From a virus: DNA of 35,397 nucleotides. A program made the translations under genes and the position numbers. Below the pieces are notes generated by a model. It was not told the origin of the DNA. It ran no database searches and saw only the letters and a list, made by a program, of their open reading frames with translations. This document shows positions 1-35,397 of the stretch, in pieces; the first letter of the stretch is position 1, and every line of letters begins with the position of its first letter. Where the stretch lies: positions 1 through 35,397 of IMG/VR virus record IMGVR_UViG_3300048672_000422; one strand, written 5' to 3'.

Positions 1-127
1 AAGGTACAGGATAATTAGGATCGTAACTAAATGGTAGGTCAATAATAGGAATTTCACCATAGGGATTTACTCCGTTCTCGTTTCCGATAATTACTTCTTC
101 CCAAATTGTTAAATCTTTTCCTCTGCC
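1..127. repeat. Terminal overlap, left copy (circular junction)
   Basis: Bases 1-127 are identical to 35271-35397. The repeat lies inside the portal gene, whose reading frame continues without a break from base 1 to base 35270. It therefore marks a circular or circularly permuted genome cut at an arbitrary point, and is not a physical terminal repeat. A length of exactly 127 matches a k-mer size commonly used by assemblers, which is an inference about its origin. Confidence 0.95.
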
Positions 128-757
128 TTTTGCCTTGAAAACTCTATGTTCTTTTTCTGTCCAGAAAACATAAGAGCGAACATCGCCTTCATTTGCAGAC
201 GATGATTGAGCAATATCTAAATTTGGATTTGATCCGATTGTGATTGTTTGGTCTGGATAAGATAAAACAAAAACCTCTGTTTCACCTTTCTGATTCTTAA
301 CCACATCATACATATATGGTGCCATTGGGATAAAATCATATCCAATTAGCTTCTCAGTTACTTCATCCATGCTTGTTTCAAAATAAGGAAACACTGCCAA
401 TGCACAATACTTGTGCTCGTTTAAAAGAGTGTCGATTTCTTTCATCGCAGTGTTAAAACAATTGTCTTTTAAAAGTTCCTGGTATTCTTGAGTATCCGCT
501 TCATTTTCAAGCGACCTAATCGGAGCCTCTTTGTATGCCTTAGCTTTCTTTTGAACAATCTTTTTAAGAATAGAATAATCCGCAACAGAGTAATTCATAT
601 AAGATTTTGGAAACATCTCTGCAAGTCGAGCAGTAACATACTTTGCCAGAAGACCTTCACGAATCTCGTAAGACTTATAAGCGTTTCTTTTTCGCTCTTG
701 GTTAGGAGTTGATTCAATTTCACTAATTATTTTTGATGCGTATTCTAAACTTAACAT
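1..757 (-). CDS. Portal protein, N-terminal part (split by the circular junction)
   Basis: This is the first half of the portal, the dodecameric ring at the capsid vertex through which DNA is packaged and to which the neck binds. The gene starts at ATG 757 after a good AGAGG ribosome site 5 bases upstream. It runs to base 1 and continues at base 35270 down to 34588, giving 479 aa in total. The order TerS-TerL-portal and the length near 480 aa fit the SPP1/phage-Mu-like portal families; I see no short diagnostic motif. The N-terminus is rich in charged helices. TerL ends 30 bp upstream. The identification rests on position, length and general composition. Confidence 0.85.
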   Translation of the reverse strand, partial: MLSLEYASKIISEIESTPNQERKRNAYKSYEIREGLLAKYVTARLAEMFPKSYMNYSVADYSILKKIVQKKAKAYKEAPIRSLENEADTQEYQELLKDNCFNTAMKEIDTLLNEHKYCALAVFPYFETSMDEVTEKLIGYDFIPMAPYMYDVVKNQKGETEVFVLSYPDQTITIGSNPNLDIAQSSSANEGDVRSYVFWTEKEHRVFKAKGRGKDLTIWEEVIIGNENGVNPYGEIPIIDLPFSYDPNYPVP

Positions 758-787
758 TTTAACCTCTTTTGAAAATGGTAATATGAA

Positions 788-2137
788 TTAAAAGATTTGA
801 ATAGGTGTATTTGGTTTGTGGTTTTCTACTTTGTGTGCCCAATATCCGATTGCGGTTGTTACGTGTTGCTCTCTTAAAGAGTCGTCTTCAACCAGATTTG
901 CACCTTTTTTGTATTGTGTTAATCTAAAACCTTCGACCGAATCTTTTGCCTGTTTATAAATAAACATTCTAGTTTTTCCGCTGGCAGATTTAAATAGGCC
1001 ATTTATCAAATTGTGTCTTTCCCTGATCGGTGGATTCGATCTAGCTATTTGCATTTCAAAATTAATAGCCCTTCCGTTTTTGGTTTTGTATCTCGATAAG
1101 AAATCTTTGATAATCTCGTAATCTGACCGATTATTCCTAGTGTCCTTGTGTGAACCAGAGGCATCACCGAAAACTCGAAATAAATGGCATTCAAGGTCTA
1201 ATACGCCACAATCTGCAAGCTCATCAAGAATGTTTTGAGTGCTCGCACCTTCAAGTAAAATAGTTTTTGCAACATGAAAGACTGAATTGATTACTTGTCC
1301 GACCGCTAGCGACATCGGCTTATTCTTTCCAATGTTGAAGTCATGCATTATGTCAATTGGAACATATTTATTGAATTGGTAATCTTCATTTATAAAATTA
1401 ACCGATGAGTCAAAAGAGTAATAGACAACATCTTGTGCAATCTCGATCCATTTACCTTCAAGCATTCGCATCGCTTGCTTTTCATCTAAGGTATCTCTTA
1501 ATTGTTCAATATACCATGCTGGCAAAAAAGGATTATCACTTGTTTTCGAATAAAAGACCCTCCTGGAATCAGTTTCGTTTGCAACAAAGTATTTATATGC
1601 CCAATGACTAGGGCTATCTGGATTGGTCGCACATATTAATAAATTCTCTTTAACGTGCGGACACCGACCAACACGCATTCTTATTTCGTCGTAAATCTCT
1701 TTGTCTTTGTTTTCTGTTAATTCTTCAATAACTGCCATTGAAAGTTCGTATGATCTAAATTTATTATAATTTCCATCATCCCAAGAAACGCCATAAATAA
1801 TGCTTTTATTAGGAAGCCTTATGGTCATATCCGCCTTGTTCCAATAATCCATTAAAAGCGGAAAATGCCTTAACAGTGTTGCCCAAATAGTGTTCTTCAT
1901 ATCCTTAAGCGTTCGCCTTCCAACCAATATTCCTGATCCTGGATTCATTATGGCATGTGTGGCGATTAAATGTGCGAGTAATAAAGACTTTGCTGATCCG
2001 ACCGATCCACTTAAAAGAATTTCCAAAGCACCTTTTTTAAAATCAAAATCACTTCTTATTAATTTAACAACCTTGTACTGAAAAGGAATTATTGTGGGAT
2101 CAAATTCTTCTAAAACTGGAGTTGATGAATTATTCAC
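788..2137 (-). CDS. terL: Terminase large subunit (TerL)
   Basis: This is the packaging motor: an N-terminal ATPase that pumps DNA through the portal and a C-terminal RNase H-like nuclease that cuts concatemers. The 449-aa protein has a Walker A loop GSVGSAKS (residues 44-51), a Walker B-like VIEE near residue 135 and the coupling motif ATNPDSP near 170. Candidate nuclease acidic residues lie in MHDF (about 265) and FGDASGS (about 345). It looks like the Terminase_3/PBSX type. The start is GTG at 2137, overlapping the TerS end by 8 bp, with a weak ribosome site that suggests translational coupling. No residues obviously needed for function are missing. Confidence 0.95.
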   Translation of the reverse strand: MNNSSTPVLEEFDPTIIPFQYKVVKLIRSDFDFKKGALEILLSGSVGSAKSLLLAHLIATHAIMNPGSGILVGRRTLKDMKNTIWATLLRHFPLLMDYWNKADMTIRLPNKSIIYGVSWDDGNYNKFRSYELSMAVIEELTENKDKEIYDEIRMRVGRCPHVKENLLICATNPDSPSHWAYKYFVANETDSRRVFYSKTSDNPFLPAWYIEQLRDTLDEKQAMRMLEGKWIEIAQDVVYYSFDSSVNFINEDYQFNKYVPIDIMHDFNIGKNKPMSLAVGQVINSVFHVAKTILLEGASTQNILDELADCGVLDLECHLFRVFGDASGSHKDTRNNRSDYEIIKDFLSRYKTKNGRAINFEMQIARSNPPIRERHNLINGLFKSASGKTRMFIYKQAKDSVEGFRLTQYKKGANLVEDDSLREQHVTTAIGYWAHKVENHKPNTPIQIF

Positions 2138-2549
2138 TAGATTCGTTTTTATCCACTTTGTAATTTAATTTAAAAGTGTTTTTAACATCGTCTGTAATAT
2201 CATGTTGAACCTTATCGCCATATATTTTATAAAATCTAGTTTTTAACATTCCCATTAAAACATAGGCATCAATATCTTTCGGATTAATCCCATCGATCTT
2301 TTGACCAGATGTTTTTGCCATTACTCTTGTTTCATAATAATTAAGAGCTTTACCAACCGCTATTTTTTTAGCATCTGCCCAATCTTGATGATCCTTTTCC
2401 CAATTATACATTGTAGATACACCTACATAAATATCAAATTTATCATAAAGAACACTTGGGAAAGAGTCGTAAGATTTACCAAGCTTCATGTGCTCAATTA
2501 AAAGCTTGCAATATTCTGGTTCAAATTTTCTATTTTTATCGTTTGCCAT
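2130..2549 (-). CDS. terS: Terminase small subunit (TerS)
   Basis: TerS recognises the packaging site and hands DNA to TerL. This 139-aa protein starts with ATG 2549, preceded by GAGGG about 5 bases upstream; a GTG two codons earlier lies too close to that site. Residues about 15-55 form a predicted helix-turn-helix (LYDKFDIYVGVSTMYNWEKD), followed by a helical segment for oligomerisation (AVGKALNYYETRVMA) and a charged tail. The call is supported by the position just before TerL and by the HTH; small terminases diverge quickly, so the family cannot be fixed. Confidence 0.85.
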   Translation of the reverse strand: MANDKNRKFEPEYCKLLIEHMKLGKSYDSFPSVLYDKFDIYVGVSTMYNWEKDHQDWADAKKIAVGKALNYYETRVMAKTSGQKIDGINPKDIDAYVLMGMLKTRFYKIYGDKVQHDITDDVKNTFKLNYKVDKNESSE

Positions 2550-2558
2550 AAACACCCT

Positions 2559-3803
2559 CTAAACTCGATCTAGTTTTAACTCTTCATAGGTTTGATTTGT
2601 AGACTCAAGGATGGCCTTTTTTCCAGTGTATTGCTCCCATCTTTTTATTGTTACATCGCAAAACCTCTCATCAAGTTCCATTGATCTGCACTTCCTATTG
2701 TTTTTTTCACAGGAAATTAAGGTGCTCCCAGAACCATTAAAGAAATCAACAACGACACTATTGGAATTCGAACTTATTTTTATTTCATTATCAATTAGCT
2801 CTATTGGCTTTGGCGTTGGATGGCCGCCCGTTTCTTGCTTGTTAGAAACTCTTCCATACTCCAAACATTTAGAATAATTAACATCTTTCAACCCATTGTT
2901 CCAAATAGCAGCCTTTCTAAAAAGTAATAGATATTCCACATCTGGACGATGTGATCCTCCCAATGGAATTGCGTTTGGCTTTTTCCAAAACAAAATATTA
3001 AAAGAATATCCGCTTTCGACTGCCCATTTTAAATAATCTGGAACCAAGTCTTTGTTGCAAAAAACATAACTGTTCATGATTCCTTTATTGAAAACAACTG
3101 GTAAAAGACCAAGGAATGCGTCTGGATCGAACTCGCAAAGATGTTTAATCGCATCTTCTAACTTTCTGGCAGCCTGCCCGACAACTTGACCATAGCCACC
3201 TTCAACTTGCATCCGATAAGGAGGATCGGTAAAAACCATGTCGGCCTTTTCTCCACTCATCAACTTCTCAACATCATCAATCATTGTACTATCACCACAC
3301 ATCAGTCTATGATTTCCTAATAGCCAAATATCACCACGTCTAGTTATCGGGTGGACAACTTCTGGCACTTCATCTTCATCTGACTGGGCTTCGAATTTCT
3401 CTATTGGTTCAATTACAAAATCTTTAATCCCTAACATGTCGATGTCAAAATCTGGGCCCAAGTCAAGCATTTCAGCATTTACCTTTGCTAGATCAAGAGA
3501 AGACCAATTGTGAATAGCATTGTCAGCGGTCATATAAGCATATTCTTCTGCTTCATCTTTAAAGTCTTGATAAATTACAGGAAGTTCATTTAATCCTGCT
3601 TGTTTTGCTGCTGCTATTCTTCCGTGACCACATAAAACATACCCAGAACGATTAGAAACAACTAAAGGATTTCTAAAACCAGTATGCTTTATTAATTTTG
3701 CTAGTCTTTCAATTTGTTCTTTTGGGTGTGTGTTGTTGTTTTTAGGATTTTCAACAAGAAGGTCTAAATCGACCATCTGGATTTCTTTTGCTTTTATTTC
3801 CAT
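2559..3803 (-). CDS. ParB-like nuclease domain fused to beta-class DNA methyltransferase
   Basis: This is a predicted DNA adenine-N6 or cytosine-N4 methyltransferase using S-adenosylmethionine. From ATG 3803 the protein is 414 aa. Residues about 10-95 are a ParB/sulfiredoxin-like domain with the CGHGR signature (near 58-62). Motif IV DPPY is at about 193-196, and the AdoMet-binding FFNGSGS motif I comes later (near 360), so the motif order is that of the beta class. ATG 3803 has AAGG 6-7 bases upstream, while an in-frame ATG at 3824 has no ribosome site. The gene lies just before TerS behind a strong promoter. Such ParB-MTase fusions are common in phages, often beside terminase genes. The target sequence is unknown. 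Confidence 0.9.
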   Translation of the reverse strand: MEIKAKEIQMVDLDLLVENPKNNNTHPKEQIERLAKLIKHTGFRNPLVVSNRSGYVLCGHGRIAAAKQAGLNELPVIYQDFKDEAEEYAYMTADNAIHNWSSLDLAKVNAEMLDLGPDFDIDMLGIKDFVIEPIEKFEAQSDEDEVPEVVHPITRRGDIWLLGNHRLMCGDSTMIDDVEKLMSGEKADMVFTDPPYRMQVEGGYGQVVGQAARKLEDAIKHLCEFDPDAFLGLLPVVFNKGIMNSYVFCNKDLVPDYLKWAVESGYSFNILFWKKPNAIPLGGSHRPDVEYLLLFRKAAIWNNGLKDVNYSKCLEYGRVSNKQETGGHPTPKPIELIDNEIKISSNSNSVVVDFFNGSGSTLISCEKNNRKCRSMELDERFCDVTIKRWEQYTGKKAILESTNQTYEELKLDRV

Positions 3804-3832
3804 ATATGCCTTGAAATGCTTCATTGCATTTT

Positions 3833-3848
3833 ATAAACGTGCGTTTAT
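3833..3848. promoter_or_regulatory. Palindrome at predicted late transcription start (operator candidate)
   Basis: ATAAACG and CGTTTAT form perfect 7-bp arms around a 2-base centre. The palindrome begins where transcription from the adjacent promoter (-10 at 3855-3860) is expected to start, a classic place for a repressor site. The binding protein is unknown; the Cro-like protein at 8114 or the ribbon-helix-helix-like protein at 4911 are candidates. Confidence 0.5.
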
Positions 3849-3854
3849 TTGGAT

Positions 3855-3883
3855 ATTAGAGAATTAAAAATTAGAAGTGTCAA
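3855..3883 (-). promoter_or_regulatory. Sigma-70-like promoter for the packaging/structural operon
   Basis: On the minus strand the -35 is TTGACA (3883-3878), a perfect match. The spacer is exactly 17 bases, and the -10 is TCTAAT (3860-3855), five of six matches. Transcription would start near 3848 and read into the methyltransferase, TerS, TerL and portal genes. It is the best consensus promoter I find in the genome. Confidence 0.7.
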
Positions 3884-3895
3884 GATTGTTTTAAA

Positions 3896-4222
3896 TTAAT
3901 CTCTTTCAAGTATTGATTCAATTTCTAGTTCTACATCTTCTTTGGTCATTGTCTCATCAATTACAATTCCCATTGCTTTAGCCTTTCTGATTATATGAAT
4001 TGGTATTTCATTTTTAAAGACCGGTACAATATGAGAATAATCTTTAATGTTTAATTTTCTTTTTAACTTATAACCATTAATCTTTTCATTCTCTGAAATC
4101 TTCTTTTGAATCATAAAAGATACTTCATATCTTAATGTTCTTTTATTTATGTCTGTTATTCCTAAGTCTCTTGCATACTTCAATTGTTTTTCAGTTGGCT
4201 TATAATTTAGTTCTTTTTCCAT
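3896..4222 (-). CDS. Hypothetical protein, 108 aa
   Basis: I do not recognise this protein. It is basic and mostly helical. The N-terminus holds a PTEKQLKYARDLGI stretch resembling a short motif seen in many unrelated phage and bacterial proteins, and the C-terminus is acidic and helical. The start is ATG 4222 with AGGA 7 bases upstream. It is the last gene before the promoter at 3855-3883 and follows a 333-bp non-coding gap. A structural or DNA-binding accessory role is possible but unsupported. Confidence 0.7.
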   Translation of the reverse strand: MEKELNYKPTEKQLKYARDLGITDINKRTLRYEVSFMIQKKISENEKINGYKLKRKLNIKDYSHIVPVFKNEIPIHIIRKAKAMGIVIDETMTKEDVELEIESILERD

Positions 4223-4522
4223 TTTTTATCCTGATTTTGAGCAAAAGAATGCCTTATATGCCCTGAGATGTCTTAATCTTTTAAGAAATCTTATTTAGCA
4301 TTTTCATTATCCGCGTAGCCAAAACCTGATGGCCAGTCTTCATCGATCTAAACTTGCTCCAGTATGTTTGAGCCGATCAATGTCGTTATCAGTTAACGCA
4401 ACTCCTAATTTTATCCGTCATCGTCGCAATTAGAATGCAGTCCTATATGATCAAGTTGCTTGCCATGCCGTGTTGCTTCTTGAAAGAGTAGGTACTAACT
4501 CCCCTCGGGGCTTTTATTTTTT
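4213..4522 (+). ncRNA. Candidate plus-strand non-coding RNA (low confidence)
   Basis: The gap 4223-4555 has no convincing reading frame on either strand. It is richer in G+C (about 40-43% in 4321-4500 by hand count) than the adjacent gene (13 of 60 in 4021-4080). A plus-strand hairpin plus T-tract closes it at 4501-4522, and a perfect TATAAT lies at 4201-4206, though its -35 is poor. In between are nested inverted repeats: GCAACT (4398-4403) with AGTTGC (4454-4459), enclosing CTAATT (4405-4410) with AATTAG (4428-4433). Other pairs are TCTTAA/TTAAGA (4271-4286) and TCAAG/CTTGA (4451-4483). A transcript would be antisense to the start of the 108-aa gene. The alternatives are a packaging site or a decayed gene. 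Confidence 0.35.
4501..4522 (+). terminator. Rho-independent terminator-like element, plus strand
   Basis: CCCCTCGGGG is followed directly by CTTTTATTTTTT on the plus strand. The stem is short (three pairs around a CTCG tetraloop), but the T-tract is strong. The minus-strand reading has no U-tract, so the element is directional. No plus-strand gene precedes it. Confidence 0.55.
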
Positions 4523-4555
4523 AAATTATCCGAATTTAAATGTAAACTAAATTTT

Positions 4556-4951
4556 CTATAATTCGTTTAATTCGATGCGTATAATTGTATAAACTTCTTT
4601 TGAATGATGTTTTCTTGACCTTACGCTGACAACATTACAATCATCAACGCCATGCTGAAATATTAAGTCTTCAAGCAGTTTTGGGAAGTTTGAAGCATCG
4701 CCACTGGTTTTAGATATTCGACCATCTTTTGTCATTATAGGGCAGAATATATCATAAGTGGTATAAACGCCATGCCTACCGGATTCAAACGCATTAAACA
4801 GGCTTTTAAGCTCGTTTAAATAGGGTTTAATCTGTTCATCGAACTGCTTTTTGAACTCTTGGTACTTTTTAGTTTTAAAGCGAATGCCTTGTCTATTGTT
4901 GCGATATGCATTATTTAAACTTAGCGGTTTTAGATTTAATTTTATTTCCAT
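4556..4951 (-). CDS. rusA: RusA-family Holliday junction resolvase
   Basis: RusA enzymes are dimeric nucleases that cut four-way DNA junctions, here probably resolving recombination or replication intermediates before packaging. The 131-aa length is typical. The N-terminal LSLNNAYRNNR segment matches the family's start. The catalytic block carries D85, N88, K91, D95 and D103/D104 in the order GD-x2-N-x2-K-x3-D then GVDD. The basic patch SRKHHSKE follows, and the protein ends in a beta strand. The start is ATG 4951 inside the end of the upstream gene, with little ribosome site, so it is probably translationally coupled. It partners logically with the ERF annealing protein. Confidence 0.9.
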   Translation of the reverse strand: MEIKLNLKPLSLNNAYRNNRQGIRFKTKKYQEFKKQFDEQIKPYLNELKSLFNAFESGRHGVYTTYDIFCPIMTKDGRISKTSGDASNFPKLLEDLIFQHGVDDCNVVSVRSRKHHSKEVYTIIRIELNEL

Positions 4952-5114
4952 TTAAAGATTTAACTTCTTTTTCAATCATTGAGTCAATAGCAGCTTGAAT
5001 TGATGCGTAGTTCATTAAAAGAAACTCCAGGTTTGAATCTGAAATTCTAAAAGAACACTTATTTGATTTAACCGCTTCTTGGTCTTTATTTAATGCACCC
5101 TTTGTTCTACTCAT
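4911..5114 (-). CDS. Small ribbon-helix-helix-like protein, 67 aa
   Basis: The middle of the protein has a beta strand (CSFRIS) followed by two predicted helices (about residues 27-50). This is the strand-helix-helix pattern of Arc/MetJ-type DNA-binding proteins, so it could be a regulator of the leftward operon. Both ends are strongly basic. It starts at ATG 5114 after a GGGG-containing ribosome site and overlaps both neighbours, ending 41 bp inside rusA. The fold assignment is inferred from the pattern only. Confidence 0.6.
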   Translation of the reverse strand: MSRTKGALNKDQEAVKSNKCSFRISDSNLEFLLMNYASIQAAIDSMIEKEVKSLNGNKIKSKTAKFK

Positions 5115-5685
5115 TTCTGCCCCATTGTTCTGCCATTGCGTCCGCTATTCCTTGAAATGTTTTTGATCTTATTTTTGCACTTTTGTTATCGCTGTACCAT
5201 TTAGGAAGTTTTTTACCAGAGGGGCTAATATAAAACTCACCCTTATTAACAATTTTTGTATGCATGAGAAGGGGTAAACCTTTAAGCCAAAGACAGGTTG
5301 TTTTTTGTGCCTCGTGCCCAAATTGCCAAGGTTGTATTATCTGGTCTGGTTTTCTTATCTTTGTAGAAATTACACTAACTGGATTCTCTATGCATATTTT
5401 TTTAATATTCAAGTCCATTAGTTTTTTTACAAACTCTAATGCATCTTTTTGTTCATTTATTTTTTTGTGAAAATGTTTTGCACCAGAAACCGCCAAATGG
5501 GTACAGGGCGGATGAGCGATCATTAAATCCCACCCTTGGTTAACCACCTCAAAAACATCACATTGAAAGTGATAAGGGCTGTTGTCATCACTCGGTATAA
5601 TATCGCACGACCAAGCATCGTGACCGAGCTTTCTAAATGCCTCTCGAACTGTTCCAGAATATTCACAAGCGACTAAAACTCTCAT
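5107..5685 (-). CDS. Small C5-cytosine DNA methyltransferase-like protein
   Basis: This is a phage-type C5 methyltransferase, predicted to transfer a methyl group from S-adenosylmethionine to cytosine. Motif I is the VACEYSGTVREAF segment (residues 5-17). The catalytic PPC loop is at 59-61 with the nucleophile C61, and the ENP form of motif VI is at 100-102. The C-terminal TFQGIADAMAEQWG segment resembles motif X. At 192 aa it is far shorter than classic Dcm enzymes and lacks an obvious target-recognition domain, as is common for this phage subfamily. It starts at ATG 5685 with AGGTAG upstream. No cognate restriction enzyme is present, so a role in protecting phage DNA is likely. Confidence 0.85.
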   Translation of the reverse strand: MRVLVACEYSGTVREAFRKLGHDAWSCDIIPSDDNSPYHFQCDVFEVVNQGWDLMIAHPPCTHLAVSGAKHFHKKINEQKDALEFVKKLMDLNIKKICIENPVSVISTKIRKPDQIIQPWQFGHEAQKTTCLWLKGLPLLMHTKIVNKGEFYISPSGKKLPKWYSDNKSAKIRSKTFQGIADAMAEQWGRNE

Positions 5686-5762
5686 AATCTACCTACCGCA
5701 TCTAAAATAATTAGTATTATTAACAACCCATGAAATATTATAAACAGTTTAAATAATTTCAT
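5682..5762 (-). CDS. 26-aa membrane microprotein
   Basis: A short frame fills what would otherwise be a 73-bp gap. It opens with an ATGA overlap on the stop of the 65-aa Zn-knuckle gene and closes with an ATGA overlap on the methyltransferase start. GGAG lies about 10 bases upstream. The peptide (MKLFKLFIIFHGLLIILIIL and six more residues) has a short basic N-terminus and one hydrophobic segment long enough to cross a membrane. Function is unknown. The double coupling argues that it is translated. Confidence 0.5.
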   Translation of the reverse strand: MKLFKLFIIFHGLLIILIILDAVGRL

Positions 5763-5956
5763 TCGAATCTTTCTCCGTTAATGTAACTTGGAAAAGGTCT
5801 TTCTGGTGGAATCTCGTCGATTTCTTTTTGTTCTAATTCTCTAAAACAATCCTGGCAGAATATTTCCTCATTGTCTTTTCCTGTTTCGGAAACAATGCAA
5901 AGCTCGCTGTCAAAATCACACTTCTGGCATTTTAAAAATCTTTTAATATAAATCAT
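5759..5956 (-). CDS. Small Zn-knuckle protein, 65 aa
   Basis: Two CxxC pairs (KCQKC at residues 9-13 and FCQDC near 33-37) form a predicted single zinc-binding knuckle or ribbon. An acidic, proline-containing tail follows. The start ATG 5956 overlaps the preceding stop (ATGA), indicating coupled translation. Such proteins are common in early phage operons, often as nucleic-acid or host-protein binders; no specific function can be given. Confidence 0.75.
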   Translation of the reverse strand: MIYIKRFLKCQKCDFDSELCIVSETGKDNEEIFCQDCFRELEQKEIDEIPPERPFPSYINGERFE

Positions 5957-6132
5957 TTTGATACTCGCTTGTTAAAAGTTTCAATCATTAAGTCTGCTCT
6001 TTCTTCATCAAATCCAAAACCAACCATTAATGATGTATATAACTGAACTCCGTTTTCCATTATCTTCCATTTTGATTTCAAATCCACAATTCCAAATAAT
6101 CCATTTTCTAACTGAACCTTGTAATATCTCAT
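5953..6132 (-). CDS. Hypothetical protein, 59 aa; first gene of the leftward operon
   Basis: I do not recognise this protein. It opens with a beta-rich YYKVQLENGLFGIVDL segment and ends in a charged helix. I chose ATG 6132 because GTGAGG lies 6 bases upstream. A longer in-frame start at 6225 would run through the promoter and inverted repeat and adds an atypical N-terminus. It is the promoter-proximal gene of the leftward unit and is coupled to the next gene by ATGA. Confidence 0.7.
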   Translation of the reverse strand: MRYYKVQLENGLFGIVDLKSKWKIMENGVQLYTSLMVGFGFDEERADLMIETFNKRVSK

Positions 6133-6151
6133 ATTAACCTCACTTTTATAA

Positions 6152-6160
6152 ATTGTACCA
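6152..6160 (-). promoter_or_regulatory. Extended -10 promoter for the leftward operon
   Basis: The minus strand reads TGG then TACAAT (five of six matches to TATAAT), the extended -10 arrangement. No good -35 is present, which such promoters tolerate. Transcription would start about 7 bases downstream, just before the GAGG ribosome site of the 59-aa gene. Confidence 0.5.
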
Positions 6161-6173
6161 CACTTTATGCTGT

Positions 6174-6194
6174 TTTTACCATTTCTAGGTAAAA
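6174..6194. promoter_or_regulatory. Inverted repeat upstream of the leftward promoter (operator candidate)
   Basis: TTTTACC (6174-6180) and GGTAAAA (6188-6194) are perfect 7-base arms separated by 7 bases, centred about 30 bases upstream of the -10 element. That position suits a regulator that blocks or aids polymerase. It is the clearest operator-like repeat in the divergent control region. Confidence 0.5.
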
Positions 6195-6215
6195 TTAATG
6201 TAAACCGCCTAACTA

Positions 6216-6278
6216 TTTGATTCAATTAGGTTGAAAATTATTCATTTTATTTGATTTACATACTCAATTAATTTGATT
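6216..6278 (+). repeat. Three TTTGATT repeats in the divergent control region
   Basis: TTTGATT occurs at 6216-6222, 6250-6256 and 6272-6278. The first two are followed by CAATTA, directly or after 8 bases. TTGAAA at 6231-6236 could act as a -35 for the rightward operon, with a poor -10 (TTTACA, 6255-6260) after an 18-base spacer. I see no strong rightward promoter. The repeats may be regulator sites, but in such AT-rich DNA they could also arise by chance. Confidence 0.35.
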
Positions 6279-6303
6279 AATTTACCAGCGAAAGGGAATT
6301 GAT

Positions 6304-6555
6304 ATGCACTTATTCGATAAAACAGGAATGAAATTTGGCTTTCTAACTATTATTAAGCCGCACGGCTTTACTGAATTGTTAATTACCAAGACGCTTAAAA
6401 AAGATCGACACCGCACCTATCTTTGCAAATGTGATTGCGGAAATGAAGTTGTTCGAGTTGGTAAAAGATTAAGTCAGGGAATTAAAGTCACATGCGACGA
6501 TAGAAATTGCAAAACAAGATTTAGACTTTTAAAACAAGGATTAATAAATGGGTAG
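6304..6555 (+). CDS. Small Zn-binding protein resembling the N-terminal domain of phage HNH/AP2 proteins
   Basis: At 83 aa it has the pattern GMKFGFLTII...YLCKCDCGNEV...G, ending in further cysteines (TCDDRNC). In many phage HNH or AP2 proteins this cysteine-bearing domain precedes the nuclease or DNA-binding domain; here it stands alone. Four or five cysteines could bind one zinc, and DNA binding is the likely role. It is the first gene of the rightward operon with an AAGGGA ribosome site and overlaps the next gene by 8 bp. Confidence 0.75.
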   Translation: MHLFDKTGMKFGFLTIIKPHGFTELLITKTLKKDRHRTYLCKCDCGNEVVRVGKRLSQGIKVTCDDRNCKTRFRLLKQGLING

Positions 6556-7045
6556 TTTATATGGGCTAACTAGCGAACTAAGACAATTAGAGCTAATTCT
6601 TGAAAGCGAATGCAGTGAAGAGCTGGCAACCAGGAACGAAGAATTAATTGCTATTATTCAATCTAAGACAGATGCGGTCGTTTATTACAAACAGCAATTA
6701 GATGATTATCTCGATGCAGTAAAAAAGCGTGAATCAGAACTAAAAGAACTTAGAAAGATCACCGAAAGCCAGATTGAGAAATATTCTAAGTATGTAAAGG
6801 TTTGTATGGATCAAATCGGGGCAAAAGAAATTAAAGGAAATCTAAACTCAATTAAATTCAGAAAAGGCAGAGAGTCGGTTGAGGTTTATGATGAAAAGAT
6901 TCTACCGCCAGACTTCTTTAGAACAAAAACAATTATTGAAGTAGACAAAGAAAAAATTAAAAAAGCACTTGATGCTGGAGAAATGGTTGATGGTGCAAAA
7001 ATAAAACAAGGTGAAGAAACAGTAATGTTTAAGGTGGGAAAATGA
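6548..7045 (+). CDS. Siphovirus Gp157-like protein
   Basis: This 165-aa protein matches the Gp157 family (named from Streptococcus thermophilus phage Sfi) in length and layout. It has a long helical, acidic and coiled-coil N-terminal half (about residues 5-90). A beta-rich end follows, with the characteristic RKGRESVEVYDEKILPPDFF and KEKIKKALDAGE..DGAKI segments. The family usually sits next to single-strand annealing or binding proteins, as here, where it overlaps the ERF gene by 4 bp (ATGA). Its molecular role is not established; family membership has been linked to phage resistance in hosts. Confidence 0.85.
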   Translation: MGSLYGLTSELRQLELILESECSEELATRNEELIAIIQSKTDAVVYYKQQLDDYLDAVKKRESELKELRKITESQIEKYSKYVKVCMDQIGAKEIKGNLNSIKFRKGRESVEVYDEKILPPDFFRTKTIIEVDKEKIKKALDAGEMVDGAKIKQGEETVMFKVGK

Positions 7046-7635
7046 GCGAATTAACGAAAGCTTTTATTAAATTTCAGGCAGAATTGAAGCCAGTTGCAAA
7101 GGATATGAAGAACTCATATTTTAATTCCAAATACGCAACTCTTGCCGCTGTTTTAGATGAGGTTTTGCCGATATTAACAAAGCATGACCTGGCAATAGTT
7201 CAAACTTTTAAACATGAGAATAATTTATTATTTTTGTGCACAAAACTAATGCACGCATCAGGTGAATCTGTATCATCTGAAATGCCAATGCAAAACGCTG
7301 GCGATGTTCAAAAAATGGGTTCGCAAATAACTTATTTAAAAAGATATTCATTGATGGCAATGCTCGGGGTTTCAACGGCCGACGAGGATGACGATGGCAA
7401 CGCTGCTTCAAAGCCAAAACAGTTTGAAAAACCAAGAGTTGACTACAAAGAAAAGCAAAACAACGTGGATAAAATAAAGGTTGAACTTGCAAAACAAACT
7501 CAAGGCAAGTCAACAGAAGAAAAGCAAAGGTTCTTAAATGATAAACTAAAGGTTTCTTCATTTAAAGACGTTGAAAAAATGAACAATGATGAGCTTATAA
7601 ACATCTATAACAAATTATCAGGGATAATAAAATGA
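7042..7635 (+). CDS. erf: ERF-family single-strand DNA annealing protein
   Basis: ERF proteins bind single-stranded DNA and anneal complementary strands, promoting genome circularisation and recombination in the host cytoplasm. In this 197-aa protein the conserved N-terminal FNSKYATLAAVLDEV segment (27-41) is followed by the strongly conserved GSQITYLKRYSLMAMLGV block (93-110). A short acidic linker DEDDDG leads to a variable, lysine-rich C-terminus. The gene is coupled to the Gp157-like gene before it and the 75-aa gene after it by ATGA overlaps. No exonuclease partner is recognisable nearby. Confidence 0.92.
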   Translation: MSELTKAFIKFQAELKPVAKDMKNSYFNSKYATLAAVLDEVLPILTKHDLAIVQTFKHENNLLFLCTKLMHASGESVSSEMPMQNAGDVQKMGSQITYLKRYSLMAMLGVSTADEDDDGNAASKPKQFEKPRVDYKEKQNNVDKIKVELAKQTQGKSTEEKQRFLNDKLKVSSFKDVEKMNNDELINIYNKLSGIIK

Positions 7636-7859
7636 GTGAAAAATTAGTATTTGAATCTTTTGGAGATTTTAAAAAAAGAGTAAACGCAGAAAATGAAAAG
7701 TTAGTTTCTGATTTAAAAGAAGCGAATTGGTATCACGACCATTATTTAAAAAACATTAATGAAAACGAGTTTAAGCTTCGGGCAATGGCGTTATTGATTA
7801 GAGATTTGGAAACAAAGATCGCAAAGGCATCTAATCCAGAAGAAATTGTAAATGAGTAA
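7632..7859 (+). CDS. Hypothetical helical protein, 75 aa
   Basis: I do not recognise this protein. It is acidic and helical, with a likely short coiled coil, and has no cysteines or signal peptide. It starts at ATG 7632 overlapping the ERF stop, and its end overlaps the HNH-like gene by 8 bp. The context suggests an accessory to recombination, but nothing in the sequence proves it. Confidence 0.7.
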   Translation: MSEKLVFESFGDFKKRVNAENEKLVSDLKEANWYHDHYLKNINENEFKLRAMALLIRDLETKIAKASNPEEIVNE

Positions 7860-8127
7860 TTGGAAAACAGATAAGCCATGCACAGTTTGTTACAAGCAAA
7901 CCGAGAATGGAAATGCGATTCATCATGTATATACTCGCAAGGCATGGCCAGAATGCGAGAATGAATCCTGGAATCATTTTCCGTGCTGCTTCTCTTGTCA
8001 CACGATGATGCACTCGAAGCCGATGAGCTTTTTAGTTAAAAGATATCCACAAATAAAAGAGTGGTTGCTTGAAAATAATTGGTATGAAGACAAAACCAAA
8101 GGAAGTTGGAAACATGAAATTAATTGA
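7852..8127 (+). CDS. Small HNH-type nuclease-like protein
   Basis: This 91-aa protein has a CTVC pair (residues 10-13), then HH (24-25), an asparagine region (about 38-41), a CCFSCH cluster and a final H. This is the zinc-supported HNH/treble-clef arrangement found in small phage recombination endonucleases. It may cut branched DNA together with the ERF protein. The C-terminus is tryptophan-rich (WLLENNWYED). It overlaps the genes on both sides. Nuclease activity is inferred from the residue pattern. Confidence 0.7.
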   Translation: MSNWKTDKPCTVCYKQTENGNAIHHVYTRKAWPECENESWNHFPCCFSCHTMMHSKPMSFLVKRYPQIKEWLLENNWYEDKTKGSWKHEIN

Positions 8128-8314
8128 TTTTATCGAAAAACAATCTACTGGGAAGCTTGCGAAAAAGTTAAACGTGCAAGCGAGTAGAGTTTCAAATTGG
8201 AGAGTTGGGCGATGCTTGCCAGATGATAAACTAAAGATGGCAATAGTTAAGCTGTCTAAAGGCAAAGTATCTTACAAAAACATTATCGAGGATTTTTATA
8301 ATGAAAAAGCTTGA
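8114..8314 (+). CDS. Cro/YdaS-like helix-turn-helix regulator
   Basis: I place the start at ATG 8114 with GGAAG 8 bases upstream, giving 66 aa. An upstream in-frame ATG at 8069 lies deep in the previous gene and lacks a ribosome site. Residues about 10-35 (TGKLAKKLNVQASRVSNWRV) form a helix-turn-helix of the Cro type, and the C-terminus (VSYKNIIEDFYNEKA) resembles Cro/YdaS proteins. It is a candidate for binding the palindromes at 3833-3848 and 6174-6194. No opposing CI-type repressor is found. Confidence 0.8.
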   Translation: MKLIDFIEKQSTGKLAKKLNVQASRVSNWRVGRCLPDDKLKMAIVKLSKGKVSYKNIIEDFYNEKA

Positions 8315-8495
8315 TGAAACTATCAATACAATAATTGGAATTATGATGCTTTGTTTATTTGTGTTTTTATTTTGGGGTATTTTTTATGTCATTAGAGAAA
8401 GAAAAGAATGTATTAATCAAGGAAAATTCTATAATTTCGACTATGGAATTTGTAGTTCCACAATCGAAGAAATTAAACCTAAGAAATCAAATTAA
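8301..8495 (+). CDS. Single-span membrane protein, 64 aa
   Basis: One hydrophobic segment (about residues 10-31, IIGIMMLCLFVFLFWGIFYV) is flanked by a short N-terminus and a basic stretch RERK, so the C-terminus is probably cytoplasmic. Two cysteines lie in the tail. The start ATG 8301 has GAGG about 9 bases upstream and overlaps the Cro-like gene by 14 bp. Function is unknown. Its last 110 bases are shared with the next gene in another frame. Confidence 0.65.
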   Translation: MKKLDETINTIIGIMMLCLFVFLFWGIFYVIRERKECINQGKFYNFDYGICSSTIEEIKPKKSN

Positions 8496-8715
8496 GGCAG
8501 CGACAACAGTCATTCACTACTCACTTAATACGTGTAAAAGAAAATATAGACATCGTGTTTTTAGCGAGAATATTGACTTAATAAATTGCAAATATTGCTG
8601 CGACCTTAATAAATTTAGAATTAACAAAAGATTCATCAATGAAAACATTGATAATCAAGAAATCACATACAATGGGACAAGTTATGAAATCGGAAAAGTT
8701 AGCATTATATATTAG
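8386..8715 (+). CDS. Small Zn-knuckle-like protein, up to 110 aa
   Basis: The core pattern is HYSLNTC...V...INCKYCC. It resembles short phage proteins that place one cysteine in a TxC turn and end in VTCxxC, and it probably binds zinc. ATG 8386 is the likely start, but ATG 8443 (91 aa) is also possible because both ribosome sites are weak. The first 110 bases overlap the membrane protein gene in a different frame. Function is unknown. Confidence 0.55.
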   Translation: MSLEKEKNVLIKENSIISTMEFVVPQSKKLNLRNQIKAATTVIHYSLNTCKRKYRHRVFSENIDLINCKYCCDLNKFRINKRFINENIDNQEITYNGTSYEIGKVSIIY

Positions 8716-8845
8716 TGCTGTTAATTTTGAAGTTACTGCAAAAAGAAACCTTAAGGAATATATTGAAATGATGATTAAGGGATCGCTGGCAATTTATATT
8801 TTAAAAGAATTTATCTTGCATATCATTCTTTATGGGCGGTTTTAA
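8684..8845 (+). CDS. Hypothetical protein, about 53 aa
   Basis: I do not recognise this protein. The C-terminal half is hydrophobic (SLAIYILKEFILHIILY) and may associate with the membrane. The start is uncertain: ATG 8684 has a weak GGGA upstream, and ATGs at 8672 and 8639 are alternatives. It overlaps the previous gene and abuts the next (TAATG), so it is likely co-translated. Confidence 0.5.
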   Translation: MKSEKLALYISAVNFEVTAKRNLKEYIEMMIKGSLAIYILKEFILHIILYGRF

Positions 8846-9072
8846 TGGCAGGATTATCTTTTAATAGAAAACCAATTCCGCTTAAACATGACTTTACTGC
8901 TGATGAGATATTTGAGTATGCAAAAGTTTGTTGTAAGTTTGAGCAAATATCAATTCACTTTGGAACAACTCAGGATTGGATAAGAAGAAGACTTGCAAAA
9001 GAAAATAAACTTATTAAAACAAGAGAGATTTTAAATGCAAATAAAAAGAATTTTGGAAGCGTTAAGCAATAG
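8845..9072 (+). CDS. HTH-like DNA-binding protein, 75 aa
   Basis: Residues about 18-50 (DEIFEYAKVCCKFEQISIHF, then TTQDWIRRRL) read as a helix-turn-helix of the resolvase/phage-regulator kind. The ends are basic. It starts at ATG 8845 with GGGCGG nearby and overlaps the preceding stop by one base. A regulatory role is possible; the target is unknown. Its last 38 bases overlap the next HTH-like gene in another frame. Confidence 0.65.
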   Translation: MAGLSFNRKPIPLKHDFTADEIFEYAKVCCKFEQISIHFGTTQDWIRRRLAKENKLIKTREILNANKKNFGSVKQ

Positions 9073-9226
9073 TTATTCTTACGAGACGCTGGCAAATGAA
9101 CTAGAAGCCTGTCCAAAGACAATAAAAAAGAAGCTTGAAGAATTTAACTTGAAAGAGTTTGCAGATAAAGCATTAAAAGAGAATCAGAAGAATAAACAAA
9201 AACGAAGAGTGGTTGTGAGGTTTTAA
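9035..9226 (+). CDS. HTH-like DNA-binding protein, 63 aa
   Basis: The segment SYSYETLANELEACPKTIKKK (minus the last K) forms a helix-turn-helix, followed by a very basic tail (KQKRRVVVRF). It resembles the preceding protein in general architecture but not closely in sequence. AGAG precedes ATG 9035. The two overlapping HTH genes could derive from one longer gene split by a frameshift; the sequence alone does not decide this. Confidence 0.65.
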   Translation: MQIKRILEALSNSYSYETLANELEACPKTIKKKLEEFNLKEFADKALKENQKNKQKRRVVVRF

Positions 9227-9227
9227 C

Positions 9228-9392
9228 ATGGGTACAGGTTTAGAAAACGTATTAGAGGACATTGTTTCATTGGAAGAGCATTTGAAATATTACTCTGAGT
9301 GTAAAGGTAATTACGAAGAAACTAAAAATAAAATAAAAGAGACAATTTCCAGCTTAAAAGAGCTTGCATTATTGATTGAGGGTGCAAAGTGA
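9228..9392 (+). CDS. Hypothetical coiled-coil protein, 54 aa
   Basis: This short frame (begins MGTGLENVLEDIV, ends LIEGAK) has GAGG about 8 bases before ATG 9228. It is acidic and almost entirely helical with heptad-like leucines. Its stop overlaps the next start as GTGA. Tight packing and a good ribosome site support a real gene; the function is unknown. Confidence 0.65.
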   Translation: MGTGLENVLEDIVSLEEHLKYYSECKGNYEETKNKIKETISSLKELALLIEGAK

Positions 9393-9559
9393 GCGAGTGG
9401 GAACAAGATTACAAAGAACTATACGAGCAAGAGCAACGAAGGGCAGATCACTACTATGACCAGTTTATGAACAAGTGCGATGAGTACAGGGTGATTATAG
9501 AAAAGCTGGGAAAAATTAGATTAATTGTGGATGATGAGGAAATAGATGAAACACGATGA
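9389..9559 (+). CDS. Hypothetical acidic protein, 56 aa
   Basis: The GTG start at 9389 is coupled to the previous stop (GTGA) and preceded by GAGGGTG. The product (begins MSEWEQDYKELYEQ, ends VDDEEIDETR) is highly charged and helical, probably a coiled coil. Its last 14 bases overlap the next gene. I see no family resemblance. Confidence 0.65.
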   Translation: MSEWEQDYKELYEQEQRRADHYYDQFMNKCDEYRVIIEKLGKIRLIVDDEEIDETR

Positions 9560-9737
9560 ATTAATTTTTAATTTGTTTTTAATAGAATTTTGGAAAGACT
9601 TTAATTGTGTAGGATATAGAATAATTGACCTCAATGATTATCTTGATATTTATAATCTTAGTTCATTTTGCATGCTTAAAGACTGTTTCCCAGAGAATGA
9701 AGTCTGCACTTATGGACTTAACCACATCGAGGAATAA
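9546..9737 (+). CDS. Hypothetical protein, 63 aa
   Basis: I do not recognise this protein. It is acidic and aromatic-rich with three or four cysteines (FNC, SSFC, KDC, VC) that are not in CxxC pairs. GAGG lies upstream of ATG 9546. It overlaps the previous gene and abuts the next. It is probably a small cytoplasmic early protein. Confidence 0.6.
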   Translation: MKHDELIFNLFLIEFWKDFNCVGYRIIDLNDYLDIYNLSSFCMLKDCFPENEVCTYGLNHIEE

Positions 9738-9959
9738 ATGAACGAAGAACAACATCAAAAAATGCTAACAATTCTTTCAAGCATATTTAAAACGTTAAGT
9801 GATAACTATACTAACAGGGATAGAAGAATCATAAGCACTGCATTTAGGAATGGTTTTAATGAAGGAGTTAAGTCTACTCAAGCTGAAATCGAATCTCTCA
9901 AAGCAGAAATCGCAAAGCGTGATGAGTTGTTGAATTTACATGGAGTAAGGTTGGGTTAA
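9738..9959 (+). CDS. Hypothetical protein, 73 aa
   Basis: The N-terminal half is helical, and the second half (TQAEIESLKAEIAKRDELL) is a clear short coiled coil. ATG 9738 follows CGAGGAA at good spacing. It lies between a 63-aa unknown and the HNH/AP2 endonuclease. Function unknown; oligomerisation through the coiled coil is likely. Confidence 0.7.
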   Translation: MNEEQHQKMLTILSSIFKTLSDNYTNRDRRIISTAFRNGFNEGVKSTQAEIESLKAEIAKRDELLNLHGVRLG

Positions 9960-9960
9960 A

Positions 9961-10659
9961 GTGGATATTAAACACGTAGAAAGATTTAATTCTAGAATTA
10001 AAAAAGACGATAATGATTGTTGGATCTGGACAGGCGTTATAACAAAAGAAGGATGCGGCCAATTTGGAATTGGAAAGAAAAATTTTTTAGCACACAGAAT
10101 ATCTTATGTTTTAAAAAACGGAGAAATAGGAACACATGATGCCATTGTTCACACTTGTCCAAATAAGTCTTGTGTCAACCCAGACCATTTAAAAATAAAA
10201 AAACTATACAAACACAATAACACAAATCTAAAGACCTATAGAGCATGGAACTCATTAAGAAATAGATGCACCAACCCAAATGATCCTTTTTATAGAGACT
10301 ATGGAGGAAGAGGGATTGACGTATGTGAAGAGTGGTTGATTTCATTCGAGAGCTTTTTTAACGACATGGGAAATCCGCCAACAAAAACACATTCAATAGA
10401 TAGAATTAACAATGATCTTGGATATTTTAAGGAAAACTGTAGGTGGGCAGATAAAACAACCCAAGCAATAAATCAACGTAAAAAGAAAAAGAAATCAAGC
10501 TATCCAACAGGTGTTAGCAAGGTGGGCAATAGATTCATGTCGAGAATATCCATACAAAAAACTAAATATACACTTGGGTATTTTGAAACACCAGAAAAAG
10601 CAAAAGAAGAATATAATAAAATATTTAATGAGTGGTATGGATATATGCCCAATAGATAG
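9961..10659 (+). CDS. HNH endonuclease with AP2-like C-terminal domain
   Basis: This 232-aa protein has three segments. Residues about 15-80 are an HNH_3-type domain (CWIWTG...AHRISYVL...HTCPNKSCVNPDHL). Residues about 90-170 carry the phage-typical AWNSLRNRC..YGGRGI..CEEW...SIDRINNDLGY...NCRW block. Residues 180-225 are AP2-like (GVSKVGNRFMSRI...YTLGYFETPEKAKEEYN). Such proteins are mostly self-propagating homing endonucleases; some help packaging. The start is GTG 9961 after AAGG. It lies near the end of the rightward operon, a common site for mobile nucleases. Confidence 0.88.
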   Translation: MDIKHVERFNSRIKKDDNDCWIWTGVITKEGCGQFGIGKKNFLAHRISYVLKNGEIGTHDAIVHTCPNKSCVNPDHLKIKKLYKHNNTNLKTYRAWNSLRNRCTNPNDPFYRDYGGRGIDVCEEWLISFESFFNDMGNPPTKTHSIDRINNDLGYFKENCRWADKTTQAINQRKKKKKSSYPTGVSKVGNRFMSRISIQKTKYTLGYFETPEKAKEEYNKIFNEWYGYMPNR

Positions 10660-10672
10660 AGGAGAATAAACA

Positions 10673-10792
10673 ATGCTTAAACGTTTCTTATGGTTCATGT
10701 TCTGCGTGATCATGTTTATTCCAGCAACAATAGCAAGCGTGTTTTTTAGTGGGAGAAGAGTTTCTTTTAAATCACTGGCCAATATCTTCTAA
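10673..10792 (+). CDS. Small membrane protein, 39 aa; last gene of the rightward operon
   Basis: A strong GAGGAG ribosome site about 8 bases upstream precedes ATG 10673. The product (begins MLKRFLWFMFCVIMFIPA) has a basic N-terminus and one hydrophobic span (about residues 4-26), then a basic tail. It could be a membrane peptide or a signal-anchored small toxin-like or lysis-associated protein; the role is unknown. Its last 21 bases overlap the end of the convergent gene on the other strand. Confidence 0.6.
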   Translation: MLKRFLWFMFCVIMFIPATIASVFFSGRRVSFKSLANIF

Positions 10793-10981
10793 GTCTTCAT
10801 CGGTGAAGTCTTGAATTGTGATTTCTGGTTCATCTGAATCTGTTAAAATTATGCACCGATAAGGGTTTTCGTAACAAAGATAAGTTTCAGCGGCAAAGGT
10901 TATATTAGTTGGATAAAATACTGGCATTATCTGAATCGCAAATAGAATAGTTTTGAATATACTTTTGCGAATTGTTGACAT
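10772..10981 (-). CDS. Small exported protein, 69 aa; last gene of the leftward operon
   Basis: It has a basic N-terminus, a hydrophobic core and a likely signal-peptidase site near NITFAA (about residue 31). The mature part of about 38 residues has two cysteines (YLCYENPYRC) that could form a disulfide, and a very acidic tail (DFTDEDLEDIGQ). GAGGTGAT lies before ATG 10981. It probably acts in the periplasm; the function is unknown. It overlaps the metallopeptidase gene by 55 bp. Confidence 0.65.
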   Translation of the reverse strand: MSTIRKSIFKTILFAIQIMPVFYPTNITFAAETYLCYENPYRCIILTDSDEPEITIQDFTDEDLEDIGQ

Positions 10982-11202
10982 ATCACCTCTTGGGTTTGTT
11001 GTTCAATTGCATAATAAACAGATGATTCGAACAAAATAGCGTGATTTAGCTCATGGCTCAGTGTGTCTTTATCTCTTAAGGTTTTTTTTAAAAATATTCT
11101 TTTGGTTTGATAACAGCATTCTCCTTCTGGTAAGTCGTCATCTTGCAAATGTTCTGCACGCTCTATGATTTCATACTCAACACCGAGAATTGGTATTTTC
11201 AT
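10927..11202 (-). CDS. Small HExxH zinc metallopeptidase-like protein
   Basis: This 91-aa protein carries the zinc-binding helix TLSHELNHAILFE, with HExxH at residues 50-54. A preceding strand (KRIFLKKTL) fits the minimal gluzincin fold of ImmA/SprT-like phage proteins. E51 would be the catalytic base. The third zinc ligand is not obvious; E71 or a downstream glutamate or histidine could serve. There is no signal peptide, so it acts in the cytoplasm. It could cleave a host or phage regulator, but no substrate can be named. It lies 1 bp after the metallophosphoesterase gene. Confidence 0.75.
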   Translation of the reverse strand: MKIPILGVEYEIIERAEHLQDDDLPEGECCYQTKRIFLKKTLRDKDTLSHELNHAILFESSVYYAIEQQTQEVICQQFAKVYSKLFYLRFR

Positions 11203-11203
11203 T

Positions 11204-12001
11204 TTATGCCTTTATAACCCTGCCATCTGGTAAACATAGCTCGTCGTCGTAAATTAAGTGCGTATGAAAGTTGAAATTTCCATTTGGCTTTATCACTAAT
11301 GTTCCATATCCGTTTTGCCAGGCAACCTCACCATTTTTTATATAATGTGGATTTAAGTCTGCCATTGATGGAAGTGACCAAACCGCGGTTGTGTTTCCTC
11401 TGCTTGCAAACGTAGAGCATTCTGCAGTGTGAACATGTCCAAATATTACAGAGCGTCCGCCTGATTTTTCCCAGTGTTTCTTTTTTGCCGATGGGCCATG
11501 TGCCTGACCATGAGTCAGTGATATGTTACCAAGATCAACCCAGTCATTGTAAAAAGCCCACCCAATGCCACGCTTTTCTAATCCTAAACTTCTAACAATA
11601 TCGAAATGAGGTTTATACATTTCTGGACATGATTCTCTAAATTGATCAACCCTGGGATTGTCATGGTTTCCCATAATAAAAATTATATCTTTAAAAACCA
11701 TTTGCAATTCATCTAGCAAGTCATTGCCCCATTTGATTTCTTTTTCATATTCTGGTAAAAAGAATTGCTCAATTCCATCTTTGCGATCAATCCAGAGTTT
11801 ATATAAAGGATTTTTTGGCATTAAAAAAGCAAAGTCGAAGAAGTCACCATTAATGACTAAAGATGGTTTTATTGGGAGCGATAATGCGTGTTTTATAAGA
11901 ATAGATAATGAAGGCTTATGGATATGGAAGCTGTGTAGGTCAGACATTACGAACACCATCCAATGAGACTTTGGAAGATTCACACGATGAACAACACCCA
12001 T
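11204..12001 (-). CDS. Calcineurin-like metallophosphoesterase
   Basis: All metal-binding motifs are present in order: DLH (residues 21-23), GDFFD (52-56), GNHD (111-114), LTHGQAHG (about 165) and GHVHT (about 190). The 265-aa enzyme is predicted to hydrolyse phosphomono- or diesters with two metal ions. ATG 12001 has AGGAG 5 bases upstream; a GTG at 12007 lies too close to that site. There is no signal peptide, so it is cytoplasmic. Related phage enzymes may process nucleotides, DNA ends or cyclic nucleotides; the substrate is not evident. It is placed with the metallopeptidase gene. Confidence 0.9.
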   Translation of the reverse strand: MGVVHRVNLPKSHWMVFVMSDLHSFHIHKPSLSILIKHALSLPIKPSLVINGDFFDFAFLMPKNPLYKLWIDRKDGIEQFFLPEYEKEIKWGNDLLDELQMVFKDIIFIMGNHDNPRVDQFRESCPEMYKPHFDIVRSLGLEKRGIGWAFYNDWVDLGNISLTHGQAHGPSAKKKHWEKSGGRSVIFGHVHTAECSTFASRGNTTAVWSLPSMADLNPHYIKNGEVAWQNGYGTLVIKPNGNFNFHTHLIYDDELCLPDGRVIKA

Positions 12002-12019
12002 TATCACTCCTATAGTAAA

Positions 12020-12047
12020 ATGATATAGGAAAAATTTACCTATTCAA
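12020..12047 (-). promoter_or_regulatory. Candidate promoter before the metallophosphoesterase gene
   Basis: Minus strand: TTGAAT (-35, 12047-12042), 16-base spacer, TATCAT (-10, 12025-12020). Transcription would start near 12013, just before the AGGAG ribosome site. CCTATA and TATAGG form a 6-bp inverted repeat around the start. It lies in a 67-bp gap, one of the few between late genes. Confidence 0.35.
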
Positions 12048-12068
12048 CAAAAATAAAACCTGAGAAAC

Positions 12069-12404
12069 TTACTCTTTATCTATCTCTATTGGTTGCAGTT
12101 TAGAGTCGATCGATTCAAGCTTTCTATTCCACGAAGCGATGTCTTTGTCACAATTTTGACGCTTGCAAGTTTTAATTATGAAAGACTTAATTTCAACCCA
12201 AGACTTATAGGGAATCCTAAGCATTGTTGGCTTAATATCCCAGTATGTTTTGCCGTCAATTTTTTGACTGTCATTTATATAAAAATCTTTATCTGAAATT
12301 GTATAAGTGCAGAATGCTTGCGATGGCGATTCTTCAACGCACACGTAAATATCTGGGACAGTCGCACAACTAGTGAGTAAACTTAACAAGATTACGAAAC
12401 GCAT
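12069..12404 (-). CDS. Lipoprotein, 111 aa
   Basis: The first 12 residues are a short hydrophobic signal ending in the lipobox LTSC, so C13 would be lipidated and the protein anchored to a membrane facing the periplasm. The mature part has four more cysteines (C22, C32 and two near 78-84) and the segment WDIKPTMLRIPYKSWVEIKSFI. Lipidation and its place in the membrane-protein cluster make an outer-membrane spanin-like role possible, but it is longer than typical Rz1 and not proline-rich. ATG 12404 lies inside the end of the preceding gene. Confidence 0.75.
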   Translation of the reverse strand: MRFVILLSLLTSCATVPDIYVCVEESPSQAFCTYTISDKDFYINDSQKIDGKTYWDIKPTMLRIPYKSWVEIKSFIIKTCKRQNCDKDIASWNRKLESIDSKLQPIEIDKE

Positions 12405-12717
12405 TTTCTAAATTCTCCAGGGCTATTTTCTTTTCTTCTTCTGATCCTTCTTTTTGAGCTTTAGAGTTCTTGTATGCCATTTGTGCAAAGACTTCACCTT
12501 GATGACTTGTCCTTGTATCAATGTATAAAAAGAACGCTGCAAACTCCGTTTCTGTGATTAATATGCTTAGTATTTTTGAAACGATTAGATTTGTAATTGG
12601 ATTAAGAATTGGAACTAAAAAGAAAGGTGCTTTTTTTGCGATGTAATTAATAACGGCATCTTTTCCTATCTCTAGGGCAGATGCCTTTATTGAATCAATA
12701 TATTCTTGATGAGTCAC
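12370..12717 (-). CDS. Membrane-associated protein, 115 aa
   Basis: Residues about 24-58 are hydrophobic (APFFLVPILNPITNLIVSKI and on), enough for one long or two short membrane segments; the C-terminal 45 residues form a charged helix. It starts with GTG 12717, sharing a base with the preceding TAG. A holin-like or membrane-accessory function in lysis is plausible from the fold and neighbours, but no family is recognised. Confidence 0.6.
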   Translation of the reverse strand: MTHQEYIDSIKASALEIGKDAVINYIAKKAPFFLVPILNPITNLIVSKILSILITETEFAAFFLYIDTRTSHQGEVFAQMAYKNSKAQKEGSEEEKKIALENLENAFRNLVKFTH

Positions 12718-12932
12718 TAAGCTTTAAGTTCAGCAACTTTTTTAGAAATAAGTTTTTTTAATTCAAGTTCAAGAGGTGGATAAACCAAAGCTTTAACAGT
12801 GTCGTCAATTGGGTTAGCTGAATCTTTTACAACTTCATCTAAAGCTGGTTCTAAAACTTCATCGATAATTGCAAAGCATAATTTTTCTACGTCAATTGAA
12901 TCTAATAAGATTTTTTTAGCATCTACTTTCAT
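12717..12932 (-). CDS. Hypothetical protein, 71 aa
   Basis: This is an amphipathic, helical, acidic-then-basic protein with no clear membrane span (LELELKKLISKKVAELKA at the end). ATG 12932 overlaps the preceding stop as ATGA. It lies in the cluster of small membrane proteins and may associate with them. Similar short helical proteins occur beside phage holin genes, but I cannot assign a family. Confidence 0.6.
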   Translation of the reverse strand: MKVDAKKILLDSIDVEKLCFAIIDEVLEPALDEVVKDSANPIDDTVKALVYPPLELELKKLISKKVAELKA

Positions 12933-13066
12933 TTTTTACTTCCTTTTAAAATTGATAATATTAAATCGATAAAAGAATTTTCTTTTATTTTTGGATTATT
13001 GGCAATCCATTTTTCAAGCATTGAATATAAAACCAAACCGATAAAATAAGCGATTTCTTGTTTCAT
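12929..13066 (-). CDS. Small hydrophobic protein, 45 aa
   Basis: It starts at ATG 13066 and is coupled on both sides by ATGA overlaps. The N-terminal YFIGLVLYSMLEKWIANN and the later FIDLILSILKGSKK segments are amphipathic or membrane-associated helices. It is too short for a standard holin but fits a membrane-active peptide. The double coupling is the main evidence that it is a gene. Confidence 0.55.
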   Translation of the reverse strand: MKQEIAYFIGLVLYSMLEKWIANNPKIKENSFIDLILSILKGSKK

Positions 13067-13248
13067 TTCTTTTCCAATAAATAATTTCTAATATAATTGG
13101 TGTCTTCTTTAATTGATCGAATATCTTCTTTAATGTTTTGAACTTCTGCAAAAGAGTTGTAGCTACTAACAACAAAACCAGCAAACCAGATAATTATCGG
13201 TATGATTATTGCGGTTAATATGGCCTCGGCACCTACTTTTTTGAGCAT
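13063..13248 (-). CDS. Single-span membrane protein with coiled coil, 61 aa (holin or i-spanin candidate)
   Basis: Residues about 9-30 (EAILTAIIIPIIIWFAGFVV) form one membrane span. They are followed by a charged coiled coil (VQNIKEDIRSIKEDTNYIRN). An N-terminal anchor with a coiled-coil domain is the plan of an inner-membrane spanin, though short; it also fits a pinholin-like or tail-associated membrane protein. The overlap with the 45-aa gene is ATGA. The endolysin is more than 3.6 kb away, so the lysis assignment is tentative. Confidence 0.6.
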   Translation of the reverse strand: MLKKVGAEAILTAIIIPIIIWFAGFVVSSYNSFAEVQNIKEDIRSIKEDTNYIRNYLLEKK

Positions 13249-13334
13249 TCTTTAGTCTCGTTGCATTTTTGACAAACATTTGAGTTTATGGTTGATCCGA
13301 GTGAAAAAAATATTAATAAATATATTATAATCAT
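13233..13334 (-). CDS. Small exported or membrane peptide, 33 aa
   Basis: ATG 13334 follows the glycine-rich adhesin stop directly, with GAGTGG as a possible ribosome site. The first 13 residues are hydrophobic (MIIIYLLIFFSLG); the tail holds three cysteines (VCQKCNETKEC). It may be a signal peptide plus a tiny disulfide or metal-binding domain. It overlaps the next gene by 16 bp. Existence is supported mainly by packing. Confidence 0.45.
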   Translation of the reverse strand: MIIIYLLIFFSLGSTINSNVCQKCNETKECSKK

Positions 13335-13889
13335 TTACCACTCAACAATTAATATTCCAGGGCTACCACTTCCGGCAACACCAAGTCCGATACCGCTACC
13401 ACCGGCACCAAAACCAGTTGCACTATTTCCGGCTCCTGGTCCAGAAGAAGCAGTTGGGCCACCTTGACCAATCATACTATCTGCCCCAGCGGCACCACTT
13501 CCACTTGAACCGGTTGTTCCGTTGAAGTTTGGCGGAAACGAACTAGTTCCACCAGCTCCACCGGCTGTACTTGTTCCAATTCCACCCCTGGTTCCACCAG
13601 GAGCACTTAGCAAAGAACCAAAAGAGGTAGTTCCACCATCGGTTCCTGCACCAGAACTTCCACCAGAACCAGCACTTCCAACAGTGATTGTATGTGTTGC
13701 CCCTGATGTTACCACAAGTGGGTGTCTTAGAATATATTTACCAGAACCACCCCCACCGCCATTACTACCATATCCACCACCGCCACCGCCAACACAGGTT
13801 ACAAAAACCAAACTAACACCATCTGGAATGGTAAAACTTCCACTAGATGTAAAAACTTTAAATCTTGCACCATTAATTATTGTAGACAT
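13335..13889 (-). CDS. Glycine-rich tail-tip adhesin
   Basis: Of 184 residues, most from about 30 to 180 lie in glycine/serine-rich loops (GGGGGGYGSNGGGGGSG and similar). An N-terminal strand pair (FTSSGSFTIPDGVSLVFVTC) and the closing GSPGILIVEW strand frame them. This is the layout of the glycine-rich domain in phage fibre tips and of T-even gp38-type adhesins, where polyglycine loops present receptor-binding sites. It is probably the receptor-recognition tip. It is the last gene of the tail block before the membrane-protein cluster and overlaps the neighbouring start by one base. Confidence 0.8.
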   Translation of the reverse strand: MSTIINGARFKVFTSSGSFTIPDGVSLVFVTCVGGGGGGYGSNGGGGGSGKYILRHPLVVTSGATHTITVGSAGSGGSSGAGTDGGTTSFGSLLSAPGGTRGGIGTSTAGGAGGTSSFPPNFNGTTGSSGSGAAGADSMIGQGGPTASSGPGAGNSATGFGAGGSGIGLGVAGSGSPGILIVEW

Positions 13890-14395
13890 TAAAATCCACC
13901 TTTTAAAATAATTCTAAACGCTGTTAGGTTGTTTGGTAGTGAGGTTATGTCAAATCGTAATATTTGACCTTGAGTAATTGATTGATTGGTTGGATTAAAC
14001 GTCCCAGTTGCTCGATGATAATCAGAAACAGATGCCATGCTTATAGTCGGAGAAGTTGTAAAAACAGAAACCATTCCTGTTGGGTTTGGTGTCGCATTCT
14101 TTTTGATGTCAATCGTAAGAGTTCCAGATGTAACTGAACCTCGAGCAAAAATTTGAATTGCACACTCGGCAAGTGTTAAGTCAAATGGAGCTTCCCAATA
14201 TGCCACGCCTGTTAGTGTTGCATTTGACCCAATTAAAACATCACTATTAAAAATGTCGATTGCACCGCTTCCACCCTCAAGTGCTGTGGCCCTCGCATCT
14301 AAATCATCAAGATCAACCTTAATCTTTCTAAAAAGATCGGCCCTTAATGCTTTTCCGACTGTGTATTCACCTGGATCGATAACTTCAAATGCCAT
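13889..14395 (-). CDS. Tail fibre-associated virion protein, 168 aa
   Basis: The protein begins with MAFEVIDPGEYTVGKALRAD and a short helical segment with a coiled coil (LDDLDARATALEGG, about 28-41). It continues as a beta-sandwich-like domain, a common arrangement in trimeric fibre subunits. ATG 14395 lies 2 bp from the hub-like gene. It probably links the hub to the glycine-rich adhesin. The family is not recognised. Confidence 0.65.
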   Translation of the reverse strand: MAFEVIDPGEYTVGKALRADLFRKIKVDLDDLDARATALEGGSGAIDIFNSDVLIGSNATLTGVAYWEAPFDLTLAECAIQIFARGSVTSGTLTIDIKKNATPNPTGMVSVFTTSPTISMASVSDYHRATGTFNPTNQSITQGQILRFDITSLPNNLTAFRIILKGGF

Positions 14396-14396
14396 A

Positions 14397-16892
14397 TTAA
14401 CCTATTAAATTAGCACCAGTATAATTATCGGTGCCGTCTGGATTATTAGTATTATTGTCGACCACAAATCCAAATTTGGCAATTTCTGATTCGTTTGCCA
14501 CTGTGATATTATCCAAAGTATCTGGAGCAATCGAAGGAACTCGATTAAACAAACCAGATAAGTCATTTATTTGAACTGTTGTTGTAGTCTCATTTTTTGA
14601 GACAAGATTAATTAAGCCTATTTTTGTTTTGTTTTTTCCGCCATAACGGCGATAAATTCTATCAAATGTTATTTGCACTGCATCGTTTAAGTTTAGATTT
14701 GAAAGATTTAATTTAGCCTTAACTTTTACGATTGAATTCGTTAGCGAGTTAAAAAACATAAACCTTTGAAGCAGCAAATCTGCATCGTCACTCGAGAAAA
14801 CCAAACTTTGAATCGTCTTTTGTTGCTTAATTCCGCTTGTTCTATCTACGAAGTCGCTTCCTTTGGTTATCGAACTTCTAAATTGCTCACCAGTGATGAG
14901 ATTTGTCTCGTCTCGGTGTTCAATTATTCCCTTGTTAATGATGTTGTTTTTTGTAATTGATTCATAGCTTAAAACATCATCTTCTTTTATCTCAAGAATG
15001 CTTTCTGGTTTGTTAGAATTAAGAATTGAAAACTTAAAATCATAATAAGAATCATAAAACAATGATCCAAAAACGCTTTCATTTATCTCTGTGATGCAAT
15101 CTTTTATGACAGGTGAACTGTCACCAATGTTTCTTGGGAAGAATGCAGATAATTTATATTTGGCATCTAATACCGAATCGGCAAAAGAAGCGTCATTTGT
15201 CGTCTGTCCTGCATCGTTGTTTATTATGTGTTTAACTATGTCTGCAGGATAGCGAATCCATTTAGTCGTACCTAGTCCAATACAGTCAACACAAACAACA
15301 GAGTCGTCTTCAATCCAATTCATTTCTTTTAAAAGAACGGTTCCAGTAAAAGTTGCGTCTGAAAATATTGTTCTGATTTTAATTTGAGATTCTTGAACTT
15401 CTAAAACTTCATAGTAATTTGAATAAGTCACGTTCGATGGCTTAATCATATCTCTTGTTTTAAAGATTGTCTTAAGATCAACACCGCTCGAAGTTGTTAT
15501 ATTTCTTGATCCATTTGTCCAACTTAATGTAACAGATTTTAACTTTGGAGCAGTGATATTCTCTTCTGCCTTGCTGTCTAAAACTAAAACCGCATGATCC
15601 GTGCTGTTTTCAAGTGTGAAATCTCTATTGTAAACAAGCTCATTAATTCCATAATAAGCTTTGAAACATGGAACTTTTTTAAGAATGTCACTAACAATTG
15701 GAGTTGGTGAAATATTTTGATTAACTCTAATCGTGTTGCCTTTGATTGTTCTGATTACGTAGGTCGATCCGTTTAATTCCACCAAATCATCAACCTCAAA
15801 ATCAGAAGCATCTGAAACATCAACCGAGAGCGAGTTATTAACCACTGTGATGGCTTTATTGCATTCGTAAAGCTTGTGACCTGCAATACTCCAGCGTCTG
15901 TTGTAATTGCGACTTGGAACGTCTGATTTAACTTTTAAAGCAATAGCGGTAAATGAAGTTGTGATGTTTTCTGATAGTGTTAATTGCGTGTCTGAATCAA
16001 CTGACAAAATAGAATATTCTTTTGAATCACCTAGCGAATCAATAACAAGTTGATCGCCAGGTGAAATCTCGCTTAAAAATGTTGTACCTGTTCCAGTTAC
16101 AATTGCCGCACCTGATATTCCAGCAACTGTTCCAGTTCCAAATATAACACCTTTTTGCATTGATATAGAATTAACTCTTAACTTTGAAACTTCTCCGTAA
16201 ATTCTTCTTTTTGGCTTTTCGTAATGAGCTTCATCGAGCGACCCGTCTAGTGCCGAAAATGTATTTAAATTAAGTGCGTTTCTTAAGCTATAGAAGCGAT
16301 CTTTAATTGAGAATTTAATTTGCTTAGGATTAAATGATTTGTTTTCAATCACTCCTTTATAAATAAGCTTCGTGTCGGTTAGTGGAAGCTCTTCAAAGTG
16401 ATAATAAAACTCGACGTTTTGATTTTCCCAAATATGAGTATCAAAAACATCATCGAAAAAACCATCTGAATTTTCTAGCGTGATCGATGAATTACTTTCT
16501 AAAGCAATGCCGGTATTTTCATAATCAAGCTCAAGCTTCAACTCTCCAATATCGATCAATCTTGAATCATATTCTACTTCTGCAACACCCAAAGCGAGGT
16601 TATGAGGTAGAACCAAAGAAGAGTTCGAAAAGAAATGCTTATAAGTGACAATTACCTGAAAGTTTTCAGGCGAAGTTGCACTCGTAAATGTGATTTTTTT
16701 CGTTTGAATATCGTAAGTAAAAGTTTTATTTACTCCATTAAATGTCATTGACTCAACGAAGAAAGGAACTTCTTTCTCGTAAGTTGTTCCAGAAACTAAA
16801 GAGAAAACTTTAAGTTCACATTTTGACCTGATAATTGCCAAAACATGTTTTCTGCTTCTAGTTTGATTAATCAAATCTTGATATGTCTTCAT
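14397..16892 (-). CDS. Tail hub/tip protein, 831 aa
   Basis: This large, beta-rich structural protein has an N-terminal part (about 100-200) reading like phage tail-hub domains: ITLENSDGFFDDVFDTHIWE, then a beta barrel ending in KFSIKDRF. Middle segments (about 250-420) contain repeated GTGT/SVDSDTQLTLSENI-type beta modules. The C-terminal part (about 560-800) resembles a second hub domain. It probably forms the tail tip that organises fibres. It is separated from the tape-measure gene by five genes, unlike most siphoviruses. It starts at ATG 16892, overlapping the lysozyme stop by one base. Confidence 0.7.
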   Translation of the reverse strand: MKTYQDLINQTRSRKHVLAIIRSKCELKVFSLVSGTTYEKEVPFFVESMTFNGVNKTFTYDIQTKKITFTSATSPENFQVIVTYKHFFSNSSLVLPHNLALGVAEVEYDSRLIDIGELKLELDYENTGIALESNSSITLENSDGFFDDVFDTHIWENQNVEFYYHFEELPLTDTKLIYKGVIENKSFNPKQIKFSIKDRFYSLRNALNLNTFSALDGSLDEAHYEKPKRRIYGEVSKLRVNSISMQKGVIFGTGTVAGISGAAIVTGTGTTFLSEISPGDQLVIDSLGDSKEYSILSVDSDTQLTLSENITTSFTAIALKVKSDVPSRNYNRRWSIAGHKLYECNKAITVVNNSLSVDVSDASDFEVDDLVELNGSTYVIRTIKGNTIRVNQNISPTPIVSDILKKVPCFKAYYGINELVYNRDFTLENSTDHAVLVLDSKAEENITAPKLKSVTLSWTNGSRNITTSSGVDLKTIFKTRDMIKPSNVTYSNYYEVLEVQESQIKIRTIFSDATFTGTVLLKEMNWIEDDSVVCVDCIGLGTTKWIRYPADIVKHIINNDAGQTTNDASFADSVLDAKYKLSAFFPRNIGDSSPVIKDCITEINESVFGSLFYDSYYDFKFSILNSNKPESILEIKEDDVLSYESITKNNIINKGIIEHRDETNLITGEQFRSSITKGSDFVDRTSGIKQQKTIQSLVFSSDDADLLLQRFMFFNSLTNSIVKVKAKLNLSNLNLNDAVQITFDRIYRRYGGKNKTKIGLINLVSKNETTTTVQINDLSGLFNRVPSIAPDTLDNITVANESEIAKFGFVVDNNTNNPDGTDNYTGANLIG

Positions 16893-17401
16893 TAAAAATA
16901 AAACCTATTAAAGCCATTTAAGAATAAATGTCTTTCTGCTTTTCTTCTTCTAGTAAGTCCTGCAAGTTCGACTGTTCTTTTAAATGGGCCGAATTTTTTA
17001 GTAGCTTTATTGTAAATTAGAAAACAGTCTGCAATCTTCATAATATTATCACTCTTAATTGCTTCGTGCATAGAGCGACCACTATCAAGAATAGGCCCGC
17101 ATCCGCAGTTATAAGCAAACGAAACAAGTGCAGAGTATTGCTGATCTGATAAAAGAACAGATGATTTAGTTAAAAAGTTATGAACCTGATCTGCTTTATC
17201 TGAGATTTCAAACATAAGATATTCATATGCTTTTTCTTCTGTGATTGGAGGATCAGTTAATTTAACCTTTTGTCCATCTGGATAAGCAATTGTTCCTATG
17301 CCTATGGTTGGTATACCAACAGGATCAAGATATGGCTTAGGATAAAAACCCTCGAAGTGTCTTATTAATTCTAAAGATTCGTGCGTTATTTGACGTTTCA
17401 T
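16892..17401 (-). CDS. GH24 lysozyme (endolysin)
   Basis: This T4/P22-type muramidase cleaves the glycan chain of peptidoglycan. The catalytic triad spacing is exact: E17, eight residues, D26, five residues, T32 in the segment RHFEGFYPKPYLDPVGIPTI. The conserved QYSALVSFAYNCG helix follows. At 169 aa it is a full-length single-domain enzyme with no signal peptide or binding module, so a holin would be needed for release. It lies between a fibre gene and the hub gene rather than in a lysis cassette, so it could alternatively be carried in the tail. Confidence 0.95.
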   Translation of the reverse strand: MKRQITHESLELIRHFEGFYPKPYLDPVGIPTIGIGTIAYPDGQKVKLTDPPITEEKAYEYLMFEISDKADQVHNFLTKSSVLLSDQQYSALVSFAYNCGCGPILDSGRSMHEAIKSDNIMKIADCFLIYNKATKKFGPFKRTVELAGLTRRRKAERHLFLNGFNRFYF

Positions 17402-19771
17402 CTAGTAACTTCCTTGGCAGTAAACTGTACCGTAATTATCTTGGGCAGATCCAGTGGTAGTAGCCCTTGTTATAAATGAAACAGATGAGCAGCTTGATGT
17501 ACATGTAATTGGGTCTTGCGTTCCAGCAACTGCACCAACAGAGCTAGATGTGCATTTTAATTTTGTATAAGTCTTTCCAAAGTTAATGGTATAGGCTCCA
17601 GTTCCAGTTCTCGTCACACTTGTCACCGCACTTCCTATCTGATCTAAATAAGAACAAGGCGAAGCCGAGCAAACAGTCGTTGCGTTTGTAGTTCCATAAG
17701 AAAAAGAAAACGTATCAATTAAATTCCCACTTCCAGTTGTTGTTATTCCTGGAACTGTTGGTATTCCGATTGAGGTTGCGACCTTTGCAGTTTTAGGTTT
17801 GTAGTCGTTAGTTCCTTTTTGACATTTAATTAATATAGGTAAGCTTGTCGCACTTCCAGAGTTAGTATTGATTGAGGTAAAGCCAACCGCGGTTGTTGTT
17901 GTTGTGTTTGGATTTTGCTTAACACCATAGGCATTTGAAGCTACCGTGTCAGTCACAATTGCCGTACAATTTAAAGGGCTAGATAAATTACTTACACCGT
18001 CTTTTAATCCACTTATTAAATTACATCCAATCGCACCAAGTGAAACCGAACACGTTCCAGAAATCCAAGGAATATTTTGATTTGTTACTACTCCCGAAGT
18101 ATCAACCTTCGCACTAAAAGTATCAGTACATTCATAATCATTTGCACACTTTTCAATTCCTGCGAATGATCCGACAATAACACCGTAGTCTTGCCAGCCC
18201 GAGATTGGTGCGTCTAAGTTTAAACTAAACGAAGCCGTAGAATTTCCTAGTGACCAAGCCGCATTTTGCACAAATGAATGTCCACCAGTAGAATAAGTAA
18301 CTAGGACTCTAAATCTTGTAGAATCGTATGCTATCAATAAAGCACTATGCGATGGAGTAATATCTCCCGATGCTTTACCATATCCAACTACCGACTTACC
18401 TAACCCAGAAACCTGTGCACCTACTCCGCCTGAGTATGGAGTTATTAAATTTGCATCAAAACTTAGTCCAGATGGAAGTGAAAATAAGTAGTCTCCACTT
18501 CCAGCAGAACCCGCACCAGATTGTTCGTATTGGTATTTTGCAAGTAGATTTTGCCCCTTTCTTGAAGCCATAATTCTATCTACTACAGTTGTTCCTTTTG
18601 TTGGTGCAGTTGTTGTCGCACCAATTGTAATTGTTCCTGCGTTTGTATATGCGTAATCTTGCGAAGCTTGAGAATAGATTTTTGATTCTGGTGGAAAATA
18701 CCAAACTTTAATTGTTCCAGGAAAAGCAGTCATGCCACCAATATACACGTTGCCGGCTGACACCTGCTTACCTCTTATTGAAAGAGTTATGTTGCTTTGA
18801 GATGCCGAATAACTAATTGTTTGTGATATAGACGAGGTGTTATTTATTGTTGAACCTTGTCCATTGTTATAAGTTTGCTCCCTAGCTGTGTTGGTGCCAT
18901 CCCAAAATTGATAATAGCTATTTTGCCCAGCTACGTTATTATGTAGTCCGCCCTCATATTCTAACTTGTAGTCACCAGCCGGAAGTGATGCAAATTTAAT
19001 TGCTGGTATCATTGTCGATGGTGCCAATGCTTGCCCCGATGTCGTATAAACGCACCCTGTTTGAACCGGAAAATCAACATAAGAAGTAGATGAAGTTGTC
19101 CACTCGGACGCACACCCTGTAATCGTAACAGTACCAACCAACTTCGCACCCCCCACATTCTGAAAAGGTGAGCTCAATCCCACAAAAGCATTATCTAAAT
19201 AAACATCACCTGTTGTTAAAGAAGTTCTTTGAATTTCAATTCCATTTGAAGTTCCACTTAGCGTAGTTGCTATTATATAGTTGTGCCAAACATTATCACT
19301 TAAAACATTCATGCATGAAGCAGTTACAACTGCACCATCGGCACGAGGACAAACCTGCACTCCGGTGATTGCTGTCTTTACATAAATAGAAACTGCACCT
19401 TGAAGTCCTGCAAGGTCACTTGCGTTTATTGTTGAATCTTGTCTTACTCCGGTTGCAGATGTTGTCACGATTCCAAACTTGAGTGATTTTTTTCCACTTA
19501 CTTTTGAAGTTGTTTCATCTGTAAACGTATTTGTCGGGCCTGTCTTTGTCCACGAAGTCGAAGCTGTCGCAGCTTCAAAGCTTGGATTCGCTAAAAGGTT
19601 TTCGTTACCCGTTTCAATTCTTGAATCTAATCCAGCTTGTTTTGTGAATTGGTTGTTTGGTGCAACTAGGTTTTGTGTGTAAGTCGGAACTGTAGCAGTT
19701 TCGTTTTTGTAACCTGTCGGTGCTGCCATTAAATTAAAAGATATTAAAAATGATGCAATTAATTTTCTCAT
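17402..19771 (-). CDS. Large cysteine-rich fibre-like protein with a signal peptide, 789 aa
   Basis: The N-terminus is a textbook Sec signal (MRKLIASFLISFNLMAAPTG, cleavage near residue 17) after a strong GAGGTGG ribosome site. The mature part starts with a short helical region (about 25-55). A carbohydrate-binding-like jelly roll follows (ENLLANPSFEAATASTSWTK, minus the last K, near 57 onward), then repeated beta domains. I count 16 cysteines, all after the signal, many as close pairs. Disulfides imply folding in an oxidising compartment. It could be a fibre using export, or a secreted surface protein made during infection. It abuts the lysozyme gene. Confidence 0.75.
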   Translation of the reverse strand: MRKLIASFLISFNLMAAPTGYKNETATVPTYTQNLVAPNNQFTKQAGLDSRIETGNENLLANPSFEAATASTSWTKTGPTNTFTDETTSKVSGKKSLKFGIVTTSATGVRQDSTINASDLAGLQGAVSIYVKTAITGVQVCPRADGAVVTASCMNVLSDNVWHNYIIATTLSGTSNGIEIQRTSLTTGDVYLDNAFVGLSSPFQNVGGAKLVGTVTITGCASEWTTSSTSYVDFPVQTGCVYTTSGQALAPSTMIPAIKFASLPAGDYKLEYEGGLHNNVAGQNSYYQFWDGTNTAREQTYNNGQGSTINNTSSISQTISYSASQSNITLSIRGKQVSAGNVYIGGMTAFPGTIKVWYFPPESKIYSQASQDYAYTNAGTITIGATTTAPTKGTTVVDRIMASRKGQNLLAKYQYEQSGAGSAGSGDYLFSLPSGLSFDANLITPYSGGVGAQVSGLGKSVVGYGKASGDITPSHSALLIAYDSTRFRVLVTYSTGGHSFVQNAAWSLGNSTASFSLNLDAPISGWQDYGVIVGSFAGIEKCANDYECTDTFSAKVDTSGVVTNQNIPWISGTCSVSLGAIGCNLISGLKDGVSNLSSPLNCTAIVTDTVASNAYGVKQNPNTTTTTAVGFTSINTNSGSATSLPILIKCQKGTNDYKPKTAKVATSIGIPTVPGITTTGSGNLIDTFSFSYGTTNATTVCSASPCSYLDQIGSAVTSVTRTGTGAYTINFGKTYTKLKCTSSSVGAVAGTQDPITCTSSCSSVSFITRATTTGSAQDNYGTVYCQGSY

Positions 19772-20640
19772 TACACCACCTCGATAATATGAACTTTTTG
19801 CGAAGCTGTATCGCTTATTAAATAATAGTCAGACGCATCCCAATCTATATAAAGCGAGTCCGGCCCCACAATAATTTTTCCTGTAGATGTTGTCACGCCA
19901 CTTCCACCTAAATAAATAGAACCCGTATTTGTAGTGTCTGGTGTAAGCATTAAACGTTTTCTCGTTGCACTTGGTGCAGCTCCGGCAACTGTTGCACGAA
20001 CAGCAGTGGTTCCCACTGTGACTTGTGCAGTTGTAATTGTACCGCTTATTGTTCTCATTACATCAATCTCCTGTAGAACATTGTCCACAACATAATATAA
20101 AATTTTAGTATCGGTTGAAAAACCTAACGCAGTGTTGCCGGTTGTTGTTGCCCAAGTGACAAGGTTTGCATAAGTGTCATTGCGAATTGCAGAAGCATTC
20201 CACGTTGCTTTTTCCGTATCAGTTACGAATCTATATGAAGCAGTTTGTGAAATATTAGCTGGATTTGTAGCGTCCACATTCGGAACGCTTCCAAGTCCAA
20301 CACTTGCTTTGTCTATTGTAACAACACCAATGTTTCCGTTTACGCTTAACACTTTACTTGTAGATATTTCAACGTAAGTTGATCCACTCCAACGATAAGT
20401 TAAGTTTGTGTCTAGTGATACATAGATTTTACCAGTTGTCCCTGCTCCTGGAAAAGAAGCAAGATCGGCATATTCTAAAACATCATCAACGTATGAAGGA
20501 AGATAAACAGAATCTACTTTATTTGTTATATCAAGCGGACAAACTGTCACTCCCAAATCTGCATTAGTTAATAGAGTTGTAGTTGGTGGAGTCGAAGAAC
20601 TCGCATAGCCATCTGGAAAATTTATTATCTTTAAAGCCAT
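19771..20640 (-). CDS. Tail fibre protein, 289 aa
   Basis: A module near residues 40-90 (VDSVYLPSYVDDVLEYADL...GKIYVSLDTNLTYRWSGSTYVEIS) is the widespread phage fibre domain in which a strand hairpin presents YRWSGS. It is followed by VNGNIGVVTIDKASVGLG, also typical of fibres. The C-terminal 100 residues are beta-rich with GSIYLGGSGV. It probably forms trimers that contact the host. It lies between distal-tail genes and the signal-bearing fibre, sharing one base with the latter. Confidence 0.82.
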   Translation of the reverse strand: MALKIINFPDGYASSSTPPTTTLLTNADLGVTVCPLDITNKVDSVYLPSYVDDVLEYADLASFPGAGTTGKIYVSLDTNLTYRWSGSTYVEISTSKVLSVNGNIGVVTIDKASVGLGSVPNVDATNPANISQTASYRFVTDTEKATWNASAIRNDTYANLVTWATTTGNTALGFSTDTKILYYVVDNVLQEIDVMRTISGTITTAQVTVGTTAVRATVAGAAPSATRKRLMLTPDTTNTGSIYLGGSGVTTSTGKIIVGPDSLYIDWDASDYYLISDTASQKVHIIEVV

Positions 20641-20641
20641 T

Positions 20642-21082
20642 TTATATCTCTCTATTATCTTTGTTAAAAATTCTAAAACAATATGGGCGATCCTGCCACG
20701 GAGAAATTAGAGTTTCTTCAAAATCATTTTCCCAATCTTTGCACCATCCAAGATAAGAATCTGGATCATAAGTGTAATCGGTATAAGTTAAGTTTAAAAT
20801 ATACTCACCTCTTGGAAATCTTTCACCTGTAAATGGGATTCTAAAAAAGACATGCCCATAATTATCAGTCGTTCCAAGCTGTGCCTTTATATCTGCAATC
20901 GTAAAGAATCTATCTGATAAAAAACCATCGGGGCCGTTAATTCTAAACATGAAAGAACCTGTTGATAGGTTGTGAAAATACAACCACGGAGCGAATGTTG
21001 GAGAATAAAGACCAGCACTAATTGTCAAATTCATATTCTGAGCTAGCGTGGTGCTTTTTAATTCTTCAACAACTAACTTCAT
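20642..21082 (-). CDS. Tail protein of unknown function, 146 aa
   Basis: This beta-rich protein has many aromatics (YTDYTYDPDSYLGWCKDWEN) and two or three cysteines. ATG 21082 overlaps the upstream gene by 4 bp. Its place between the Dit-like protein and the first fibre suggests a small tail-tip or baseplate subunit that links fibres to the tail. I do not recognise the family. Confidence 0.65.
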   Translation of the reverse strand: MKLVVEELKSTTLAQNMNLTISAGLYSPTFAPWLYFHNLSTGSFMFRINGPDGFLSDRFFTIADIKAQLGTTDNYGHVFFRIPFTGERFPRGEYILNLTYTDYTYDPDSYLGWCKDWENDFEETLISPWQDRPYCFRIFNKDNREI

Positions 21083-21837
21083 GTTGATTCCTCAAGGTCT
21101 AACGAACAAGACCAATAATTGCCTCTGTTAAGAGTGAATCCAGGTTCATTGTTTAAATAATACATTCCATTTAATCGATTAGAGTTTGTCAGCGACTGAA
21201 TACCATCAAAACTTACGAAAAATGGGATTGTATTTGAAACATAACTAATCCAAGAGATAACATCATCTGCTTCTGCTTGGTTCATGTTCTCGAGATTGCC
21301 TTTAATTTTTCTTTGAGTTGTGACCTCATCGATAAATCTTTGTCCGTATCTGTTTTTTGAAATGATTGAAAGGTTGTTATTAACTAAAGTTAATGGATAA
21401 CTAATATCGAAATCTAAATATTCTGTTCTTTTTCCGATGAAAACATTACTCAATTCGCAATATCCAGCAGTCGAAGTCATTACCAGCCTGGCAAAACGAT
21501 AATTTCCTTCGGTGAACTCTGCTTTTCCAATTCCAAAATCAAAATCAAGAGTGATCGCCTGTGAAAATACAGGTGAAGACCATTCGTTTGTTCCGTTTAA
21601 TTCTAATGTCAAAGAATTGACACCAAATCCGCTTGTCGTATGATCAACGATAAAAAAAGAGTCTATAGGTCGAGAAGTTCCAAGATCAAATACAATATCA
21701 GAAGAATTGGAAGTGCTTCTAAATACCTTTGTACGTCTATCATCTTTTAAATTACTCGCAGGAAATGATGCGTTCACACTTGAAGGGATCAAGGTTGCAT
21801 TAGTTACTTCGTTATATATATAAAATTTTGTACTCAT
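21079..21837 (-). CDS. Distal tail-like protein, 252 aa
   Basis: Residues about 20-135 read as a galactose-binding-like/discoidin jelly roll (FPASNLKDDRRTKVFRSTS, SDIVFDLGTSRPIDSFFIV, NYRFARLVM). The C-terminal part (about 160-250) is beta-rich and ends in NRGNYWSCSLDLEE, like the belt of distal tail proteins. Being the first gene after the tape measure, it most likely forms the ring closing the tail tube. The Dit call is from position and pattern. Confidence 0.7.
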   Translation of the reverse strand: MSTKFYIYNEVTNATLIPSSVNASFPASNLKDDRRTKVFRSTSNSSDIVFDLGTSRPIDSFFIVDHTTSGFGVNSLTLELNGTNEWSSPVFSQAITLDFDFGIGKAEFTEGNYRFARLVMTSTAGYCELSNVFIGKRTEYLDFDISYPLTLVNNNLSIISKNRYGQRFIDEVTTQRKIKGNLENMNQAEADDVISWISYVSNTIPFFVSFDGIQSLTNSNRLNGMYYLNNEPGFTLNRGNYWSCSLDLEEST

Positions 21838-21843
21838 TTAATC

Positions 21844-24321
21844 CTACGCAAAAGAAAATCCGCTTTTCTGTTCTTCTTTCATTAGTCTTGCTAGCTCTCT
21901 TCCATTTGCAACAACTGTGATGTTCATCTTTTCAATTCTATCACCTAGCGATGAAATTGCACCTAATAAAGCGTCAGAACTTCCACCCTCGCCATTTGCT
22001 TGACGGAAAAGTTGAGCTTGTTGTTGGCGGTTTAAAATCATTTCAGAAGAGTTTACCCTTGCTTGAATATTGTCACCCGAATAAGAATTTCCAGGAACAA
22101 TCCCACCCTGTTCAAAAGATAATCCTGCGATTTTTGCAACATTGCTTAAACCAAGTGCGATGGTTGAAGCGACGAAAGCTGGCTTTGCTAAAACTGGAAT
22201 TGTTGCATCTGCAAGAACTCGGTTGACACCTGCCCAAGTATCCATTGTAGCTTGTGTTGCCATAATAGCTTTTTGTGCAGTCGATCCTTGCTTTGTTAGA
22301 TTAACTCCTGCTTGTAAAAAGTTTCCTGCGGTTGTTAATCTTGCCTGATAAAGAGCGTCTTCACTTGCCTTTAGAGCTTTCTTCGATTCAAACTCTCTTT
22401 TATCGTTCAATTGAGTTATTTTAAACTGTGCATCGGCTAAGTTTTTTTGTTTTTGAAGTCTAGCTTCATTTATTTGGTCTTCTGTTGAGAGTGCGGTTAG
22501 CTTTGCTTCTGCCTTTTGATCTTCTGCTTGTTGATTAATTAAAATCAACTGTGCTTGATACTCAAATTCTGCATCAATTGAAGCCTGTTTTGCCGCATAA
22601 GGATCAGTTTGAGTTTCAATGTTCGCTTGAGTTGCTTTGTTTATATTATAAAGCTCGACTTGTTGATTTAACAATTGAAGATCGGCAGTGAGTGTTTTTA
22701 CTTGTGCAGAATCTTGAACAGTGTTTGTTTCTGTTGGGTCTGTCTTAGGACGAATATCTTTCTTTTCTAGCAACGCAATTTGAGCATTAACTTCTTTTAA
22801 TTTATTTTCCAACTCAACTGTTTTTGCAGTCGCAGCAATAGGCCCCGATTTATCAAAAACATCAAAAGATAACTTAGAAGATGTTATTTCTTGCGAAAGC
22901 TTTGCGGCTTCTGCTCTTAATACTGAAACTTGAGTTATTAAAGGATTGGTTGCTGTTGGAAGTGTGTTTGATAATACACTTATTTTTTCATTTAGCTTTT
23001 CAACTGCTTGAGCGTATCCAGACTGACTTATTTTTCCTTGATCTAGCAGGGTGTTTAAATCTGCTATTTGTCTTCTGACACCAATTATTTTTTGCTCATT
23101 TGGTATTGAGTCGCTTAATTTAGTTAAAGTCGATGAAGAGTTTGCAATTCTTAAAAGATCGGTAAAAACCGGAACTAATCCGTTTCCAATCTCTCTAGTT
23201 ACTCTTGATATGCTTGCAGCAAACTGATCCCACTGTTTACCAATGTCTTGAGTTTGTATTTTTTTAGATGCCTCAGCAGCTATACCTGCTTTGTTTGAAT
23301 ACTCTGCCAGTGTTTGGTTATATTTATCCAAACCACCCTTTGATAATGCTAAGACCGCTCTAACCGCTTCAGAAGTTCCAAGCAATGCCATTAACTTTTC
23401 ACTTGATCCACCTGTCTTGTCGATCAATCTTTGCATTACAACGCCAAAGCCGTCTGTTTGAACTGCCGCTGCGTTCATCGTAGGCCCTAATTCTTTTCCT
23501 TGTCTTGCTATAGATGTGAACAATGCAGACAAATAAGATGTCGCAATTCTTGTTTGAATACCAGCATTGGTAAGTTGAACCATTGAAGCACCAACTTCAT
23601 CTAGTGAAACACCAAAAGATTGAGCTTGTGGAAGTAATCGACCGATGTCGCTTTGAAGTTCTGGAATAGTTGTTTTACCTAATTGAACAGTTTTAAAAAG
23701 CGAATCTGATGCTTCTGATGCACTAATAACTTCTTTTCCATAAACATTATAAACAGATGTTAAAACGTCAATTGTTCCTGCAATATCTGCAAGTCCACCA
23801 GTTGCCAACTCGTTTGATCTAATTAGCAATTCATTTGCATCTGACACATCAGTAACACCTGCGGAAATGATTTGATAATAAGCCTTAGCCTGTGAAGCGG
23901 CAGATGTTCCATATTGAACAGACAAATCCTCTAATGATTTAACTAGTGCCTGTGTAAGTTTTGTATTTTTTGGAAGAATAGTTTCAATTTCCAAAAGTGC
24001 TCTTTTGAATTGAACAACATCTTGAACGGTTTCATCTATCTTATTTCCCAACCATCCAATAGTCTTTGTAATAACATTTGCTGCAATATTTCCAATCGTG
24101 AAAGATTGAACCATATTTTCACCAAGTCTTTTTAGTGGTGAAAAATTATCTTCGATTGCTTTAACTGTTCTTTTTGAGCTTTTTTCAGTCTCGTTGGCGA
24201 CACCACTCATTGCATTGCCAGTTACTTTAGATAACTGATTTACAGAGTTTTCAACGGCCTTTAGTGATTCTAATAAGGCTTTTGTATCTAAACCAATGTC
24301 TACTTCGACTTCGTTTGCCAT
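21844..24321 (-). CDS. Tape-measure protein (TP901-like)
   Basis: At 825 aa, this protein sets tail length and later exits with the DNA. The N-terminal 400 residues contain the TP901-type core (ALLEIETILP, GTSAASQAKAYYQIISAG, TTIPELQSDIGRLLPQAQSF). A long coiled coil rich in alanine, lysine and glutamine (about 500-690) follows, then a hydrophobic stretch (about 700-765). The end carries the family motif GGIVPGNSYSGD...ARVNSSEMILNRQQ. The start ATG 24321 overlaps the chaperone extension by 22 bp, the usual order. Confidence 0.95.
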   Translation of the reverse strand: MANEVEVDIGLDTKALLESLKAVENSVNQLSKVTGNAMSGVANETEKSSKRTVKAIEDNFSPLKRLGENMVQSFTIGNIAANVITKTIGWLGNKIDETVQDVVQFKRALLEIETILPKNTKLTQALVKSLEDLSVQYGTSAASQAKAYYQIISAGVTDVSDANELLIRSNELATGGLADIAGTIDVLTSVYNVYGKEVISASEASDSLFKTVQLGKTTIPELQSDIGRLLPQAQSFGVSLDEVGASMVQLTNAGIQTRIATSYLSALFTSIARQGKELGPTMNAAAVQTDGFGVVMQRLIDKTGGSSEKLMALLGTSEAVRAVLALSKGGLDKYNQTLAEYSNKAGIAAEASKKIQTQDIGKQWDQFAASISRVTREIGNGLVPVFTDLLRIANSSSTLTKLSDSIPNEQKIIGVRRQIADLNTLLDQGKISQSGYAQAVEKLNEKISVLSNTLPTATNPLITQVSVLRAEAAKLSQEITSSKLSFDVFDKSGPIAATAKTVELENKLKEVNAQIALLEKKDIRPKTDPTETNTVQDSAQVKTLTADLQLLNQQVELYNINKATQANIETQTDPYAAKQASIDAEFEYQAQLILINQQAEDQKAEAKLTALSTEDQINEARLQKQKNLADAQFKITQLNDKREFESKKALKASEDALYQARLTTAGNFLQAGVNLTKQGSTAQKAIMATQATMDTWAGVNRVLADATIPVLAKPAFVASTIALGLSNVAKIAGLSFEQGGIVPGNSYSGDNIQARVNSSEMILNRQQQAQLFRQANGEGGSSDALLGAISSLGDRIEKMNITVVANGRELARLMKEEQKSGFSFA

Positions 24322-24761
24322 TTACTGTTTGCCTTTTTGTTCATTTTTTCTATTTTTTTGAGTCGGTCTAATTCCATTTCAACCTTTAAACTCTCAAACA
24401 AAGAAAAAACATCTAGGATTTTACCAGGTTGTTCCATAAGTCCACCTTTAAATGGTAATGCTCCCTTTTCAAAATGTCTAAAATATTCAACAAGCAACGC
24501 ACTACCAGAATTGTAATAATTAACCGGACATGATTTGAATGATATTCTATTTTTCCAAGTGAAAATGTCTTTATCTGCTGGTTTTTCACACCCTCTCATT
24601 AGATTTCTAGCTTCAACCGACATTCTTTTTTTACAATCAACGCAATTAAAACTTTTATCCATTATTGAGAAGTAGGTTGATATCAACTCTCTCACTTCGT
24701 CGTTTGATAAATAAGAAATCTCGCTAGTGACGCTAATTATATAATCCAAGAGAGAATTTAC
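24300..24761 (-). CDS. T part of the frameshifted tail assembly chaperone (GT)
   Basis: This frame has no good start: the only early candidate is a TTG at 24749 without a ribosome site. It is reached by a -1 frameshift at A_AAA_AAG near the G stop. After the slip the ribosome reads V-N-S-L-L-D-Y and on, giving a 284-aa G-GT fusion. The fusion, as in lambda gpGT, recruits tape measure and tail-tube subunits. The T part carries four cysteines (C36, C39, C54 and C74 counted from TTG), including CVDC, which may bind zinc. It overlaps the tape-measure start by 22 bp. Confidence 0.85.
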   Translation of the reverse strand, partial: VNSLLDYIISVTSEISYLSNDEVRELISTYFSIMDKSFNCVDCKKRMSVEARNLMRGCEKPADKDIFTWKNRISFKSCPVNYYNSGSALLVEYFRHFEKGALPFKGGLMEQPGKILDVFSLFESLKVEMELDRLKKIEKMNKKANSKWQTKSK

Positions 24762-25153
24762 TTTTTTTCAGTTAAAACCTTCATCGAGACACCCTTTATT
24801 TTAGATGTCAAAATTCCAACGGTTGCCATATTTATAGCGTCATAGATCGGTGTAGATGTGAAGAAAGTTAAAAGTTCAACCGCACAGTTTTCAGTTAAAG
24901 TTGTCTTTTGAATATCTTCAAAAACCAATTCATAATTAGTCCCATCGTGATTTTCAATTCCAGATAATTGCTTTACTGAATGCTTAATGGTTAAAAGAGC
25001 GGTCTTTTGATTATCCATTCTCTCAACACCACCACTCATTGTAATACAGTTACCAATCTCGCTTCTTTGCATTGCAGAAAGAGTTGAAACGCCAACCTTA
25101 ATTTCACCACATTCAATTTCTACAATATCAGACAATCTTAAAATCTTTGCCAT
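24758..25153 (-). CDS. Tail assembly chaperone G
   Basis: The gene starts at ATG 25153 with AAGGAGAG 5-8 bases upstream and encodes 131 aa. An in-frame ATG at 25222 would run through the terminator hairpin and is rejected. The protein has an N-terminal strand pair (EIECGEIKVGVSTLSAMQR) and a helical C-terminus, like lambda gpG-type chaperones that hold the tape measure during tail assembly. The end holds GAA AAA AAG TAA, giving the slippery heptamer. Not found in mature virions in known systems. Confidence 0.85.
   Translation of the reverse strand: MAKILRLSDIVEIECGEIKVGVSTLSAMQRSEIGNCITMSGGVERMDNQKTALLTIKHSVKQLSGIENHDGTNYELVFEDIQKTTLTENCAVELLTFFTSTPIYDAINMATVGILTSKIKGVSMKVLTEKK
24761..24767 (-). 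other. Programmed -1 frameshift site A_AAA_AAG
   Basis: In the G frame the codons are GAA AAA AAG TAA. The heptamer A AAA AAG fits X_XXY_YYZ exactly, one codon before the stop. A -1 slip makes the next codon GTA (24761-24759), which opens a frame running to 24300. That continuing frame lacks its own ribosome site. Confidence 0.85.
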
Positions 25154-25161
25154 ATATGCTC

Positions 25162-25188
25162 TCCTTGTTTTTAGAATTTTAACAAGGA
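25162..25188 (-). promoter_or_regulatory. Hairpin masking the ribosome site of chaperone G
   Basis: On the minus-strand RNA, UCCUUGUU (25188-25181) pairs with AACAAGGA (25169-25162) over an 11-base loop. The 3' arm contains the AAGGA of the G ribosome site, so folding would limit translation. A second copy of the 5' arm lies at 25232-25225, before the terminator hairpin, offering an alternative pairing. Confidence 0.55.
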
Positions 25189-25199
25189 AAGAAACAAAA

Positions 25200-25221
25200 T
25201 GGGAAGCCCTAAAGCTTCCCA
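25200..25221 (-). terminator. Terminator/attenuator after the major tail protein gene
   Basis: TGGGAAGC (25200-25207) and GCTTCCCA (25214-25221) form a perfect 8-bp stem with a 6-base loop. On the minus-strand RNA it is followed by UUUUGUUUCUUU, a good U-rich tail. It would reduce read-through from the abundant tail-tube message into the chaperone and tape-measure genes. Confidence 0.75.
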
Positions 25222-25258
25222 CTCAACAAGGAGTATCTACGCCCAGCGAATCCGTCCG

Positions 25259-26425
25259 CTAGATGAATGAACAGAAAATTGAATCACCGCCATCTTTTCT
25301 ATAAGATTCGAAAGCTAGTTTATCAACCATAACACCATCTGAATCTTCTTCGGTTAGCGCAGTAATTTTTGCTTGTGGAATCCAGAAAGCAACCGCTTCT
25401 TTAATTTCACCAGCAACAGTTCCTGGGTTTGCTGCAAAGATAAATACAGACGTATCTGCGTTTGCTTTGAAGTTTGTAAATCTATCAACGTTCGCATCGT
25501 CCATATAAGGGTTAATTTCACCCTTAATTGAAAGTGCCGTAAATCTTGAACCGATTTTTCCCGACTCTTGACACGCACTTAACATTTCTGCTTTTGTGTT
25601 TTCAATTGAAAGAGTAAATGAAGAATAATCAACCTCAACCCCACCAACGTATGCACATGCACCAAGGATAACAGGCGGTAAAGCATCTGATCCAAAGTTA
25701 GCAGTATAAGCTGGAACTCCAACTTGTTTAGTTAAATTTAAGCCTTCAGTTGAGAATTTTACCATTGGAAGAGAAGATGTTTCCCATCCGTCAATTGACG
25801 CAGAAATCGCTCTTAATCCACTTGCTCTATTTTCAATTTTTCCACCTGTAAAAGATGTTGCAGAGAAAGTTGGAGCACCCGACGCATGGTAATATGTAGT
25901 TACTTTTTCAATTGTAACACCATCGGCAGGAGCAGATGAAAGTGGAATTGCAAGTGTAATTGATGTTGCACCAACAGCACTTACTGGGCGAAGCTCATGG
26001 GCACCAGCACTATTAACCTTAACAACCATTCCTTTTTTGAATAAAGCAGCATTTGGAGCTGACATATTTAAAGTTGTAGTTGTGTTTGCAGTTGTAGTTG
26101 TTACAACGCTAGTTAACTGGTGCTTTCCACCTAATAAAGATTTATAAAGAACGTTTGCATAAGGAGCTGAACCAGCAGTTGAATTTGCTTTTAGCTCAAC
26201 TGGAATTTCACCGGCAACCGATGCCATTCCGACTCTTGATGCAACTTTTTCTATTGTGTTCGTTAAATTATTTCTTTCGATTGCTTCTGCTTCGTAAGAA
26301 AAACCAGCATAATCTGTACTTATTTCTAATGCGTCCGCTGCCGATGCAGGTGCAACGTAAGTTCCTTCAACTGTTTCTTCTTTTACGAATAAACTTGTTT
26401 CATTTTTAATCAATCCTATGGCCAT
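25259..26425 (-). CDS. Major tail (tube) protein
   Basis: At 388 aa this is larger than lambda gpV-type tube proteins and probably carries an extra domain. The N-terminus (LIKNETSLFVKEETVEGTYV) is a familiar opening for tube proteins. The beta-rich body has KVTTYYHASGAPTFSATSF in the middle and IKGEINPYMDD near 290. Residues about 95-170 (TTTTANTTTTLNMSAP, VSAVGATSITLAIPLSSAP) look like an inserted beta module. It lies directly before the frameshifted chaperones, with a strong AGGAG ribosome site and a terminator behind, as expected for a highly expressed subunit. Confidence 0.85.
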   Translation of the reverse strand: MAIGLIKNETSLFVKEETVEGTYVAPASAADALEISTDYAGFSYEAEAIERNNLTNTIEKVASRVGMASVAGEIPVELKANSTAGSAPYANVLYKSLLGGKHQLTSVVTTTTANTTTTLNMSAPNAALFKKGMVVKVNSAGAHELRPVSAVGATSITLAIPLSSAPADGVTIEKVTTYYHASGAPTFSATSFTGGKIENRASGLRAISASIDGWETSSLPMVKFSTEGLNLTKQVGVPAYTANFGSDALPPVILGACAYVGGVEVDYSSFTLSIENTKAEMLSACQESGKIGSRFTALSIKGEINPYMDDANVDRFTNFKANADTSVFIFAANPGTVAGEIKEAVAFWIPQAKITALTEEDSDGVMVDKLAFESYRKDGGDSIFCSFI

Positions 26426-26435
26426 ATAAATCTCC

Positions 26436-26882
26436 TTATAACATTACTCGATAATTAATTGTAAACGTAGCCGTGATGGTTACGCTATTATTTTCTAAAT
26501 CAATTTCTGGTTCTGAAATTCCCACCAATTGCACTAATAAAACTTTTGCCGATGTTAAATCTAGTCTTTTTTGAAGAATATCTTTGTTTAAATCTTGAAT
26601 CTTGTCTTGAAGATCAAGAATAACAGTGGTTATTTGCGAATCAGTGTCGTTTTTCGGGTTGTATATGTCAGACAAAACAACCGCAAAATCTTGTGAAAAA
26701 GTCGCAGAAAGAGTCATCCCACTTGTAGAGTTTCCACCTAGCGGCTTAACTGCAAATATTTTAGTAGAATTTTTCCGATTATTCTTTTCAATCTCGTAAG
26801 AGAATTTGGCTTTTTTAAAGGTCGGAAATAAATCCGCTACCTTTGTCTCAAGTGCTGCTAAAATCTCGCTAGCAACGCTCAT
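26436..26882 (-). CDS. Tail terminator/completion protein candidate, 148 aa
   Basis: It lies just before the tail-tube gene, where siphoviruses encode the ring that caps the tail and joins it to the head. The alpha/beta pattern fits: N-terminal helix (SEILAALETKVADLF), central strands, helix (DLQDKIQDLNKDILQ), and C-terminal strands ending in SVTITATFTINYRVML. ATG 26882 overlaps the upstream stop by one base, with GAGG upstream. No signature motif is visible; the call is by position and fold pattern. Confidence 0.65.
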   Translation of the reverse strand: MSVASEILAALETKVADLFPTFKKAKFSYEIEKNNRKNSTKIFAVKPLGGNSTSGMTLSATFSQDFAVVLSDIYNPKNDTDSQITTVILDLQDKIQDLNKDILQKRLDLTSAKVLLVQLVGISEPEIDLENNSVTITATFTINYRVML

Positions 26883-27676
26883 TATTGCCTCACAATTGAT
26901 ATTGATTGAATAGCGTTTATCTCTGAATTGCTTTGTTTGCCGTCGTCATTTTCATCAACTGAAAGATTGACCGCAGAAAGCTTTTCACCATATTTTGACT
27001 CATACATTTTGGCTTTTTGATACCACTTATCGTCCACCGCATCAGATTGCCAGTGAAGAATTTTCGCAAGAGTTAAGAATTTAGAAGCGTCTCGCACTTC
27101 TTCAAACTCTAAAAGATCAAATTGATCTAGGTTTTTCTTTTTACCATTATTTAAAATGTATTTACCTTGCCCTTTAAAATAAGAAACAATGTCTTTTCTT
27201 GAGGCGGTATGAAATCGAATAAAAGAAGCATCGTTTTCTGGTAACATATCCATGATTGTTGGATATTCTTCCTTTAAATCATTGTCATTTGAAAATACTA
27301 AATTGATACCTTTTGCAATTGTCGCAGAAGAATCAACGCTTAACTTTAATTTGTACCAATAAAGAGTTTCACCATTCTCAAGTTTTGAAGCTTCTTTGTC
27401 TAGGTTGCGATCCCATTTAATAAACCCCGATCTGGTCAGTCCTTTAGTATCGTCTCTAAATGGTGCAGTTAAATAAGAAGTACCATTGTAATAGTAAAAA
27501 CTCATTGTCGCTGCGTTTATGTTTGGTGTTTTAAGCTCAACATATAAAGCATTAATCGGCTTATAATAACCGATCATAATTTCACCTGTTGCCAAGAGGA
27601 CAAATGAATATTCATCCTCTTGATAATTTTCCATTGAATAACTTATATCTGTGCTATCGATAAAAACTTTTAACAT
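26882..27676 (-). CDS. Virion protein of unknown function, 264 aa
   Basis: The first 130 residues are beta-rich with many aromatics (MSFYYYNGTSYLTAPF, LYWYKLKLSVD). The second part is helical (RDASKFLTLAKILHWQ, DDKWYQKAKMYESKYGEKL), like head-tail connector proteins, with a calcium-loop-like DENDDGKQSNSE near 243. It lies next to the tail-terminator candidate, so a neck or connector role is plausible. ATG 27676 has AAGG upstream. I do not recognise the family. Confidence 0.65.
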   Translation of the reverse strand: MLKVFIDSTDISYSMENYQEDEYSFVLLATGEIMIGYYKPINALYVELKTPNINAATMSFYYYNGTSYLTAPFRDDTKGLTRSGFIKWDRNLDKEASKLENGETLYWYKLKLSVDSSATIAKGINLVFSNDNDLKEEYPTIMDMLPENDASFIRFHTASRKDIVSYFKGQGKYILNNGKKKNLDQFDLLEFEEVRDASKFLTLAKILHWQSDAVDDKWYQKAKMYESKYGEKLSAVNLSVDENDDGKQSNSEINAIQSISIVRQ

Positions 27677-27677
27677 T

Positions 27678-27839
27678 TTACAACCTTGTTTCTAAAATAT
27701 CTGGCTCGTTTCCTTGATTGATCCAATTTATGTATTCAACAAAACTATTTTCTATTGTTGACTGACAGGGAGCAATTGTAACTCCATCGCTGTTCCTTAT
27801 AACAATACCCTCATCTAAAATAATTGTATAATCTTTCAT
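27678..27839 (-). CDS. Hypothetical protein, 53 aa
   Basis: ATG 27839 is coupled to the fibre-gene stop by ATGA, giving MKDYTIILDEGIVIRNSDGV and a further 33 residues. The beta-hairpin-like start and the helical SFVEYINWINQG segment resemble very short proteins often found after fibre genes. A longer start at 27866 lies inside the fibre gene and is unlikely. Function unknown. Confidence 0.6.
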   Translation of the reverse strand: MKDYTIILDEGIVIRNSDGVTIAPCQSTIENSFVEYINWINQGNEPDILETRL

Positions 27840-29344
27840 TGATCGGTTTCCCAATATACCGAACAAATATCAATACCAACCGCTAGTGCGGTGGCGTTAT
27901 TTGTTCTAAATTGTCTATAAGTTAAAAGTGTTGTTGATGCCGGAGTCGTTGTGCCTGGTGTTCCAGATAGTGTGCCAGAAACACTTACACCCGTTCCAAT
28001 GTTGGTAAGCTCATAATAAACAACTGCGTTTTGATTTGGTGGAGAGAATAAAGATAAATCCCAGGCGGTATTGTTTAGCGTTGGCGATCCAATCGAAGTT
28101 CCTAGTGCAATGGCTGTCTGAGCTGCTGATCCACCATAAACCAAATACCACTGCGTGTTGTCGGTTGACAACTGGGCAACTCCTATTGAATTTGTCAAAG
28201 TACTTGGCTCAACGTTTGTTGGTGCCGCTGTTGCAGAACTTATTCCACAAAAGTGTCTTGCACCAGAAACAGCAGCTGCATCGGAAACAGCAAACCTGCA
28301 TACAAAATGAAAACCACCAAGACCAGAACCTGTTCCTGTTGTATATTGTGTGACTGTGTTATAATGACTTGCAAGTGTTCCTGCAGTTGCTGCGGTAACA
28401 TATCCAAGTCTTTTCATTCTTGTTAATACGTTTGTTGTAGCAACGTTTCTTGTCGTTGCGGTACCAACGGCAGTTGGTGCTTGCATCCCAAAAACACCAG
28501 GAACAGTCGTTGCGTTGCCTGGCGGGTTCCAATAAGCTATTTTATTTCTTGCCATTAATGGTTGCACTGCAGAGTCAATACCAGATGGCCCCACATACGC
28601 AGGAAGCATTCTTCCACTTATTTTTCTTGCAAATATTTTCAGTTTATCACTAGACGTTGCGGCCGGAACTGATCCAGAATAATTCAAAAGTAAGTCACCG
28701 CTATCAACTGCAACATTTGCAGCACCGGCAAACGAACCACTATTGTTATATTGTACCTGTGTGTTGGAGCCACCAGGAGAGCCACTTCCACCTGATACCG
28801 TAGCTGGAATCCAACTATTTAAAGCATCGCTCCATTGAATAACTTGCCCATCTAAAGCACCTGACCATGTTAATGTGTCGATTGATTGTTGATGATAGCC
28901 AATTGGTTCTGGGATAATATTTATCGCATCAGTTCCAACTGTTGTAATTATATATGGGTGTCTAAACTTAGAGCCATTATTTCCACCCTCTGAAATATAA
29001 ACACAAAAACCACTAAGCATTTCAGCGGTATTTGCATCTAATGCTCTTGTCATTGCGTTTCCAGCACCATTAAAAACATAAATTCCATTTTCAGATGCGG
29101 TTGTCTGATTAAAAATTCCAACTCTATCGAGATTGTTTAAAACAACTCCGTTTATGTTTGCTGGAGCAGAAGATAAGTTTATATTCACACCACCAGAAGA
29201 AGTTCTACAAAATCTTTTTTCAGATAATGCACCAACTTTTGTGATGAGTTGTGAGTATGTCGATGGCTCTTGATTTGAAGCAGCGTCGGGAAGATTCTGA
29301 ATCCTGCTAACGCTGTTGAAATCTTGATTAGATAATATTTTCAC
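27836..29344 (-). CDS. Fibre-like virion protein, 502 aa
   Basis: The N-terminal 145 residues (DFNSVSRIQNLPDA...STYSQL, INGVVLNN, QTTASENGIYVFNGAGNAMTRA) match the N-terminus of the next gene's product and form a widespread phage anchor module. The middle has SGSGSPGG and a short beta segment (about 190-230). The last 270 residues resemble head or tail fibre beta-sandwich domains. It starts with GTG 29344, sharing a base with the upstream TAG. Its position between connector and tail genes suggests a head- or neck-attached fibre. Confidence 0.75.
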   Translation of the reverse strand: MKILSNQDFNSVSRIQNLPDAASNQEPSTYSQLITKVGALSEKRFCRTSSGGVNINLSSAPANINGVVLNNLDRVGIFNQTTASENGIYVFNGAGNAMTRALDANTAEMLSGFCVYISEGGNNGSKFRHPYIITTVGTDAINIIPEPIGYHQQSIDTLTWSGALDGQVIQWSDALNSWIPATVSGGSGSPGGSNTQVQYNNSGSFAGAANVAVDSGDLLLNYSGSVPAATSSDKLKIFARKISGRMLPAYVGPSGIDSAVQPLMARNKIAYWNPPGNATTVPGVFGMQAPTAVGTATTRNVATTNVLTRMKRLGYVTAATAGTLASHYNTVTQYTTGTGSGLGGFHFVCRFAVSDAAAVSGARHFCGISSATAAPTNVEPSTLTNSIGVAQLSTDNTQWYLVYGGSAAQTAIALGTSIGSPTLNNTAWDLSLFSPPNQNAVVYYELTNIGTGVSVSGTLSGTPGTTTPASTTLLTYRQFRTNNATALAVGIDICSVYWETDQ

Positions 29345-30135
29345 TAGCTAATTACCACACATCTTAAAGAGTTTGAAGCCGGCGCAGATGAGAAATTTAA
29401 TCTCACTACGTTTACCGAGTTTCTCTTTATGTCACAAAGAACTTCTTCACCTGTTGCAACAACATAAACTGCAACGTGACAATCTGCTGAGTTTAAATTA
29501 TGAGTAATGTCGTACTGAGTAGCAGAACCATCACCGAAAGTTGATGAAAATTTTCTAAGTAAAAATGAAGCTGTTTTTAATTTAAGTGGAGTAACGATTC
29601 TTAAATCATCTGTTCCTGTATCTGTTTCAGCTTGAGTTGCAAGCTCTGCAATACCAGCAGAAGTTTCAGATGCAGCACTTACCGAAGTCCCAAATGTAAC
29701 AAATGCAATTGAAGTTGTTCCAACTGTTGGGTTTAAAGCTGTTTGTCTATATGTAACACCAGCACTTGTTCCACCTGCAACCATGATTACCGCATTGTTG
29801 AATTCAGCAGAAACACTCATGCTAGGTGCTCTTGTCATTGCAACCGCAGCACCATTCCAAATATATAAACCATTTTCAGAAGCTGTTGTTTGTGCACGAA
29901 CTAAAACTAAATTTTCACTTGCACTTAAGGTCACGCCATCAATCGTTGCACCAGGAGAAGCAAGGTTGATGTTTGCTTGAGTTGCTACAACTGCAACACC
30001 TTTGTCTTGTAAACCTTCTACCGCTGCATTTAATTGCTTAAACGTTGCAGGTTGTTGGTCAAGAGTCGCATCTGGAAGGTTATTAATCTTTGAAACACTG
30101 TTAAAATCTAAATCGCTTAAAACTAGTTTTGCCAT
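29344..30135 (-). CDS. Fibre-like virion protein, 263 aa (paralogous anchor domain)
   Basis: Residues 1-145 (DFNSVSKINNLPDATLDQQP, ANINLASPGATIDGVTLSA, QTTASENGLYIWNGAAVAMT) duplicate the N-terminus of the 502-aa neighbour. A helical link (TSAGIAELATQAETDTGTDD) and a C-terminal fibre domain with the ITHNLNS..CHVAVYV motif follow. ATG 30135 has AGGA 6 bases upstream. It is a shorter fibre that may co-assemble with, or be an alternative to, the long one. Confidence 0.8.
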   Translation of the reverse strand: MAKLVLSDLDFNSVSKINNLPDATLDQQPATFKQLNAAVEGLQDKGVAVVATQANINLASPGATIDGVTLSASENLVLVRAQTTASENGLYIWNGAAVAMTRAPSMSVSAEFNNAVIMVAGGTSAGVTYRQTALNPTVGTTSIAFVTFGTSVSAASETSAGIAELATQAETDTGTDDLRIVTPLKLKTASFLLRKFSSTFGDGSATQYDITHNLNSADCHVAVYVVATGEEVLCDIKRNSVNVVRLNFSSAPASNSLRCVVIS

Positions 30136-30143
30136 TTTTTATC

Positions 30144-31031
30144 CTATGTGAATCGAGCAGTGCCCGATATTGATGTGTTCATATAAATTATAGTTTGATT
30201 TGTTGATATATGTAAAATTTCCGGTTCAATTTGAAGACCGCCAGAAGTGATAACAACGCACGTTGGATTATATCCGAGATTGTGATTTACAGTCCAAGTT
30301 GCAGACGCAGAGGCTTGTGAGTGAACATATCTTGTAGTTTTATTTATCCAAACTGTTCCATTGTAAGAAAGAACCTGGTTTGTTGCTGGTGATGTGATTA
30401 AAACATCGTGCAAACTTGTTAGGTGTCCACCGACATCAATATTAATTAAAACTTCACCCAATGACGCATGACTTCTGGTTACAATTCCTAAACTAACAAT
30501 GTGATCTGGTTGCGTTGGTATTGTTGATGTAACTCCACCTGCAACACTTGCAGAAAGATATAACTTTGTTCCATCTGCCCACGCACTTGTATCAACTCCA
30601 GCAATAACCCCAAATGAAACAACCGTTCCAACTGAGTTGTTTGCAATTGGCTCTGCAGTTATACCTATTACCTCATCACTAGTAATTGCGTTATTTGCTT
30701 GAGCGTAATTTATTGTTGGTTTATTTCCAGTTGCTCCGTTAATATAAACAACTTTAAAAACTGGAATTGTTGAACCTGTTTCGTTTCTACATTCAACCGC
30801 AAAATTTGTGCTTGATCCAGGATCACCCTTGCTTGCTAACAATTGCCAATAGGAAGTATTCGTTGGAATATTTCCAGTCGTTGAAACAAATGCAACATAG
30901 CTTGAGCCATTATATGAAACAGATTCACCGACCGCATAAGTTGTCGTGTTATTATATTCACCAACAAACTTAGGCCCACTAATATTTAGCGTAATCGGAT
31001 CGAGTAATTTAACAATTTTAAAATCAGACAT
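30144..31031 (-). CDS. Fibre-like protein with carbohydrate-binding-type N-terminus, 295 aa
   Basis: Residues about 18-70 (GEYNNTTTYAVGESVSYNGS, YVAF, YWQLLA) match the CBM5/12-like module of phage fibres, followed by GDPGSS. The middle is a beta domain (about 75-200). The C-terminus has the ATWTVNHNLGYNPTCVVITS fibre motif also seen in the 263-aa protein. I start at ATG 31031 with AGAAGG 8 bases upstream; a TTG one codon earlier is not needed. The first 8 bases overlap the homing endonuclease gene. Confidence 0.78.
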   Translation of the reverse strand: MSDFKIVKLLDPITLNISGPKFVGEYNNTTTYAVGESVSYNGSSYVAFVSTTGNIPTNTSYWQLLASKGDPGSSTNFAVECRNETGSTIPVFKVVYINGATGNKPTINYAQANNAITSDEVIGITAEPIANNSVGTVVSFGVIAGVDTSAWADGTKLYLSASVAGGVTSTIPTQPDHIVSLGIVTRSHASLGEVLINIDVGGHLTSLHDVLITSPATNQVLSYNGTVWINKTTRYVHSQASASATWTVNHNLGYNPTCVVITSGGLQIEPEILHISTNQTIIYMNTSISGTARFT

Positions 31032-31587
31032 CAAGACATCCTTCTCTGGATTTCTTTTTAACCCAGAAAGCCTTTGCTTTTTCTGACATCTTTAACCTTG
31101 TTTCTACTGATGGACTAATGCCGCTTGGAATGCCTTTCTTGTTACTGGAAACACCCTTGTTATAGGCTGGTTTTCCTTTATTCGCTAATGATATTTTATT
31201 TTTTGTCGCCCGTGAGTGTGGGCCTCTTTTTTTCCCAATCCTCGCAATTGATAGTTTCCTTCTAGTCTCTTGCGATATTGGTGCTCTTTTTCTGCTTAGG
31301 TGCCCACCACCGTCTTTGTTGTAGCCATACTTATTGTCGGTAGATTTATATTTATTAATATATTTTTTTTCTAAAACATCTAAAAGACCAACGCATGAAT
31401 TTGTTATTATTTTATAAGTAAAAGACTTCTCTCCGTATTTATTCCATGCAGATTGAAGGTGTTTATTTGGGTGTATATTTTTTCTCAACTTGTTTACATG
31501 ATTCAACCACCTCACCTTTCCAGGCGAGGTTGTTTGACCAATATAAACCTTTCCATTAATGTTGTTTTTTATTTTATATATCCTCAT
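31024..31587 (-). CDS. GIY-YIG homing endonuclease
   Basis: From ATG 31587 (ATGA overlap with the upstream stop) the protein is 187 aa. The catalytic domain starts IYKIKNNINGKVYIGQTT (Y4, Y15-I-G17), followed by R26 and the LEKKYINKYKST segment carrying the catalytic glutamate (about residue 77). The C-terminal half has two or three NUMOD3-type DNA-binding repeats (SQETRRKLSIARIGKKRG, TKNKISLANKGKPAYNKG, SVETRLKMSEKAKAFW). This is the I-TevI/Seg layout. It is free-standing between connector and fibre genes and probably cleaves this region in related phages that lack it. Confidence 0.92.
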   Translation of the reverse strand: MRIYKIKNNINGKVYIGQTTSPGKVRWLNHVNKLRKNIHPNKHLQSAWNKYGEKSFTYKIITNSCVGLLDVLEKKYINKYKSTDNKYGYNKDGGGHLSRKRAPISQETRRKLSIARIGKKRGPHSRATKNKISLANKGKPAYNKGVSSNKKGIPSGISPSVETRLKMSEKAKAFWVKKKSREGCLDV

Positions 31588-31862
31588 AAATACGTCAAAC
31601 TCGCTCGATCGCTCCAAGCTTTATCAAAAGCATTCGAAGCATTTTTAATAGAAACAAAAGCACCAGTTATTTCTACTTTTTGGATTTTCCATTTTAATTC
31701 TGTATCAAGTGCACCAAATAAACCAGTCGCCAAATATAGAACAGATGATGAAACTTGTTCAAATCTTAAAGACGTTTGTTCGTCTTCGTTTGTGACCGCA
31801 ACTTTATTGCCGTCTCTAAACTTACTATATTCTCTGTCTTCGATTGAATTACTTAATGACAT
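31584..31862 (-). CDS. Head-tail connector-position protein, 92 aa
   Basis: It lies two genes after the capsid gene. The N-terminus (SIEDREYSKFRDGNKVAVTN) resembles the opening of phage proteins listed as head-tail or neck components, followed by a beta-rich centre (FEQVSSSVLYLATGLFG) and a helical end. ATG 31862 has AAGGA upstream. The gene ends in an ATGA overlap with the homing endonuclease. Function by position only. Confidence 0.65.
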   Translation of the reverse strand: MSLSNSIEDREYSKFRDGNKVAVTNEDEQTSLRFEQVSSSVLYLATGLFGALDTELKWKIQKVEITGAFVSIKNASNAFDKAWSDRASLTYL

Positions 31863-32055
31863 CTTTTTCCTTTAAGTTCGGTAACGGATCAAGTGCGTCC
31901 CAGAAATAAAAGGCATAAAACTTTTTACCATCGTGCAAAAAAGTATAAGAAATAAATTTACCACTAAGCATATTTAGCTTAGTACAAAGAAGCACCAACC
32001 CTTTTGCGGTTGATGCCTCTAAAAAATTTGGAACTAAAGAAGCACTTACTGCCAA
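31849..32055 (-). CDS. Small virion or neck protein, 68 aa
   Basis: It starts with TTG 32055, one base after the capsid stop, with GGTG upstream; a later ATG (codon 29) would leave only 40 residues. The content is beta-rich and aromatic (KFISYTFLHDGKKFYAFYFW). Its position right behind the capsid gene suggests a small structural or connector protein. The unusual start lowers certainty. Confidence 0.55.
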   Translation of the reverse strand: MAVSASLVPNFLEASTAKGLVLLCTKLNMLSGKFISYTFLHDGKKFYAFYFWDALDPLPNLKEKDVIK

Positions 32056-32886
32056 TTAAACACCAGCTTTGATGATCAATGGAGAAACACCTGCAGAAGC
32101 TTGCATTGGTGCATGTCCATAGATAACTTCCATTGATGTTACGAAAGCCTTTGGCCCGTAGTTTACGTCTGGCATTGATCCCATATCTGGGCCTGCTTGG
32201 TAAGCTACTGCGTATCCTGATTTTTCAATGAAGAAGAAATCAGCATCACCTAGAGCATTTGAAACTACAACTGGAATACCTAAAACTTTTCCGATCATAC
32301 CATCATAAAGTGGAGCGTTTGGAGCACCATATAAATAAGCTTGAGTAAAGTCTGAAAGACCCAATAAAGCTGATTCTTGGTTAGGAGAGATAACTAAAAC
32401 AACATTGTTCATATCTGCATTAGCTTTTAAAAGAGCTTCTCTTGCATCAAGAACGATTGCCTTAGTGATATTACCTGCTGTTCCAACTGCTGTTCCAGCA
32501 GCGATAATTCCAGCAACTAGTGAACTTTCAATTTTTCTTGCGATGGCACTTGCACTTCTCTTAGCGGCTTCTAATTCCCAAGATATAGTTGACTGCACTA
32601 ATGATCCGTCTTGAACATAAGAAAGACCTTCGATTTTATTTAACGCAAGAATATCAACCGAATCAGTTAATACACTTGGAACATAAGCAGCACCTGCAAC
32701 CCTTGAAGCAGCAGTAAAGCCACTCAACTTGGGCATGTGTATTTCTTTTAAACCCTTCACCGCTAGGGCGCTTAAATCCGTAATGATTCCCGAGTTAGCA
32801 ATCTTTACTCCGAAAGCTAATTCTTTTTGAACTAGGTTAGTAATTAGCAAATTCTTTGTAGCGTTTGCTGCTGTTTGTACTGTCAT
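32056..32886 (-). CDS. Major capsid protein
   Basis: At 276 aa it has features of the HK97 fold in the P22/N4-like arrangement. There is an N-terminal helical arm (about 1-30). A long spine helix follows (SWELEAAKRSASAIARKIESSLVAGIIAAG with TAISWELEAAKRS-like spacing, about 102-130). An A-domain has VVLVISPNQESALLGL (about 162-177), LYDGMIGKVLGIPVVVSN (about 194-211), and ADFFFIEKSGYAVAYQAG (about 215-233). ATG 32886 has a GGAGGGG ribosome site, the strongest in the genome. It lies after the scaffold gene, as expected. Confidence 0.93.
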   Translation of the reverse strand: MTVQTAANATKNLLITNLVQKELAFGVKIANSGIITDLSALAVKGLKEIHMPKLSGFTAASRVAGAAYVPSVLTDSVDILALNKIEGLSYVQDGSLVQSTISWELEAAKRSASAIARKIESSLVAGIIAAGTAVGTAGNITKAIVLDAREALLKANADMNNVVLVISPNQESALLGLSDFTQAYLYGAPNAPLYDGMIGKVLGIPVVVSNALGDADFFFIEKSGYAVAYQAGPDMGSMPDVNYGPKAFVTSMEVIYGHAPMQASAGVSPLIIKAGV

Positions 32887-32907
32887 TTTGTCCCCTCCGT
32901 TTTGGGA

Positions 32908-33513
32908 TTAATTATAGAGTTTCTTAATATAATCCTCTAATTCTTTAGAGGTCATTTCTTCTGGTTTCTTATCAGCCACCGCTTGCATTCCTGGTCTCGT
33001 GGTAACTGTTTGAGGAATTTCTAAGTTTCTTTTCATGTAAGGCTTAGCTTTTAAAACTTCGTTTACATATTCTTTTACTTTTCCATCATCGATTGTCATA
33101 TTTTCAGAATCAATTGCACCAGTGAGAATATGAGTAAACTTAGGTTGATTTAATAAATCTTCAAGGTCGTGAACTTCCGCTGCGTACTTAGAAACTGCCA
33201 GGTTAAGATTTGTTCTAATCATTTTCCCTTTAAATTCTTTGTTTTCTTGTTCGAGGCTTTCTCTTTTCTTTCTCTCGGCCTCGACAACCGCTTGCCAGTT
33301 CCCTTCTTTTTCAAGTTTTTCTCTTTCAGCAATTTCATAAGCACTAGAAGTTTCTTTGTACTTTGACTTAATTTTCTTGTTTTCATCTAACAAACGATTA
33401 TTTGTTGATTCTAACTGAGCTAATCTTGCTGTTAATTCTTCAATGTTAATTGTTTCTTTTTGCAGTTCTGCATTAGATTGTTGACCTTCGTCAACGTTTG
33501 CGATTTCTGACAT
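32908..33513 (-). CDS. Capsid scaffold protein
   Basis: The 201-aa protein is charged and nearly all coiled coil from residue 20 to 105 (TARLAQLESTNNRLLDENKK, EREKLEKEGNWQAVVEAERK). A short C-terminal helix (MTSKELEDYIKKLYN) probably binds the coat protein. This is the standard pattern for internal scaffolds, and it lies directly before the capsid gene. There is no protease domain. ATG 33513 has GGAG upstream. Confidence 0.9.
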   Translation of the reverse strand: MSEIANVDEGQQSNAELQKETINIEELTARLAQLESTNNRLLDENKKIKSKYKETSSAYEIAEREKLEKEGNWQAVVEAERKKRESLEQENKEFKGKMIRTNLNLAVSKYAAEVHDLEDLLNQPKFTHILTGAIDSENMTIDDGKVKEYVNEVLKAKPYMKRNLEIPQTVTTRPGMQAVADKKPEEMTSKELEDYIKKLYN

Positions 33514-33523
33514 CGTTTACTCC

Positions 33524-33555
33524 ATTTTATTTTTTAACTTGACACCATGTCAAGT
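33524..33555 (-). promoter_or_regulatory. Hairpin and promoter-like sequence before the scaffold gene
   Basis: Minus strand: TTGACA (33553-33548), 18-base spacer, TAAAAT (33529-33524, five of six matches). ACTTGAC/GTCAAGT form a 7-bp inverted repeat (33537-33555) across the -35 region and the upstream stop codon. The predicted start (about 33517) would lie inside the ribosome site, which weakens the promoter call. The hairpin may instead act on the mRNA. Confidence 0.35.
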
Positions 33556-34131
33556 CTTGGTTTTCAACTTAATAACTATTTTATTGAGTTGTTTATTTTT
33601 CTCGAATGCTTTTACAATGGCTTTTTTTCCTGTTCGTTTGATCATTGTGTCTATGGTCGGTGTCCAGGTTTCGCCTTTTCTTGTAGGCAAAAGCCTTCTC
33701 TCAACCCTTGGCTTAACACTATCTGATCCGTTGTGATAAACCGCTTTCTTGTCGCTAAAACCAATCTTTAAAACGTTGCCGCTAATTTTAGAGTACAAAC
33801 TATTTAGCATGTCGCCATAAAAGAAAAGATTCACCTTGCTCGGGTTTTTCCACGTGATTTTCCCATCAACGCTCGGAGTAATGGGAATAACTTTTCCTTT
33901 TATTGTGATAAAGCTTACATCGCCTTTTAAGTATGATCTATAGCTTTTTGAGTACGCTTGAAACTTTCTTGGAATATTTCCCACTGGTGTAATTCCAGCG
34001 AGAATCAAATCATAAATCTTTTTAACTATTTTTTCTATTTGAAGGCGACTAATAAAATCTTTATTCGCTTCTTGGAGTGACTTATTTAAAAGAGCACGAT
34101 ATTTAACTCTATCAAAATTAATTTTAACCAC
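33550..34131 (-). CDS. gpG/gp10-like morphogenesis protein, 193 aa (second copy)
   Basis: The C-terminal half (FFYGDMLNSLYSKISGNVLK, VERRLLPTRKGETWTPTIDT) shares a pattern with the neighbouring 157-aa protein (YGSMLNAL...IMIGVFDDD, LPKRQVIPDKGQNF). The pattern resembles phage virion morphogenesis/HK97-gp10-like neck proteins. The N-terminal 80 residues are basic and helical. It starts at GTG 34131, sharing one base with the upstream stop. It probably acts in head completion or neck assembly. Confidence 0.65.
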   Translation of the reverse strand: MVKINFDRVKYRALLNKSLQEANKDFISRLQIEKIVKKIYDLILAGITPVGNIPRKFQAYSKSYRSYLKGDVSFITIKGKVIPITPSVDGKITWKNPSKVNLFFYGDMLNSLYSKISGNVLKIGFSDKKAVYHNGSDSVKPRVERRLLPTRKGETWTPTIDTMIKRTGKKAIVKAFEKNKQLNKIVIKLKTKT

Positions 34132-34604
34132 TATCTTTCCTCTAAATAGTCTTTAATTATTTCATCAATTCCTTTCTGAACAACTTTTGTGAAGTTTTGC
34201 CCCTTGTCTGGTATCACTTGTCTTTTAGGGAGAGTGTCACCGACATTGTGATTATATAATTTAATGGCCTCATCGTCGTCAAAGACACCTATCATAATTC
34301 CTTTGTCCGTTGACTCGACCTCTAAAGCATTTAACATTGATCCATATAGCTCTAGGTTTGCACTTCTATCGCCATTCTTTTCTCTATTGGCATAGGCTTC
34401 ATTTAATTTCTTAAACTTTTTCCCTGTAACTGGACTTATCGAATCAGAAACTTTCATAAGAATGTTATTGATTAAGTGCTCGCCAATAATCTCTTTAAGC
34501 TCATCTTTTTCATTCCTTGATAGTTTCTTTTGCTCTTTTGGAACATATTTATCAAGGTCTATTTTGAACTCATAAGAAACTTCTTCTTTAGTTATTGGCA
34601 TCAT
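34131..34604 (-). CDS. gpG/gp10-like morphogenesis protein, 157 aa (first copy)
   Basis: Residues about 80-145 (LELYGSMLNALEVESTDKGI, DDDEAIKLYNHNVGDTLPKR, QVIPDKGQNF) match the Mu gpG-type virion morphogenesis pattern in which YG.ML..L and LP.R.....G are conserved. The N-terminal half is helical and charged. ATG 34604 (or 34601, a doubled ATG) overlaps the end of the portal by about 15 bp. Placement between portal and scaffold is usual for this family in some siphoviruses. Confidence 0.65.
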   Translation of the reverse strand: MMPITKEEVSYEFKIDLDKYVPKEQKKLSRNEKDELKEIIGEHLINNILMKVSDSISPVTGKKFKKLNEAYANREKNGDRSANLELYGSMLNALEVESTDKGIMIGVFDDDEAIKLYNHNVGDTLPKRQVIPDKGQNFTKVVQKGIDEIIKDYLEER

Positions 34605-35397
34605 TCACCATTAAAACGCTCTTAAGTCTGTCCGCAGTTAGAGCTTCAAGCTTTGCTCTTGCTTCTTGCTCGCTTAAGTTTGGGTTATAGTCGATTAACA
34701 ATTCCCAATTATCAAAAATACCTAAATCTTTTTTCTTCTTAAGATTGTCTAGTTTTTCAGAATCAGAAATCATCATCTTTGGCTTTTGAAACTTAACTGT
34801 TAAATCAGATGAAGTGTATTTATAACCACCAAGTTTTTCATTTATTTTTTTCACAAGCTCAAAAACCTCATGTTCAAGATCAAGGTATTTTTCTTGGTTT
34901 TCCTCAATTATTTGTTGAACGTCTGCACTTGCTAGCATTCTATCAACACCAGAAGAAAAGGTTTCATTTGGATTTATAACCTGATTTCCCTGGATTCCTT
35001 GCTCATCTAAAATCATGTTCATAAAAGTCATGATTGATTCTTTATGTCCTGCAAGGTCAGGATTTGGACTTATGTATTCTGCAGTTGTTTCTGGATCATC
35101 TGGATTCTTTGACTGCGGAAGTTTCATTCCTGTAAATATCCCACTTGTCACAGTCTCGATTGATTGATCACTTGGATATTTTAAAACCATTTGACCAACT
35201 TGCATCGAACCTGATTGAAGGTAAACAGACAATAAAGCATTCAGCTCTATAGTTTGCCTGCCAAGTGGTGAAGGTACAGGATAATTAGGATCGTAACTAA
35301 ATGGTAGGTCAATAATAGGAATTTCACCATAGGGATTTACTCCGTTCTCGTTTCCGATAATTACTTCTTCCCAAATTGTTAAATCTTTTCCTCTGCC
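34588..35397 (-). CDS. Portal protein, C-terminal part (split by the circular junction)
   Basis: This is the second half of the 479-aa portal that starts at 757. The frame is open to the window edge; the bases above 35270 duplicate 1-127 and should be counted once. This part contains the crown and clip helices (IMTFMNMILDEQGIQGNQVI, FSSGVDRMLASADVQQIIEE, LFELVKKINEKLGG-like VFELVKKINEKLGG) and acidic-to-basic C-terminal helices, with a region (TFSSGVDRMLA) seen in portal crowns. It ends 15 bp inside the next gene. Confidence 0.85.
   Translation of the reverse strand, partial: GRGKDLTIWEEVIIGNENGVNPYGEIPIIDLPFSYDPNYPVPSPLGRQTIELNALLSVYLQSGSMQVGQMVLKYPSDQSIETVTSGIFTGMKLPQSKNPDDPETTAEYISPNPDLAGHKESIMTFMNMILDEQGIQGNQVINPNETFSSGVDRMLASADVQQIIEENQEKYLDLEHEVFELVKKINEKLGGYKYTSSDLTVKFQKPKMMISDSEKLDNLKKKKDLGIFDNWELLIDYNPNLSEQEARAKLEALTADRLKSVLMVNDANN
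35271..35397. repeat. Terminal overlap, right copy (circular junction)
   Basis: This stretch is identical to bases 1-127. Removing one copy gives a circle of 35,270 bp in which the portal gene is intact. Confidence 0.95.

Follow-up and report, generated by a model that had tools for sequence, protein, structure and literature searches.

A predicted Sec-exported, cysteine-rich fibre-like phage protein with a domain homologous to a Bdellovibrio fibre tip

Tailed-phage virions are assembled in the cytoplasm, and their fibres are normally made and attached there. Phage proteins that are exported and exclude superinfecting phages are also known, e.g., T5 Llp and T4 Sp, and these are small. On the bacterial side, Bdellovibrio bacteriovorus exports mosaic adhesive trimer (MAT) fibres and displays them at its surface; in MAT proteins the signal peptide is immediately followed by a conserved beta-rich domain of ~130 aa, and deletion of one of the genes, bd2734, slows predation and prey entry (PMC10769870). 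The structure PDB 8OKW corresponds to the tip of the Bd2734 fibre, a member of the NS74 group (PMC10769870). The open-licence papers searched contained no account of exported phage fibres or of phage-borne MAT domains, nor did they yield virion or secretome data.

Here we analyse P0001, a fibre-like protein encoded in a stretch of viral DNA of 35,397 nt, hereafter the window. P0001 and its relatives form a large phage family that is apparently routed through Sec and has conserved cysteines, an exception to the rule that phage fibres are cytoplasmic, and one of its domains is shared with the solved MAT tip.

The P0001 gene, its relatives and its neighbours

An exact 127-nt direct repeat at the two ends of the window (1-127 and 35271-35397) indicates a very probably complete phage genome of 35.3 kb, either circular or terminally redundant; terminase, capsid and tape-measure genes are all in it, and no tRNA genes were found in the window. 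P0001 is encoded on the minus strand (17402..19771, read from 19771 down to 17402), the plus strand of this segment having many stop codons. Translation of this strand yielded both the 789-aa reading frame and the 16 cysteines beyond the signal peptide that a first-pass annotation had described. No family in Pfam or PHROGs was matched by P0001, and a tblastn search against phage records and plasmids gave no match.

Scans of viral contigs did retrieve relatives of P0001, on about 60 phage contigs and mostly with roughly 25-55% identity to it, and when 22 phage records were searched with the family profile, the matches in each record fell within one ORF. A domain-only scan of the viral contigs gave no further relatives. 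Bacterial genomes were scanned with the family alignment and with the Bd2734 tip, and neither scan found a confirmed relative; the second also missed the Bd2734 gene itself, so the collection is uninformative for Bdellovibrio.

The P0001 gene lies in the tail-fibre region, as expected of a tail-fibre gene. Its start codon is inside the stop codon (TAATG overlap) of an upstream gene for a fibre-like protein of 289 aa without a signal peptide (19771..20640, minus), and the ATG of the downstream endolysin gene (phage lysozyme, PF00959; 16892..17401, minus) directly abuts its stop codon. The window's tail-tip genes are at 14397-16892 and 13335-13889, and a small membrane protein with a coiled-coil-like tail, a holin candidate by its sequence, is at 13063..13248 (minus); an ORF resembling this candidate is present in the contig L004. 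In L002, L004 and the window, the gene that comes after the exported fibre is endolysin- or peptidase-like. In several other relatives (e.g., L007 and L024) the next gene, which overlaps or comes after the 3' end of the fibre gene, resembles tail-fibre assembly proteins (phrog_4912, weak matches, E 3e-7 to 2e-5); the window has no assembly-like gene beside P0001, and the endolysin gene is found there instead. Read from these neighbours in the relatives and in the window, the recurring gene order is fibre, exported fibre, (assembly-like gene), and tail-tip or lysis genes. The position in a fibre cluster, pointed out by the first-pass annotation, thus holds beyond this genome, as the succession of fibre and lysis genes recurs in several relatives.

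In L013, the gene after the exported fibre (L013:9671-10249) has, instead of an assembly-like product, one with a signal-peptide-like start and several cysteines, possibly an exported partner. Small cysteine-containing lipoproteins with a lipobox-like start are encoded in the lysis regions of the window (12069-12404, minus), of L002 (L002:11994-12350) and of the Bdellovibrio phage phi1422 (L026:7670-8035); those of the window and L002 are alike by eye, and all three are spanin candidates. Elsewhere in the window, two ORFs read as homing-endonuclease-like (31024-31617 and 9961-10659), one GIY-YIG-like with a TTG start amid structural genes and the other HNH-like on the plus strand. Two adjacent proteins matching head-decoration families (27836-29344 and 29344-30135) have a common N-terminal module (66-nt direct repeat, 79%), which may reflect duplication or module exchange.

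Export signal and cysteines

The N-terminus of P0001 (MRKLIASFLISFNLMA|APTG) has two basic residues, no acidic residue, a hydrophobic core with a 9-residue Kyte-Doolittle mean of 2.5 and a plausible cleavage site. A Sec signal peptide was predicted at residues 1-16 (19724..19771, minus), from a heuristic score and from conservation, with cleavage after A16 or A17; no further segment of P0001 has the hydrophobicity required of a membrane span. The scoring heuristic, home-made and simple, considers n-, h- and c-regions and is not SignalP; 18 of 5000 shuffled P0001 sequences reached the P0001 value. Within the window, P0001 alone joins a large fibre-like body to a high score, the other ORFs scoring above 1.9 being one of 69 aa and a membrane protein of 61 aa.

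A chance origin of the signal is excluded mainly by its conservation across the relatives. Among the 59 family members whose N-terminus is intact, P0001 being one of them, the same heuristic scored 57 as signal-positive, 21/22 in a first set that contains P0001 and 36/37 in a second, compared with 6/61 control phage fibres, which were picked via a common generic fibre module; we give counts rather than P values because both family and control sets contain related sequences and are not host-matched, and a Fisher test used slightly different family counts, 56/57. The two negative relatives are L022, in which a signal is evident by eye despite the low score, and L086, where the match is short and the protein a different one. 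Moreover, the signal is kept while the region that follows it is wholly different between family subgroups. The signal peptide that the first-pass annotation had called clear is therefore a property of the family, in which P0001 and its relatives depart from tail fibres as proteins lacking an export signal (heuristic score, 6/61 in the controls). Five of the control fibres (L100, L117, L121, L148 and L160) have signal peptides and more cysteines than most other controls, and perhaps these also come from phages of predatory bacteria.

The cysteines of P0001 (141, 153, 220, 240, 542, 548, 574, 583, 602, 650, 701, 706, 740, 757, 761 and 785) amount to 2.0 per 100 aa, compared with 0.3-1.4 in the other fibre and tail-tip proteins of the window, and this content is also above that of its capsid proteins. 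C141 and C153 are kept in 22/22 sequences of the first set, and in the wider set C740 is found in 40/41 and C785 in 40/43; the strongly conserved positions are 141, 153, 542, 548, 602, 650, 740 and 785. Cysteine enrichment is seen throughout the family, with a median of 2.2 per 100 aa against 0.15 in the signal-negative controls. Export of P0001 and the formation of disulfides in the periplasm are well supported by these sequence features and are the firmest inferences about the protein. This part of the earlier interpretation is strengthened, since the signal peptide and the cysteines are conserved across dozens of phages, while the two roles it had offered, coating the host surface or serving as a fibre that is attached once the cell has lysed, are not separated by sequence.

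Domain architecture and likeness to a Bdellovibrio fibre

An AlphaFold model was built from 17 sequences, with a mean pLDDT of 63 and with residues 120-360 and 545-655 mostly well predicted. Comparison of the model with the PDB assigned residues 54-203 (19163..19612, minus), which contain C141 and C153, to a carbohydrate-binding-module-like jelly roll, with Z about 14-16 to CBM4, CBM16 and CBM61 structures and to the tailspikes CBA120 TSP4 and K2-2. The fold is thus common to P0001 and these tailspikes (Z 14-15); such tailspikes belong to the virion, are synthesised in the cytoplasm and, unlike P0001, have no signal peptide.

The next domain (residues 209-359; 18695..19147, minus), with C220 and C240, is a TNF/C1q-like tip domain, assigned by both sequence and structure to the Bd2734 tip. 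The top structure match was PDB 8OKW, with a Z of 20.0, an rmsd of 2.2 Å, 145/152 residues aligned and 29% identity. By sequence, the Bd2734 tip was found with P0001 alone (phmmer E 3.3e-11) and with a four-sequence profile (E 2e-17), far ahead of other PDB chains, and the tip sequence alone matches more than 15 family members. The first-pass annotation, right about export and disulfides, had missed this homology, which is the most informative feature of the protein, as it points to a predatory host and offers a specific model of how an exported fibre might work. The protein of L084 has two Bd2734-like tip domains in tandem (residues 183-331 and 355-493).

Residues about 364-526 (18194..18682, minus) may form a fibre-knob-like beta domain, assigned with low confidence from weak structure matches that reach a Z of about 6 and are mostly fibre heads of phages, adenovirus and reovirus; a structure search with residues 362-789 returned nothing beyond such weak fibre-head matches of Z about 6. 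The C-terminus consists of two cysteine-rich domains, copy 1 at residues 551-655 (17807..18121, minus) and copy 2 at residues 683-789 (17405..17725, minus), the latter with the almost invariant C740 and C785 (43 sequences). An hhalign profile comparison of the two copies (probability 98.3%, E 1.4e-14) points to a tandem duplication. Neither a surface anchor in P0001 nor, in the about 37 residues that follow the signal in its group, a virion-attachment domain was recognised. From the predicted folds, P0001 likely binds glycans.

P0001 and Bd2734 are alike in being modular adhesins with a signal peptide, which in P0001 is judged by the heuristic, and with homologous TNF/C1q-like domains in which a pair of cysteines occupies roughly equivalent positions. 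The adhesive tip of MAT fibres is therefore present in P0001, although it is internal, whereas in Bd2734 it is C-terminal. P0001 further differs in being encoded by a phage and in adding the carbohydrate-binding module and the duplicated cysteine-rich C-terminus. The MAT N-terminal domain of ~130 aa has no counterpart in P0001, where the signal is separated from the carbohydrate-binding module by residues 17-53 only. With no room for this domain, P0001 does not, by its sequence, strictly qualify as a MAT protein. Some of the longer relatives, among them L018, might have space for it. In a tree of the TNF domains, the Bd2734 tip fell among the phage copies with weak support and on a long branch, and the tree therefore gives no direction of transfer.

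A second link with Bdellovibrio runs through L018, whose protein has 32% identity over 138 aa (E 7e-4) to gp68 of phi1422 (NC_019525), a cultured phage of B. bacteriovorus. Direct comparison of P0001 with gp68 gave nothing significant, and the family profile had no match at the threshold used in phi1422, G011 or G019. Annotated as hypothetical, gp68 is a distant counterpart of P0001: it is fibre-like in sequence, starts with a signal peptide (MKFMIAFIIALFSVTMATAQ) and contains 8 cysteines, and its gene has a similar position, with a tail-fibre gene on one side and a gene for a small membrane protein on the other. Among the 52 CDS of phi1422 scanned, only gp68 and gp75 were signal-positive, and both look fibre-like; gp75 (L026:8898-9410) is short, with 170 aa. 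L029, a second relative of gp68 (43% in the best segment), also has a signal-peptide-like start. Searches of phage records with the window's terminase, tail-tip protein, lipoprotein and small lysis-region protein gave no Bdellovibrio phage among the matches listed. The Bd2734 domain and the gp68 link suggest that the host of the window phage is likely a Bdellovibrio-like predator.

Proposed role and competing explanations

We propose, with a probability of about 0.5, that P0001 is a Sec-exported, disulfide-bonded multi-lectin fibre of phages that most likely infect predatory bacteria, and that it acts at the envelope of the infected predator. Given the overlapping and abutting genes, P0001 would be translated together with the fibre and lysis genes, presumably late in infection. 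The signal peptide kept in nearly all relatives suggests that it would then be exported by Sec and cleaved, and the conserved cysteines that it would fold oxidatively in the periplasm. Glycans would be bound by the carbohydrate-binding module and the Bd2734-like TNF domain, the folds of which come from prediction and homology, and by the C-terminal domains. P0001 could finally act at the predator's envelope or inside the closed bdelloplast, most likely by occupying surface glycans recognised by the phage or by the predator's MAT fibres, and this may mask receptors, exclude superinfecting phages or stop progeny from binding to debris. Likened by description only, T5 Llp and T4 Sp share with P0001 a phage origin and an export directed to the envelope, and P0001 differs from them as a large multi-lectin fibre.

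The strongest competitor, which we consider distinctly less probable, is that P0001 reaches the virion by a detour, being exported, oxidised in the periplasm and joined to virions at or after lysis. The assembly-like gene (phrog_4912) at the 3' end in several relatives and the tailspike-type carbohydrate-binding module and knob-like domains favour such a virion fibre over action at the envelope, and the gene is flanked by a fibre gene immediately upstream and by lysis genes downstream, in an order similar to that in phi1422. Late docking is also conceivable because virions and released fibres would stay confined together if the predator lyses inside the closed bdelloplast. However, tailed-phage virions assemble in the cytoplasm, from which export would remove P0001; the P0001 group has no recognisable attachment domain after the signal; and the two tail-tip genes offer an alternative candidate receptor-binding apparatus. 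For the first two of these reasons, and because the solved structure closest to P0001 is that of Bd2734, a protein which is exported and displayed at the surface, we prefer action at the envelope or in the bdelloplast.

Bdellovibrio phages are thought to need prey entry for growth, and P0001 might then be a conversion factor that mimics MAT fibres and gives the infected predator an extra prey-binding fibre for entry. P0001 shares a homologous domain with the Bd2734 tip, and prey entry is slowed when bd2734 is deleted, which would fit this role, but P0001 has no room for the conserved 130-aa MAT domain, and the placement of its gene among structural and lysis genes suggests that expression comes too late for prey entry; we regard this role as improbable. 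That P0001 is a cysteine-rich tail fibre of the usual cytoplasmic kind, its N-terminal hydrophobic stretch being no export signal, is very unlikely despite its tailspike-like modules and location in the fibre cluster, since signal-like n-, h- and c-regions occur in 57/59 members, including those with wholly different following domains, just 6/61 control fibres are signal-positive, and cysteine enrichment accompanies the signal.

More generally, and somewhat more tentatively than for P0001 itself, we suggest that phages of predatory bacteria may encode secreted, disulfide-bonded fibres as a class of their own, with adhesive domains in common with the prey-recognition fibres of the predator. Tips would then have moved between predator and phage, and the phage would use these fibres beyond the cytoplasm in controlling adsorption or predation. 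Whether such a protein is a virion part or an exported lectin can be tested directly in the cultured phage phi1422. The domain in common with the solved MAT tip connects phage adhesins with prey recognition by Bdellovibrio and can serve as a sequence marker when metagenomes are searched for phages of predatory bacteria.
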